Positions 1 to 54,835 of a stretch of 54,835 bases of DNA are shown here, in pieces (the stretch's first letter is position 1; the number at the start of each line of letters is the position of its first letter). Location of the stretch: positions 1 through 54,835 of the forward strand of contig JAGLEV010000076.1 of the NCBI GenBank assembly GCA_023144895.1, given 5' to 3'. Below the pieces are notes generated by a model. The model did no database searches, was not told the origin of the DNA, and was given only the letters and a program-made list of their open reading frames with translations. The position numbers and the translations under genes were made by a program. Source of the DNA: Thiotrichaceae bacterium (lineage in GTDB: Bacteria; Pseudomonadota; Gammaproteobacteria; Thiotrichales; Thiotrichaceae).

Positions 1-112
1 ATATTCCTGTGAATTTCGCTAAAATGAAAACAGAGTCATTAATACTTAATTATTTTTAAGCTATTGATCTATTCAATCAACTCTTTATCTTAAATGGAAG
101 AAAAAATATGGG

Positions 113-1147
113 TTACTCACCTTCAGCCCCCTCTATCAGTAACAACAACTGAGTCTCAATTAAAGTCGGTTCAATACCCTCTAAACAAGCCCGAGTCCCC
201 AGTGGACATTTTCGCTTAAAACAGGGGCTACACTCAAGCTCTAGATCAATTATTTTATGATTCTTAGAAAGTGGTGGTGTAAAATGTGGATCTGAAGAAC
301 CATAAATTGCCACCAGTGGTGTATTCACGGCAGCAGCAATATGCATCAAACCAGAATCATTACTCACCACCCCGCTAGCAACGGTTAAAAGATGAATCGC
401 CTCTGTTAAACTCGTTTTCCCTGTAAAATCCATTAATTGGCTAGAATTACCCACATTATCTATAATTTTTTGAGCAACCCCTTGATCTTTTTCAGAGCCA
501 AGTATCACAACATGATAACCTTTCAAGCAGAGCGCATCAACAAGATGAGCAAAGTGTTTAGCAGGCCAGCGTTTAGCCTCACCATATTCAGCTCCTGGAC
601 AAAGGATAATAAATGGAGTATTAAGCTGTAAGTATTTTAAAGTCTGAGATAATTTTGTCTGATCAACAGCAAGTTGAGGAGCCAAATATTGAGGTGCTGA
701 TGAACTAGGCTCTCTTGCTAAAGCAACAAAACGTTGCACCGTCATGGTTAATATATCAGGGTTTAAAATATGCATAGTATTAATCAGCCCATAACGCATC
801 TCACCTTTAAACCCACTGCGTTTTTTAATCTTAGCCCAATAGGGTATCAGTGCTGATTTTAACGAATTGGGTAAGGTAATTGCCCAGTCATAACCCTTTT
901 CACGCAATGACTTCCCAAGTTGGTAGCGTATTTTTAACCCCAGCGAACCGTGCCCAACAGGCATAACAATCGAGTCAGTGACTTCTGGCATACTTTCTAA
1001 TAAAGCTTTACTCCACTGTGGTGCGAGAACATCAATTTGCATGGCAGGATAATCTTGTTTTAGCTGAATAAATAAGCTTTGTGCCATGACCATATCGCCA
1101 ACCCATGAAGGTCCAACAACCAAGCATTTTTTAGGTGAATTTATCAT
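113..1147 (-). CDS. waaF: ADP-heptose:LPS heptosyltransferase II
   Basis: Transfers the second L-glycero-D-manno-heptose from ADP-heptose onto inner-core LPS at the cytoplasmic face of the inner membrane. The GT9-family signs are visible: the N-terminal GPSWVGDMVMAQ motif, CPGAEYGEAKRWP near the middle, and SNDSGLMHIAAA in the C-terminal nucleotide-sugar half. The length of 344 residues is normal. The frame also opens with a TTG six bases upstream, but I chose the ATG at 1147 because it gives the usual WaaF N-terminus; no strong ribosome binding site is seen for either. It diverges from gmhA-hldE-hldD, which makes its donor substrate, so the intergenic stretch 1148-1266 should carry both promoters. 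Confidence 0.93.
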   Translation of the reverse strand: MINSPKKCLVVGPSWVGDMVMAQSLFIQLKQDYPAMQIDVLAPQWSKALLESMPEVTDSIVMPVGHGSLGLKIRYQLGKSLREKGYDWAITLPNSLKSALIPYWAKIKKRSGFKGEMRYGLINTMHILNPDILTMTVQRFVALAREPSSSAPQYLAPQLAVDQTKLSQTLKYLQLNTPFIILCPGAEYGEAKRWPAKHFAHLVDALCLKGYHVVILGSEKDQGVAQKIIDNVGNSSQLMDFTGKTSLTEAIHLLTVASGVVSNDSGLMHIAAAVNTPLVAIYGSSDPHFTPPLSKNHKIIDLELECSPCFKRKCPLGTRACLEGIEPTLIETQLLLLIEGAEGE

Positions 1148-1207
1148 GACCAAAAGAATAGCATGAAAAATGATGAGAGTTGTTAATATAGGATATTGTT
1201 CACTTAC

Positions 1208-1213
1208 TATAAT
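1208..1213 (+). promoter_or_regulatory. Candidate -10 box for gmhA operon
   Basis: A perfect TATAAT lies 53 bases before the gmhA ATG, in the only intergenic space before the heptose operon. No good -35 sits at 17 bases, so the assignment rests on the -10 alone. Confidence 0.35.
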
Positions 1214-1266
1214 CTTGCGTTACAATAGTCTTAATTAAAAATCACCCTAGGGGAGTGGCTGATTAT

Positions 1267-1845
1267 ATGGCTTCTTTTATACAACTCATTGATGAGCACA
1301 CATCGCTTATCGACCGATTGAAACACAACACACAGGCAATTAGCACTATTGAGAAGGCTTCAACAGCAATGATTCATGCTTTAGCTAATAATAAAAAAAT
1401 CTTGTTCTGTGGGAATGGGGGGAGTGCAGCGGATAGCCAGCACCTTGCTGCAGAATTAGTTGTGCGTTTTGAAACTAATCGAAGAGCTTTACCTGCTATC
1501 GCGCTGACTGCTAATAGCTCAACCTTAACCGCTCATAGTAATGATATTGGTTTTGAAACGGTCTTTTCTCGACAAGTTGAAGCCTTGGGTCAAGCAGGGG
1601 ATGTGCTCATTGCTATTTCCACATCAGGAGCGAGCAACAATATTATTAAAGCCGTACAAGCTGCAAATGAAAAAGATATGATGACCATTGCAATGACGGG
1701 ATCTGAAGGTAATCAATTGGCTGAGCTAGCAAATATTGCCGTTAAAATCCCTAGCAATACAACCGCACGTATTCAAGAAGCACACATAATGGTTGGGCAT
1801 TGGTGGTGTCAGCAGATTGATCAACACGTGACTGAGGAACAATAA
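1267..1845 (+). CDS. gmhA: Phosphoheptose isomerase (sedoheptulose 7-phosphate isomerase)
   Basis: Converts D-sedoheptulose 7-phosphate to D-glycero-D-manno-heptose 7-phosphate, the first step to ADP-heptose. It is a single SIS domain with the CGNGGSAADSQH phosphosugar loop near residue 50 and AISTSGASNN downstream; the C-terminal QEAHIMVGHWWC helix is typical. A GTG at 1255 is in frame but is directly abutted by the AGGGGA Shine-Dalgarno (1249-1254). The ATG at 1267 is 12 bases from that site and gives 192 residues, the usual family length, so I chose it. The stop codon overlaps the hldE start by one base (TAATG), indicating translational coupling. Confidence 0.95.
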   Translation: MASFIQLIDEHTSLIDRLKHNTQAISTIEKASTAMIHALANNKKILFCGNGGSAADSQHLAAELVVRFETNRRALPAIALTANSSTLTAHSNDIGFETVFSRQVEALGQAGDVLIAISTSGASNNIIKAVQAANEKDMMTIAMTGSEGNQLAELANIAVKIPSNTTARIQEAHIMVGHWWCQQIDQHVTEEQ

Positions 1846-3272
1846 TGTCAATAATCATTCCTGACTTTTCTACTGCCAAGGTGATGGTAGTGGGTGATGT
1901 GATGCTGGATCAATATTGGTATGGCAATACACAGCGCATCTCTCCTGAAGCCCCTGTGCCTGTGGTACATGTGCGAGATAATGAAATACGTGCAGGCGGA
2001 GCGAGTAATGTTGCCTTAAATATCTCGTCATTGGGTGGCAAGCCATTATTACTAGGATTAACAGGCGATGATGATAATGCTGATAAATTAGAACAGTTAT
2101 TAAGTCAGCAAAATGTTGATTGCTCTTTTCAACGTAGCCCTACCCATGATACTTGCCTTAAATTACGAGTGATTGCACAGCATCAACAAATGATTCGCTT
2201 GGATTTTGAGGATGATTTTGCTGACCTTGATAAATTTGACCTCATTGAACAGTTTAAACAGCAACTAACTGAATGTGATGTAATTATTTTATCGGATTAC
2301 AACAAAGGAACACTCTCAGCGGTTGCGCAGCTTATTGAGTCTGCTCGAAAAGTTGGAAAGCCAATCATTATTGATCCAAAAGGAACTGATTTTGAAAAAT
2401 ATCGTGGTGCAACGTTATTAACACCTAATCGTCATGAATTTGAAGCGGTCGTTGGAGCGTGTGAAAATACAGAAGTTTTAGTTGAAAAAGCAGAAAAACT
2501 GAGAGAGTCACTGGATCTAGAAGCCTTACTGGTAACACGAGGGGAAGAAGGTATGACACTCTGTGAAAAAGGTCAGCCAGCTTTTCACTTACCGACTTAT
2601 GCCCGTGAGGTCTTTGATGTAACGGGTGCAGGGGATACGGTCATCGGTACTTTAGCAACAGCGATGGCGGCAAAATGTAGTTTTGCTGATGCGGTTGCTT
2701 TGGCGAATCTTGCGGCAGGTAATGTGGTGCGTAAGTTGGGTACAGCAACAACCAGTATTGTTGAGCTACAGCAAGCACAACATCAACGTAATGAAGTTGG
2801 GTTTGGTCAATTAGATGAAGATCAGTTAGAACAGGTTATTATTGAAGCACATCAACGAGGTGAAAAAGTTATTATGACGAATGGTTGCTTTGATTTAATG
2901 CACACAGGGCATATTGCTTATCTTGAACAAGCACGAGCATTAGGGGATCGTTTAGTGGTTGCTGTTAATTCAGATGATTCTGTACGCCAGCTAAAAGGTG
3001 AATCACGTCCCATTCATTCTATTGATCAGCGAATGATCATGCTGGCAGCATTACAATGTGTGGATTGGGTGGTTGCCTTTAGTGAAAAAACTCCCGAGCG
3101 TCTTTACTGTCGTATTCTTCCTGATGTTATCGTCAAAGGAGGAGATTATACTGAGGATCAGGTTGCGGGTGGTGAATGTGTTAAAAAGCAGGGTGGAGAT
3201 GTACAAATACTGAGCTTTGTGGAAGGTCAGTCAACCAGTCATATTATCGAAAAAATAAGGATTTCAGAATGA
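1845..3272 (+). CDS. hldE: Bifunctional heptose 7-phosphate kinase / heptose 1-phosphate adenylyltransferase
   Basis: The two-domain enzyme phosphorylates heptose 7-phosphate at C1 and later adenylylates heptose 1-phosphate, steps 2 and 4 of ADP-heptose synthesis. Residues ~1-320 form a PfkB/ribokinase domain ([23 protein letters not shown], and the catalytic [10 protein letters not shown]). Residues ~345-475 form the cytidylyltransferase-like domain ([11 protein letters not shown], with the HxGH signature as HTGH, and [12 protein letters not shown]). Length 475 matches the fused enterobacterial form. The phosphatase GmhB is not encoded in this window. The last four bases (ATGA) overlap the hldD start. 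Confidence 0.96.
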
Positions 3273-4213
3273 TTATAGTCACGGGTGGTGCAGGATTTAT
3301 TGGCAGTAATATTGTAAAACAGCTTAATGAGCGTGGTGAGACTGATATTTTAATTGTTGATAATTTAGAAAATGGCAAGAAAATGCTGAATATCAATGAT
3401 CTTGATATTGCAGACTATATGAGTCGAGAAGAATTTATTCAACGTATTAAAGCGAATGAGAAATTTGGCTCAGTTGATGCTGTTTTTCATGAAGGTGCTT
3501 GTTCTGCTACAACAGAGTGGGATGGACGATTTATTATGGAGAATAATTACGATTATTCCAAGTCGTTATTGCATTGGTGTGATGAGCATCGTGTACAATA
3601 TCTTTATGCTTCTTCTGCTTCTGTTTATGGTTCAGGTCTGACATTTACTGAAGATAGACAGTATGAGCGTCCAATTAATATGTATGCTTATTCAAAATTT
3701 CAGTTTGATCAGTATGTGCGTAATTTTATGCCTAAGGCATTGACGCAAATTGTTGGTTTTCGCTATTTTAATGTTTATGGTCCACGTGAACAGCATAAGG
3801 GCACGATGTCGAGTACCGCTTTTCATTTCCATAACCAACTAACTGAGAACGGTATTGCCCGATTATTTGCGGGTATCGATGGCTATGATAATGGTGAGCA
3901 ACGTCGTGATTTTGTTTATATTGATGATGTAGTGGATGTGAATTTATGGTTTATGGATAATCCTAGAAAATCAGGTATATTTAATTTAGGTACTGGTTGC
4001 TCACAATCCTTTAATGATATGGCTAACGCGGTTGTTAAGTGGCATGGCAAAGGTGAAATTGAATATATTCCTTTCCCTGATCATCTGAAAGGAGCTTACC
4101 AAAGCTTTACTGAAGCGGATATTACGGCACTACGGGAAGCAGGTTATGATACAGCGTTCCGTAACGTGGAGGAAGGTGTGAAGTGTTATTTGAATTGGAT
4201 AACAGGTGATTGA
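3269..4213 (+). CDS. hldD: ADP-L-glycero-D-manno-heptose 6-epimerase
   Basis: Epimerises ADP-D-glycero- to ADP-L-glycero-D-manno-heptose, the last step before WaaC/WaaF. It is an extended short-chain dehydrogenase with the Rossmann motif [11 protein letters not shown] at the N-terminus, the ASSASVYG segment and the YxxxK pair in [23 protein letters not shown] is characteristic of HldD. At 314 residues it has the normal length. It is coupled to hldE by an ATGA overlap, and a strong hairpin follows at 4232-4262. Confidence 0.96.
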
Positions 4214-4231
4214 TTCGTGTTTTAGTGAATC

Positions 4232-4262
4232 TTCGTAGCCTATTAATCTCTTAGGCTACGAA
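4232..4262 (+). terminator. Hairpin after hldD
   Basis: An 11-bp perfect stem (TTCGTAGCCTA / TAGGCTACGAA) has a 9-base loop, 18 bases after the hldD stop. Only a weak T tract follows (TAATACTTT), so it may be an imperfect intrinsic terminator or a 3'-end stabiliser. Confidence 0.5.
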
Positions 4263-4432
4263 TAATACTTTCGCTCAATTTCACTTTAAGATAAAAATAA
4301 TTTTTTCAGCTGATATTAACCCATTGCTTCACTGTGATTAAAGACTTAAAAATGCGATGTTTTCATTTTGGTGAAGGCATGGAGCAATCCTATGGATTAA
4401 CTGCTATTTATACTTAGTCTCTACACTCTTAG

Positions 4433-5446
4433 TTATGTTATACCATGATATTTTTTATACCAAGTGGCAAAGTTCTCAACACCTTTTTTAACGGGCATTG
4501 ATGGTTTGTAGTTAAATTCAGCCACTAGGTCATCAACATCAGCATAAGTATCAGGTACATCACCTGGTTGTAATGGTAACAATTCTTTATCGGCTTTAAT
4601 TCCCATCGACTTTTCTAAGGCTTCTATGTAGTCTAATAAGGCAACAGGGTGATTGTTACCGATATTATAAACACGCCAAGGGGCTTTACTTGAGCCAGAA
4701 TCGGGCTGATTACCATCCCAATTAGGGTTGCCTTGTGCTGGACGAGCGAGTATACGAACAACCCCCTCAACAATATCATCAATATAAGTAAAATCACGAC
4801 GATGATTGCCATAATTATACACTTGGATTTTTTCACCTGCTACCATACGACGAGTGAATTTTTGTAATGCCATATCAGGACGATCCCAAGGACCATAAAC
4901 CGTGAAAAAACGTAATCCTGTTGTGGGTAGGTCGTATAAATGACTATAAGTATGTGCCATTAATTCATTGGCTTTCTTCGTTGCAGCATAGAGGCTGACA
5001 GGGTGATCAACATTATCGTGAATAGAAAAGGGAGTTTTAGTATTAGAGCCATAAACTGAACTGGATGAAGCATAAACAAAGTGTCCTACCTTATTGTGGC
5101 GACACCCTTCAAGCAAGTGACCAAAACCAACAAGATTGGTATCAATATAGGCCATAGGATTTTCTAAAGAGTAGCGAACTCCTGCCTGAGCCGCTAAATT
5201 AACAACCCCATCAAAGTGTTGCTCTTTAAATAAAGTAGCCATACCTTCACGGTCTTCAATATTCATGCGGATATGGGTGTAATTAGGATGATTAATATGA
5301 CGAGCAAGGCGCGCTTCTTTTAGTGCAGGATCATAATAATCATTGTGGTTATCAATACCAATGACCTGATCACCTTGATCAAGTAAACGAAGACTTAATG
5401 CTGATCCAATAAATCCAGCGGAACCTGTAACGAGGATTTTTTTCAT
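4433..5446 (-). CDS. NAD-dependent epimerase, UDP-glucuronate 4-epimerase type
   Basis: Likely interconverts UDP-glucuronate and UDP-galacturonate for surface polysaccharide or LPS core. It is an extended SDR with GSAGFIGSALS at the N-terminus, AQAGVRYSLENP, the ASSSSVYGSNTKTPFS stretch and YAATKKANELMAHTY holding the catalytic Tyr and Lys. LRFFTVYGPWDRPDMA and the later IDDIVEGVVR are typical of the CapI/WcaG-like glucuronate epimerases. Length 337 fits. The start has a GGGAG site seven bases upstream. It stands alone on the minus strand between hldD and waaC, so galacturonate in the inner core is a reasonable inference. The gene name varies (capI, lspL), so I leave the symbol empty. Confidence 0.87.
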   Translation of the reverse strand: MKKILVTGSAGFIGSALSLRLLDQGDQVIGIDNHNDYYDPALKEARLARHINHPNYTHIRMNIEDREGMATLFKEQHFDGVVNLAAQAGVRYSLENPMAYIDTNLVGFGHLLEGCRHNKVGHFVYASSSSVYGSNTKTPFSIHDNVDHPVSLYAATKKANELMAHTYSHLYDLPTTGLRFFTVYGPWDRPDMALQKFTRRMVAGEKIQVYNYGNHRRDFTYIDDIVEGVVRILARPAQGNPNWDGNQPDSGSSKAPWRVYNIGNNHPVALLDYIEALEKSMGIKADKELLPLQPGDVPDTYADVDDLVAEFNYKPSMPVKKGVENFATWYKKYHGIT

Positions 5447-5614
5447 ATATTTCTCCCATAATAGCTTTTATAATTTTGTTGGTGAAAGTATGGTAAGGAT
5501 TTTATGGGCAAGGTACAAGTATTGAGCTTATGTTAAGTTGATGTACCTAGTGGTTAGCCTTAGTTATGAACCATCGCGTAGAAAATATGGGTTAAACACT
5601 CAGGATTAAATAAG

Positions 5615-6589
5615 ATGCGTAAAATTTTAATTGTCAAAACTTCCTCTTTGGGTGATATTGTACATATGCTTCCAGCGGTAGTTGATGCGATGCGTCAATG
5701 TGATGATGTTCAATTTGACTGGCTAGTAGAAGAAGGCTTTGCAGAAGTTCCGCGCTGGAGCCCTTTAATAAACCAAGTCATCCCAGTGGCTATGCGCCGT
5801 TGGAAAAAAGCTTTATTTAGCAGGCAGACATGGGCTGAAATTAAAAGGCTAAAGAAACAGTTGCGCTTGCAAAACTATGATTGTGTCATTGATTCTCAGG
5901 GACTGGTGAAAAGTGCAGTTGCTGCACGATGGGCAAAGGCAGAGCAGGGTATATGGGGTTATGATGCTAAAAGTATTAGAGAGCCTTTAGCTTCTCGTTT
6001 TTATCAAAGAACCTTTAAGGTAAACAAAAATCAACATGCCATTACTCGTAATCGTCATTTAATGGCACAGGCTTTGGGTTATACATTAGAAGGTTTAGTA
6101 CTTGATTATGGCTTATCAACCGTTGTATTTCCTGATTTAGCATTAGAGATTACAAGCCCCTATATTGTAGCTTTGCATGGTACAAGTAGGGTTGATAAGG
6201 AATGGCGAGAGTCGTATTGGGGAGTATTATTAACCACACTGCATACCAATAAAATAACCGTACTGTTTCCATGGGGGAATGAGAGAGAACATCAGCGAGC
6301 CATACGTTTAGCAGATAAACACAGCAATGTCCTCGTATTACCAAAAGCTTCACTGTCTCACTTAGCAGGGCTTATTGCTGGGGCAGAGGCAGTGATCGGT
6401 ATGGATACGGGTCTAATGCATATTGCAGCAGCATTAGATAAATCAGGTTTAGGTCTTTATCCTGTCACAAGACCTTTCTTAACAGGGGTGATGACAGGGG
6501 GAGAGGTTAATAAAATAGAGAATATAGCAGGGCTTGATTGTGAGAATGTTGATTTAGTGATTAGTCAGTTACTGAAAGGTATACGCTGA
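5615..6589 (+). CDS. waaC: ADP-heptose:LPS heptosyltransferase I
   Basis: Adds the first heptose to Kdo2-lipid A. It is a GT9 protein with ILIVKTSSLGDIVHMLPA at the N-terminus, ALHGTSRVDKEWRE in the middle and IGMDTGLMHIAAALD in the C-terminal ADP-heptose binding half. Length is 324 residues, as usual. AGGA lies about 10 bases before the ATG. It is a monocistronic unit between the epimerase gene (divergent) and a secreted protein gene (convergent). Together with waaF and hldE/hldD it completes heptose transfer in this window. Confidence 0.94.
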   Translation: MRKILIVKTSSLGDIVHMLPAVVDAMRQCDDVQFDWLVEEGFAEVPRWSPLINQVIPVAMRRWKKALFSRQTWAEIKRLKKQLRLQNYDCVIDSQGLVKSAVAARWAKAEQGIWGYDAKSIREPLASRFYQRTFKVNKNQHAITRNRHLMAQALGYTLEGLVLDYGLSTVVFPDLALEITSPYIVALHGTSRVDKEWRESYWGVLLTTLHTNKITVLFPWGNEREHQRAIRLADKHSNVLVLPKASLSHLAGLIAGAEAVIGMDTGLMHIAAALDKSGLGLYPVTRPFLTGVMTGGEVNKIENIAGLDCENVDLVISQLLKGIR

Positions 6590-6590
6590 G

Positions 6591-6619
6591 TACATTCTCA
6601 CAAGTTCTGTGAGAATGTA
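6591..6619 (+). terminator. Hairpin after waaC
   Basis: A perfect 12-bp stem (TACATTCTCACA / TGTGAGAATGTA) with a 5-base loop begins one base after the waaC stop. No T run follows on either side, so it may protect the 3' end rather than terminate. Confidence 0.45.
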
Positions 6620-6774
6620 GTTGTAGATTTGAGAGCTTTGTAAGAGTCTCGTTTTTATGATCGTTATATTTAAAATTGTCTTAAAATACTCATTACACTA
6701 ATCAACTGAGTTTTTTATCAAATTTTCCTTACGCTCAAAAAACTTGTTCTCATACAAACCTATCCTATTAATAA

Positions 6775-7110
6775 TTATTTACTGCGATCTTTGTTATAAC
6801 GAAAGTCAAAAATCTTTAAGCGGCTACGATGTAGCATTTTAAATAATTGTGTTTTCTCTGTGCTGTTGATTTTATTGTCACTTAACATGCTTTTATAGGT
6901 TTTGCTGATACGCAATTGCTCTTTATTTAAGATGTTCTTTTCGGCAATAGTTATCTGACCTAATTGGATACCTTTTTGAATATCCTTGCCTTGCTTATCA
7001 AGCTTAACTTTAACTTGCGTGCTATTGGCATAAGTTGCTGTCGATATGATGCTTGTTACGACAAAAATTAACAGTGTGATGGTCTTCTTGGTCATACTGT
7101 GAAACGTCAT
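6775..7110 (-). CDS. Small secreted protein of unknown function
   Basis: I do not recognise the family. The 111-residue product has a cleavable signal peptide (residues ~1-28, ending STATYA), so it should be periplasmic. The remainder is hydrophilic, lysine-rich and mostly helical by composition, with no cysteine. An AGGAG site seven bases upstream supports the start at 7110; an internal ATG five codons in is also possible. It converges with waaC and shares no operon with the next gene, 279 bases upstream. Confidence 0.7.
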   Translation of the reverse strand: MTFHSMTKKTITLLIFVVTSIISTATYANSTQVKVKLDKQGKDIQKGIQLGQITIAEKNILNKEQLRISKTYKSMLSDNKINSTEKTQLFKMLHRSRLKIFDFRYNKDRSK

Positions 7111-7330
7111 GAGTATGCTCCTATTCTCTGTATAAAAATTATAATTATCAGAATACTTTTATAGTATTTCTATAGTAAACCTAGCAAACATTCTGACTAT
7201 TGGTTTGTATATATATAGATTATAGGGTCTGTGGTATCGATAAGTGGATTATAGTAAGCTATTGTTTTTAAGGTATAATATAAGCCATTTTAGGGTGTTG
7301 ATTATTTTAAGTGGTAGTAACAAGCTCAGA

Positions 7331-7363
7331 AGTAAACAGTGAAAGGAGGTTCCACTGCTTACT
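7331..7363 (-). terminator. Hairpin downstream of DUF4360 gene
   Basis: An 11-bp imperfect inverted repeat with one mismatch (AGTAAACAGTG / CACTGCTTACT) and an 11-base loop lies 27 bases beyond the stop of the 7390-8025 gene. No T run is visible. Confidence 0.35.
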
Positions 7364-7389
7364 TTGAACAAGTCACTTCCAAAAAGTGA

Positions 7390-8025
7390 TTACATCTTGC
7401 AAGGCTTCCAACGTAGACGGAAATCTAATGCATGAGGTCCACGATGATGAACAATCGTATCAGACTTGACGTCGACAGAATCAACCCCTGCCATTGCTTG
7501 TTGGTTACGACGAGTTTTTACTTTAATCGCAGTTTTAGCTCGAAGGATTACATTTGCTCCACAAGGAGACCATGTATGAGCCCAGACTGCTAAGCGATCT
7601 TTTTTGAAAAATTCTTCACTTCTACTGCCGTTCCAGCGATTAACAAAACGTGGGCCACGAGTACCAGCGAAGAAATATTCACGAGAGAATACAGCACTCG
7701 CTCTCTTAGGTAGCTCAATAAATCCACGGTAGTCAGCATTAACAAGAGAGATACTAAAACCTCTAGGTATTTTCATAGTAATCGAAATATCACATTTCTT
7801 ACGATCAAAAGTACGGTTATTAATGCCTGCTTCAGCATAAAACTCATCAAAGAGTACTGAGACGGCTTTTCCACCAGGAGCAATACTGACATCAGCACTG
7901 CCTGATGGACAACCATTACCAGCATAGCCGACTTTGGTCATTTTAAGATCACCAGCAGTAGCAGATTGGGAGGCTACTAGGGAAATGAGTGTTATTGCTG
8001 CAAATGCTTTAACTGTATTTAACAT
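7390..8025 (-). CDS. DUF4360-family secreted protein
   Basis: A secreted protein of 211 residues and unknown function. The signal peptide ends near residue 24 (SQSATA). The mature part carries the signs of DUF4360: an early GNGCPSGSADVSIAPGG stretch followed by VSVLFDEFYAEAG, then RKKCDISITMKIPRGFS and VNADYRGFIELP. Four cysteines (in GCPSG, KKCD, SPCGAN and KPCKM) could form two disulfides. AAGGAAG precedes the ATG by six bases. The family is described mainly from fungi and some bacteria, without a proven role. It is a single gene upstream of which lies the leftward kinase gene, 190 bases away. Confidence 0.8.
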   Translation of the reverse strand: MLNTVKAFAAITLISLVASQSATAGDLKMTKVGYAGNGCPSGSADVSIAPGGKAVSVLFDEFYAEAGINNRTFDRKKCDISITMKIPRGFSISLVNADYRGFIELPKRASAVFSREYFFAGTRGPRFVNRWNGSRSEEFFKKDRLAVWAHTWSPCGANVILRAKTAIKVKTRRNQQAMAGVDSVDVKSDTIVHHRGPHALDFRLRWKPCKM

Positions 8026-8215
8026 GATATTCTTCCTTATGTATCTATTAGATGAGTCGCTTAACTTTTAAGACTTTATTTTTAGGAGCTTTGAAGTTCC
8101 TTCGTCCTTGTTATTAAAGGCGACGTAATTTAAGAAAGCGGCTCAAATTATTTTATTTTTTTTGAAAAAGACTTCGATTTGAGTGAGTTTAATCATATGA
8201 GAAAGGTCTAGAGGC

Positions 8216-10459
8216 TCAGCTTGAAGGTAGTATATATTCTTTTGGATCAGTGCATTGCAGCTTTTCAATGAGTGATTTTGAGCGTTGAGTATAGTGATTG
8301 TAAATTTGGTTTATTCTTTTTATATTAATATTATGTTTACGCACTTGGTAAGAATAGGTAATCGCAGTCTGTAAATGTTGCTGTGCTAATGCTGTTTTAT
8401 TTATCGCTAAGGCAGTACAGGCTAAGCTATTTTCAATACGCATCAATAAAAGTTGGGGTGTGTTATGTAGATTATCCTTGAGAAGCGCTAGCGACTGAGC
8501 AGTTTGCTTCATTTGTTGATACGTTTCTAAATTTGGGTTGACCTGTTTAGATTGGATCTCTAGTAAGCTAATATGAATTTTTAGCTCAATAAAGAGGTGT
8601 TGATGAAGTTCGATACTATTATTAATGGTTCTCAACTCTTGTAATGATGTCTTAATGAGTGCCTTTGCCTCTGTTAGCCGACCTAGCTGTATATAGAGAT
8701 GAGTACGTGATAAATTTATCGGAATGATCAGCCGACGTTTTACCAACTCTGCTTTAGTGGCTGGTGAAGACTGAAGTAAGGATAGAGCTTCATGGTTAAT
8801 CATATTGAGTTCTTCAATGCTTGATTCATAAGCACCTGAGTACAATAAGAATTTGGCTAGCTGATGTTTAATATCGAGAATATTGATTTTAACCTCATTC
8901 TCTGGATGCTTTCGTAACCAAGCCTCTTCTTCACTTAATGTTTTACGATAAAGTTCTTTGGCATGATAGGTTTTACCGACACTTAACTCATAAGGATGCC
9001 CAGTATATTTTGCTAATAAGATTTTTGTCTGTATGTGTAAACGATGGAGTACTTCACTATCAGGGTGTTTACTCTTACTAAGCTCTGAATTATATTCAAC
9101 CGATTGGTTGATAAAATATAAATATTCCTTGATATTACTCTTTCCCACAACGCCAAGGCTCTCAAGCTCTTGAACCATCTCTATTATTTCTTCTTCAGCA
9201 CCTCGTTGCTTAGCTTCATCATCATGCTTGGCTTCCTTCAAGAGGCGATCTTGTTCAATTCTCTCCTGATTAGCGAAATATAGGTTAATGGGTTGATAGA
9301 GTAAAACTAATGCAATTGCTGAGCTTAGCCACCAGCGCCAATAATGACCAATGTGCTTTCTTACTAAATAAAGAGGTCGCTTTCCTACCGCATCAACAGG
9401 ATTATGATTAATCCAGTTATTTAAATCATTTTTAAATGCATAGGCAGAGCTATAACGTTGATCTCTATTTTCATGGGTGGCTTTGCAAAAGATAGCTCTT
9501 AACTCACGATTAGAAATCTTTTTTGCCATCGCCTTTGTATTCGCTATATCAAACTTTTTCTTAAAGCGTGAGACACGTTGTATTTTAGGTGGTATTTTTT
9601 TGGAAAGTAACTGCCCTAGTACAATACCAATACTATAGATATCATCGGCAATATGTGATGGCATTTGATTATGCCGTTGTGGGCTAGAGTAGATGGGGGT
9701 GAGTGCAAAAGGATGATTGCTGTGTGATTGATCAGAATGAGTATTAACCAATGTTTGTGCAATACCAAAATCGAGTAATTTTAACTTAGCCGTAGGGGTC
9801 ACTAATATATTGGCAGGTTTAATATCACAGTGGATAACACCATGCTGATGTGAGCGGTGGGTTACGTGACAGAGGTCAAGACATAGAGAGACAATCTGTC
9901 GCTTATTATAGTGGTTATGTATTGCAAACTCATCAATGGGATCACCATCAACATATTCCATTACAATATAAGGGAAGCCTTCAGGTAATGTACCACCATC
10001 TAATAAGGTAACAATATTGGGGTGTTCAAGGTTAGCAAGCACTTGTCGTTCTTGGAAGAAGCGACTCACATCAATGCCCGCCACTTCGACCACTTTAATG
10101 GCGACCACTTTGTCATATTCACCATCATTACGTTGTGCAATGTAAATTCTGCCCATGCCACCTTTATTAATTTGGCGGATAACAGTATAGGCTCCCAGAG
10201 TACGCCCGACTAAATTGGGACACTGGGTTTCAGTAGCGTTTGTTGTCTTACTTAGTGTGTCACTAGAAGCATCTAAGAAGCCCGCACCATGATGAGCTTC
10301 AAGCAGGCTATGCACCTCATCAACAAGGGTACTATTGTTATATTGAGATTTAAGCCATGCACTTTGTTCTTCAATGGGTTGTTCAAGTGCCTCAAAAAAA
10401 GCCTCTTCAACTTCATCTTGAAAATTAGATTCTAACTTTTCATTTCTCGATATAGCCAT
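8216..10459 (-). CDS. Transmembrane serine/threonine protein kinase with helical-repeat sensor tail
   Basis: A Hanks-type kinase domain spans roughly residues 90-355. It has the glycine loop NKGGMGRIYIA, the lysine in VAIKVVE, the catalytic loop HCDIKPANIL and the LLDFGIA metal site, so it should be active. A single membrane segment (WWLSSAIALVLLYQPINLYF) follows. The last ~330 residues are helical, TPR-like, and by topology outside the cytoplasm. The first ATG (10477) has no ribosome site; the ATG at 10459 is preceded by AGGGAG, so I chose it. Either way the gene overlaps the sigma-factor gene, which indicates coupling. The kinase probably controls the sigma factor (inference). Confidence 0.88.
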   Translation of the reverse strand: MAISRNEKLESNFQDEVEEAFFEALEQPIEEQSAWLKSQYNNSTLVDEVHSLLEAHHGAGFLDASSDTLSKTTNATETQCPNLVGRTLGAYTVIRQINKGGMGRIYIAQRNDGEYDKVVAIKVVEVAGIDVSRFFQERQVLANLEHPNIVTLLDGGTLPEGFPYIVMEYVDGDPIDEFAIHNHYNKRQIVSLCLDLCHVTHRSHQHGVIHCDIKPANILVTPTAKLKLLDFGIAQTLVNTHSDQSHSNHPFALTPIYSSPQRHNQMPSHIADDIYSIGIVLGQLLSKKIPPKIQRVSRFKKKFDIANTKAMAKKISNRELRAIFCKATHENRDQRYSSAYAFKNDLNNWINHNPVDAVGKRPLYLVRKHIGHYWRWWLSSAIALVLLYQPINLYFANQERIEQDRLLKEAKHDDEAKQRGAEEEIIEMVQELESLGVVGKSNIKEYLYFINQSVEYNSELSKSKHPDSEVLHRLHIQTKILLAKYTGHPYELSVGKTYHAKELYRKTLSEEEAWLRKHPENEVKINILDIKHQLAKFLLYSGAYESSIEELNMINHEALSLLQSSPATKAELVKRRLIIPINLSRTHLYIQLGRLTEAKALIKTSLQELRTINNSIELHQHLFIELKIHISLLEIQSKQVNPNLETYQQMKQTAQSLALLKDNLHNTPQLLLMRIENSLACTALAINKTALAQQHLQTAITYSYQVRKHNINIKRINQIYNHYTQRSKSLIEKLQCTDPKEYILPSS

Positions 10460-10950
10460 GCTCTCCCTAGAGTCCATTTACGTTTTACACTAGAAACTGA
10501 AATATCAAGCTCGTCCGCTACTTCTTCTACCGTAAGACCAGAAAAAAAGCGTAACTCAACAATAGAGGCTTGAATAGGATCGATGGATTCAAGGTTATTG
10601 AGTAGTTCATTAAGCTCTAATACATCATGTTCAACATTGGCTTCCACTTGCCCCATATGGTTTTTGAGTGTAATAGCCTGTTGTCCACTACCTCGTTTTA
10701 CGCGTTTTTTCTTTCTGGCATGGTCAACTAAAACTTGGCGAATATTGCGACCACAAAGAGCAATGAAATGTTGTTTATTATTAAATGAAAATGCACTATT
10801 TTTCTCTAGTTTGAGGTAGGTTTCATTGACTAACTCAGTAGGGCAGAGTGTATGATTTGCCCTTTCTCTAGAGAGTTGTGCTGAAGCAATGCGCTTTAGC
10901 TCTGGATAGACATTATTGAATAGCTGATTACTTAATTGATTAATAGACAT
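10432..10950 (-). CDS. ECF-family RNA polymerase sigma factor
   Basis: A short sigma-70 of the PF07638-type ECF group (172 residues). Region 2 is seen in ELKRIASAQL..PTELVNETYLKL and region 4 in VELRFFSGLTVEEVADELDISVSSVKRKW, an HTH. No anti-sigma gene is adjacent; instead the next gene is a transmembrane Ser/Thr kinase whose start lies inside this gene. This arrangement is known for ECF sigma factors activated by phosphorylation (Vibrio EcfP-PknT is the studied case), so direct control by the kinase is plausible but inferred. Three starts compete (10962, 10959, 10950). The AAGGA site is too close to the first two, so I chose 10950. Confidence 0.88.
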   Translation of the reverse strand: MSINQLSNQLFNNVYPELKRIASAQLSRERANHTLCPTELVNETYLKLEKNSAFSFNNKQHFIALCGRNIRQVLVDHARKKKRVKRGSGQQAITLKNHMGQVEANVEHDVLELNELLNNLESIDPIQASIVELRFFSGLTVEEVADELDISVSSVKRKWTLGRAWLYREMKS

Positions 10951-11241
10951 CGGTAGCATCATCCTTGATAGTGTTGAGTCTTTGAGTTAAATAATTAAAC
11001 ACATGCAGGGGGTTGCTTCGGCAATGATTCATATTCGATTGTTTTCTGTGAATTGTCGAAATTTTATACATGTTTTAAAATATTACCCTAGTCGTAGTCT
11101 TTTCAGTTTATGAAGTGATAATATATAGAGTGTAGTAGTAGATAAACAGTGATTCTGAAAAAAGATTCACTTTATTTTTAAATAAATAGGATATATTTAT
11201 TATAATATTAGTTATTAGTATCTTACTGTTATCTTTTTGTA

Positions 11242-11268
11242 TGCTATGTATAACTTTTATACATAGCA
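11242..11268. repeat. Perfect inverted repeat, TGCTATGTATAA
   Basis: Twelve bases, a CTT spacer, then the exact reverse complement (TTATACATAGCA). ATTTTT-like sequence follows on the plus strand 10 bases later. It could be a transcription-factor site or a hairpin of a 5' leader. Confidence 0.6.
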
Positions 11269-11581
11269 ATCAGTTATTTTTAGCTTGTCTTATAATATTT
11301 TTATACGAAAAGGTGAGTTTTTCAACAACTTATTAATAACTAAAGTTGCTTCTAAAGCCGATGTTCAGTATAAGCAGTGTTCAAGAAAATCTAATCCATA
11401 AAATCCCTCAAACTTATAGAGCAGAAGAGTGTAGAAGATTCTGCTTAGCGATAATCAAATTTAAAGCATCACGAGTCAGCGTAATGACAGGTAGGGTATG
11501 CTATACGCTTAATTAACCTCTGATTAATGCTGTTTGTTTTAGTCCGTGTGTCTAATTAATTGCTCTGATAAGGAGGCTTTT

Positions 11582-11601
11582 TGCTATAATTTTTTATAGC
11601 A
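11582..11601. repeat. Perfect inverted repeat, TGCTATAA
   Basis: Eight-base arms around TTTT. The first six bases match the larger hairpin 340 bases upstream, which suggests a shared motif rather than chance AT-rich pairing. Confidence 0.45.
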
Positions 11602-11772
11602 TCACAGTAGGGCTTTCTAGGTATAGGGTAAATAGGATTTACGATCTGCTTGAAAATTTACTGTCAAAAAAATACAAATAAGGGTGCGTACTTAAGCTTC
11701 AGTCTCTTGAAGTAATTCTTTTTATTTTAATTCACCAGTGTGGATTAAATATTTCCATTTTAGGTAGGGTAA

Positions 11773-13533
11773 ATGTTAGTGAAAATAAAATATTGGGCTG
11801 GCTTGTCCATTATCACACTCGCTGTTGTGGGTGTGGTGGGGTGTTCTTATAATGAGGTGGTGACAGATGTTCCTAAGCCGAACCCACTGCCTATTGCTAA
11901 AGTTAAACCACAGCTTCAGTATAAAAAACTACAACAACAAAAGTCTCAAGTACGGCAACAGCATGTACAAAAACCTCGTAAACAATGGAATAAGCCATCG
12001 CATCCTAAAATTATTACTGCTGCTGAAGCTTCAGTGCAAAAGCAGAATTTTGATAGAAGAGAGGGGAATCTTGTAGAGCAAAAGCCAGTAAAGTGGAAAG
12101 CGGTTTCTCCTAGGATAGCCCCTCCTCGTCGTGTGGCTCAAGTGCGTCGTCAGGCTCAACCACCTAAACGGGTTGCAAGAGTGCATCGTCAGGCTCAGCC
12201 ACCTAAACGAGTTGCAAGAGTGCATCGTCAGGCTCAACCACCTAAGCGGGTTGCAAGAGTGCATCGTCAGGCTCAGCCACCTAAACGGGCTGCAAGAGTG
12301 TACCGTCAGGCTCAGCCACCTCAGCGGGCTGCAAGAGTGTATCGTCAGGCTCAGCCACCTAAGCGGGTTGCAAGAGTCCATCGTTCACAACAACGGAGAC
12401 CTGCGGTCAAAGCAAGACCTAGCTATCAGCAGCCTAAGAAGGTTGTTTATCGCAAACCCGCAAGGTTGATTAAACGAAAGCTGACGAGCCTTGATCGTAT
12501 CGTCTTGCCTAATGATACTTATCAACCAAGACGTTCTAATCAGCCTAAAGCAAGCCGATTGACAGGTGATTTTGCAGGCAATCAAAATACGGTTGCTTTT
12601 ATTAACATGATGACACAGCGGCATGGTTTTGATCGTCGTTACTTGAATCATTTATTTTCTAATACTCGTGCAACAAGCTTTTTAAAGAAAATGGCGTATA
12701 AGGATGAAAGACCTAAAAGAAAGAGAGTAAAGAGCAAATCAAGGTCAGGTAGCTGGTCTCGTTATAGAAGTTTATTCTTAACACCAAAGACTATTAATAA
12801 AGGTATTGCTTTCTATCGTCAAAATCGTTCTGTATTTGAGCAAGCTGAGCGGCGTTATGGTGTACCTAAGGAATATATTCTAGGTATTATCGGTGTTGAG
12901 ACACGTTATGGTGGCAACGTTGGGCAGAATCGCGCGATAGATGCCTTAGCAACAATGGGGTTCAGAAATGCACGCCGTGGTAATTACTTCCAAAGTGAAT
13001 TAGAAAGCTTCTTATTAATGTCTCGTCGCACAGGTCTTAATCCTTTAAAGCCAAAAGCTTCTTATGCAGGAGCATTAGGCTTATGTCAGTTTATGCCAAG
13101 TAATATTAAGCTATATGGTGTTGATATGGATCGTAAAGGTGGCTGTAACTTATGGACTCCTGCAGATGCGATTGGCAGTGTAGCGAACTATTTTAGTAAG
13201 CATGGCTGGAGAACAGGCGGTGATGTTGCAGTACTTGCGCGTACTAAAGGTCGTGATTATAAGCGTTATAAACATAGCTACAAGACGGTGCATAGCCTAA
13301 GCAAAATGAAGCGTGCAGGTGTTAGCCCGACAGGCTCTATTGGTAATAAAGTAAGATTATTACGAATGAGTGTTTATGGTGGTGAAGAGGTTTGGTTGGC
13401 TGATCATAACTTTTATGTTATTACTCGTTATAACCATAGCAGTAAGTATGCGATGGCAGTACATCAGTTAGCACAGGCAATTAAGCGACGTATTGGTGGA
13501 ACAAGCGATAACTATCGTACAGTGAAGCTATAA
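11773..13533 (+). CDS. MltB-like lytic murein transglycosylase lipoprotein with basic Pro-rich tandem repeats
   Basis: Cleaves the glycan strand of peptidoglycan with formation of 1,6-anhydro-MurNAc. The N-terminus is a lipoprotein signal with lipobox VVGC near residue 24, so it is anchored in a membrane. Residues ~120-205 are six 13-residue copies of a V-H/R-R-QAQPPKRVAR repeat, strongly basic. The SLT_2 catalytic domain occupies ~residues 265-575: the catalytic glutamate is in IIGVETRYGG, with YAGALGLCQFMPSNI and LWTPADAIGSVANYF following. MltB is normally ~360 residues, so the 586-residue length is due to the N-terminal repeat linker. The linker could reach across or bind the anionic cell wall (inference). 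Confidence 0.9.
   Translation: MLVKIKYWAGLSIITLAVVGVVGCSYNEVVTDVPKPNPLPIAKVKPQLQYKKLQQQKSQVRQQHVQKPRKQWNKPSHPKIITAAEASVQKQNFDRREGNLVEQKPVKWKAVSPRIAPPRRVAQVRRQAQPPKRVARVHRQAQPPKRVARVHRQAQPPKRVARVHRQAQPPKRAARVYRQAQPPQRAARVYRQAQPPKRVARVHRSQQRRPAVKARPSYQQPKKVVYRKPARLIKRKLTSLDRIVLPNDTYQPRRSNQPKASRLTGDFAGNQNTVAFINMMTQRHGFDRRYLNHLFSNTRATSFLKKMAYKDERPKRKRVKSKSRSGSWSRYRSLFLTPKTINKGIAFYRQNRSVFEQAERRYGVPKEYILGIIGVETRYGGNVGQNRAIDALATMGFRNARRGNYFQSELESFLLMSRRTGLNPLKPKASYAGALGLCQFMPSNIKLYGVDMDRKGGCNLWTPADAIGSVANYFSKHGWRTGGDVAVLARTKGRDYKRYKHSYKTVHSLSKMKRAGVSPTGSIGNKVRLLRMSVYGGEEVWLADHNFYVITRYNHSSKYAMAVHQLAQAIKRRIGGTSDNYRTVKL
12142..12375 (+). repeat. Six tandem 39-bp repeats inside the mltB-like gene
   Basis: Six consecutive in-frame 39-base units encode V-x-R-QAQPPKRVAR. 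Copies differ mostly at third codon positions and at a few residues (K/Q, V/A, H/R/Y). A partial copy precedes at ~12121. The variation shows that the reading frame is kept, so this is coding repeat, not a CRISPR. Confidence 0.95.
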
Positions 13534-13547
13534 CCACTTAGCATGTA

Positions 13548-13584
13548 TAGGCTGAAGTCTGACCTTTTGTTAGACTTCAGCCTA
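13548..13584. terminator. 13-bp hairpin between convergent genes
   Basis: TAGGCTGAAGTCT and its perfect complement with an 11-base loop lie between the mltB-like stop and the end of the leftward gene. It lacks a T run but is well placed to end transcription in both directions. It shares the CTTCAG core with the REP-like palindromes elsewhere in the window. Confidence 0.5.
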
Positions 13585-13596
13585 AGCTACCGTTCA

Positions 13597-15732
13597 TTAG
13601 TGTTGATTTAGTTCTACTTTATCATTGACTGACCTATCTTCCTTATAGGAATAAGCACCAATCTGAATAACCACTTCATCACTAATAACTCCTTGTGCTG
13701 TTTGAGCTTCAAGTCTCAAGACATAGCGACCATTTTGTGAAAATATAGCCTTTGTATTTCTACTAGAGGCATCATTAAAAATCACTTCTCCTTTTCCTGA
13801 TACCTTTGACCAGTGCAACTCTGAGCCTTTAATACTAAAATCAAGCTGTGCATTAAGTTGGGCAGAAAACTGGTTAGGAGCTAAAGCTTGATGTAGAGTA
13901 TAAGCATATATATTTCCTTCTCGTTGCCCCCAATCACTATTAAACATCACTTGGCTTCCATCAGGGCTAACCACCATTTTTGCTTGTCGATCATAGGCAC
14001 TAAAGCTACTGTAATGTTTACCAAGATGCTTAACCGTTTGACTCTTATCGAGCTTAACAGCCAGTAGCTCAGCCTTTAAAGCCGTACCATAATGGTTATC
14101 TTTTGGATCAGGTCTCGCGCTAAAATAAGCCCAACCAGGTTGTTTTATATTTCGTGTGGAAACATGACCACAGAAATAGCTCAATCCTAGTAAATCTGTT
14201 TTCTTGCCATCTTTAAGGCGAGTCATTGAAGCAGGGCAGGTTTGTACATAAACTTCATCACCCGATGCATCATAGCCAATATCAGCATGATCTCCCTTGT
14301 GAGCCAGATGGCGAAGCTTCTGAAACTGCATATTGTACAGTTTCACCCCATAGCGCCCTTCATTGCTAATAATATATTTTCCTGATTGACTCACTGACAT
14401 CCAGTCTAAGTTTTTAGGTGCTGCCATTTTTGCTGCTATGCGCGTTTTGTGGATATCATAAAGCCAAACATAAGCACCATCATTAAGCGCAATATAGCGA
14501 TCATCCGCAGAAAGGTTACCCTCAAAATTAGCCGTTAATATGCCTGATTCTTGAAAGCTGTGTACGACCTTCCATTGTCGTGTCTTGAGGGAGTAGCGAT
14601 TTAATGTATTTTTGTGAAGACCATAAAGTTGCTTGGGGTTGATATTTGACCAGAGTATCTCTGTATATTTTTTCCCCGTTGATTTATCCATAGAAATAGA
14701 AGCAATAGGCTGATGTGTGCGCGCGTCTCTAATCTGACCAAATTTTAATTTATAGTAGCGTTGATTGCTGTTCCAAGGCTGATCTTTAGCATACATATGT
14801 TGCAATGTGTGTGAATTTCCATCATACCCCGACATTTTTTTGGAACTTATTCGTATTGTCTCTGTCGAAAAGGACGGGTTGCTTTGTTTCAATAAGTAAT
14901 GAGGCAAGGGATGGGTATTTTTTACCGCAATAGGTCCTTGCCAATAGTAAAGATGTTGATCATCACCTGCACTAAGTAATGTGCTGGCAAACTTAAGAGG
15001 CTGGATTGCAACCACTGTTTGACTTATTCGGTTGCTTGTTCGTGTTTTTCGTTGCCAGCGCCATGATGATTTTAGCACGCTACGCCCACTTGACCGTTGA
15101 AAGCTCCCACTCATTTGTGCGCCACGTTCATTGGGATCACCGATATGAAAGATTATATCTTGATTTTTAGTCGCTTCTAATTGACCACGAGGGAGTCCCT
15201 GACCCACACAAAGTGCATCAATAATCAGTGAATGATTGGGCTGAGCAGGTAGTTTTGTTGTAATTAACTCAGGGTCTTTACTGGTATTGGATGCAATAGT
15301 ACGAGGTACCTTTTGTTCGATATGGTCGAATGTCATTGCCGCTATATTTAAATTAGTTGCATTGCTTTCTACTGATATCGTTATTGTTGCTTGGCGAGGT
15401 AAGTCTTTTTCTAATAAGTAAAAGAACTCAGAAGTACAGTGAGTATTCCAGCTTTTAACCTGAGTATATGACTTGGGTACAGGGGGGATGAGTTGCTTGC
15501 CAATCCTGAGTTTATGCTTGCTTGCACCTTCGCTTGAAACAGCAATTAGTAGAAGACGATTATCAGCCTTACTGAGCGAATGAGTCAATGAAGTATTCTT
15601 TGATGAACTATGGTGTGTGGATATTCTATTGATCTGCATGTCCTGAGCAGGCATATAACTTTTTGCCTGATGACTAAAGATTAATAGGGCTAATAAACTA
15701 AGTAATTGAATAGAGATGAACCATTTCGACAT
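13597..15732 (-). CDS. Secreted beta-rich protein with propeller-like blades and a C-terminal PKD-like domain
   Basis: A 711-residue protein of no known function. I start it at the ATG 15732, which has AAAGGA seven bases upstream and opens directly into a signal peptide (MSKWFISIQLLSLLALLIFS..AKS). An in-frame ATG at 15864 lacks a ribosome site. After the signal comes an all-beta N-terminal domain (~residues 40-240). Then come WD40/TolB-like blades with phrases such as LLSAGDDQHLYYWQG, DRYIALNDGAYVWLYD and VVSPDGSQVMFNSDWG. The last ~90 residues resemble a PKD/Ig-like fold (FSQNGRYVLRLEAQTAQG). It is probably exported to the periplasm or surface. Confidence 0.72.
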   Translation of the reverse strand: MSKWFISIQLLSLLALLIFSHQAKSYMPAQDMQINRISTHHSSSKNTSLTHSLSKADNRLLLIAVSSEGASKHKLRIGKQLIPPVPKSYTQVKSWNTHCTSEFFYLLEKDLPRQATITISVESNATNLNIAAMTFDHIEQKVPRTIASNTSKDPELITTKLPAQPNHSLIIDALCVGQGLPRGQLEATKNQDIIFHIGDPNERGAQMSGSFQRSSGRSVLKSSWRWQRKTRTSNRISQTVVAIQPLKFASTLLSAGDDQHLYYWQGPIAVKNTHPLPHYLLKQSNPSFSTETIRISSKKMSGYDGNSHTLQHMYAKDQPWNSNQRYYKLKFGQIRDARTHQPIASISMDKSTGKKYTEILWSNINPKQLYGLHKNTLNRYSLKTRQWKVVHSFQESGILTANFEGNLSADDRYIALNDGAYVWLYDIHKTRIAAKMAAPKNLDWMSVSQSGKYIISNEGRYGVKLYNMQFQKLRHLAHKGDHADIGYDASGDEVYVQTCPASMTRLKDGKKTDLLGLSYFCGHVSTRNIKQPGWAYFSARPDPKDNHYGTALKAELLAVKLDKSQTVKHLGKHYSSFSAYDRQAKMVVSPDGSQVMFNSDWGQREGNIYAYTLHQALAPNQFSAQLNAQLDFSIKGSELHWSKVSGKGEVIFNDASSRNTKAIFSQNGRYVLRLEAQTAQGVISDEVVIQIGAYSYKEDRSVNDKVELNQH

Positions 15733-16677
15733 GAGTTTTCCTTTGCTCAAGATCACGCTAAATATAAAGTAAAAGACCTTCGCATATAACAATCGAGAGA
15801 GACTAGATGTTCTTTTATGAGACCCTCCAATGCTGGAGTGTTTAGCGAGGATCTTATTGAACATTCGTCGTTATTGTTGCGTACAGCCTTTTTTTATAGG
15901 TAATACTTTTATTATGAGGCTGTACTTATGCGAAGGTCATTCATAACGTAGTGAAGATAATGGGTAAAAGTTTTCAGGGTGAGGTATTGGCTGATGAAGT
16001 TGGAGTAATTTTGGCTTGACGGCTATTGCTTTTTTTAAAAGAGAAAATAATGTGAAATAGATACATTAATTGAGCAATAAAATAAGTTGGGATAAATGAA
16101 ACGAGACCTGTTTATTCTTTGTATAAAATTTCTTCAAAACTGTTGTATTTTTAACAACAGTATTTGTTTGTTCAGCTTGGGTTGTTGCAATTAAGTTGCT
16201 GTTGTATTAGGGGTTTGCGTCTAGGCTTTAATTACAGTAGGCTATCTGGATTGAAAAAACTAGTAGCAATAAATATAGAATTATTGCATTGGAATTAGTG
16301 AAAGAATTGAGAAAACAATGAATAGATTTTAATCGTTTCTTTGCGGGTCTCTATGATTAAATTTAATGGTTGCTCATTAGCAAGCTTTTTAAAGCAATAG
16401 TGAGAATATAGTTCTAAACTCTTATACAAGAATAGCGTTTAGGGCTATTTATATTTTATCTATTCTGGCGTAGTTAGTGCTAGTTAAGGTTGTCATTCTA
16501 ATACAGAAAAAAGATGGTATTACACTGCCTTATTGGTAGAAATTTAAAATATATTCGCTTTTTTAAGTAGAAAGCGGTTACCTTGAATATCTGGTTAGAT
16601 CAATACTGTGACGTAAAGTAATTGATTTAGGTTCTAATTATATAATAATTTTTTTGAAAAAAATAGGAAGGTTAGTT
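15733..16677. other. Non-coding gap of ~945 bp with nested inverted repeats
   Basis: It lies between divergent genes, is AT-rich and contains no credible ORF. The part nearest the leftward gene holds the nested inverted repeat 15775-15938. A 7-bp hairpin (CTGTTGT / ACAACAG) is at 16140-16160. Promoters for both neighbours must be here. Confidence 0.5.
15775..15938. repeat. Nested inverted repeats in the leader of the propeller gene
   Basis: Outer arms GACCTTCGCATA (15775-15786) and its exact complement (15927-15938) enclose a second pair, GTACAGCCT (15881-15889) and AGGCTGTAC (15917-15925). The 164-bp span could be a MITE relic or a structured 5' leader. No target-site duplication is obvious. 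Confidence 0.5.
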
Positions 16678-17964
16678 GTGAGTAGGTTGAGTTTAGCAGA
16701 TGCTAGTCACCTAGTATCAAGAACGGGTCTAGGGGCAGAATGGGGTAGTATTCAACAGCTTGTTGGGAAACCAATAAATCATGCTGTCGATTCTATATTG
16801 TATCGGCGGCATTCAATGCCGCCACCTTTATTGCATATGTCGAAATGGGATCGATTATATGCAATGAGGAAAAGTAAGAACAATAAACGCATGATGATGC
16901 GTACTGCGAATAGAGAAGGGAAAGCATTACAACAATGGTGGTCGAGTCACTTATTGAAAACCGACTCTCCATTACTTGAAAGGATGACACTGTTCTGGCA
17001 TAACTTTTTTCCATCAACCATTGATAAGACACTTGCGACCTCTTTGCTCTATCGGCAAAACCAATTGCTACGCAAACATGCATTAGGTAATTTTCGTACC
17101 TTATTACATGATGTTGCTAAAGATCCCGCTATGTTGGTTTATCTTGATGGCTATGAAAATGTAAAAGGTAGCCCGAATGAAAATTTTGCACGGGAAGTCT
17201 TGGAATTATTTACCGTAGGGCGTGGGCAATACAAAGAACCTGATATTCGTGAAGCGGCAAGAGCCTTCACGGGCTGGGGCATTAATAATGCGGGTGGCTT
17301 TGTCAATAAGCCTAAGCTACATGATCATGGAAAAAAACGCATACTCGGAAAAGTGGGTAACTTCAATGGTGATCAAGCGCTCGATGTTATGCTCAAGCAC
17401 CACACTACTCCTGTTCGTATTGTTGAACGATTCTGGTATGAGTTTGTTTCAGTTAATAGACCGAATCGTAGTTTAATGAAGCGTTGGGCAGCTTCATTTG
17501 TACGTTCAAATTATAATATTACCCAGTTATTAAAACTCGTACTGACTAGTAAAGAGTTTTGGTCACCACAAAATAGAGGTGCCTTAATTAAGTCACCCAT
17601 TGATTTGGCCGTAGGCACTTTGCGTACCTTGCCCTATAGCTTACCTAGAAATAATCTTTATCATCAACTCTCACTGATGGGACAACCCTTATTTAATCAT
17701 TCAACAGTTAAAGGCTGGGTGAGTGGTAAGAATTGGGTGAGTACACAATCTTTTCTATTAAGAGATTCATTATTAAGAAACCTGACTCGTGGCAATCTTA
17801 GGAATAAAAAAAGTAGTATGGATGCAAAACTTCCACAGCTATCGCGGGATGAGATGGCGGAATGGTTATTAAATACTCAGGCTGTTAATCCTTTTCCAGA
17901 AAAACGAGGAAAGCAACGTTTAATACGTGCTTTGGTACTTGATCCCAGTTATCAGGTGTATTAA
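16678..17964 (+). CDS. DUF1800 domain protein
   Basis: A 428-residue protein of the DUF1800 family, function unknown. Family features visible are LADASHLVSRTGLGAEW at the N-terminus, the MTLFWHNFFPST segment (~residue 105), GSPNENFAREVLELFTVG (~residue 172) and EAARAFTGWGI. A TTG at 16654 is in frame, but GGAAGG at 16666-16671 sits six bases before a GTG at 16678, so I chose the GTG. No signal peptide is apparent. It is followed 134 bases later by a DUF1501 gene on the same strand. The two families are habitual neighbours in many bacteria, so they probably act together. Confidence 0.88.
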   Translation: MSRLSLADASHLVSRTGLGAEWGSIQQLVGKPINHAVDSILYRRHSMPPPLLHMSKWDRLYAMRKSKNNKRMMMRTANREGKALQQWWSSHLLKTDSPLLERMTLFWHNFFPSTIDKTLATSLLYRQNQLLRKHALGNFRTLLHDVAKDPAMLVYLDGYENVKGSPNENFAREVLELFTVGRGQYKEPDIREAARAFTGWGINNAGGFVNKPKLHDHGKKRILGKVGNFNGDQALDVMLKHHTTPVRIVERFWYEFVSVNRPNRSLMKRWAASFVRSNYNITQLLKLVLTSKEFWSPQNRGALIKSPIDLAVGTLRTLPYSLPRNNLYHQLSLMGQPLFNHSTVKGWVSGKNWVSTQSFLLRDSLLRNLTRGNLRNKKSSMDAKLPQLSRDEMAEWLLNTQAVNPFPEKRGKQRLIRALVLDPSYQVY

Positions 17965-18098
17965 AGAGGTCAATCAACTTCTCTAGGGCTGAAAATTAAA
18001 TAAGTTATATAAAAAGGTTATTTAGTTTTAGCTCTGATATTGGGCTTCTTTTTTAAGAATTATTAAGTTTATAAAACAAACAATAGTGAAAAACAGTT

Positions 18099-19253
18099 AT
18101 GAATCGACGTGATTTTTTACAGTATGCTGGCTATGTTGGTCTAGGTGCTACATTTCCAGAGGTTGCATCAGCAATTAATTTAAAACAATTAGGACGTATT
18201 GTTGTTCTCGTTCATTTAAAAGGTGGGAACGATGGTTTTAATACTTTAGTACCGTATGAAGATGGTCACTACTATGACCTCCGACCTAATATAGCCATTA
18301 GTAAGCGTGCTGTTCATCGCCTAGAAGGTGAAAATAAGTTTGGTATGCATCCACACTTGAGTAAGCTTGATCGGCTTTGGAAAAGTGGCGAGATGGCATG
18401 GGTCCATGGTGTGGGTTATTCTAATAGCTCCTTATCGCACTTTCAGTCATTGGATGTATTAGAGAGTGGTTCATTATCTGATTTTAATAATGGTTGGCTT
18501 TCACATATAGTCCCTCGTTTTAAGAAAGGTCTCCATGGTGTGGTCATTGATAATGGTGTTGAAGGGGGCGGAGTGATGAATGGTCGTCACTTACATGGCG
18601 TTACCTTAAATAACTTAAACACCTTTGTTAAAGCGGCAAAACGTGTGGAAAGTGTGCAGATGAAAAGACGGGGAACGAGCGCTCTTACCCATATAACCCA
18701 GACTCAAAATCAACTGCATACTATTGGTGAGCAGATTGCTAAAAAAGTTGGCATGAATCCTCGTCCTGTTGCTGGGCACTATAGTGGTGATCTAGGAAAT
18801 GGTCTGCAAGCCGTTGCACAGATGATTCTTAATGGTGTCGATGCACCTGTTTATAAGGTGACTCAGCCTGGCTTTGATACTCATTCAAGCCAGATAACAG
18901 CGCATGGTAATGCACTTTTTCAATTAGCGAGTGGTCTTGATTCTTTTTCTAATGCGATGAAACGAGCAGGTGTTTGGGATAAAGTCTTAGTAGTGACTTA
19001 TTCTGAATTTGGACGACGTGCCAAAGAGAATAAAGGGGCAGGCACAGATCATGGAACAGCGAGTGCGCAAATGGTACTAGGGGGTAGTGTAAAACGTGGT
19101 ATTTATGGTCAGCATCCTAATCTAGCAAAACTAGATCAGAATGGTAATGTGCGTCATACCACAGACTTTAGATCCATGTATGGCACGATTGCTCAACGTT
19201 GGTGGCATCAGCCTAGTCCGTGGGGTAAACAAGGTCAACATCCTTTTGTTTAG
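18099..19253 (+). CDS. DUF1501 domain protein with Tat signal
   Basis: A 384-residue member of DUF1501, whose fold is related to sulfatase/alkaline phosphatase-type proteins by family knowledge. The N-terminus MNRRDFLQYAGYVGLGATF is a classic twin-arginine signal (RRDFLQ), so the protein is exported folded. Further family motifs are VLVHLKGGNDGFNTLVPY, the FGMHPHLSKL stretch, GFDTHSSQ and VVTYSEFGRRAKENKGAGTDHG. It is the expected partner of the upstream DUF1800 gene. The substrate is unknown. Confidence 0.9.
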   Translation: MNRRDFLQYAGYVGLGATFPEVASAINLKQLGRIVVLVHLKGGNDGFNTLVPYEDGHYYDLRPNIAISKRAVHRLEGENKFGMHPHLSKLDRLWKSGEMAWVHGVGYSNSSLSHFQSLDVLESGSLSDFNNGWLSHIVPRFKKGLHGVVIDNGVEGGGVMNGRHLHGVTLNNLNTFVKAAKRVESVQMKRRGTSALTHITQTQNQLHTIGEQIAKKVGMNPRPVAGHYSGDLGNGLQAVAQMILNGVDAPVYKVTQPGFDTHSSQITAHGNALFQLASGLDSFSNAMKRAGVWDKVLVVTYSEFGRRAKENKGAGTDHGTASAQMVLGGSVKRGIYGQHPNLAKLDQNGNVRHTTDFRSMYGTIAQRWWHQPSPWGKQGQHPFV

Positions 19254-19277
19254 TCTTAGCTTTTGCAATGAGGGGGC

Positions 19278-20396
19278 TTAAAATAAAGTCTCCTCAAGCT
19301 CTCGATAAATAAAATCAACATTCTTTTTTTGATTTAAGTCATAAAGATTGGTTTTTTGCCATTGTTCAAAATGAATACTATCGATGGCTTCTTGTAGTTC
19401 AAGGTCATCATTAATAGCCACTGTTACTTTTTCACGTAAATGTTTGATGTAATTCTGTGTCATTTTCACCATTGGAAAGGGGGCTGTCTGTGCACTACCA
19501 TGCCCTGGAATCATTAACTGACTATCCGAAAAATTATCTAATAACCATTGCTGGGCATGAATTGCCTTCTCTGAATGACCATCAGCCATGTAAGTGACTC
19601 GGTTATTAAAGGCAAGATCAGAAATCCACATAATTTTATCTTCAACCTGTTGCACTATAAGATCACCATAAGAATGCTGTGTACCCATATTGTAGATGGC
19701 AAAGGTTTTCCCGCCCACTTTAATGATCATTTTACTAAACTCAGGAATATCAATCAAAGTATCGGGAATAACAGGAGTGAAGCCTTGCATATCCTCTTCA
19801 ATAAAGGTTTTACGATAGTTAACGGAATGTCCTATGCGCCCTGACTGGATGTAATCCATCGTCCCTTGATGACCGATAATATTAACACCACCCAGCGCTT
19901 TAAATGCAATAGCACCATAGGCATGATCAGGATGGTTGTGTGTAATGATAAGGTGTTTAATTGGTTTGTCTGTGATGCTAGCAATGGTTTTTATCATTCG
20001 TTGTGCTAGTGCAGGTGTGCCTAATGAATCAATCACGACCACACTGTCATGGGTGATAACAAAGCCTGCATTGCCATTATAGCCACGATTATTTTCATCA
20101 ACTTCAGCAATATTCCCATAAAATAAATAAGTATCTTTAGCAACTTCATAGACATGCAGAGGGCTTTTATCTCCTTTTTTAATGGCTATGCTAGGAGCAA
20201 TATTGGTGTCAATGGCTATTTTAGGGTGAAATACATGATTGGGCTTGGTGCCAAAGCTATGATTAACTTCCTCACGTGTCAAAGTGTCTGCTTTAGTCTG
20301 TTCTGGGTTTTGAATTTTTTTGGGAGTTTGTGATAGAGCAAAGTAAATAGAGACTGCAAGAATTAAAAGGATCATTACGGGGAAAAGTTTATTCAT
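19278..20396 (-). CDS. Metallo-beta-lactamase-fold hydrolase, SoxH-like
   Basis: A 372-residue membrane-anchored or periplasmic zinc hydrolase. The start at 20396 places a hydrophobic anchor (MNKLFPVMILLILAVSIYF) at the N-terminus; an in-frame ATG at 20486 would add 30 residues with no gain in signal quality. The zinc motif HxHxDH is seen as ITHNHPDHAYG. Further metal ligands are plausible in MGTQHSYGD and MIPGHGSAQ. Overall layout (YLFYGNIAEVD..GFVITHDSVVVIDS) resembles the SoxH / quinoprotein-relay metallohydrolases. No sox or quinoprotein gene is adjacent here, so the substrate is unknown. Confidence 0.82.
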   Translation of the reverse strand: MNKLFPVMILLILAVSIYFALSQTPKKIQNPEQTKADTLTREEVNHSFGTKPNHVFHPKIAIDTNIAPSIAIKKGDKSPLHVYEVAKDTYLFYGNIAEVDENNRGYNGNAGFVITHDSVVVIDSLGTPALAQRMIKTIASITDKPIKHLIITHNHPDHAYGAIAFKALGGVNIIGHQGTMDYIQSGRIGHSVNYRKTFIEEDMQGFTPVIPDTLIDIPEFSKMIIKVGGKTFAIYNMGTQHSYGDLIVQQVEDKIMWISDLAFNNRVTYMADGHSEKAIHAQQWLLDNFSDSQLMIPGHGSAQTAPFPMVKMTQNYIKHLREKVTVAINDDLELQEAIDSIHFEQWQKTNLYDLNQKKNVDFIYRELEETLF

Positions 20397-20528
20397 ATTT
20401 GTTACTTCGGAGCGGTAGGAAATTGGATATTGAGACAGTATAATGTGAATTAAGAGCGGGTTCTTAACTGATTCCAAAAAAAACATGGCAGTAGCAAAAC
20501 GTCAAAATAGATAAGAAAATCTTTCTAT

Positions 20529-20768
20529 TTAACCATCAATTTTAAATATCATTTTCCTTAACCCATACAAAACAATAAATAATGGAAGCAACCCTAAAGC
20601 TAATAACCCTTTCTCAACACCAAAAAAACTGATAACTGGTATTAATATCTTTGGTAAGTATATTGTAGTTTCTACTCCAGACGTATAGCTTATATAGTAA
20701 TCATATAAACGCCAAGAAGCTAAAAATCCTAAAATTATTGCAGCAAATCCTTGTAACCTTATTTTCAT
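20529..20768 (-). CDS. Small two-helix membrane protein, unknown
   Basis: A 79-residue protein with two hydrophobic helices (~residues 7-25 and ~52-72) joined by a short loop containing Tyr and Thr. I recognise no family. It sits on the same strand upstream of the metallohydrolase gene with a 130-300 base gap and may be independently transcribed. Confidence 0.5.
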   Translation of the reverse strand: MKIRLQGFAAIILGFLASWRLYDYYISYTSGVETTIYLPKILIPVISFFGVEKGLLALGLLPLFIVLYGLRKMIFKIDG

Positions 20769-20899
20769 CTTAATACTCTGCTAATGATGGAAGCTCTATT
20801 CTCAAGGTTGTTGAAAAGTTAAGATCTTCCTTATATTTTGAACTTCAGGTCATGGATTGGCTATCATTTAGCGCTTAATTCACATTATACTATGTGATT

Positions 20900-21535
20900 A
20901 TGGATATAAGTGAATACCGAAGAGAGTATATGCAGTCTGGCTTAGGTCGTGACCAACTCAATAATGACCCTATGTTACAGTTTGAAACATGGTTTAAGCA
21001 GGCTTGTGAAGTAGATGTGGTTGATGCCAACGCCATGAGCTTGGCAACGGTTTCTGCTGGGGGAAGACCGAGTATTAGAACCGTTTTATTGAAAACATTT
21101 GATCAACAGGGCTTTGTCTTTTTTACTAATTATACTAGTCAGAAAGCCCAAGAAATTGCTGAAAATTCATCAGTGGCGGCTCTGTTTCCGTGGACAGAGC
21201 TAGAACGACAGGTGGAAGTCTGTGGTAAAGCTGAGAGAATTTCTATCGCTGAATCATTGAAATATATCACTTCACGCCCCCGTGGTAGCCAGCTAGGCGC
21301 TTGGGTTTCACGCCAATCTAGCGTGATTGATTCACGACAAACCTTAGTCAAACGTATGGCTAATTTAAAAGAACGTTTTGCTAATGGTGCAATTCCTAAT
21401 CCTACCTTCTGGGGTGGTTATCGTATTGTGCCTGAAACCATTGAGTTCTGGCAGGGTAGAGAAGGGCGTTTACATGATCGTTTTGAATATACCAAAGCAA
21501 ATGGTGAGTGGTGTACACAACGCCTAGCACCTTAG
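20900..21535 (+). CDS. pdxH: Pyridoxamine 5'-phosphate oxidase
   Basis: An FMN enzyme that oxidises pyridoxine/pyridoxamine 5'-phosphate to pyridoxal 5'-phosphate. Family motifs are AMSLATVSAGGRPSIRTVLL, FVFFTNYTSQKAQEI, the SQLGAWVSRQS stretch and the C-terminal FWQGREGRLHDRFEY with QRLAP at the end. Length 211 is normal. A GTG at 20894 is in frame, but the ATG at 20900 gives MDISEYRREY, the typical PdxH N-terminus. A 6-bp hairpin overlaps the stop codon. Confidence 0.95.
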   Translation: MDISEYRREYMQSGLGRDQLNNDPMLQFETWFKQACEVDVVDANAMSLATVSAGGRPSIRTVLLKTFDQQGFVFFTNYTSQKAQEIAENSSVAALFPWTELERQVEVCGKAERISIAESLKYITSRPRGSQLGAWVSRQSSVIDSRQTLVKRMANLKERFANGAIPNPTFWGGYRIVPETIEFWQGREGRLHDRFEYTKANGEWCTQRLAP

Positions 21536-22028
21536 CTAGGTCAATCATTAAACTAACTGAATAGGTTGAATTTTAGTTCGATGTGATTTGACTTGTTAGC
21601 TTTTTATGCACTTTTAACCTTGAAATTTAATCCTTTCTTTTACTCAAGATAGACCTTAACAGAATATTAATCAATCAATTTTCATTCAAGCAGGCTTTAA
21701 CTGATCAAATAAATGACCGTGATATTTATATAAGGGGAATTGATGCTAGCTATTATGAAGGTTATTCCCTATATAAAACCGATGAGCTGGACAGTCAATC
21801 AATGATATTTAACCGCAGTGTAACTTATAACAATCTTGCACGGAGACTATAATCAGTGTCACAAGATTTTTGAAAGAGTAAAGCGATGCCCGTTGACATT
21901 GTAAGACTTCTTAGCTTATATCATCAAAAGTACAGATTCATTATCCTTAATAAATATCCAGTTTTTGTCTAGTGCTTCATCGTGTAGAATGCGCATTTTA
22001 GTATTCAATGAACGACACGGAGTGAATT
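21536..22028. other. Intergenic gap of ~490 bp before mrp
   Basis: It holds no complete gene. A stretch open in one frame for 73 codons (21631-21852) has no ATG near its beginning and may be a decayed gene end. The promoter of mrp is expected near its right end; I can name no clear boxes. Confidence 0.4.
21631..21852 (+). pseudogene. Possible gene remnant, 73-codon open frame without start
   Basis: Between a TAA at 21628 and a TAA at 21850 the frame is open and reads like protein, with segments such as IRGIDASYYEGYSLYKTDEL and SVTYNNLARRL. No ATG, GTG or TTG is near its 5' end. It may be a C-terminal fragment of a lost gene or chance. A second, unrelated 20-codon frame inside it (ATG at 21743) has an AAGGGG site. 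Confidence 0.3.
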
Positions 22029-23120
22029 ATGACGGATATTTCTAAGGAGCAGGTAGAGGCTTTATTAAAGGAAGTCAGCGATCGTTATCTACAACAAGAT
22101 ATTGTCAGCCTAAACCAAGTTAAATCGATTGAAATTGATGGCACTAAAGTATTTGTGCGTATTCAACAAGGTTATCCAGCAGGTGAATATCGTGATGAAT
22201 TAGCGGTTGAGGTCAAGACTTTATTAGAAGCCAATGATGCGATTGAATCTGCTGAAATCAATGTGGAAACTCGCGTTGTTGCTCATGCAGTGCAAAAAAT
22301 GCTGAAACGCATTGCAGGTATTAAGAATATTATTGCCGTTGCATCAGGCAAAGGTGGTGTGGGTAAATCAACGACATCGGTTAACTTAGCATTAGCACTA
22401 CAGGCGGATGGTGCAAGTGTTGGCTTATTAGATGCTGATATTTATGGCCCTAGCCAACCACGTATGATGGGTCTTTCAGGTCAGCCAGAATCAAAGGATG
22501 GCAAAACATTAGAGCCAATGGAAAACTATGGTATTAAAACCATGTCGATTGGTTTTTTAGTAGAAGAAGATACCCCTATGATCTGGCGTGGCCCTATGGT
22601 AACGCAAGCTCTTGAGCAATTATTAAGTGATACCAACTGGGGTGACTTAGATTATCTGGTTGTTGATTTGCCACCAGGAACAGGTGATACACAGCTCACA
22701 TTGTCACAAAAAATCCCAGTCAGTGGTGCAGTGATTGTAACAACCCCTCAGGATATTGCCTTATTAGATGCTAGGAAAGGTCTTAAAATGTTTGAAAAGG
22801 TTGAGATTCCAGTGCTAGGTGTGGTTGAAAATATGAGTATTCATATTTGTAGCGAATGTGGTCATTCTGAGCATATCTTTGGTGAAGGAGGTGGAACACG
22901 TATGGCTAAAGAGCATAATGTTGATTTCCTAGGCTCTTTACCTTTAGATATGAGTATTCGTGTACAAACAGATAGTGGTAAACCAACCGTAGTGAATGAT
23001 CCTGATGGTCAAATTACCGCTATGTATAAAGATATTGCGCGAATTACTAGTGCTAAGTTAGCTGAGAAAGCTAAAGATTACAGCACAAAATTCCCAACGA
23101 TTAAGATTGAAAATGGTTAG
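22029..23120 (+). CDS. apbC: Iron-sulfur cluster carrier ATPase Mrp/ApbC
   Basis: A P-loop scaffold/carrier that delivers Fe-S clusters to apoproteins in the cytoplasm. Residues 1-~85 form the DUF59/MIP18-like domain. Then comes the deviant Walker A VASGKGGVGKSTTS, LLDADIYGPSQPRMMG, and the VVDLPPGTGDTQLT segment. The cluster-bridging CxxC is present as CSEC near residue 277. Length 363 is normal. GGAG sits eight bases before the ATG. It is monocistronic, since an intrinsic terminator follows. The Fe-S-rich nitrate enzymes in this window are possible clients (inference). Confidence 0.94.
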   Translation: MTDISKEQVEALLKEVSDRYLQQDIVSLNQVKSIEIDGTKVFVRIQQGYPAGEYRDELAVEVKTLLEANDAIESAEINVETRVVAHAVQKMLKRIAGIKNIIAVASGKGGVGKSTTSVNLALALQADGASVGLLDADIYGPSQPRMMGLSGQPESKDGKTLEPMENYGIKTMSIGFLVEEDTPMIWRGPMVTQALEQLLSDTNWGDLDYLVVDLPPGTGDTQLTLSQKIPVSGAVIVTTPQDIALLDARKGLKMFEKVEIPVLGVVENMSIHICSECGHSEHIFGEGGGTRMAKEHNVDFLGSLPLDMSIRVQTDSGKPTVVNDPDGQITAMYKDIARITSAKLAEKAKDYSTKFPTIKIENG

Positions 23121-23139
23121 AATTTTTTAGTGATACTTT

Positions 23140-23173
23140 GTTACGAGGCTGTACCTAGCCTCGTAACAATTTT
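23140..23173 (+). terminator. Intrinsic terminator of mrp
   Basis: A perfect 11-bp stem (GTTACGAGGCT / AGCCTCGTAAC) with a 6-base loop is followed by AATTTTTATT. It starts 19 bases after the mrp stop and therefore excludes the in-frame GTG at 23130 as the next gene's start. Confidence 0.85.
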
Positions 23174-23219
23174 TATTAGTATCGGCTCTTTAGCCCAGAT
23201 AAAACAAAAGGCATCGGTA

Positions 23220-23750
23220 ATGAATAAAATGGGTTTTACTATGTCAGTCGATCAATATGATCCAATCACTGGTTTTTACTATAAATCCATTACTAAGACT
23301 GTAGAAGAAACAAAAGAAACTTCCCGATTTTTAAGCAGTCGTTCTTTTTCAAAATCCTCACCAGACTCTGTTGTCAATATTGGGATATTAAACCCTTTAA
23401 ATGATGAAATATCACTGCTTTTTCCACAAGATCAGAGGGTAGAAATACGTCAGTTTATCTTTGAGATAGGCTATGATAAAGAATCCTCCTTGATTGAATT
23501 CACCAATGGAGGGCATTTCATTAGAAATAATCACAATATTAAAAAAAGATCACCTAATAATCATTTGCTTATTGTCACTGTAGAAGAGGGTGATGATACC
23601 TTATGGCTTGCCGATAAAAAGGGGACTGATCTCAGAAAAGTGACTGTTATTAAAGAAAATTCTAACTGGCATCTTGATATAAAAAACTCAAAAATACGGG
23701 TCATTTCATCCATAGAAAGTGTGTTGTCGGTTGAGAGCTTTGCTTGGTGA
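23220..23750 (+). CDS. Hypothetical protein
   Basis: I do not recognise this 176-residue protein. The open frame begins at a GTG (23130), but that codon lies upstream of the mrp terminator hairpin, so I use the ATG at 23220. It has no signal peptide or membrane segment. The sequence is charged, with beta-type stretches (LLIVTVEEGDDTLWLAD, DLRKVTVIKENSNWHLDI) and no cysteine. An ATG three codons further is also possible. It ends 34 bases before crcB. Confidence 0.55.
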   Translation: MNKMGFTMSVDQYDPITGFYYKSITKTVEETKETSRFLSSRSFSKSSPDSVVNIGILNPLNDEISLLFPQDQRVEIRQFIFEIGYDKESSLIEFTNGGHFIRNNHNIKKRSPNNHLLIVTVEEGDDTLWLADKKGTDLRKVTVIKENSNWHLDIKNSKIRVISSIESVLSVESFAW

Positions 23751-23784
23751 GTATATTCTTGGAAAACTGCACAATAAATCCAGT

Positions 23785-24165
23785 ATGTTGCAATTAGCCA
23801 GCATCATGCTAGGTGGAGCATTAGGTGCAATCTCGCGCTTTGCTTTATCAAACCTTGTTTCAACAACACTCGGTCGTGATTTTCCCTATGGCACATTAAC
23901 CGTTAACCTCATCGGCTCCTTTCTAATCGGTTTATTAACCATATTCTTTGCACAAAAAAGTGGTTTAGATCCCTCAATACGTCTGGGTGTGTTGGTCGGA
24001 TTCTTAGGAGCACTAACAACTTTTTCCACCTTTTCTCTCGAAACATTAAGCTTACTAGAACAGGGAAGTTTAGTTGCAGCATTAAGCAATATTTTTATTT
24101 CTATCATAAGCTGTATAGCAATGGTCTGGTTGGGTATGCAACTTGCCAAACAGGTGCTAAACTAA
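23785..24165 (+). CDS. crcB: Fluoride ion channel CrcB/Fluc
   Basis: A small four-helix membrane protein that forms dual-topology dimers and exports fluoride. Motifs seen are GGALGAISRFALSN, the central FPYGTLTVNLIGSFLIG, and GFLGALTTFSTFSLE with the conserved Phe/Thr/Ser residues of the pore. An earlier in-frame GTG (23719) would overlap the preceding gene and add a hydrophilic tail. The ATG at 23785 gives 127 residues, the family norm. I see no fluoride riboswitch upstream. Confidence 0.93.
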   Translation: MLQLASIMLGGALGAISRFALSNLVSTTLGRDFPYGTLTVNLIGSFLIGLLTIFFAQKSGLDPSIRLGVLVGFLGALTTFSTFSLETLSLLEQGSLVAALSNIFISIISCIAMVWLGMQLAKQVLN

Positions 24166-24207
24166 CAACTTAGCTTATCTGCTATTTTCCTTCAATAGCC
24201 CCATTGA

Positions 24208-24245
24208 AAGTACTTATTGATACCGATAAACTCCGTACTTTTTCT
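24208..24245 (+). terminator. Possible terminator after crcB
   Basis: AAGTAC pairs with GTACTT and encloses a second short stem (TTATTG / CGATAA). TTTCTTGCTC follows directly. The stem is weak, so this is a modest call. Confidence 0.4.
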
Positions 24246-24369
24246 TGCTCTTAAAGGCAATGGCAATCTAAGCAGTGATGTACTATCTTATTGATTTAAT
24301 CACTATGCTTAAAAGCGCTCTTAAATAAAATAGAGCATTGTAGATACACACTTATTTAGGTCAATTTTC

Positions 24370-25644
24370 ATGTTAGATATAAAACGATTACGTCAAAACC
24401 CCGAAGCAATTGCAGAACAATTAAAACGTCGTTCTTATGACTTTGATGTGGAAAGTTTTAATTCATTAGAGCAAGAGCGTAAAGCCTTGTCCATCCGTAC
24501 TCAAGAACTACAAAATGAGCGTAATACTCGTTCAAAATCTATTGGTCAGGCAAAAGCAAAAGGTGAAGACATTCAACCTTTATTAGCAGAAATTGCAGAT
24601 CTGGGTGATAGTTTAAAGACGGCTGAAGATGAGCTGTCAGTGCTCAATCAGACAATTCATCATTTATTGATGAGTATACCGAACCTACTGGATGAGTCAG
24701 TGCCTGAAGGTAAATCTGAGGATGATAATGTTGAATTGCGTCAGTGGGGTACGATTCCTCACTTTGATTTTACGATAAAAGATCATGTTGATTTAGGCGC
24801 TGCTGATGGTTTGATGGATTTTGAAGCGGGGGTTAAATTAACAGGTGCACGTTTTGTGGTCATGCGCTCACATATGGCAAGAATGCACCGTGCCTTGATT
24901 CAATTTATGCTCAATACGCATAGTGATGAACATGGTTATCAAGAGGTTTATGTGCCTTATATCGTCAATGCGGATAGCTTGCGTGGTACAGGGCAATTGC
25001 CAAAATTTGAGGAAGATTTATTTAAGCTGGATTCTGAGCAGGAATATTATCTTATCCCTACCGCTGAAGTACCAGTGACTAATTTATTTCGCGATACGAT
25101 TATTAAAGAAGCTGATTTGCCGATTACTCATGTGTGTCATACACCTTGTTTTCGTTCTGAAGCAGGTTCTTATGGACGTGATACACGAGGATTGATTCGC
25201 CAGCATCAGTTTGAAAAAGTAGAATTAGTACAAATCGTTAAGCCTGAGGATTCTTTGCAAAAAGTAACAGAATTATTAGGTCATGCTGAGGTGATTTTAC
25301 AGAAGTTAGAGTTGCCTTATCGTGTGGTTGAATTATGTGCGGGTGATACGGGATTTTCTGCGACTAAAACCTATGACATTGAGGTTTGGTTGCCAGCACA
25401 GAATACTTATAGAGAAATTTCTTCTTGTTCACATTTTGGTGACTTCCAAGCACGTCGTATGATGGCACGCTATAAGAATACAAAAACCAATAAAAATGAG
25501 CTAGTACATACTATTAATGGTTCTGGTTTGGCTGTTGGGCGTACTTTAGTTGCTATTCTAGAGAATTATCAGCAAGCCGATGGTAGCATTCGTGTTCCCG
25601 ATATTTTGCAACCTTATATGGGTGGACTACAGAAGATAGGTTAA
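24370..25644 (+). CDS. serS: Seryl-tRNA synthetase
   Basis: Charges tRNA-Ser (and tRNA-Sec) with serine in the cytoplasm. The N-terminal ~105 residues form the long antiparallel coiled-coil arm ([20 protein letters not shown]). The class II catalytic core shows motif 2, [17 protein letters not shown], and motif 3, [31 protein letters not shown] is also typical. Length 424 is normal. AGGT lies about nine bases before the ATG. The stop codon is part of the A-run shared with the terminator of the opposing gene. Confidence 0.97.
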
Positions 25645-25672
25645 AAAAAAGGGGTAGCTGCGAGGCTACCCC
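25643..25672 (-). terminator. Intrinsic terminator of the CBM9 gene (minus strand)
   Basis: Stem GGGGTAGC / GCTACCCC with a 6-base loop is followed, on the minus strand, by eight Ts. The T run overlaps the serS stop codon. On the plus strand the hairpin lacks a T run, so it mainly serves the leftward gene. Confidence 0.8.
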
Positions 25673-25724
25673 TAAACTGGCAAAGCTTTAACGCCCTGCC
25701 ATCTCCTTCGCAATAATGTGTTCT

Positions 25725-28025
25725 TTAATTCATTAAAACTAATTGTCCAAACATTTGTGGATTTTTCCACGCTTTATCAGAGTTTGCATTCCATGCTATT
25801 TTGCCATCTCGGCTTCTTCCCGTGTCATCATCATTCACTTGTACATCAAAGCCAATACGTTTTCCTGGGGTAGGTCGTACCTTTAAAGTGCTCCATGGAA
25901 TAGCGGTAGCCAATTGATAGCCATTTTTTACTTTAACCATTTTATGAGTAATACCATTCGCTAGTTTTAATGGTGAGCCACCGAGTGATAAATGTCGGTC
26001 ATAGAGTCGATAGGTAAATTGGAAATCATTTTTACCATCATAGCTAGAAAGACGGCTAGCATCGGCATCAATATAGATTTCAACAGAGTCATCAGCCCAT
26101 GCTTTTTTAGAGTCTTTGACATGCTTATCATCTTGAATATTGACCCAAACATAAAGGTTTTCATCATCCCATGTTGAGTTCCATGCTGCGGCAAGGTCAC
26201 GAGGATCATTAATAGAGCCATTGATTAGAGTCGATAGGCGTTGTAATGATGCTCCATTTTTGTTTCTTCCTTGCTTGCGGATAGTAACAGTATGAGGCTG
26301 GCGTGGTGGTAAATCTCGACCCAAAGCAAGGCGTTGATCAATTTTAGCGGGCTTTCTCAAACGGCTGACTGTACGTGCAGTACAACCTTTCCACCAGCAA
26401 CGGTTACCATTCTTAAAGGAAATCAAAGCACGATATTTTGGAGCAAGATAATTTGGCTCTGCAATATGTTCTTTAACACCCCAACTACCATGCCATGTAT
26501 AAGTTCGAGGCGCTGAGAAAGCAACAAACAAAGTTCCCCCTGCGCGTTTCCAACCTGCTAATAAACGTAAATAAGCACGTGCCATCATAGGATGTTTATT
26601 GGCTTTAATCAGATAAGGATTAGCCCCTTCTTTAATGCTATGAGTTTTACTTTGAACAAGATGTTGCCCACCTTCATAAGCTACCAGTTGCACACCATAT
26701 TTTTTGGCAATATCGGCTTGCTCTTGAATATGAGCTATTGTGCTGTCGATAGAATAGCGGTTCTTCTTATCATTCAGTAGCTGAAAGACTTTATGTACAC
26801 TACGAATCTGCCGTACTTGGTTTTGATCAATATGAAAATAAGGAGCAATAGCCAAGACATCAACATGGCGATAAGCATTCTTGTAGGCCAAGATTCTTTG
26901 ACTTAAGCTTAAATCCGTTGTTGAGCTACCCATAACACGGATTAAACGGTGCTTACCTAAAACACGCTCCCACATTTTGAATATACGCACACTTTGCAAT
27001 GAGTAAAACTTAGCTCCCGCAATATTACGATTTTTATCCAAGCGGCGGCGACTACCCGTTTGCTTCATGTGTTCAGCTTGTGGGACAAATACATTGTTCC
27101 AAGCCTCATTAGTATACTCAATATAAATCTTAAGGCTCGGTTTAAGCTTCTTTTTTACCAGCATTGCAAAGCGATTAATGTAAGGATCATTGGCTTTGTG
27201 TGGCATATTAAACCAAGCATTAGCATTGATCGTATTGGCTAGCTTTATCATGATCTCGACAGGTACCCCACGGACACCTTCTTTTCCGCCCCATGTTGCT
27301 TTATCGACAGTAGGGCGATTTTTCCAATGCTGGATATTGTTACGAGTAATACCACTCATATTCATAAAGCGCAATACTTTGAAATCCTTCATAAAGGTTA
27401 GGTATTGTGGATTAAAAACAATCTGTTGATGATATCTTTCAAAAGATAAAAAGCGACGACCTTTACAGTTTCGTTTGTCATGAACACGCTGAAAAGGAGC
27501 ATTTTGACAAATTCCTCCTGGCATGATAATTCTTATTTCACGTAGATGATTTTTAGGATTGGTCTTTTTAATAATTAAAGTGGCGGTTAATAAACCATTT
27601 TTCATTGGCTCAAAGCGAATGATATCCTTGCCAGGAAGCCGCTTAACTAGCTTGACGCTACCACCATAAGTGATTTCACCATCACCCTTATAGAGAACGG
27701 AATAGTTTCCTGAAGGAATTGCATCGGGTGGAATATGACTAAGAAAGCGCGTGCCTGCTTGACCATGTTGTAAGTTCTTTGGCCAGCCTTTACTGTCATA
27801 ATACACTTTGCCTCGGGTAAACCAAGGTCTTGCTTCACTAAAGGGCAAAGCGAGCCTAAATAGATCAACAAAAGGAATACTAGAGTCAACTTCAAGTGCC
27901 TCATTAGTATTCATTCCTAATGGAGACAATAGGTTGCTATTATTTGTTTGTGCAGAGAGTATGTTTATATTTAGAAATAGTATTATTACTATCGTTTTCA
28001 GTGTTCTACTGAGGTAAATATCCAT
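25725..28025 (-). CDS. Secreted protein with C-terminal CBM9-like domain
   Basis: A 766-residue exported protein. Residues ~1-26 are a signal peptide ending LSAQ. The middle (~residues 60-540) looks like a glycoside-hydrolase-related (beta/alpha) body, with phrases such as MKDFKVLRFMNMSG, ANAWFNMPHKANDPYI and KIYIEYTNEAWNN, where TNEAWN places a possible catalytic Glu, and VAYEGGQHL with a second. The last ~190 residues match family 9 carbohydrate binding (WDDENLYVWVNIQDD, DDSVEIYIDADAS, ATAIPWSTLKVRP). It may bind or cleave an extracellular polysaccharide. The catalytic assignment is an inference. It is transcribed alone and ends in a clear terminator. Confidence 0.78.
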   Translation of the reverse strand: MDIYLSRTLKTIVIILFLNINILSAQTNNSNLLSPLGMNTNEALEVDSSIPFVDLFRLALPFSEARPWFTRGKVYYDSKGWPKNLQHGQAGTRFLSHIPPDAIPSGNYSVLYKGDGEITYGGSVKLVKRLPGKDIIRFEPMKNGLLTATLIIKKTNPKNHLREIRIIMPGGICQNAPFQRVHDKRNCKGRRFLSFERYHQQIVFNPQYLTFMKDFKVLRFMNMSGITRNNIQHWKNRPTVDKATWGGKEGVRGVPVEIMIKLANTINANAWFNMPHKANDPYINRFAMLVKKKLKPSLKIYIEYTNEAWNNVFVPQAEHMKQTGSRRRLDKNRNIAGAKFYSLQSVRIFKMWERVLGKHRLIRVMGSSTTDLSLSQRILAYKNAYRHVDVLAIAPYFHIDQNQVRQIRSVHKVFQLLNDKKNRYSIDSTIAHIQEQADIAKKYGVQLVAYEGGQHLVQSKTHSIKEGANPYLIKANKHPMMARAYLRLLAGWKRAGGTLFVAFSAPRTYTWHGSWGVKEHIAEPNYLAPKYRALISFKNGNRCWWKGCTARTVSRLRKPAKIDQRLALGRDLPPRQPHTVTIRKQGRNKNGASLQRLSTLINGSINDPRDLAAAWNSTWDDENLYVWVNIQDDKHVKDSKKAWADDSVEIYIDADASRLSSYDGKNDFQFTYRLYDRHLSLGGSPLKLANGITHKMVKVKNGYQLATAIPWSTLKVRPTPGKRIGFDVQVNDDDTGRSRDGKIAWNANSDKAWKNPQMFGQLVLMN

Positions 28026-28713
28026 TTATTACCAGCCTTTTATTTTAGATTATTGCTATAAGTAACTTATACCTGAAGCTGATTTCCATTAAAATACCTT
28101 AATTTTATTGTTTATTAATGGGTAAAGTAACGCCATATAGAGGAATATGTGTTTTTTAAGCCCAATAAAATCAATAGAAGTTGACAGTATCATAATGAAG
28201 TCATTGATTCAGGTCGATTTAGCATTATGCTAGTTTTATTACCTAGCGATAGTGTGAAAAATTTATGCTATTTAGGTAATGAGCATAGTAAGCTCCCCGT
28301 GCTAAAACCTATTCACACCGAAGATGTAAAAGGGTTGTTTGGATAAACAAATATGTTGTCCAATCTTAGCCCATTTGAGTATAAAATCTACTCATTAGCA
28401 GTGGGAAGTTACCAAGCCTCATTATCAAGGAAGTTTTTAATAAAAATTCAGTTGCCAATAACTAAAATTTTATGGAGCTTCCTTCTCAAACCCCTGAATA
28501 TGAAATCATTCTAAGGCTAGGAATCTTGCGCCTAGCTGAATTAATCAACAAAAAGTGGTTATATTTATAATGAAGTGTGTAATATATTAACAATTCATAA
28601 CAAAAGCAAGGGCTAATAGAGGTTTATAAAAACAGTAATAATTTTTATCTTGTTGATATTAATTGTATTTATTAAATTAATCAATCGTGTTGATGGGGTG
28701 GTTATTTATTGAT
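28026..28713. other. Intergenic gap of ~690 bp
   Basis: No ORF with a credible start is seen. Short inverted repeats occur (TATGCT/AGCATA at 28264-28287 and GCTAGG/CCTAGC near 28515), none followed by a T run. The leader and promoter of the leftward CBM9 gene must be here, as well as the end of the kinase operon. Confidence 0.4.
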
Positions 28714-30426
28714 CTATATTGTATATAAAAAATACAATATAAGCAGTAATTCAATACCTGCAACAAACTGCCAAAAGGCTAAAGGGTTACGTTGTAATAA
28801 TGGGGTTTTTTCTTTAACTAATAAGCGTTGATTGGGCTTACTAAGATCACAAATAAACTCTGAGAGTAGGGCATAACGTTTTTCAGGATCGGGGTGTGTT
28901 GCCTTTTTAATTGCCCCATCAATCCAACGGGGAACTGTAGGATTGTGCTGTTTAGCAGGGATATAATTAAAACGCTTTTTATGTGCTTTGAGTGGATCAA
29001 TTTCTCCATAAGGCAGTTTTCCTGTCAACATTTGATAGCAAATAACACCAATTGAGTAAATGTCGGAACGATTCGTGCCACTGTCTCCTTTAAAATATTC
29101 AGGGGCAGAATAGTTGGCAGTTCCTGCAATCAAGCTATGTTCTAAAATCGACTGTGCTTCTACTAGGCCCGCAATTTTAGTTGAGCCAAAATCAATAATT
29201 TTAAGCGTATTATTTTCATCCAGTAGAATATTATCAGGCTTGAGGTCTTGGTGAATCATTTCCATTCGATGCATCGCACGTAAGCCTTTGGCTATTTGTG
29301 AAATCGTACCACGTAGCTGGACAAGGCTAGGTCGAGGGTTATCTTGTATCCATTGTGCCAGTGTTTGACCTGAAATATATTCAACCACGGTATATAAAAA
29401 AGTACGTTGGCGACTAGGGCTATAGGTTTTGATTAAGTGTTCTGACTTTAAGCGTTTCCCCACCCATTCTTCATGTAGAAAACGGTCAATATAACCAGGG
29501 TCATCTTCAAAGTTAACGGATGGCGTTTTGATAACGACTTTGCGTGGTGGGTTGGAAAGCATGTCTTTTGCTAAATAGACTTGGCTACGAGAGGATGCCT
29601 GTAGTTCTCGAACAATTTTAAAGCCATCCAATATATTGCCACCTTGTAAATCAGGAGGGAAGGGAAGGCGTGTTAATTTTTCATAAATCTCTTTTTTATT
29701 TGCAGTGGGGAGAGTATCCAAACGCAGTAACTGACAAGTAATATTGTCATCGCTCTGGTTTGCCTTAGCCGCACTGACAATACTATCAGCAATGTCTTCA
29801 AAAATAATATTAGGCGCTTCAATTAACTCTTGAAGCTCTGTATCACCAACAAAATCATGAACACCATCGGTGCTAAGAAAATAAATATCATTTTGTTCTA
29901 CAGCAATTGAGCGATAATCAATATTGAGTTTAGTATCAATACCTAAAGCTCGGCTAAGAAACTCCTGACCCTTGCTAATCAAAATACGGTGGTCATGAGT
30001 AAGTTGCTCAAATTCTCCTTTGCGTAGGCGATATAGGCGACTATCACCAATATGAAACATATGCAAAGTCTGCGATTTAATGACAATAGCGGTAAAGGTT
30101 GTGACCATGCCTTTAGCGCTGTCATATTGTTTTTGACCTTGTGAATAGAGCCATGTATTCATTGCTGACATGACTTTGGTGACGGCTTTTTTGACTGACC
30201 ATGATTCGGAAGTGCTGTAATAATCATCAAGAAACATACGCACACTCATTTGGCTGGCTTCTTTGCCACCATCACTGCCACTCATACCATCGGCAATAGC
30301 GATAGTTAAACCCTTGCTTTCTAAAGTACTATCTTCAGGTATATAAGCGCCAAAAAAATCTTCATTATCCGTTTTAGGTCCAGCATCACTGGCTTGGCTT
30401 AAAGAAATCGCTAATTGTTTCGACAT
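28714..30426 (-). CDS. Bifunctional PP2C phosphatase / Ser-Thr kinase of the nitrate cluster
   Basis: One chain holds both activities. Residues ~1-240 are a PP2C phosphatase (DAGPKTDNEDFF, IADGMSGSDGG, HIGDSRLYRLR, STDGVHDFVGD, QSDDNIT). Residues ~265-535 are a Hanks kinase with KVVIKTP, HQDLKPDNILL, IIDFGSTK and SAPEYFKG. A C-terminal hydrophobic helix (FVAGIELLLILYFLYTI) anchors it, so both domains face the cytoplasm. It starts three bases after the upstream gene. The same kinase/phosphatase sits between the nitrate transporter and nirB in Pseudomonas clusters. A regulatory role in nitrate uptake is therefore likely, but its target is unknown. Confidence 0.92.
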   Translation of the reverse strand: MSKQLAISLSQASDAGPKTDNEDFFGAYIPEDSTLESKGLTIAIADGMSGSDGGKEASQMSVRMFLDDYYSTSESWSVKKAVTKVMSAMNTWLYSQGQKQYDSAKGMVTTFTAIVIKSQTLHMFHIGDSRLYRLRKGEFEQLTHDHRILISKGQEFLSRALGIDTKLNIDYRSIAVEQNDIYFLSTDGVHDFVGDTELQELIEAPNIIFEDIADSIVSAAKANQSDDNITCQLLRLDTLPTANKKEIYEKLTRLPFPPDLQGGNILDGFKIVRELQASSRSQVYLAKDMLSNPPRKVVIKTPSVNFEDDPGYIDRFLHEEWVGKRLKSEHLIKTYSPSRQRTFLYTVVEYISGQTLAQWIQDNPRPSLVQLRGTISQIAKGLRAMHRMEMIHQDLKPDNILLDENNTLKIIDFGSTKIAGLVEAQSILEHSLIAGTANYSAPEYFKGDSGTNRSDIYSIGVICYQMLTGKLPYGEIDPLKAHKKRFNYIPAKQHNPTVPRWIDGAIKKATHPDPEKRYALLSEFICDLSKPNQRLLVKEKTPLLQRNPLAFWQFVAGIELLLILYFLYTI

Positions 30427-30429
30427 GTC

Positions 30430-31254
30430 CTATGATTCCCTCTTTTTCACTGCTTTATTATCAATAATTGTCTGTACTAATGTTTTTATTTTATGATAAT
30501 CCACCTGTTGATCATCCCCTGAAAGGTGATCAAATGTCGTATTGCCTATGTTAATAAAGCTTTCATTTAAGTGAGTCGGGATTCTTTCGATAAAGCGTTG
30601 ATATTCATCTTGACACATACCTGGCTTGTGGTCTAAAAACTCTAAATCTTGAGCAATACGATGTAATAATGCACGCTCATTTTCTATTGTAATCGCTTCA
30701 AGACGTTGAAAGCTTTGGTTCGCTTCACCTAGAATCTCAGTGAAGTCTACTTTGGTTTCGCTGGCATAATCTTCTAAGTGAGTCCGTAAGGTTTGCAGTG
30801 CTTTTAGTTCAAAATGCAGTTGATTATTATTGACCTTTAATACGTCAATCGTTTGTTCCATCGCTAGCATATTGCTTGATAATTTTTCATTCTCTTGAGT
30901 AAATTGATCAACATTATGAGTCAGCGTTTCATTGTTTAGAGTGAATGTATTATTTTCTTCTGTTAATCGTTCAATTTGCTCTTTTAATGATCCTAACATG
31001 CGTATGTGCCACATGGCGAAAATGCTAGAGAAAATAGCAATAAGAAGAAAAGGGAAGACTAAAAGGTCAGTGATAAAAGAAGTGACCAGCGTCGTTATAC
31101 CGAAAAGAGCCACACCAATAAATAAGAAGCTCGGCACATTAGAGAGTGGATCACTCAATAAACTATGACGCAACCCACCCCAGAAACTTAATGGTTTTGT
31201 GGGGCTCTTGGTATCATTAACATGAGAGGTGGGTAGGTTTTCTTGATGCGTCAT
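30430..31254 (-). CDS. Membrane protein with long coiled coil, unknown function
   Basis: A 274-residue protein. Two hydrophobic helices (~residues 40-85: FLFIGVALFGITTLV and LLVFPFLLIAIFSSIFAMW) are followed by a heptad-rich coiled coil (~90-170) with repeated EN/LT/N patterns, and a helical C-terminal region. No enzyme motif is seen. It lies between the nitrate transporter (88-base gap) and the PP2C-kinase (3-base gap). It is likely a scaffold or substrate for the kinase/phosphatase (inference). Confidence 0.7.
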   Translation of the reverse strand: MTHQENLPTSHVNDTKSPTKPLSFWGGLRHSLLSDPLSNVPSFLFIGVALFGITTLVTSFITDLLVFPFLLIAIFSSIFAMWHIRMLGSLKEQIERLTEENNTFTLNNETLTHNVDQFTQENEKLSSNMLAMEQTIDVLKVNNNQLHFELKALQTLRTHLEDYASETKVDFTEILGEANQSFQRLEAITIENERALLHRIAQDLEFLDHKPGMCQDEYQRFIERIPTHLNESFINIGNTTFDHLSGDDQQVDYHKIKTLVQTIIDNKAVKKRES

Positions 31255-31342
31255 AAGTGTTTTCTGTTGGCGAAGGAAAGTGAGGTGATATTATCAGAAA
31301 ACTTACTCTGCATAAAAGTTAGCCATAATATCGAATTAACAC

Positions 31343-32815
31343 TCACTTCATATCAATTAGCTGAACCGTGCCATCTTCAAGAGTCTCTACCATTTTATCA
31401 GCAGGCTCATCTAAAAATACAACAATCAACACAAAGACAACCACAGCCGCACAGCCAATTAATAAAAAGAACTGATTATAATCAACCAAAGAATTAGCCG
31501 TCAAAAAGATCACCGCACCGACATTACCAAAAGCTCCCGCCATACCAGCAATCTGCCCTGTCATACGACGTTGCACCAAAGGTACCATCGCATAAACCGC
31601 ACCAGAACCCGCTTTAGAGAAGATTCCACCAATAATGGTTAGTCCCACCACCATCCATAGTGACCACTCTTTACTGACCATACCTAGTGCAAGGAAGCTG
31701 AGTGCAATACCTGCAAAAGTAATGATTAAAATTAACCGACGACCAAAGCGGTCACTAAGCCAACCACCACCAGGGCGAGCGAATAGATTAATGACAGGAT
31801 AAATTCCCGCTAAGATTGCCGCACTGATTTTTGGCATATCGAACCATTCCACATAGAACATTGCAAGCATGGAAACGACGGCAAGTTCAGTACCAAAGGT
31901 AATGAGGTAAGCCCAGTCAAGAATAGCCACTTGTTTGAATTTATAGCGCTGCATCTTAGGAACAGGCTGAGTCAAGATATGACGATTAATCTGCCATATC
32001 TTGCTGGTTTGAATCATCAAAAGGACAACCAAAATACCATAAATGACATTGGTCATTAGCGTATCAATCAATGCCATACCCGCAGGAGAGAGCTTCCATG
32101 TTAGTACCGCCAAGGCTAAATACAAGGGAATATTCATCAGCATATAAAAGATAAGATCACCTTTACTTGTGACTTCCATTGCCCCTGTTTTCTTTGGCTT
32201 AAAATAAGTTGATCCCTTTGGCGTATTGGTCACAAGGAAGTAATACAACACACCATAGCTAATCGCTACAATACTGGCGATTGTAATCGCATAACGCCAG
32301 CCATCCGTTCCAGAAAACAGTCCAGCGATAAAGGGTAATGTCATTGCAGCACCCGCAGAACCAAAGTTACCCCAGCCACCATAAATGCCTTGGGCGACTC
32401 CTGTTTGACGTGCTGGAAACCACTCGCCAATCATACGTATACCGACAACAAAGCCTGCACCAATGAAGCCTGATAAGAAGCGAATTAAAGCAAGCTTCTC
32501 ATAACTATCAGCCCATGCAAAAGCAATACTAATCAGTCCACCAGAGATCAAAATACTACTGTACATCACCCGTGGACCAAAGCGGTCAACTAACATGCCA
32601 ACAATAATACGAGCAGGAATGGTCATGGCAACATTTAATATCAACAAGACCTTTGCTTGCTGATCTGTCAAACCCATTGCTTCTTTAATAAAGGGCATTA
32701 AAGGGCCAAGGCTGAGCCATACCAAAAAGCTCATAAAGAAGGCAAACCATGTGTAGTGCAATATACGAATATTACGCTTGCCAATATTAAGTAGATTAAA
32801 TGATGTTGTCGCCAT
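31343..32815 (-). CDS. Nitrate/nitrite MFS transporter (NNP family)
   Basis: A 12-helix major facilitator of 490 residues that imports nitrate for assimilation. Family signs are the N-terminal HYTWFAFFMSFLVWLSLGPL, the RIIVGMLVDRFGPRV loop, the nitrate signature FGSAGAAMTLPFIAGLF, and FGNVGAVIFLTANS late. The extra cytoplasmic loop between helices 6 and 7 (~residues 200-290) is lengthened. An AGGG site precedes the ATG. It is the first gene of a leftward operon with the coiled-coil protein and kinase/phosphatase. A consensus sigma-54 promoter lies ~50 bases upstream. Symbols narK/nasA are both used, so I give none. Confidence 0.93.
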   Translation of the reverse strand: MATTSFNLLNIGKRNIRILHYTWFAFFMSFLVWLSLGPLMPFIKEAMGLTDQQAKVLLILNVAMTIPARIIVGMLVDRFGPRVMYSSILISGGLISIAFAWADSYEKLALIRFLSGFIGAGFVVGIRMIGEWFPARQTGVAQGIYGGWGNFGSAGAAMTLPFIAGLFSGTDGWRYAITIASIVAISYGVLYYFLVTNTPKGSTYFKPKKTGAMEVTSKGDLIFYMLMNIPLYLALAVLTWKLSPAGMALIDTLMTNVIYGILVVLLMIQTSKIWQINRHILTQPVPKMQRYKFKQVAILDWAYLITFGTELAVVSMLAMFYVEWFDMPKISAAILAGIYPVINLFARPGGGWLSDRFGRRLILIITFAGIALSFLALGMVSKEWSLWMVVGLTIIGGIFSKAGSGAVYAMVPLVQRRMTGQIAGMAGAFGNVGAVIFLTANSLVDYNQFFLLIGCAAVVVFVLIVVFLDEPADKMVETLEDGTVQLIDMK

Positions 32816-32864
32816 GAGTGTATCCCTAGGAAGTGCTATCGACAGTTTCTATTGTTGCTTATAA

Positions 32865-32880
32865 AGCAATTTATGTGCCA
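32865..32880 (-). promoter_or_regulatory. Sigma-54 promoter of the nitrate transporter operon
   Basis: On the minus strand the sequence is TGGCAC-N5-TTGCT, an exact -24/-12 match. The invariant GG and GC have the correct spacing. The predicted start is near 32854, giving a ~39-base leader to the ATG at 32815. Confidence 0.85.
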
Positions 32881-33076
32881 GATAGTTTGGTTCTCTGTTT
32901 TCTCTGACTTAGTCGGTCGTTTGCTGAATGTAGAAGGTAAAAATCGACACATCTTGCACCTAAAGTAGGCAAATGACTACCCTAGCGCACCATAGCTAGC
33001 CATATGAAAGCCTTTAATGACCATAGTCAAAGAGTGAGAAAGCTTAATTGATTGTTATTGGCTGTTATTTTAATAT

Positions 33077-33092
33077 TGGCATATTAATTGCT
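33077..33092 (+). promoter_or_regulatory. Sigma-54 promoter of the nirB operon
   Basis: TGGCAT-N5-TTGCT, with invariant GG (33078-33079) and GC (33090-33091) correctly spaced. One base departs from the consensus (T for C at the sixth position). The predicted start is near 33102, about 80 bases before the nirB ATG. Confidence 0.8.
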
Positions 33093-33181
33093 TCTGATAT
33101 AGCAATCAGTAGGAGCTCAGTTTAATTAAATATTGAAATCCTAATCAAAGAATAGAAATTCACTCATTGGAGTTGTTCAAA

Positions 33182-35602
33182 ATGAAACAAAACTTGGTCT
33201 TAATCGGCAATGGTATGGCGGGTATGCGGACTATTGAGGAGCTATTGAAACTAGCCCCTGAGAAATACAATATTACGGTGTTTGGTGAAGAGCCTTATGG
33301 TAACTACAACCGTATTATGTTGTCACCTGTTTTAGCGAATGAGAAAACCATTGAAGAGATCATGTTGAATGATGAACAGTGGTATGTGGACAATAATATC
33401 ACGCTACAAAAAGGGAATAAAGTTACAGAAATTCAACGTGGCTATAAGAAAGTCATCGCAGAAGATGGCACAGAAGTTCCTTATGACCGCCTGATTATTG
33501 CGACAGGCTCAACCTCCTTTATGTTGCCATTACCTGGCGCTGATAAGTATGGTGTGATTGGCTTTCGTGATATTAATGATGTAGATACTATGGTGGAATC
33601 TGCACAGCAATATAAAAAAGCGGTCGTTATTGGTGGTGGTTTGCTCGGTCTTGAAGCAGCGAATGGATTAATGAAGCAAGGTATGGAAGTGACAGTCGTT
33701 CACTTAATGAATACCTTAATGGAGCGTCAACTCGATGCTCCCGCGGGAAAAATGCTGAAAGAGTCACTAGAAGAGCGTGGCATGAATTTCCTAATGGATC
33801 ATTCTACCGAAGAGATTCTAGGCGGTGATCGTGTCACAGGTATTCGTTTCACTAATGGTCTTGAAATTGAAACCGATCTTATTGTGATGGCAGTGGGTAT
33901 TAAGCCAAATATTGATTTAGCACAAAATGCGAGTTTACATTGTGAGCGTGGCATTGTGGTGAGTGACACGATGCAAACTTTTGACCCCAATATTTATTCC
34001 ATTGGTGAATGTGTTCAGCATCGTGGTGCCGTTTATGGGCTGGTTGCACCTTTGTTTGAACAAGCAAAAGTTGCCGCAAACCATCTTGCTGAATTAGGTA
34101 TCGCTCGCTATGAAGGTACGATGACATCGACCATGTTGAAGGTAACAGGTATTGATCTATTTTCAGCGGGTGATTTTCATGGTGATGATGAAACCGATGA
34201 GTTACTTTTCCATGATGTTGCTAATGGTGTTTATAAAAAAATAGTCATTCGCGATAATATTATCGTGGGGACAGTGCTCTATGGTGACACCATTGATGGC
34301 ACATGGTATTTCCAAATGATGAAGGATGAGACTAATATCTCTGATTTCCGCACAACGGTACTGTTTGGTCAAGCTCACTTAGGTGATGCAGGTCATGGTG
34401 ATGAAACACGTGTTGCGATGATGGCAGATAGTGATGAAATCTGTGGTTGTAATGGTGTTAACAAAGGCGATATTACTTCAGCAATTGTTGAGAAGAAGCT
34501 CTTTACATTAGATGAAGTGCGTGCCCATACCAAAGCTTCAGCATCTTGTGGCTCCTGTACGGGTTTAGTGGAATCATTATTAGCACATACTTTAGGGGGG
34601 GATTATTCTGAAGCACCGAGCAAAAAGCCTTTATGTGGCTGTACTGATTATACACATGATGAAGTTCGCTCAGCGATTCGTGAGCAAGGTTTAGAAACAC
34701 ATGAAACCGTTCGTCGCTTTTTAAATTGGAAGACCGAGGATGGTTGTCCAGTGTGTCGCCAAGCAACGAACTACTATTTGCTTTGCGAATATCCTGATTA
34801 CAATGATCCGCAGTCACGCTTTATCAATGAACGTGCCCACGGTAATATCCAGAAAGATGGTAGTTATTCCGTTGTGCCACGGATGTTTGGTGGCTTATGT
34901 ACAGCAAAAGATTTACGTGCCATTGCTGATGTTGCTGATAAGTACGAAGTCCCTGAAATGAAGGTAACAGGTGGTCAGCGTATTGATATGTTTGGTATTC
35001 AAAAAGAACAGCTTCCTGCCATGTGGAAGGATTTATCAGAAGCAGGTTTTGTTTCAGGGCATGCTTATGGTAAAGCAATGCGGACGTGTAAAACATGCGT
35101 GGGTGATAGCTGGTGTCGGATGGGAACACAGGACTCAACGGGGCTTGGTGTCAAGCTAGAAGAGCTAACGTGGGGTTCTTGGATGCCTCATAAATATAAG
35201 CTAGCGGTTTCTGGTTGTCCTCGTAATTGTGCAGAAGCAACGATTAAAGACTTTGGTGTTGTTTGTGTTGACTCAGGTTATGAGATTCATATTGCAGGTA
35301 ATGGAGGTATTAAAGTTCGTGTGACTGATTTCTTGGTTAAAGTTGATACTGAGGAAGAAGTGATGGAATGGTGTGGTGCCTTTAGCCAGCTTTATCGTGA
35401 AGATGCACATTACTTAGAGCGTACAGCACCTTGGGTAGAGCGTGTTGGTTTGCAAAAAGTGAAAGATGCTTTAGCAACGGCTGAATTACGCAAGCCTTTC
35501 TATGATCGCTTTGTTGTTTCTCAAAAGCCTGCACAAATTGATCCATGGAAAAAACATGCAGATGGTGCGGATGCTAATGAGTTTACACCAATTAAGGTAT
35601 AG
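33182..35602 (+). CDS. nirB: Nitrite reductase (NADH) large subunit
   Basis: Reduces nitrite to ammonium in the cytoplasm with NADH, FAD, Fe-S and siroheme. Order of domains: FAD/NAD-binding pyridine nucleotide-disulfide type (LIGNGMAGMRTIEELL at the start, VIGGGLLGLEAANGLM), BFD-like [2Fe-2S] (ICGCNGVNKGDI, SCGSCTGLVES), then nitrite/sulfite reductase halves with siroheme/[4Fe-4S] cysteines in CKTCVGDSWCRMG and SGCPRNCAEA. The length of 806 is slightly under the E. coli form. A TTG at 33167 is in frame, but GGAG at 33169-33172 serves the ATG at 33182 with a 9-base spacer. Confidence 0.96.
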   Translation: MKQNLVLIGNGMAGMRTIEELLKLAPEKYNITVFGEEPYGNYNRIMLSPVLANEKTIEEIMLNDEQWYVDNNITLQKGNKVTEIQRGYKKVIAEDGTEVPYDRLIIATGSTSFMLPLPGADKYGVIGFRDINDVDTMVESAQQYKKAVVIGGGLLGLEAANGLMKQGMEVTVVHLMNTLMERQLDAPAGKMLKESLEERGMNFLMDHSTEEILGGDRVTGIRFTNGLEIETDLIVMAVGIKPNIDLAQNASLHCERGIVVSDTMQTFDPNIYSIGECVQHRGAVYGLVAPLFEQAKVAANHLAELGIARYEGTMTSTMLKVTGIDLFSAGDFHGDDETDELLFHDVANGVYKKIVIRDNIIVGTVLYGDTIDGTWYFQMMKDETNISDFRTTVLFGQAHLGDAGHGDETRVAMMADSDEICGCNGVNKGDITSAIVEKKLFTLDEVRAHTKASASCGSCTGLVESLLAHTLGGDYSEAPSKKPLCGCTDYTHDEVRSAIREQGLETHETVRRFLNWKTEDGCPVCRQATNYYLLCEYPDYNDPQSRFINERAHGNIQKDGSYSVVPRMFGGLCTAKDLRAIADVADKYEVPEMKVTGGQRIDMFGIQKEQLPAMWKDLSEAGFVSGHAYGKAMRTCKTCVGDSWCRMGTQDSTGLGVKLEELTWGSWMPHKYKLAVSGCPRNCAEATIKDFGVVCVDSGYEIHIAGNGGIKVRVTDFLVKVDTEEEVMEWCGAFSQLYREDAHYLERTAPWVERVGLQKVKDALATAELRKPFYDRFVVSQKPAQIDPWKKHADGADANEFTPIKV

Positions 35603-35623
35603 TCCCTTAATCTTAGGGAGTTG

Positions 35624-35660
35624 GGCTTTCGCTAGTAACATGAAGCGAAAGCCTCTTCTT
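35624..35660 (+). terminator. Hairpin between nirB and nirD
   Basis: A perfect 10-bp stem (GGCTTTCGCT / AGCGAAAGCC) with a 10-base loop is followed by TCTTCTT. A smaller stem TCCCT/AGGGA precedes it. It looks like a partial terminator or processing site inside the operon. Confidence 0.5.
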
Positions 35661-35685
35661 ATTAATACGAATCACTGGAAATATT

Positions 35686-35994
35686 ATGAGTAACTGGATA
35701 GAAATCACTGCAATCAATGAAATCCCTGTATTAGGATCACGGGTTGTAGAAACAGGTGGTCAACGCATCGCTATTTTTCGCGGTAAAGAGGATGCTGTTT
35801 TTGCAATTAAAGACAGTTGTCCCCACAAGCAAGGCCCTTTATCACAAGGTATTATGCACGGTACATCAGTGACTTGCCCCCTGCATAACTGGAAAATCGA
35901 CCTCGCATCAGGTCAAGCATTAGGAGCGGATGAAGGCTGTACCAATGTCTACGACACTAAAATAGAAAATGGCATGGTTTTCCTACAGTTGTAA
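35686..35994 (+). CDS. nirD: Nitrite reductase (NADH) small subunit
   Basis: A Rieske-type [2Fe-2S] protein of 102 residues that partners NirB. The cluster motifs are CPHKQG (~residue 46) and CPLHNWKID (~residue 64), so C-x-H and C-x2-H ligands are present. It begins 83 bases after nirB, across a hairpin. Both belong to the same direction and presumably the same sigma-54 transcript. Confidence 0.95.
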   Translation: MSNWIEITAINEIPVLGSRVVETGGQRIAIFRGKEDAVFAIKDSCPHKQGPLSQGIMHGTSVTCPLHNWKIDLASGQALGADEGCTNVYDTKIENGMVFLQL

Positions 35995-36056
35995 TGCTAT
36001 TGCTGCAATGCAAGTCTTTGGTATTTATCGTAATATCGGCACATTTACCCATGTAG

Positions 36057-36074
36057 GTCGGGCTTCAGTCCGAC
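36057..36074. repeat. REP-like palindrome between nirD and the nitrate reductase gene
   Basis: GTCGGGCTTCAGTCCGAC forms a 7-bp stem (with one G-T pair) and a TTCA loop, flanked by GTAG and A. It belongs to a CTTCAG-core palindrome family also seen at 54634-54697 and, divergently, at 13548 and 43051. Confidence 0.65.
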
Positions 36075-36106
36075 AAATACATTCATGAAATCTAAAGAGA
36101 TAAATA

Positions 36107-38311
36107 ATGTTATTTGGTCGTAACAAGAAAAATCCAATTAAAATGGCAGATAAGCAAGTCAAAGATTGGAAATATGCAACCTGTGGCTATTGTTCCACAG
36201 GTTGCTCGATTGAAGTTGGTCTTAATGAAGAAGGTAAGCCTGTTGCTTCTCGTGGTGTGGGTGGTGCCGATGTGAATCGTGGTAAATTATGCCTCAAGGG
36301 TATTTTTGAGCATGAGTTATTTGATTCTGATGGGCGTGGAACCGAGCCTAAAATACGAGGTAGCTTTCGTGAAGACTGGCAAACAACGGATTGGGATACG
36401 GCTTTAGATCAAACCTTTGCTGATATTCGTCGCGTACAAGAAAAGTATGGGCGTGATTCCGTTGCCGTGATTTCAACAGGACAGATGCTGACTGAAGAAT
36501 TTTATACTTTAGGTAAGCTAACACGTGGCTTGATTGGTACCAATAATTACGATGGTAATACCACACTCTGTATGGCTTCAGCCGTTTCGGGCTATAAACG
36601 CTCATTTGGTTCTGATGGCCCTCCAGGATGTTATGAAGATTTTGATGAAACCAGTTTATTGATTGCTTGGGGTTCTAATTTACCTGAGCAACACCCCATT
36701 ATTTATTGGCGCATGAAGGAAGCACAAGAGAAAAGTGGCTTTCCACTGATTGTGGTTGATCCTCGTGTCACTATGTTGGCACAAAATGCAGATCGTCATT
36801 TAACCATTACACCGGGCACGGATGTCGTGTTAATGAACTCAATGATGTACGTGATTCTGGATGAAGGTTTGGAGGATCGTCGTTATATTGAAGCCAATAC
36901 CAATGGTATCGAAGAGCTGGAAGCCGAAGTTGCAAAATATGACCCTGTGACTGCGGCAAAAATCTGTGGGATTGATGAGGATAGTATTCGTGCTGTTGCG
37001 CGTCAGTTTGCAGGGGCTAAGACAGCAATGCAAATTTGGACGATGGGGATTAATCAAAGTACCCACGGTTCGGATGGTGTGGTCGGCATTAATAATTTAG
37101 CGTTAATTACGGGCAATATTGGTATTGCGGGTGGTACGAGTTTATCCATCACGGGGCAGTGTAATGCGATGGGGACACGTGAGTGGTCTTCTTGTTCTGG
37201 TTTACCCAATCATCGTTTTTTAGAAAATGCGCAAGACCGTGAAGATATTGCTAAATTTTGGAATGTTGACCCTGAGTTTTTCCCTAAAAAACGAGGCATG
37301 TTGCAAACGGATATTTATCAGGCAATGGAGCTGGGGCAGATTAAAGGGCTCTGGTTGATTGCGACTAACCCCATGACTTCTCTGCCAAATACGGCACGTA
37401 TTCGTCGCGCTATGGAGCAGTTAGAGTTCTGTGTTATACAAGATTGTTATGCTGATACTGAAAGCGCACAATATGGTACGGTTTATTTACCCGCAGGAAC
37501 ATGGGCAGAAAAAGATGGCGTAATGACTAATACCGAGCGCCGTATTAATGTCGTCAAACCTGTGGTTAAACCGCACGGTAATTCAAAACCTGATTTGTGG
37601 ATTTTCAACCGCATGGCGGAGCGCTTTAATGAAGAAGGCAAGGTTAATTTCTCTGAGAAAGCGTCCGATATTTTCTTAGAAATGGGTGTGTTATCAGAGG
37701 GGCGTTTATCGGATAACTCTGGAATGACTCATGCATTAATTGAGGAAAACCGTGGTATTCAGTGGCCTTATACTAAAATTCAGGCTGAAAATGGCGAGGC
37801 TCCTGCAAAGGGTGGTGTCCGTTTATATACTGAAGAGACGACTTTTCGTTATGCTGATGGCAAAGCGAAACTGATTCCTTTGCCCTTTATTGATAATAAT
37901 GAAGTACCTGATGATCGATTCCCATTTTGGCTAAATACAGGGCGCTTGATTGAGCACTGGCATGGGCGTACTAAGACGGGAAAATTAGGCAATAACAATA
38001 AATACAGTCCCATTCCTTTTGCAGAAATGAGCCCTGATGCCGCTAAAGAATTGGGTGTCGTTGCAGGAGATTATATTCGCCTGATCTCACGTCGTTCTGA
38101 TGCGATTGTAATGGCACAGTTAACTCATCGTGTGCCTAAGAATATGGTCTTTGTACCATTCCATTTTCATGACTGTGCTAATCGGGTTGTTCTTGGTTTG
38201 TTAGATCCTCATTCACGTCAGCCTGCTTATAAGCAATCCGCCGTTCAGATCGAAAGAATAGCGGATCAAGCAGGGGCAGCGAAAATGAGTATGGAAATGC
38301 GTAAATTCTAA
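36107..38311 (+). CDS. Assimilatory-type nitrate reductase, molybdopterin catalytic subunit
   Basis: A 734-residue molybdopterin oxidoreductase that reduces nitrate to nitrite. The N-terminal [4Fe-4S] site is CGYCSTGC with a later cysteine in LCLKG. The Mo ligand cysteine is in TTLCMASAVSGYKRSFG, as in Nap/Nas enzymes. The C-terminal dinucleotide-binding domain begins near FPFWLNTGRLIEHWHG. There is no twin-arginine signal, so it acts in the cytoplasm. The extra C-terminal [2Fe-2S] domain of Klebsiella NasA is absent; the length is that of cyanobacterial NarB. It is followed 15 bases later by an iron-sulfur/membrane subunit, an unusual partner. Confidence 0.93.
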   Translation: MLFGRNKKNPIKMADKQVKDWKYATCGYCSTGCSIEVGLNEEGKPVASRGVGGADVNRGKLCLKGIFEHELFDSDGRGTEPKIRGSFREDWQTTDWDTALDQTFADIRRVQEKYGRDSVAVISTGQMLTEEFYTLGKLTRGLIGTNNYDGNTTLCMASAVSGYKRSFGSDGPPGCYEDFDETSLLIAWGSNLPEQHPIIYWRMKEAQEKSGFPLIVVDPRVTMLAQNADRHLTITPGTDVVLMNSMMYVILDEGLEDRRYIEANTNGIEELEAEVAKYDPVTAAKICGIDEDSIRAVARQFAGAKTAMQIWTMGINQSTHGSDGVVGINNLALITGNIGIAGGTSLSITGQCNAMGTREWSSCSGLPNHRFLENAQDREDIAKFWNVDPEFFPKKRGMLQTDIYQAMELGQIKGLWLIATNPMTSLPNTARIRRAMEQLEFCVIQDCYADTESAQYGTVYLPAGTWAEKDGVMTNTERRINVVKPVVKPHGNSKPDLWIFNRMAERFNEEGKVNFSEKASDIFLEMGVLSEGRLSDNSGMTHALIEENRGIQWPYTKIQAENGEAPAKGGVRLYTEETTFRYADGKAKLIPLPFIDNNEVPDDRFPFWLNTGRLIEHWHGRTKTGKLGNNNKYSPIPFAEMSPDAAKELGVVAGDYIRLISRRSDAIVMAQLTHRVPKNMVFVPFHFHDCANRVVLGLLDPHSRQPAYKQSAVQIERIADQAGAAKMSMEMRKF

Positions 38312-38326
38312 ATAAGAGCTAATTTA

Positions 38327-40177
38327 ATGTTTAAAGTCCGTCAAGATGAACCCCAATATGCATTCCTTAATGACAAGGAATCAGCCACGCATAACCGTTA
38401 TGGAACACCCATTGATACGGTCGCAGAGCAGAGTGCTTTACGTGGTGAAAGTCTCAATATTAATGCGGATAGAGAGGTTGGTGAGAATCCCAATCGTTAT
38501 AAGCAACATGGGTTCTTTTTTACCGCTGATAATTGTATTGCTTGTCATGCTTGCGAAGCTGCCTGTAGCGAGAAGAATGATAATCCACCGCATATTGCGT
38601 TTCGCTCAGTAGGCTTTGTTGAGGGTGGTACATACCCTGACTATCGTCGCCAAAATATCTCAATGGCATGTAATCATTGTGATGACCCTGTGTGTTTGAA
38701 GGGTTGCCCTACACGAGCCTATACTAAGTTTGCAGAATATGGGGCAGTACTACAAGACCCTGATATTTGCTTTGGGTGTGGTTACTGTACATGGGTTTGT
38801 CCTTACAATGCACCACAGCTTGATCCTGTAAAAGGGCAGGTAACGAAGTGTAATATGTGTGTGGATCGGCTGGAAGTTGGCTTAAAACCTGCTTGTGTGT
38901 CAGCCTGTTTGGGTAAAGCATTAGAGTTTGGTGTGGTTGAAAATAAGCCAGAAGATCGTGATCAAGCAAAGACAAATATTCCGGGCTTTCCTGATCATAA
39001 TATTACCCATCCAAATATTCGTTTTCAGCAAACACGGACATTGAACCGCGATATGGTACGAGTGGATTCAACACCGATTAAATACCATCGTGATGATGAC
39101 AAAGGACAATATGAGTCTGAAGTTGATAAAAATGCTTTGCGTCAACGCTCATGGGGAATTAAGACTTTATTAAATTCTCATGAGAATGCTCATGCTATTT
39201 TTACCTTGTGTGTACAAGCGGTGATGGGGGCATTTAGCTTACTATTGATCGGTCAGTTATTTTCGATTACTGGGTTGGCAATATTACCTGAAATTTCAGG
39301 CTTTAGTTATATGCTTTGGGTGATGGTTGCCATTATGGGGATCGGCTTATTTAAGCTTAATATGCACTTGGGTAAACCGCATCGTTTTTATCGAGGTTTT
39401 TATAATTTACGGCATTCACCCGTGAGTCGTGAGATAGCGGGTGTGAGTGCTTTCTTTGGAGGGCTTAAAGGTGTGGCATTTTTCTCTCTCTTTAGTGGAG
39501 GATGGGCAGTATTACTTGGTGCTTTGTCTGCGGCGTTGGCAGCACTGGGGGTTATGGTTGGTGGTTACTATATGTATAAACTGTATCGCATTAAAGCCCG
39601 TCCATTTTGGGATCACTGGCAAACGGCGAGTAGCTTTGTTTCAACCATGTTAACTTTGGGAGCATTAATATTGGCTTTCTTTGTTTTAATCACAGGCAAT
39701 ATGGCTTCATTGCCACTACTGGGATCGGTTGTAGTCGTAGGGCTTCTACTCGAAGCTGTTGGGCTTTATCAACATAGTAAGGATTTAAAAGCAGGTAGCG
39801 GCGAAGGGCAAGCATCACATTATGATCAAACCACGCAGTTTGGTAAAAGTTATTATTTGCGTAATGGCTTAATTGTTATTAACGTATTGATGGCAATAGG
39901 ATTGATGTTTGCATCGGATATCACTGTCGTACTGGTAATAATATTGAGCCTTAGCATATTAGTTAGTGCTTATTTAGGACGCATTATTTTCTATACCGTC
40001 GTTATTCCTACGACTATGCCAGGTGCCTTTTTCTGGAAAAATAAAGGTTTTGTTGAACATGCAAGAGAGTCAGGTTTGGCTGATATGCAGCAATTGGGTG
40101 TTGCGTATGAACAGCATCATGCATTTGATACTGTGGCGCTAGTGAAGACAGTCAAAGAAGTGTTTGCTAAATCGTAG
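38327..40177 (+). CDS. Fused DmsB-like ferredoxin and DmsC-like membrane anchor
   Basis: A 616-residue fusion. Residues ~65-260 hold four [4Fe-4S] sites of the DmsB/NrfC type: CIACHACEAAC, CNHCDDPVCLKGC, CFGCGYCTWVC and CNMC with a distal C-x3-C. From ~residue 290 come about eight membrane helices of the DmsC type, with the signature stretch LNMHLGKPHRFYRGFYN and HSPVSREIAG. In DMSO reductase the two parts are separate proteins that move electrons from menaquinol to the catalytic subunit. By position this protein should do so for the nitrate reductase just upstream. No Tat signal is seen, so the iron-sulfur domain faces the cytoplasm. A 70-residue N-terminal extension is unexplained. Confidence 0.9.
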   Translation: MFKVRQDEPQYAFLNDKESATHNRYGTPIDTVAEQSALRGESLNINADREVGENPNRYKQHGFFFTADNCIACHACEAACSEKNDNPPHIAFRSVGFVEGGTYPDYRRQNISMACNHCDDPVCLKGCPTRAYTKFAEYGAVLQDPDICFGCGYCTWVCPYNAPQLDPVKGQVTKCNMCVDRLEVGLKPACVSACLGKALEFGVVENKPEDRDQAKTNIPGFPDHNITHPNIRFQQTRTLNRDMVRVDSTPIKYHRDDDKGQYESEVDKNALRQRSWGIKTLLNSHENAHAIFTLCVQAVMGAFSLLLIGQLFSITGLAILPEISGFSYMLWVMVAIMGIGLFKLNMHLGKPHRFYRGFYNLRHSPVSREIAGVSAFFGGLKGVAFFSLFSGGWAVLLGALSAALAALGVMVGGYYMYKLYRIKARPFWDHWQTASSFVSTMLTLGALILAFFVLITGNMASLPLLGSVVVVGLLLEAVGLYQHSKDLKAGSGEGQASHYDQTTQFGKSYYLRNGLIVINVLMAIGLMFASDITVVLVIILSLSILVSAYLGRIIFYTVVIPTTMPGAFFWKNKGFVEHARESGLADMQQLGVAYEQHHAFDTVALVKTVKEVFAKS

Positions 40178-40757
40178 GTTTTTTATCTTAAAGACTGACA
40201 GGATAAAGTGATACTTGGTTATGGTTATGATAAAACATCAATAGATTAAGAAACTCCTATGTCACTTGGTTTTTTGAGCCGTTGAGATAGGGGTGTTGTT
40301 ATGCGAGGAATTGGCGTTAAATTTTTCGATGAGTGAATTTAAGTACTTCAAATTTGGGTGTTTTTTAGTATCATTGGGGAAAATCTTGATGAATTTGCTT
40401 GCTTGATTAAAAGTATGCCAGTTTACCTAAGCCTAAATTAGCGTACTTTAATACTTAGGAGGCATTTTTATGACTGTAAAGCGCTCACTAGGAATGAAGA
40501 ATGCCCCTAAAATCCCGTAAAAAACAGTAAATTCCCCCCCCTTGTCATAAATTATAATGTGCTGGTCAATAAAAAATTTAAATTGTAATGTTATGAAAAT
40601 ACACTCATTCCATAGTCATTAAATACGATGGTTTGGGCAAGCTGCATATTCATTAAAATCGGTATTGTAGTTGCCAGTATTTAGACGGTCTCTGAGTGTC
40701 ACTTAGGGATATTCTGCTCATAAACATTATAGGGCACCTGTTATAAGGTAGACAAGT
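40178..40757. other. Intergenic gap of 580 bp before gumC-like gene
   Basis: It holds one short ORF with a strong ribosome site (40470-40520), a run of eight Cs near 40534, and a TATAAT at 40553. No JUMPstart/ops element and no riboswitch that I can recognise is present. Confidence 0.5.
40470..40520 (+). CDS. Possible 16-residue peptide gene
   Basis: ATG at 40470 is preceded by a perfect AGGAGG (40457-40462) with a 7-base spacer, among the best ribosome sites in the window. The frame reads MTVKRSLGMKNAPKIP and stops. The peptide is basic. It could be a leader peptide for the downstream polysaccharide gene, a small free peptide, or the relic of a gene start. I recognise no family. Confidence 0.35.
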   Translation: MTVKRSLGMKNAPKIP

Positions 40758-43031
40758 ATGAACTCACAAAGTGATACACAAATAATAACGATTGATGATC
40801 CTCAAAATGCCTTATCGACTCAGGCTAGAGCTTCGGATGCTTATCCCACAGCTTTGCCACAAAAAGATGTCAGGGATTTAATCTCTTCCATAATGAAGCG
40901 AAAATGGTTTATTACCAGTGTTGCTATATTCTTTGCTTTATTGGCGATTCTTATTTCCCTGTCGATGACCCCTGTTTATCGTGCACAGGCAATGATAAAA
41001 ATTGATCCCAATACCAGCCAAGTGGTAAAGTGGGATATAGAACAAAAGCGTAATAGTCAAGAAAATAAAGAGTTTATGCAGACTCAATTTAGATTATTAA
41101 AAAGTCGCTCACTCGCCCGCCTCGTTATTGATGACTTGCAACTAGAAACTTATCTTTTAGATGAATTTAAAAAGAATGAGAAGAAAGCTTTTTATACTGA
41201 ATATCTCGATGATTTAAGAGAAAAAATACGATCAACAAAAGAAGAGGAGGGCTTTGTTGCTCCTGATGTTGAAGACAGAGTCCCCCCTGCTGAGATTGCA
41301 TTTTTAAAGAATTTGACCATTGAGCCTGTAGGAAAATCACACTTAGTAAATATTTTTTACCTAGACTCTAATCCACAGCAAGCCGCATCGATTGTCAATA
41401 GCTTGGCACGTAATTTTCAGGCAATGAATCGTGATGATAAGGTGAATTCGACGCATGATGCGAGAAAGTTTCTTCAAGAGGAAATGGCAAAGGCAAGAAC
41501 AAAACTAGAAAAATCTGAATCTTTGCTAGTGAAGTATGAACGAAAAGAGGGGATTATTAATACGGGTGAAAAGTCGTTAATCTCTGAAAGTCTAGAAATT
41601 ACTAATAAGGCACTGGCTGAGGCGACTAAGTTACGGATTGAAGCAGAGGCAAACTTCTACCGCCAACAGCAAAGTTTGGGTAATTTGAGAACCTTAGATA
41701 ATGTCGTGGTGCAGTCTTTAAAGGCTGAGTTACAAATCTATCGTGCAAAATATAATGAAAAGCTGGATATTTATAAACCTGGTTATCCTGTCATGCTACA
41801 ACTACAAGAGCAGATTAAAAAAACTGAAGCTGAGCTGAAAAAGGAAATCAATACAATTAAAGCAAGTTCTCGTAATGATCTTCAATCAAGATTGCTTTCA
41901 GCACAACAACAAGAAGATAAATTACTTCAAGAGTTCCAAGGTCAAAAGCAAAAGCTACTCAGCTCTCGTGATCAAAATGTGCATCATAATACTTTGCAAC
42001 GTGAAGTTGATAGTAACCGTGGAATCTATGAAGAGCTACTGCAAAGAGGTAAGCAGGTTGGCGTAGTGGTTGGTTTAACGGCTAATAATATTTCGGTTGT
42101 TGATAGTGCTTATGAGCCATTAGTTAAATATCGTCCTAATACTAAGCTTAATTTATCGATTGGTATTCTTTTGGGCTTGTTAGTCGGTAGCTTACTGGCT
42201 TTGTTAATGGAGCACTCGGATGATCGAGTGAAGTCAGTGGATGATCTTAAAAAGTTGAGCAATATTCCAGTATTGGGTGTGTTTCCTAATACAAAAGTGA
42301 GTGGTGCGAGTCGTAAAAAGCGTACTGCTGTTTTAGTCTCGGATCATCCTGGCTCAGCAATGTCAGAAGCCTTCCGATCACTACGTACTAATATGTTATT
42401 CGCAACGCCTGAAGGTGTGCCTAAGATTCTCCACCTGACGAGTGCAGGAGCGCGAGAAGGTAAGAGTAATACGGGTATTAACTTGGCCAGTGTTTTTTCT
42501 CAGACAGGTATGCGGGTTTGTATGATTGATGCAGATTTAAGAAAGCCATCACTGCATAATTATCTTAACTTATCGAATGATATTGGTTTAAGTCATTTTA
42601 TTGCAGGTTCTGCGACTTTGCGTGATGTTGAAAAAGAAACAAATATTGAAGGTCTAACAGCGATTACTTCAGGCGCTTTTACTAGTAACCCCGCAGATTT
42701 TTTATCGAGTGAAAAAATGACAGAGATTTTAAAGCTATTGGCTGATAAGTATGATTTAGTGATTGTGGATTCACCCCCTGTACTAGGTTTAGCCGATGCA
42801 TTGATTCTTTCTAACCGATCAACTGCCACCTTATTTGTTGTTTCAGCTTTTGAAACCAAAAAAGAGTTTGTGATTGGAGCATTGGATCGTTTACGTTTAG
42901 GTTATGGTAATGTGATTGGCTTTGTTTTGACTAAGGCACGTGAGGGTAAAGGCTCAGGTTATGGCTATGATTATGATTATGGTGATGGTTGGAGAAATGG
43001 TGAAAGCACCCATCGTTTAGAGCTAAATTAG
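40758..43031 (+). CDS. Polysaccharide co-polymerase with tyrosine autokinase (GumC/Wzc type)
   Basis: An inner-membrane protein controlling chain length and export of an exopolysaccharide. Residues ~35-140 are the Wzz domain, with a first helix at ~50-70 (ITSVAIFFALLAILISL). A long periplasmic coiled coil follows (~220-430), then a second helix at ~463-485. The C-terminal BY-kinase has a Walker A near TSAGAREGKSNTGINLA, MIDADLRKPSLHNYL and VDSPPVLGLADA. The tail GYGYDYDYGDGW is the tyrosine cluster for autophosphorylation. Length 757 is normal. AAGG precedes the ATG. No other capsule gene is in the window, so it is either isolated or the last piece of a locus elsewhere. Confidence 0.93.
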   Translation: MNSQSDTQIITIDDPQNALSTQARASDAYPTALPQKDVRDLISSIMKRKWFITSVAIFFALLAILISLSMTPVYRAQAMIKIDPNTSQVVKWDIEQKRNSQENKEFMQTQFRLLKSRSLARLVIDDLQLETYLLDEFKKNEKKAFYTEYLDDLREKIRSTKEEEGFVAPDVEDRVPPAEIAFLKNLTIEPVGKSHLVNIFYLDSNPQQAASIVNSLARNFQAMNRDDKVNSTHDARKFLQEEMAKARTKLEKSESLLVKYERKEGIINTGEKSLISESLEITNKALAEATKLRIEAEANFYRQQQSLGNLRTLDNVVVQSLKAELQIYRAKYNEKLDIYKPGYPVMLQLQEQIKKTEAELKKEINTIKASSRNDLQSRLLSAQQQEDKLLQEFQGQKQKLLSSRDQNVHHNTLQREVDSNRGIYEELLQRGKQVGVVVGLTANNISVVDSAYEPLVKYRPNTKLNLSIGILLGLLVGSLLALLMEHSDDRVKSVDDLKKLSNIPVLGVFPNTKVSGASRKKRTAVLVSDHPGSAMSEAFRSLRTNMLFATPEGVPKILHLTSAGAREGKSNTGINLASVFSQTGMRVCMIDADLRKPSLHNYLNLSNDIGLSHFIAGSATLRDVEKETNIEGLTAITSGAFTSNPADFLSSEKMTEILKLLADKYDLVIVDSPPVLGLADALILSNRSTATLFVVSAFETKKEFVIGALDRLRLGYGNVIGFVLTKAREGKGSGYGYDYDYGDGWRNGESTHRLELN

Positions 43032-43050
43032 TAATAGCCTTTTATTGGTC

Positions 43051-43080
43051 GAGCTTCAGCTCCTTAATGGGCTGAAGTTT
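43051..43080. terminator. Bidirectional hairpin between gumC-like gene and tamB
   Basis: A 10-bp stem (GAGCTTCAGC / GCTGAAGTTT, with two G-T pairs) and a 10-base loop lies between two convergent genes. It shares the CTTCAG core with the REP-like palindromes. Confidence 0.5.
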
Positions 43081-43106
43081 GATTGACAGTACCGACACTC
43101 ACAAGC

Positions 43107-46100
43107 TTAATCCCGATCAACTTCATAGATAAGATCAAAGCCTTGGTCAGTCCCCAATCCTGTTTGTCCTGAATCCGCTTGTAATGACCATGATTTATTG
43201 ATTTTATAATCGATAGCAACTTTATGAAAGTTATTAAAAAGACCCGTAATATAGCGAATATAAAATCGAGATCCTAAGTGCTTACCAATCTCTACCTTGC
43301 TCTTCTTATAGTCATTCGCTGTAATAATATTGACATCATCAAGACCAAAATTTTCCCCAATATTATTTAAGAAAGTACCACTCTGATTTAAACCTAATGA
43401 ACGTATAGCCTGTACTAAAACTCGTGTTTGATCGCCTGAGTTGTTACCTAGACTTTGCCCTGTAATTAAGTAACTTACTGCATCACTTTCAGAGAGTGCA
43501 GGGTCTGAAAATACAGAGGATATAGGCTGCTGTAATGTTCCTGCGAGATTAAGCCCTACCTTATGCTCATTGACTGAGCGAGTAGCACGAATATTAAGTC
43601 CAGGATTACTAATAGCACCATTAAAAATAAGAGCACCATGTTCAATGACTAAATTTTGTCCATAAGATCGGTATTGTCCATTAATAATATTTAAATTTCC
43701 ATGAGTGACCGTTACTTTGTTATTTTCAGTAATATGTAACTTTCCTTTAAGCTTTGATCGTAGTCCAAAGCCTTTAAAAGAAATATTGTTGCCCAAGGTA
43801 ATATGTACATTAGGGATAATTTGCAATGGGCTACCTTTTTTAACCTCTTCTTTAACTTTCTTTCTCTTCTCTGAAGCAAAGACAACATCATCTGATTCAG
43901 TAATGGATGTTTCAGGCAAGTCTTCGAATTGCAATTTTGCGTAGGGTATATGCAAGTTACCCGTTATAGAGGTGTTATAGCGGTTTATTTTAAGTTGTAG
44001 ATTAGGTGAAACTTTGGCAGAGGCTTGGGCGGTATTGATAAATTGTAAATTTTTACCCCTAAGTGAAAGAGTCGCATTCCAGTCATTAAGCTTTTTAATG
44101 ATCATTGTGCCTTTAATAGCAAGTTTGCCTTCACCTGTTTGAAGTGAGCCAGTGATGGAGCCATGATTAGGTCGATCTGTTTTGATTAGCAGGTTAATAT
44201 ACCGAAAATGAGTATTAACATCAGGAATACTAAACTGTCCATTAGTTAGCTTGATGGTACCTTGATAATGAGGCTTTGTGAGTCTGCCTTGGTACTTAAT
44301 ATCACTAGTGATTTTCCCTCTTAAACGGGTGATGTCAGGAAAAAACTCTTGTAACCAATACAGGTCTTTTACGGTAAACTGTGCCGTACCATTAATGCGA
44401 TGTTGGTTGAGTTGTTTTCCTAGGGTGATGGTTGCGCTACTTTTTAACTGACCTCGCTTGGTGACATCTAAGATGACTTCGGCTTGAATATGCTTGCCTT
44501 CAAAGTCAAGACGAATAGAGCCTTTTTGGTAGGCAACCTCGGTTTTACCATTATCACGAGACTTTATAATAACCTTGTCTTTAGATAAATTTAATTTAGC
44601 ATAGCCAAAATAAGCTTGACCTTGCTGTTTAATATCAAAATGTCCCGACGCATGACCAGGAAGCTGGATATTATCAGGAAGCCATTGTTTAAATTGTACA
44701 AAAGGTACATGGCTTAGTTTTCCTTTTGCACTAAAGCCATTCTTTCCCTGCCATCCAATGATGGCACACAAGTTGCCTCTAATAGGATTGCTAATACAAA
44801 TTTCAGAGGTTGAGATGCGTTTAGAGGAGAGATTAACTTGTGTTGCACGGGTTAGCTGCCATTGTCCTGTTGCGTCATGATGTAGCTTGACCTTTTGTAC
44901 TTGCCCCTGCCATTGTTGGTTACGCCAACCACCACGTGCAACAATATCTATTTTGCCAATAGCATGATTACCTTTACTGGTAATTTTTAATTGATGATGT
45001 TCTAAGCTACCCCCAATATTAAAGGTGGTATTATTTAAGTTTTGCTTAGCCAAAGTCATTCGTTTGGCGGTTCCTCTGAGGGTGAATTTTTTATTATTTC
45101 CTTTAAAATTAAGGCGTATATGTTTGAAGTAGGAGTCAGGGTGCTTGAGAGTGCTTAGGTCTAAAGTACCTTCTCCAGCGACAAACTGATTGATTTGTTG
45201 CCCTTTAAACTTTATATCTGCTGATCCTAGTTGATAATCTTGATAGCGAATCCCCTGTAAGTGAGCTTGAATATTACCAATCAAGCGTTTATTAGCGGCA
45301 AGTTTGCTATCAATAATGGTCAGAGTTCCTTGATCGATTTTAAGATCTTTACCTTTGAGATGATAGAATTGGATTCGACCCTTGCCCGCAGGAAGATAGC
45401 TTTTGCCAATTAAAGCACCCTTGTAATCCATCTTGACCGAACCGACTTGGTAGTTCTGATAGCGCACTCCTTTGAGCTGAGCATTAATTGCCCCTGTGAT
45501 CCCTGTTCGTGTTGATTGGCTATCCTTGAGAAAGACAGAGCCTTGTTGAATTTTTAGGTCTTTACTATTCAGCCCAGAGAATTGTATATTACCTTTACCA
45601 TTGGGGCGTTGTGTTTGTGTGTGAAAGCTACCATTAAAATCAAGGCTCGCATTAGCAATGTCATGTCCTTGATAATGTAAACCTTTCAGTGTCGCCTTGA
45701 CTGATCCAGCCAATTGGTCTTTTATTTTTTTGCCATCACGAATAATAATACTACCCTGTTTTATTTTCATGTCTTTACTGGATAGGTTGGAAATTTGGAT
45801 ACTGCCCTTGCCAGTGGGAATCTGTGTTTTTGTATTAAAGTTTCCTATAAAATCGACCGCTACCGAGCCTATTTTTTGCCCTTGATAGTTAACCCCCTTT
45901 AATGTTGCTTGAACCGAGCCGATTAAATGATCTTTTAGCTGTTTACCATCACGAATAACAAAGGTGCCTTGTTTTATTTTTATCTCTTTCGTTTTTAAAT
46001 TAGAGACTGTTACCTTGCCTTTGCCCACAGGAATCTTTGTTTTCGTATTAAAGCTTCCCGAAAACTGGACAGTGGCAGAACCGACTTGCTGCCCTTGATA

Positions 46101-48971
46101 ACTACCCCCTTTTACTGTGGCTTGAATGGAGCCAATGAAATGATCATTGATTTGTTTGCCATCATGAATAATAAACGTGCCCTGTTTGAGTTTTATGTCT
46201 TTCGTTTTTAAATTAGAGACTGTTACCTTACCTTTACCAACAGGGATTTTTGTTTTTGTATTAAAGCTTCCTGTGAATTTGACCTTAGCGGAACCGACTT
46301 GTTGCCCTTGGTAATCAACTCCTTCTAATGTTGCTTGAACGGAGCCAATAATATTATCTTTTAGTTGCTTAGCATCATGAATAATAATGGTGCCATGTTT
46401 AACTTTTATCTCTTTCGTTTTTAAGTTAGAGACCGTTACCTTACCTTTACCAACAGGTATTTTTGTTTTTGTATTAAAGCTTCCTGTGAATTTGACCTTA
46501 GCAGAACCAACTTGTTGCCCTTGGTAATTAACGCCTTCTAATGTTGCTTGAACAGAGCCAATAATATTATCTTTTAGTTGCTTACTATCATGAATAATAA
46601 TGGTGCCGTGTTTAACTTTTATCTCTTTCGTTTTTAAGTTAGAGACTGTTACCTTGCCTTTGCCAACAGGTATTTTTGTTTTTGTATTAAAGCTTCCTGT
46701 GAATTTGACCTTAGCAGAACCGACTTGTTGTCCTTGGTAATTAACGCCTTCTAGTGTTGCTTGAACGGAGCCAATAATATTATTATTTATTTGCTTACCA
46801 TCATGAATAGTCATGGTGCCGTGTTTAATTTTTATCTCTTTCGTTTTTAAGTTAGAGACTGTTACCTTACCTTTGCCAACAGGGATTTTTGTTTTTGTAT
46901 TAAAGCTCCCTATAAATTTGACCTTAGCTGAACCTGCTTGCTGCCCTTGATAATTAACCCCTTCTAGTGTTGCTTGAACGGAGCCAATGATATTATCTTT
47001 TATTTGCTTGCCATCATGAATAGTAATAGTGGCTTTCTTGGCTTTAATGTCTCCAGTCACTAAATCCTGAAGTTTTATTTTTCCTTTTCCTGTAGGGGAT
47101 TGGGTTTTTGTATTAAAACTCCCTGTAAACTCTACCGTAGCCGAACCGACTTGCTGACCTTGGTATTTAGCACCTGCCACTGTTGCCTGCATGGAGCCAA
47201 TAATATTATCTTTAATTTTCTTACCATCATGAATAGTAATAGTTGCATCTTTAATACTGACATCTTTACTGACTAAGTCATGAACTTGTATCTTTCCTTT
47301 ACCTATAGGAAGTTGAGTTTTCGTGTCAAAACTACCAGTGAAATCCATGGTAGCCGAACCGACTTGATGACCTTGGTATTGACCACCGTTGATATTGGCT
47401 TGAATAGAGCCAATGAGACGGTCTTTTAATTGTTTTATATTGCGAATATTAACCACGGCATGTTTAAGCTTAATATCTTTACCCTTTAGGTTGGCAAGCT
47501 CTATTGTCCCTTTTCCTTTAGGCTGCTGGGTTTTACTGTCAAAGCTACCCTTAAAATCAATCGTCGCCAAACCGAGTCGGTGATCTAGATAGCTAACACC
47601 CTTAAGTTTTGCTTTGAGCGATCCTATGAGTTGATTGTTTTCTAACCTGCCTTCATCAATATTAATCATGCCATCTATAATAATAAGATCTTTCGTTACA
47701 ATATTATGAAATTGTAAATATCCTGTCCCATAAGGTTGTTGTGTTGTCCCTTTGAGTGTCCCTTTGCCTTTAATGTCACCATAGAGAGTAGGGAAGAGCT
47801 GATTGATTTTTTTGGTGTCAATATCCCAACTGAGTTTAAAAGGCTCGGTAATACGACCATCAATTTTCAAATAATTATTCTGTGATTTTAGTTTTATTTT
47901 ATGGGCACTAAGGATGTGATCTTTTAGTTTAATCGTGCCACTGCCAGTAATATTTTTTTGATTAATTTTTCCATTAATATCAGTAAACTGACTTACAATG
48001 TCCCATTGCATAGAGTCATAGTAATACTTCGCTAATAATTGCGTTTTAAAGTTAAGTTCAGAGGGTAGTTCGGGCTTAAATTGATTCGCTTTAATCTTCT
48101 TTCCTTCAATAGCCAAATCAAAGACAAGTGCTGGTAACCAAGTGACATCACCCTGTAAATCAATATCTCCTTTTTTATTCTGAATCTGCATGGATTGAAT
48201 CGATACATGTTGATAGTCACCTTTCAGTTTCAGTTTGACTTTGTTTTTTCCAGTAGCAAATTCTTTCCAATCAACATCAGTATCCAGAGTGTAATCTGTC
48301 AGTGTGCCACCAATCGTTGCATTTCCTTTGATATCACCAATAAGAGGGTGCTTATAATTTACTGTTCCATGGCCACTCATTGCATGAGGCTGATTGAGTT
48401 GTAATTGAAAAGTCTCTACCGCAACATCCATGGGTTGGTGGTGAACATCAAGTTGTCCTATTAATGCCCCTGATTTTATTTTTTGATCAATAATAGAGAC
48501 ATTCACCGCCTGAAGATCATTTGCTTGGAAATAAATATCACCCAATGTATTTTTAATCAATAAACTATTGAGATTAAGACTTGAAATATGAACATTTAAA
48601 GGAATAGGGATATCAGGAATAATGACTTCCTTATCATCCTTTGTTATCGGTACGGTGATAATGAGTTGATTCGTGGAGAGGTCTGCTACCTGTATACCCT
48701 TTTTAATATAAGATAATTTACTCAGTTTTAGAGTCGTTTGTTTTAACTGTACATCGACTTCTGTTTCAGTATCATGCCAATGAATATCTTCAAATTCTAG
48801 CCCTGTTAGTATGCTACCCTTTGCACCCTTTAGCTCAAGACCCGTCTCTGTGTTGTTGATTAATTTACTGACCGTTTTAGTGCCTAGAGGGGTGCTAATG
48901 AGTAGGATAGCAATAATACAGAGCACGATACTCAGTAGCATTAAGTTGGCAAGAAGCTTAAATACCTTCAC
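43107..48971 (-). CDS. tamB: TamB, translocation and assembly module inner-membrane subunit, expanded
   Basis: An AsmA-like protein that spans the periplasm from an N-terminal inner-membrane helix (residues ~7-27) to TamA, and takes part in outer-membrane protein insertion and lipid transport. The C-terminal DUF490 domain is seen in the last ~400 residues (ALIFNGAISNPGLNIRATR, DPALSESDAVSYLITGQSLG). The protein is 1954 residues, against ~1260 for E. coli TamB. The excess is ~850 residues of twelve tandem 71-residue beta repeats (~residues 415-1265). The ATG overlaps the tamA stop by four bases, so the two are coupled. Confidence 0.92.
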   Translation of the reverse strand: MKVFKLLANLMLLSIVLCIIAILLISTPLGTKTVSKLINNTETGLELKGAKGSILTGLEFEDIHWHDTETEVDVQLKQTTLKLSKLSYIKKGIQVADLSTNQLIITVPITKDDKEVIIPDIPIPLNVHISSLNLNSLLIKNTLGDIYFQANDLQAVNVSIIDQKIKSGALIGQLDVHHQPMDVAVETFQLQLNQPHAMSGHGTVNYKHPLIGDIKGNATIGGTLTDYTLDTDVDWKEFATGKNKVKLKLKGDYQHVSIQSMQIQNKKGDIDLQGDVTWLPALVFDLAIEGKKIKANQFKPELPSELNFKTQLLAKYYYDSMQWDIVSQFTDINGKINQKNITGSGTIKLKDHILSAHKIKLKSQNNYLKIDGRITEPFKLSWDIDTKKINQLFPTLYGDIKGKGTLKGTTQQPYGTGYLQFHNIVTKDLIIIDGMINIDEGRLENNQLIGSLKAKLKGVSYLDHRLGLATIDFKGSFDSKTQQPKGKGTIELANLKGKDIKLKHAVVNIRNIKQLKDRLIGSIQANINGGQYQGHQVGSATMDFTGSFDTKTQLPIGKGKIQVHDLVSKDVSIKDATITIHDGKKIKDNIIGSMQATVAGAKYQGQQVGSATVEFTGSFNTKTQSPTGKGKIKLQDLVTGDIKAKKATITIHDGKQIKDNIIGSVQATLEGVNYQGQQAGSAKVKFIGSFNTKTKIPVGKGKVTVSNLKTKEIKIKHGTMTIHDGKQINNNIIGSVQATLEGVNYQGQQVGSAKVKFTGSFNTKTKIPVGKGKVTVSNLKTKEIKVKHGTIIIHDSKQLKDNIIGSVQATLEGVNYQGQQVGSAKVKFTGSFNTKTKIPVGKGKVTVSNLKTKEIKVKHGTIIIHDAKQLKDNIIGSVQATLEGVDYQGQQVGSAKVKFTGSFNTKTKIPVGKGKVTVSNLKTKDIKLKQGTFIIHDGKQINDHFIGSIQATVKGGSYQGQQVGSATVQFSGSFNTKTKIPVGKGKVTVSNLKTKEIKIKQGTFVIRDGKQLKDHLIGSVQATLKGVNYQGQKIGSVAVDFIGNFNTKTQIPTGKGSIQISNLSSKDMKIKQGSIIIRDGKKIKDQLAGSVKATLKGLHYQGHDIANASLDFNGSFHTQTQRPNGKGNIQFSGLNSKDLKIQQGSVFLKDSQSTRTGITGAINAQLKGVRYQNYQVGSVKMDYKGALIGKSYLPAGKGRIQFYHLKGKDLKIDQGTLTIIDSKLAANKRLIGNIQAHLQGIRYQDYQLGSADIKFKGQQINQFVAGEGTLDLSTLKHPDSYFKHIRLNFKGNNKKFTLRGTAKRMTLAKQNLNNTTFNIGGSLEHHQLKITSKGNHAIGKIDIVARGGWRNQQWQGQVQKVKLHHDATGQWQLTRATQVNLSSKRISTSEICISNPIRGNLCAIIGWQGKNGFSAKGKLSHVPFVQFKQWLPDNIQLPGHASGHFDIKQQGQAYFGYAKLNLSKDKVIIKSRDNGKTEVAYQKGSIRLDFEGKHIQAEVILDVTKRGQLKSSATITLGKQLNQHRINGTAQFTVKDLYWLQEFFPDITRLRGKITSDIKYQGRLTKPHYQGTIKLTNGQFSIPDVNTHFRYINLLIKTDRPNHGSITGSLQTGEGKLAIKGTMIIKKLNDWNATLSLRGKNLQFINTAQASAKVSPNLQLKINRYNTSITGNLHIPYAKLQFEDLPETSITESDDVVFASEKRKKVKEEVKKGSPLQIIPNVHITLGNNISFKGFGLRSKLKGKLHITENNKVTVTHGNLNIINGQYRSYGQNLVIEHGALIFNGAISNPGLNIRATRSVNEHKVGLNLAGTLQQPISSVFSDPALSESDAVSYLITGQSLGNNSGDQTRVLVQAIRSLGLNQSGTFLNNIGENFGLDDVNIITANDYKKSKVEIGKHLGSRFYIRYITGLFNNFHKVAIDYKINKSWSLQADSGQTGLGTDQGFDLIYEVDRD
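45177..47729 (-). repeat. Twelve tandem 213-bp repeats in tamB
   Basis: The period is 213 bases (71 codons), checked by the spacing of the same GTTAGAGAC-type phrase at 46212, 46425, 46638 and 46851. Units begin with G(K/T)G and include HDGKQ..GSVQATLEGV and GSFNTKTKIPVGKG. Units 5-9 are close to identical at DNA level; the outer ones have diverged. The pattern is that of recent central amplification. Confidence 0.93.
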
Positions 48972-50722
48972 AAATCCGTTCCAATACTAAGATGAATATG
49001 AACATCAGAAGGATCATCCATCGGGCTTGCTAAATCAATGCGTACAGGACCAAGCGGTGAATGCCAGCGTAGTCCAGCACCCACACCCACTTTAATGTCA
49101 TCTATCTCAAAATCATCAAAGGCATTTCCCGCATCAACAAAGCCTGCGATACTCCATTGCTTAAAGATAGGGTAATCAACTTCAAAGCTTAGTTCTGCTA
49201 ATTTATTACCACCAACAATCGAGCCTGATGAATTAACTTCACCGAGTGATTCAAAATTATAGCCACGAACATGGTTAAGCCCACCAGAGAAAAAACGTAA
49301 GTCTTTTGGTAGGTCATCAAGTGATTCACCTAAAGTAGTGCCAAAATCAAAGCGTGTAATAAAGCGAGCTTTGTTAAAAGTATTGATATTTTTGGCATGA
49401 ACTTTTAACTGGAGAACAGAAGCATCACTCAATAGTTTATCTAAGGCCCCCTCCGCGGAGATTTTTGTACGCCAGCCGTCCTTAGGAAAAAGACGATCTT
49501 TAGCACGTACTGTGGCATATTCAATTCCCAGTAAAGTGAGTTCAGATGTTACTTCGCTTTGTCCCTTAGCTTTTGTGCGATCCGATAAGTGAGTCAGTGA
49601 TAGTGAACGTGTCCAATCAGCTTCTTGTAGGGTTGTCCCAATAACACCCAGCTTAAAGGAGCGACTATGAATATCATTAATATTTTCATTCTTGTAGCTA
49701 AGGAAAGTCACCGTATTATTTTTTAAGGGATTATTCTTGGGGATTGTCCACTGTACGGATATATCATTAATATATTGTGATAAACCAAGGGAAATATCTA
49801 ATTTTTTGCCTGAAGAACTTGTCCAGCGGCGATTCATACCGACTCTGGCGCGTATTCCTGTGTTCGTACCATAACCTATTTTTCCACGATAATGGTTACG
49901 TTTCTTAGAGGTTAAGGAGATAGTAATAGGAACTTGACCATTAGTGGCTTCTTTATAATCTGCCTTAATATTAATAGCAGCATAGTAACCACTAGATTGA
50001 AATAGTCGTTGTTGTTCAATGAGTCGTCTAGAGGTAAATAACTCACCCTTTTTCAATATTAAATAGCGCTGGAGATATTTGTCACCTAGTATTTCCTGTG
50101 AAACATTAATTTTTCCAAACCGATAACGTTGACCAGTATCATAGTGCAATTTAATTTGCGCTGTTTTATTCTTTTTTTTAACAAAGATTTCTTTTTCTTT
50201 AAAGCTTGCTGTTAGATAGCCATTTTCTTGTGCAATTTTTTCTAATTGAGACTTATAGTCTTTATAAAGCTGATGGTTGAGAGGGTCATGAATAGCATAG
50301 GGCTTTTTGAGAGAGGTAAAAATAGTGTTATTTTTTCCTTCCCCACTAAAGATAATATCTTGCTTATTAACACGTACAGGCTCTCCTGCTTTAACATTAA
50401 GCTTGACAGCCCAGCAGTTTTTATTACTTTGCACGCTAAAATCAGTATCTATATGATAGTAACCCATTGACCTACTAGCTTTTTTTACTTTCCCTATTAA
50501 GGACTTTTTGTATTTACTCAGTGTTTCAATCTTGGCACTACATTTTGGTTTAAAGGCAGGAAATCGTGCACGAATATTTTTTTCTAGCTCACCTTCAACA
50601 CCACTAAGCTCAAGTGGTGCTCTTCTTTCATTTCCTGAAGAATCCTTAGGTGTCCTTGCGAACCCACCTGTTGCGGTAGTAATCGCTACGATAATAACAA
50701 TAGAGTAAAAGAGATAATGCAC
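48968..50722 (-). CDS. tamA: TamA, outer-membrane translocation and assembly subunit (BamA family)
   Basis: An Omp85-family beta-barrel with N-terminal POTRA domains; with TamB it assembles outer-membrane proteins. The signal peptide ends near GGFA. POTRA-type segments cover residues ~35-275 (SKYKKSLIGKVKKASRSMGYYH, GQRYRFGKINVSQEI). The barrel occupies the remainder; the key LPKDLRFFSGGLNHVRGYNF loop and the final strand (LGPVRIDLASPMDD..HIHLSIGTDL) are present. Length 584 is normal. It starts at a GTG, with AGGA about 12 bases upstream. It lies 40 bases after dacB and is coupled to tamB by an ATGA overlap. Confidence 0.93.
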   Translation of the reverse strand: MHYLFYSIVIIVAITTATGGFARTPKDSSGNERRAPLELSGVEGELEKNIRARFPAFKPKCSAKIETLSKYKKSLIGKVKKASRSMGYYHIDTDFSVQSNKNCWAVKLNVKAGEPVRVNKQDIIFSGEGKNNTIFTSLKKPYAIHDPLNHQLYKDYKSQLEKIAQENGYLTASFKEKEIFVKKKNKTAQIKLHYDTGQRYRFGKINVSQEILGDKYLQRYLILKKGELFTSRRLIEQQRLFQSSGYYAAINIKADYKEATNGQVPITISLTSKKRNHYRGKIGYGTNTGIRARVGMNRRWTSSSGKKLDISLGLSQYINDISVQWTIPKNNPLKNNTVTFLSYKNENINDIHSRSFKLGVIGTTLQEADWTRSLSLTHLSDRTKAKGQSEVTSELTLLGIEYATVRAKDRLFPKDGWRTKISAEGALDKLLSDASVLQLKVHAKNINTFNKARFITRFDFGTTLGESLDDLPKDLRFFSGGLNHVRGYNFESLGEVNSSGSIVGGNKLAELSFEVDYPIFKQWSIAGFVDAGNAFDDFEIDDIKVGVGAGLRWHSPLGPVRIDLASPMDDPSDVHIHLSIGTDL

Positions 50723-50762
50723 GTTAATTGAATTTCCTATTATTTACCTTGCCTATAAAGCC

Positions 50763-52256
50763 TTATTGCTCAAAGACCCACTGTAATAAGGTGTTTTGAA
50801 TTTTAGCCCCTCGACCACTACTGGCCTTAGCACCATTATGATGCATAACAACAACCATCCAACGACCTTTCCGATTAAGCATATAGCCAGCAATAGAACG
50901 AACATTATTTAGGGAACCTGTTTTCATATGTGAACGACCACGCATATCATCATTTCTAAAGCGATTGACCAAGGTGCCATCCAAGCCTGATAAGGATAGT
51001 GAAGATAAGAACTCAGGCATAAATTTATCACGCCAAGCTCTTATTAGAAGGCTGGCATGTTGCTGAGCAGATACACGTGCTATTCGTGATAAGCCAGAAC
51101 CATTATCAATCACCATCTTCTGAGTATTGATACCGACTTCATTCAGTGCATCAAAAATAGCTGCGCGTCCCTTGACCATCGTTCCAGGTCGTCCTTTAGC
51201 CTTGGCTCCTAGAGTGAGTAATAACTGACGTGTCATCACATTATTACTCCATTTATTAATCTTGCGGATTTGCTCACTTAAACTGTTGGAGTAATAGATA
51301 TGGAATCGAGTATCGCCTTTTCTTACTTTACCTATTTTCATCTTAGCTTGTAGTTTTCCACCCGTATTACGCCAAAAATCTCGAAAAGCATTAAAGGCAT
51401 GCTCAGGTGGTTTAGAAAGCACCTTCATTATAAATTGCTGACCACATTGGGCCGAATAAGACCCACTAATTGTTAATGATTGATCAGTAAGCTTAAATTT
51501 TGGTCGGTAATGCCTGCGTTTACAGCGCCCCTTTTGTAGCTTAACATTATTAATATAGTTAAAATTCGGTATCCATGGATAAGGAATAATTTCTATTTTA
51601 TTATTTTTTTTATCAGGACGGAATAAAAATCGGCTAGTCTGAAAATTGTACATTAATGCAGAGGGTAAGGCATTATAAGCGCGTAAAGGACGCTGGTCAA
51701 AAGCAGCTCTATTTTGTTTGCCTACGGTGAAAAAACTATTATCAATAATAATTTTCCCCTTAATGGTATGGAGACCTTTTTCACGAATACCTTGTACAAA
51801 CTTCCAATAGTTTTGATGAACAAGAAAAGGATCACCATAGCCTTTAAGAATTAAGTCTCCTTTTAAAACCCCCTCCTTAATCGTGCCTCGCACCCAAGCT
51901 TCAGTGCGCCATGTATAGTTAGGTTCTAATACCTTTAATGCAGCATAAGTTGTCAGTAGCTTCATTGTTGATGCTGGATTGCGGGGAGTCGTGGGATTAT
52001 GGCTAAGTAGTGGCTTATCGGTATTAAGGTCTTGAACTAAAATACTAATATTTTCTTTAGGGATTTTATACTTCTTTAGTAAATTACGTATTTTTTCAGG
52101 TAACTCCTTTAGTGTTTCTTGTGATTTAATCATCAACACAGCGGGCTGTGGCTCTACAGGCTCTTTTTTTGTAGATTGATCCGATGCAGAAAACACTGGC
52201 ATTACAATGACCAGTAGGATAATAAGTAATAAACGTCGTGTCATAGCTTTAATCAT
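50763..52256 (-). CDS. dacB: D-alanyl-D-alanine carboxypeptidase/endopeptidase, PBP4
   Basis: A peptidase family S13 low-molecular-mass penicillin-binding protein that trims and cuts peptidoglycan peptides in the periplasm. The three active-site motifs are STMK (in RNPASTMKLLTTYA), SNN (in NKWSNNVMTRQLL) and KTG (in HMKTGSLNNVRSIAGY). A signal peptide covers residues ~1-25 (LLLIILLVIVMPVFSASD). Length 497 is normal. An in-frame ATG four codons later is an alternative start. It lies in the leftward envelope operon between trmO and tamA. Confidence 0.95.
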   Translation of the reverse strand: MIKAMTRRLLLIILLVIVMPVFSASDQSTKKEPVEPQPAVLMIKSQETLKELPEKIRNLLKKYKIPKENISILVQDLNTDKPLLSHNPTTPRNPASTMKLLTTYAALKVLEPNYTWRTEAWVRGTIKEGVLKGDLILKGYGDPFLVHQNYWKFVQGIREKGLHTIKGKIIIDNSFFTVGKQNRAAFDQRPLRAYNALPSALMYNFQTSRFLFRPDKKNNKIEIIPYPWIPNFNYINNVKLQKGRCKRRHYRPKFKLTDQSLTISGSYSAQCGQQFIMKVLSKPPEHAFNAFRDFWRNTGGKLQAKMKIGKVRKGDTRFHIYYSNSLSEQIRKINKWSNNVMTRQLLLTLGAKAKGRPGTMVKGRAAIFDALNEVGINTQKMVIDNGSGLSRIARVSAQQHASLLIRAWRDKFMPEFLSSLSLSGLDGTLVNRFRNDDMRGRSHMKTGSLNNVRSIAGYMLNRKGRWMVVVMHHNGAKASSGRGAKIQNTLLQWVFEQ

Positions 52257-52296
52257 TGGCTGTCGCGCGTATTGTGGGAGTGTTATAAGTAAGCAG

Positions 52297-52312
52297 TTGT
52301 TATTGATAACAA
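52297..52312. repeat. Short perfect palindrome between trmO and dacB
   Basis: TTGTTAT-TG-ATAACAA begins one base after the trmO stop on the minus strand. It could be an attenuating hairpin or an operator; no T run follows. Confidence 0.35.
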
Positions 52313-53011
52313 TCAGGCTTCAATAGATAACACTGTAATCTGTTGATTATTATAAGTCCACTGGATATTGAGTTGATAGAGCTTCATGCCATAAATTCTT
52401 GCTGTTTCATTGTGCTGATGAAATGCTGGACGAGGGTCTTGTAGGAGGATTTGTGTAATGAGTTCTGCTAGTTGTGCAGGATGTGAGGCTTGTTGCTCAG
52501 CACATTGTTGAGTGGCATTATTGGTATACTGTACGGTGATATTTGTCTCTGGTGTATTGGGTGCATAGCCAGCAATGGCACTATCAATATAATCAGAGTA
52601 GGGTAAATAAGGTTTAATATCGATAATAGGTGTGCCATCAATCAAGTCAATGCCCGATAGATGCAGTGTGATTTGCTTTTTTTGTTGCTCAACTCGCTCT
52701 AGCTTACATACCGAGAGACCTAGTCCATTGGGGCGATACATTGAACGAGAGGCAAAGACACCAATACGTTGATTACCACCTAAACGAGGAGGGCGTACTA
52801 GTGGCTTCCAGCCTTGACTTTCTGTTTGATGAAATTTAAAAATCAGCCAAAGATGAGAGAATGTTTCTAAGCCTCTCACTATTTCAATGCTAGAGTAGTC
52901 AGGATATAAACGTAACTCTGCTTGTGCTAAGGGGACTAAGTTGGGTTGTCGAGGAGTGCCAAATTTATCGGTAAAACAAGAGTGTATTTTACCGATAGCA
53001 CTTATTTCCAT
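52313..53011 (-). CDS. trmO: tRNA (N6-threonylcarbamoyladenosine(37)-N6)-methyltransferase
   Basis: Methylates t6A37 of tRNA-Thr to m6t6A using S-adenosylmethionine. The UPF0066/TsaA fold is seen in AIGKIHSCFTDKFGTPRQP at the N-terminus, GLETFSHLWLIFKFHQ, and GVFASRSMYRPNGLGLSVCKL, which carries the conserved R-PN-GLS. IDLIDGTPIIDIKPYLPYSD follows. Length 232 matches E. coli YaeB. It begins 11 bases after the rhlE stop. Confidence 0.93.
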   Translation of the reverse strand: MEISAIGKIHSCFTDKFGTPRQPNLVPLAQAELRLYPDYSSIEIVRGLETFSHLWLIFKFHQTESQGWKPLVRPPRLGGNQRIGVFASRSMYRPNGLGLSVCKLERVEQQKKQITLHLSGIDLIDGTPIIDIKPYLPYSDYIDSAIAGYAPNTPETNITVQYTNNATQQCAEQQASHPAQLAELITQILLQDPRPAFHQHNETARIYGMKLYQLNIQWTYNNQQITVLSIEA

Positions 53012-53022
53012 GGTTAAAGAGT

Positions 53023-54339
53023 CTACGTTGTTGCTACCTTCGGTTTACGAGGTCTACGTCTTCTCTTTTTAGCATTTGTATTAGGTTGAGAGTTATTACT
53101 ATTACCTCGACGACCTTGATTGCGGTTTCCACCTCTTCTATTACCACCATTGCCTGTTTGCTTAGGAGCAGCAATACGTTTATCCAAGCTCGTTACTGGC
53201 ACATCATGCTCAGGCTCAAAACCATCAACTAACTGACGATCTAAGAGGCGTTTAATAAAGTGTTCAATATCAGAAAGCTGTTTTACTTGGTCAGCACAAA
53301 CAAGCGAAATAGCCGTACCTGTTGAACCAGCACGCCCTGTACGACCAATACGATGTACATAATCCTCAGCAACATCGGGTAAATCAAAATTAACCACTTG
53401 TGGTAGTTGGTCAATATCAATCCCACGTGCCGCAATATCCGTGGCGACTAAGACTTGCACCTTACCATTTTTAAAGCCAGCTAATGCTTTAGTACGAGCT
53501 GCTTGGCTTTTATTGCCATGGATGGGGGCGGCATTGATACCCTTGTCGTTAAGAAAAGCGGACAGCTTATTAGCTCCGCGCTTTGTTCGTGAAAAGACTA
53601 GTACCTGATGCCATTTTTTACTTTTAATTAATTCTGCTAATAGTGCCGCTTTGCGCTTTTTATCAACAGGGTGAATCCACTGCGTTACCGTTGTTGCTGT
53701 TGTATTTCTAGGTGTTACAGAAATCTCAACAGGGTTATTAACTAAACCTTTTGCAAGCTTACGAATTTGTGGGGAGAAAGTTGCAGAGAATAATAAATTT
53801 TGACGTTGCTTGGGTAATACGGCTAATACCTTTTTAATATCGTGGATAAAGCCCATGTCCAACATACGATCGGCTTCATCTAATACAAGAATTTCTAGTT
53901 TTTTAAAATGTAAGGCATTTTTATTGTACAAATCCAGCAAACGTCCTGGTGTGGCAACCAAAATATCAACACCACGTCGAAGCTTCATCATCTGTGGGTT
54001 AATTTTTACACCACCAAAAACAACGGCAGAAGTGAGGTCAAGATTTTGACCATAAGTTTCAACGCTGGCATTAACCTGAGCAGCAAGCTCACGTGTCGGG
54101 GTAATAATTAATGCACGGACACTATTAGCACCTGCTTTTTGCCCTTTAGCTAAACGCTGTAATACAGGTAATGTAAACCCTGCCGTTTTACCCGTACCTG
54201 TTTGTGCTGCTGCAAGAAGGTCTCGACCTGCAAGCGCGATAGGAATGGATTCTTTTTGTACTGGCGAAGGTTCAGAATAACCCTGTTGCTGAATAATTTT
54301 TAATAATGGCTCTGACAGACCAAGCGAAGTAAAGCTCAT
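53023..54339 (-). CDS. rhlE: DEAD-box ATP-dependent RNA helicase RhlE
   Basis: An RNA helicase involved in ribosome assembly and RNA decay. Motifs in order: Q-motif region ([14 protein letters not shown]), [44 protein letters not shown], the [15 protein letters not shown] motif and [10 protein letters not shown]. The last ~65 residues are a low-complexity basic tail rich in Gly, Asn and Arg ([17 protein letters not shown]). AAGGACAT supplies the ribosome site. It heads the leftward operon rhlE-trmO-dacB-tamA-tamB. Confidence 0.94.
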
Positions 54340-54835
54340 AAATAATGTCCTTGAATATAGCTCTTGGAGGGTACAGCAAACGACATCAGAGTACCATTAG
54401 GACAGCATTGTATTTATGATATTTGACAAGTTTTCTTTGTTTTATTGATAGGTTGGGGTGTTTTTATGCGGATTTGCTTTAAGAGGGTTAATCAATTTTA
54501 ATGGGCTTGTTGTTATTTTATTACTTTTGAAATAGAGCCAATATTGTCGTGAAAATAGAATAAACATCGGTATTATGCCATAAAATACCACTCTCTCCTT
54601 ATCCAATAATCTAATGCTACTGTTCTAGATTGCAGGTCGAACTTTAGTCCATCAGTTTCGTTGTGTGTTATTATTTGACGGACTGAAGCCTGTCTTACCC
54701 TATTATAATACAACGATTAAATTTAAAGAGTCAGTAGCGATAAGAACACTATATTTTCATGAGCAATAAAGATAGCCTCACCGTGCATCAAAGGTGATTG
54801 ATAAAATATTTTTGCTTCTCTTTTACTGTTGGTTG
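54340..54835. other. Upstream region of rhlE, window end
   Basis: Nearly 500 bases with no credible ORF. The part next to rhlE should carry its promoter. A REP-like inverted pair lies at 54634-54697. Nothing else is recognisable. Confidence 0.45.
54634..54697. repeat. Inverted pair of REP-like palindromes
   Basis: The left arm AGGTCGAACTTTAGTCC (54634-54650) and the right arm GACGGACTGAAGCCTGTC (54677-54694) are inverted, divergent copies of the motif at 36057. A pair of this kind is the layout of a BIME (interspersed mosaic element). Confidence 0.6.

What the first reader, a model, noticed from the sequence alone, without database searches (positions are those of the whole stretch)
36107..40177. 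Assimilatory-type nitrate reductase joined to a quinol-linked DmsB-DmsC fusion
A cytoplasmic Nas/NarB-like catalytic subunit is followed 15 bases later by a single protein that fuses a four-cluster DmsB-like ferredoxin to a DmsC-like membrane anchor. Known assimilatory enzymes take electrons from NADH, ferredoxin or flavodoxin. Here quinol is the logical donor, which would couple assimilation to the respiratory chain and blur the Nas/Nar border. The neighbouring nirBD and nitrate transporter argue for an assimilatory role. I regard this as the strongest candidate for an under-described system in the window.
Basis: partly seen in the sequence, partly recalled or inferred. Interest (0 to 1): 0.8.

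Follow-up and report, generated by a model that had tools for sequence, protein, structure and literature searches.

The report
Quinol-linked assimilatory nitrate reductase
Two neighbouring genes appear to encode a nitrate reductase that feeds nitrogen into the cell but takes its electrons from the membrane's quinol pool, through a fused iron-sulphur and membrane-anchor protein; the pair is widespread in sulphur- and methane-oxidising bacteria and I found no published description of it.

Summary
It is not unique to this genome. At least 527 genome stretches encode relatives of the fusion protein, and the catalytic partner was found in every FUS-bearing genome tested (19 of 19 among relatives, 6 of 6 in a phylum sample) and in none of the others. 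The catalytic subunit is neither a canonical Nas nor Nap. It forms its own clade, with Nas/Nap active-site residues and not those of formate dehydrogenase. It has no Tat signal and no C-terminal [2Fe-2S] domain. All 16 cluster cysteines and the DmsC quinol-site His and Glu are invariant. The charge pattern puts the ferredoxin side in the cytoplasm, opposite to E. coli DmsABC. Sigma-54 and NtrC-like sites precede nirB far above chance, with no FNR boxes. In relatives lacking the pair, ordinary NasA occupies the same nirB-nirD slot. Best reading: a cytoplasm-facing, probably non-electrogenic quinol:nitrate oxidoreductase for nitrogen assimilation. This is a new variant of a known kind; activity and quinol coupling are inferred, not shown.

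The parts
36107..38311 (+). Catalytic subunit 'NAS' (734 aa), bis-MGD nitrate-reductase-type oxidoreductase with conserved N-terminal extension MLFGR-x-KKNPI-x-IADK and no Tat signal
36182..36292 (+). [4Fe-4S] (FS0) motif of NAS: Cys26, Cys29, Cys33, Cys62, followed by Lys64
   Evidence: sequence and alignment
36569..36574 (+). Mo-ligand Cys155 followed by Met156 (Nas/Nap type; Fdh rows have His or Gln there)
38327..40177 (+). Fusion subunit 'FUS' (616 aa): DmsB-like four-cluster ferredoxin joined to DmsC-like membrane anchor
38534..38908 (+). Sixteen cluster cysteines (residues 70-194), all invariant in 72 representatives
39185..40015 (+). Eight transmembrane helices (residues 287-563) with NrfD/PsrC fold
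39365..39433 (+). Predicted quinol site: His347 (= DmsC His65) to Glu369 (= DmsC Glu87), with Ser364 (= Ser82)
   Evidence: role of DmsC His65 from PMC8076601
33167..35602 (+). nirB, assimilatory nitrite reductase large subunit (likely start ATG 33182)
35686..35994 (+). nirD, Rieske-type small subunit
33077..33091 (+). Sigma-54 promoter-like site TGGCATATTAATTGC reading into nirB-nirD-NAS-FUS
32866..32880 (-). Divergent sigma-54 promoter-like site TGGCACATAAATTGC reading into the nitrate transporter gene
31343..32815 (-). NarK-family nitrate/nitrite transporter
28714..30426 (-). PP2C phosphatase/Ser-Thr kinase fusion; homologues beside the operon in 28 named loci

Best explanation
The two genes encode a two-subunit, cytoplasm-facing quinol:nitrate oxidoreductase used for nitrogen assimilation. 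The fusion protein sits in the membrane with its DmsB-like half in the cytoplasm. Quinol is oxidised in its DmsC half near His347/Glu369, and electrons pass through four [4Fe-4S] clusters to the [4Fe-4S] cluster and Mo-bisMGD of the catalytic subunit, which reduces nitrate to nitrite. NirBD then makes ammonium, and a NarK-type transporter brings nitrate in. The operon is switched on by NtrC and sigma-54 when nitrogen is short. Because both quinol oxidation and nitrate reduction should lie on the cytoplasmic side, the reaction is probably not energy-conserving; its benefit would be sparing NADH, which is costly for sulphur oxidisers and methanotrophs. Shown by computation: anatomy, pairing, invariant residues, topology bias, regulation signature and slot exchange. 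Inferred: nitrate as substrate, quinol as donor, complex formation, lack of electrogenicity, physiological benefit.
For: Pairing: 19 of 19 relatives with FUS have NAS and 0 of 38 without it do (one NAS is cut at a contig edge); 6 of 6 against 0 of 392 in 398 Pseudomonadota; it persists even in G050, where the genes lie on different contigs. Substrate: 14 against 3 diagnostic residues favour Nas/Nap over Fdh. Assimilation: sigma-54 sites upstream of nirB in 30 of 46 dereplicated loci (0.45 expected), NtrC-like palindromes in 17 (0.43), FNR in 0; two of the window's three sigma-54 matches lie divergently in the 351-bp nirB/narK gap; ordinary NasA takes the place directly after nirB-nirD in seven of eleven FUS-lacking relatives and lies near nirB in three more. 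Donor: 16 of 16 cluster Cys and DmsC His65, Ser82, Glu87, Arg271 invariant in 72 of 72; NrfD/PsrC fold (Z 19.1 to menaquinone-bound PsrC); NAS lacks the Fer2_BFD domain present in all four ordinary NasA tested. Side: 14.6 K+R on the DmsB side against 0.58 opposite, 72 of 72; no Tat signal in NAS.
Against: No activity, quinol or membrane data exist. The AU test does not reject a NAS-FUS plus Fdh clade (p = 0.214), and the best NCBIfam model by bits is Fdh-alpha, although below cut-off and also first for the ordinary NasA controls. The Fe-S half of the structure model is poor (pLDDT mostly below 50), so the cluster relay rests on sequence. Two draft genomes with the pair show no NirB. The NAS-FUS gap varies, up to 1.4 kb. 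The topology is from charge bias only.
Confidence: 0.8

Rival explanations
1. The complex is respiratory: quinol oxidation by nitrate for energy or electron disposal, with NirBD doing dissimilatory ammonification.
For: Quinol linkage is typical of respiration; the DmsB/DmsC parts come from respiratory enzymes; NirBD can serve ammonification; RavA-ViaA, linked to respiratory complexes in E. coli (PMC10585395), lies downstream in seven loci.
Against: Sigma-54/NtrC-like signature and no FNR boxes; slot exchange with ordinary NasA; two NapA already in the genome; predicted cytoplasmic quinol side would give no proton motive force.
Confidence: 0.12
2. The catalytic subunit is a membrane-linked formate dehydrogenase that happens to lie beside nirBD.
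For: Fdh-alpha is the highest-scoring NCBIfam model (511 bits, below its 666 cut-off); AU p = 0.214 for a joint clade.
Against: Cys-Met in place of Cys/Sec-His and 13 more Nas/Nap-specific residues; ordinary NasA controls score Fdh-alpha first as well; nitrogen operon context and regulation.
Confidence: 0.03
3. The fusion protein is not the electron donor of NAS but serves another enzyme; the two genes are merely neighbours.
For: Gap between the genes varies and they are unlinked in G050.
Against: Perfect co-occurrence even when unlinked; NAS lacks the electron-entry domain of ordinary NasA; N-terminal extension of NAS found in 72-73 of 76 orthologues, a candidate docking element.
Confidence: 0.05

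Closest known systems
Assimilatory nitrate reductase Nas/NarB (NasA, NasC)
   Same: Cytoplasmic, Cys-ligated Mo-bisMGD with one [4Fe-4S]; Nas/Nap active-site residues; nirBD operon slot; NtrC/sigma-54 signature
   Different: Own clade at 31-38% identity; no C-terminal BFD [2Fe-2S] or flavin donor domain; conserved N-terminal extension; paired with a membrane ferredoxin-anchor fusion
DmsABC and other complex iron-sulphur molybdoenzymes
   Same: Four-cluster DmsB-like module and eight-helix DmsC-like anchor with the same His/Glu quinol residues
   Different: Catalytic subunit from the Nas/Nap/Fdh side of the superfamily; B and C fused; predicted cytoplasm-facing; no Tat signal
SoeABC sulphite dehydrogenase
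   Same: Works like it in orientation: cytoplasmic molybdoenzyme (PMC6397845) with four-cluster and DmsC/NrfD-type subunits
   Different: Opposite electron flow, other catalytic family, separate B and C genes; FUS is closer in sequence to E. coli DmsB/DmsC than to this genome's Soe-like proteins
NarGHI used for assimilation
   Same: Quinol-linked, cytoplasmic nitrate site, can feed NirBD (role proposed in PMC11636981 and PMC6474228)
   Different: Asp ligand, haem-b NarI and periplasmic-side quinol site (general knowledge); unrelated anchor

Membership tests
Canonical Nas/NarB | Cys Mo-ligand and Nas/Nap active-site residues | tested here: met
   14 shared positions absent from Fdh
Canonical Nas/NarB | Cytoplasmic, no Tat signal | tested here: met
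Canonical Nas/NarB | Falls inside the Nas clade | tested here: not met
   Separate clade 100/100; Nas 93/92 without it; NasC model 447 of 1100 bits. Cyanobacterial NarB was not in the tree.
Canonical Nas/NarB | Electron entry by C-terminal BFD or flavin domain or a NasB partner | tested here: not met
   No Fer2_BFD or flavin domain in NAS. NADH-type NasB gene found beside the pair in only a few loci.
Canonical Nas/NarB | Use of free ferredoxin or flavodoxin (NarB type) | not testable with these tools
   needs biochemistry
Canonical Nas/NarB | Nitrate reductase activity | not testable with these tools
   needs enzyme assay
NapA | Tat signal and membership of the Nap clade | tested here: not met
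Formate dehydrogenase (cytoplasmic) | Cys/Sec followed by His at the active site | tested here: not met
   Met in all 25 NAS-FUS rows, His in 4 and Gln in 1 of 5 Fdh
Formate dehydrogenase (cytoplasmic) | Tree position | tested here: inconclusive
   Apart from Fdh, but AU p = 0.214 for a joint clade
DmsABC | Four-cluster B subunit with 16 Cys | tested here: met
DmsABC | NrfD/DmsC-type anchor with quinol residues His65, Glu87 | tested here: met
DmsABC | DmsA-type, Tat-exported catalytic subunit facing the periplasm | tested here: not met
NarGHI | NarG-type catalytic subunit with haem-b NarI | tested here: not met
   narG model 46 of 1084 bits; anchor is DmsC-type

The most novel reading that the evidence does not exclude
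A third lineage of Cys-ligated nitrate reductase, beside Nas and Nap, that acquired a DmsBC-type quinol module and turned it to face the cytoplasm, forming a dedicated, non-energy-conserving quinol:nitrate reductase for nitrogen assimilation. It would be the usual assimilatory enzyme of many sulphur-oxidising, methanotrophic and symbiotic Gammaproteobacteria, in which NADH is costly.
Probability: 0.7. Interest if true: 0.75.

Novelty: new variant of a known kind. Interest (0 to 1): 0.66.

Why it matters
[quoted passage not shown] this pair is a widespread exception. It would link nitrate assimilation directly to the quinol pool in methanotrophs (Methylomonas, Methylobacter, Crenothrix), sulphur oxidisers and animal symbionts (Solemya, Lamellibrachia). 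That changes electron budgets for these organisms and offers a candidate where papers have assigned assimilation to NarGHI. The gene pair would also be a better marker than 'nasA' or 'dmsB' annotation alone. Culturable hosts such as Methylomonas methanica make it directly testable.

Tried and rejected
Fdh-alpha top hit taken as function: rejected after ordinary NasA controls gave the same ranking. Kinship of FUS to the genome's own Soe-like subunits: E. coli DmsB/DmsC score higher. An apparent stop inside FUS of G393 proved to be an artefact of the alignment start; the ORF is intact. G050 seemed to lack NAS; it is on another contig. Adjacent nirB missing at some loci: it was found elsewhere in most of the genomes checked. 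No plasmid record holds NAS at 60% or FUS over 80% of its length. Foldseek gave no hit under E 0.001 for the whole model because the Fe-S half is poor; the membrane half matches by VIA-align. AU tests of NAS-FUS with Nas or Nap did not finish. Ten literature searches (eight on this topic) found no description of the pair; the library holds only open-licence papers.
Full report
What is there. The window is contig C78 of a 2.64-Mb draft genome; its named relatives are Thiotrichaceae MAGs. At 36107-38311 lies a 734-aa molybdopterin oxidoreductase and, 15 bases on, at 38327-40177, a 616-aa protein. The second protein carries a DmsB-like ferredoxin (residues 60-206) and a DmsC domain (285-557) in one chain. 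nirB and nirD lie upstream on the same strand. A NarK-type transporter and a PP2C/kinase fusion lie divergently. Below, NAS is the catalytic subunit and FUS the fusion.

Distribution. FUS has full-length orthologues in 19 of 57 relatives (in two of them split over contigs). These include Methylomonas methanica, Methylobacter, Crenothrix polyspora, Cycloclasticus, Sedimenticola, Sulfuricella, and symbionts of Solemya velum and Lamellibrachia. NAS lies directly upstream in nearly every locus long enough to show it. In 398 Pseudomonadota genomes, NAS at 63% identity or more occurs in six, FUS in the same six, and the next NAS homologue is at 39%. In the relatives it is 19 of 19 against 0 of 38 (in G001 the NAS gene is cut by a contig edge). 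In G050 the genes are on different contigs, yet both are present. These genomes are related, so the counts are not independent events.

Which enzyme. The best NCBIfam model by bits is Fdh-alpha (511), ahead of NasC (447); neither reaches its cut-off. Ordinary 880-aa NasA proteins give the same order, so this does not discriminate. In a 60-row tree NAS-FUS is one clade (100) placed with Nas and Nap (91) and apart from Fdh (99). In a 30-row careful tree it is a distinct clade (100/100) beside Nas plus Nap. An AU test did not exclude a joint clade with Fdh (p = 0.214). The active site settles the matter better: 14 conserved positions are shared with Nas and Nap and absent from Fdh, against 3 the other way. 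Among them is the Met after the Mo-ligand Cys, where Fdh has His. The block GNTTLCM[AS]SAVSGYKRSFGSDGPPG is present in 75 of 76 distinct NAS sequences. NAS differs from ordinary Nas in lacking the C-terminal Fer2_BFD domain and in carrying an N-terminal extension beginning ML[FL]GR, found in 73 of 76.

The fusion protein. All 16 cluster cysteines are invariant in 72 representatives. So are the equivalents of E. coli DmsC Thr14, His65, Ser82, Glu87 and Arg271; His65 of DmsC is required for quinol oxidation (PMC8076601). AlphaFold gives eight confident membrane helices (pLDDT mostly 80-95), but the Fe-S half is poor. The membrane half aligns with alternative complex III ActC (Z 22) and with menaquinone-bound PsrC (Z 19.1, 241 residues, rmsd 4.9). 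Positive charge lies on the ferredoxin side in 72 of 72 (14.6 against 0.58 K+R), a bias E. coli DmsC does not share in the same columns (3 against 3). NAS lacks a Tat signal that Nap and DmsA show. The complex should therefore face the cytoplasm.

Role. Upstream of nirB, sigma-54 sites occur in 30 of 46 dereplicated loci (0.45 expected from other windows of the same loci), NtrC-like palindromes in 17 (0.43), both in 14, and FNR boxes in none. The window has three sigma-54 matches in 54.8 kb (0.16 expected), two of them divergent in the nirB/narK gap. In eleven relatives lacking FUS, ordinary NasA follows nirB-nirD directly in seven and lies near nirB in three; in one no nirB was seen nearby. 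Within the window's family the two kinds of nitrate reductase were not seen in one genome; G044, of another family, has both. Twelve of 14 genomes checked for NirB had it, two drafts did not. The genome also holds two NapA, so periplasmic nitrate reduction is served separately.

Mechanism. Quinol is oxidised in the DmsC half, electrons pass four clusters to the NAS [4Fe-4S] and Mo-bisMGD, and nitrate is reduced in the cytoplasm. Quinol-to-nitrate transfer is downhill (general knowledge). With both half-reactions on the cytoplasmic side, no charge separation is expected, unlike NarGHI. The benefit would be sparing NADH in organisms that must make it by reverse electron flow; this is inference from the host list.

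What is known. Wells et al. state that no member of the Fdh/Nas/Aio/Nap clade is associated with four-cluster or anchor subunits (PMC7331816). I found no paper describing the pair, within an open-licence library. Quinol-linked assimilation by NarGHI has been proposed (PMC11636981; PMC6474228), so the idea is not new, but a dedicated enzyme of this make-up appears to be. It works like SoeABC in orientation and like DmsABC in its donor module, and belongs to neither.

Limits. No activity is shown. Cyanobacterial NarB and Bacillus NasC sequences were not in the trees. The expectation for regulatory sites comes from random windows, not from other promoters. Topology rests on charge alone.

Noticed in passing
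L060:11919-15182, L085:11049-14444 and five other loci: RavA-ViaA-like genes lie directly downstream of the fusion gene in seven loci; in E. coli this pair is tied to respiratory complexes, so it may be an assembly factor here.
   Followed up: partly
L063:4699-5052, L074:11905-12258, L126:11863-12201: A DsrC/TusE-family gene follows the fusion gene directly in about ten loci; its link to nitrate reduction is unexplained.
   Followed up: partly
L069:5012-6300; L071:3853-7758: Methylococcales loci carry an E. coli-type NirB (about 35% to the window's), a NirD and a PhzF-like gene in front of NAS, as if the nitrite reductase had been exchanged while NAS-FUS was kept.
   Followed up: partly
window 28714-30426 (-): PP2C phosphatase/Ser-Thr kinase fusion conserved beside the nitrate operon in 28 named loci, and near ordinary NasA too; possibly a regulator of nitrate uptake.
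   Followed up: partly
window 43107-48971 (-): Very long (1954 aa) ORF whose sequence shows many near-identical internal repeats (e.g. IIGSVQATLEGVNYQGQQVGSAKVKFTGSFNTKTKIPVGKGKVTVSNLKTK); it looks TamB-like.
   Followed up: no
L042:9900-11720 and L182 (G050): NAS and FUS genes on different contigs; FUS here lies beside a MobB-like (molybdenum cofactor) gene.
   Followed up: partly
L037:4630-9510, L076:7729-15896, L127:7739-15252: Loci holding both an ordinary NasA and NAS-FUS in one cluster, with a NasB-like reductase in L076 and L097; possible switching between NADH and quinol as donor.
   Followed up: partly
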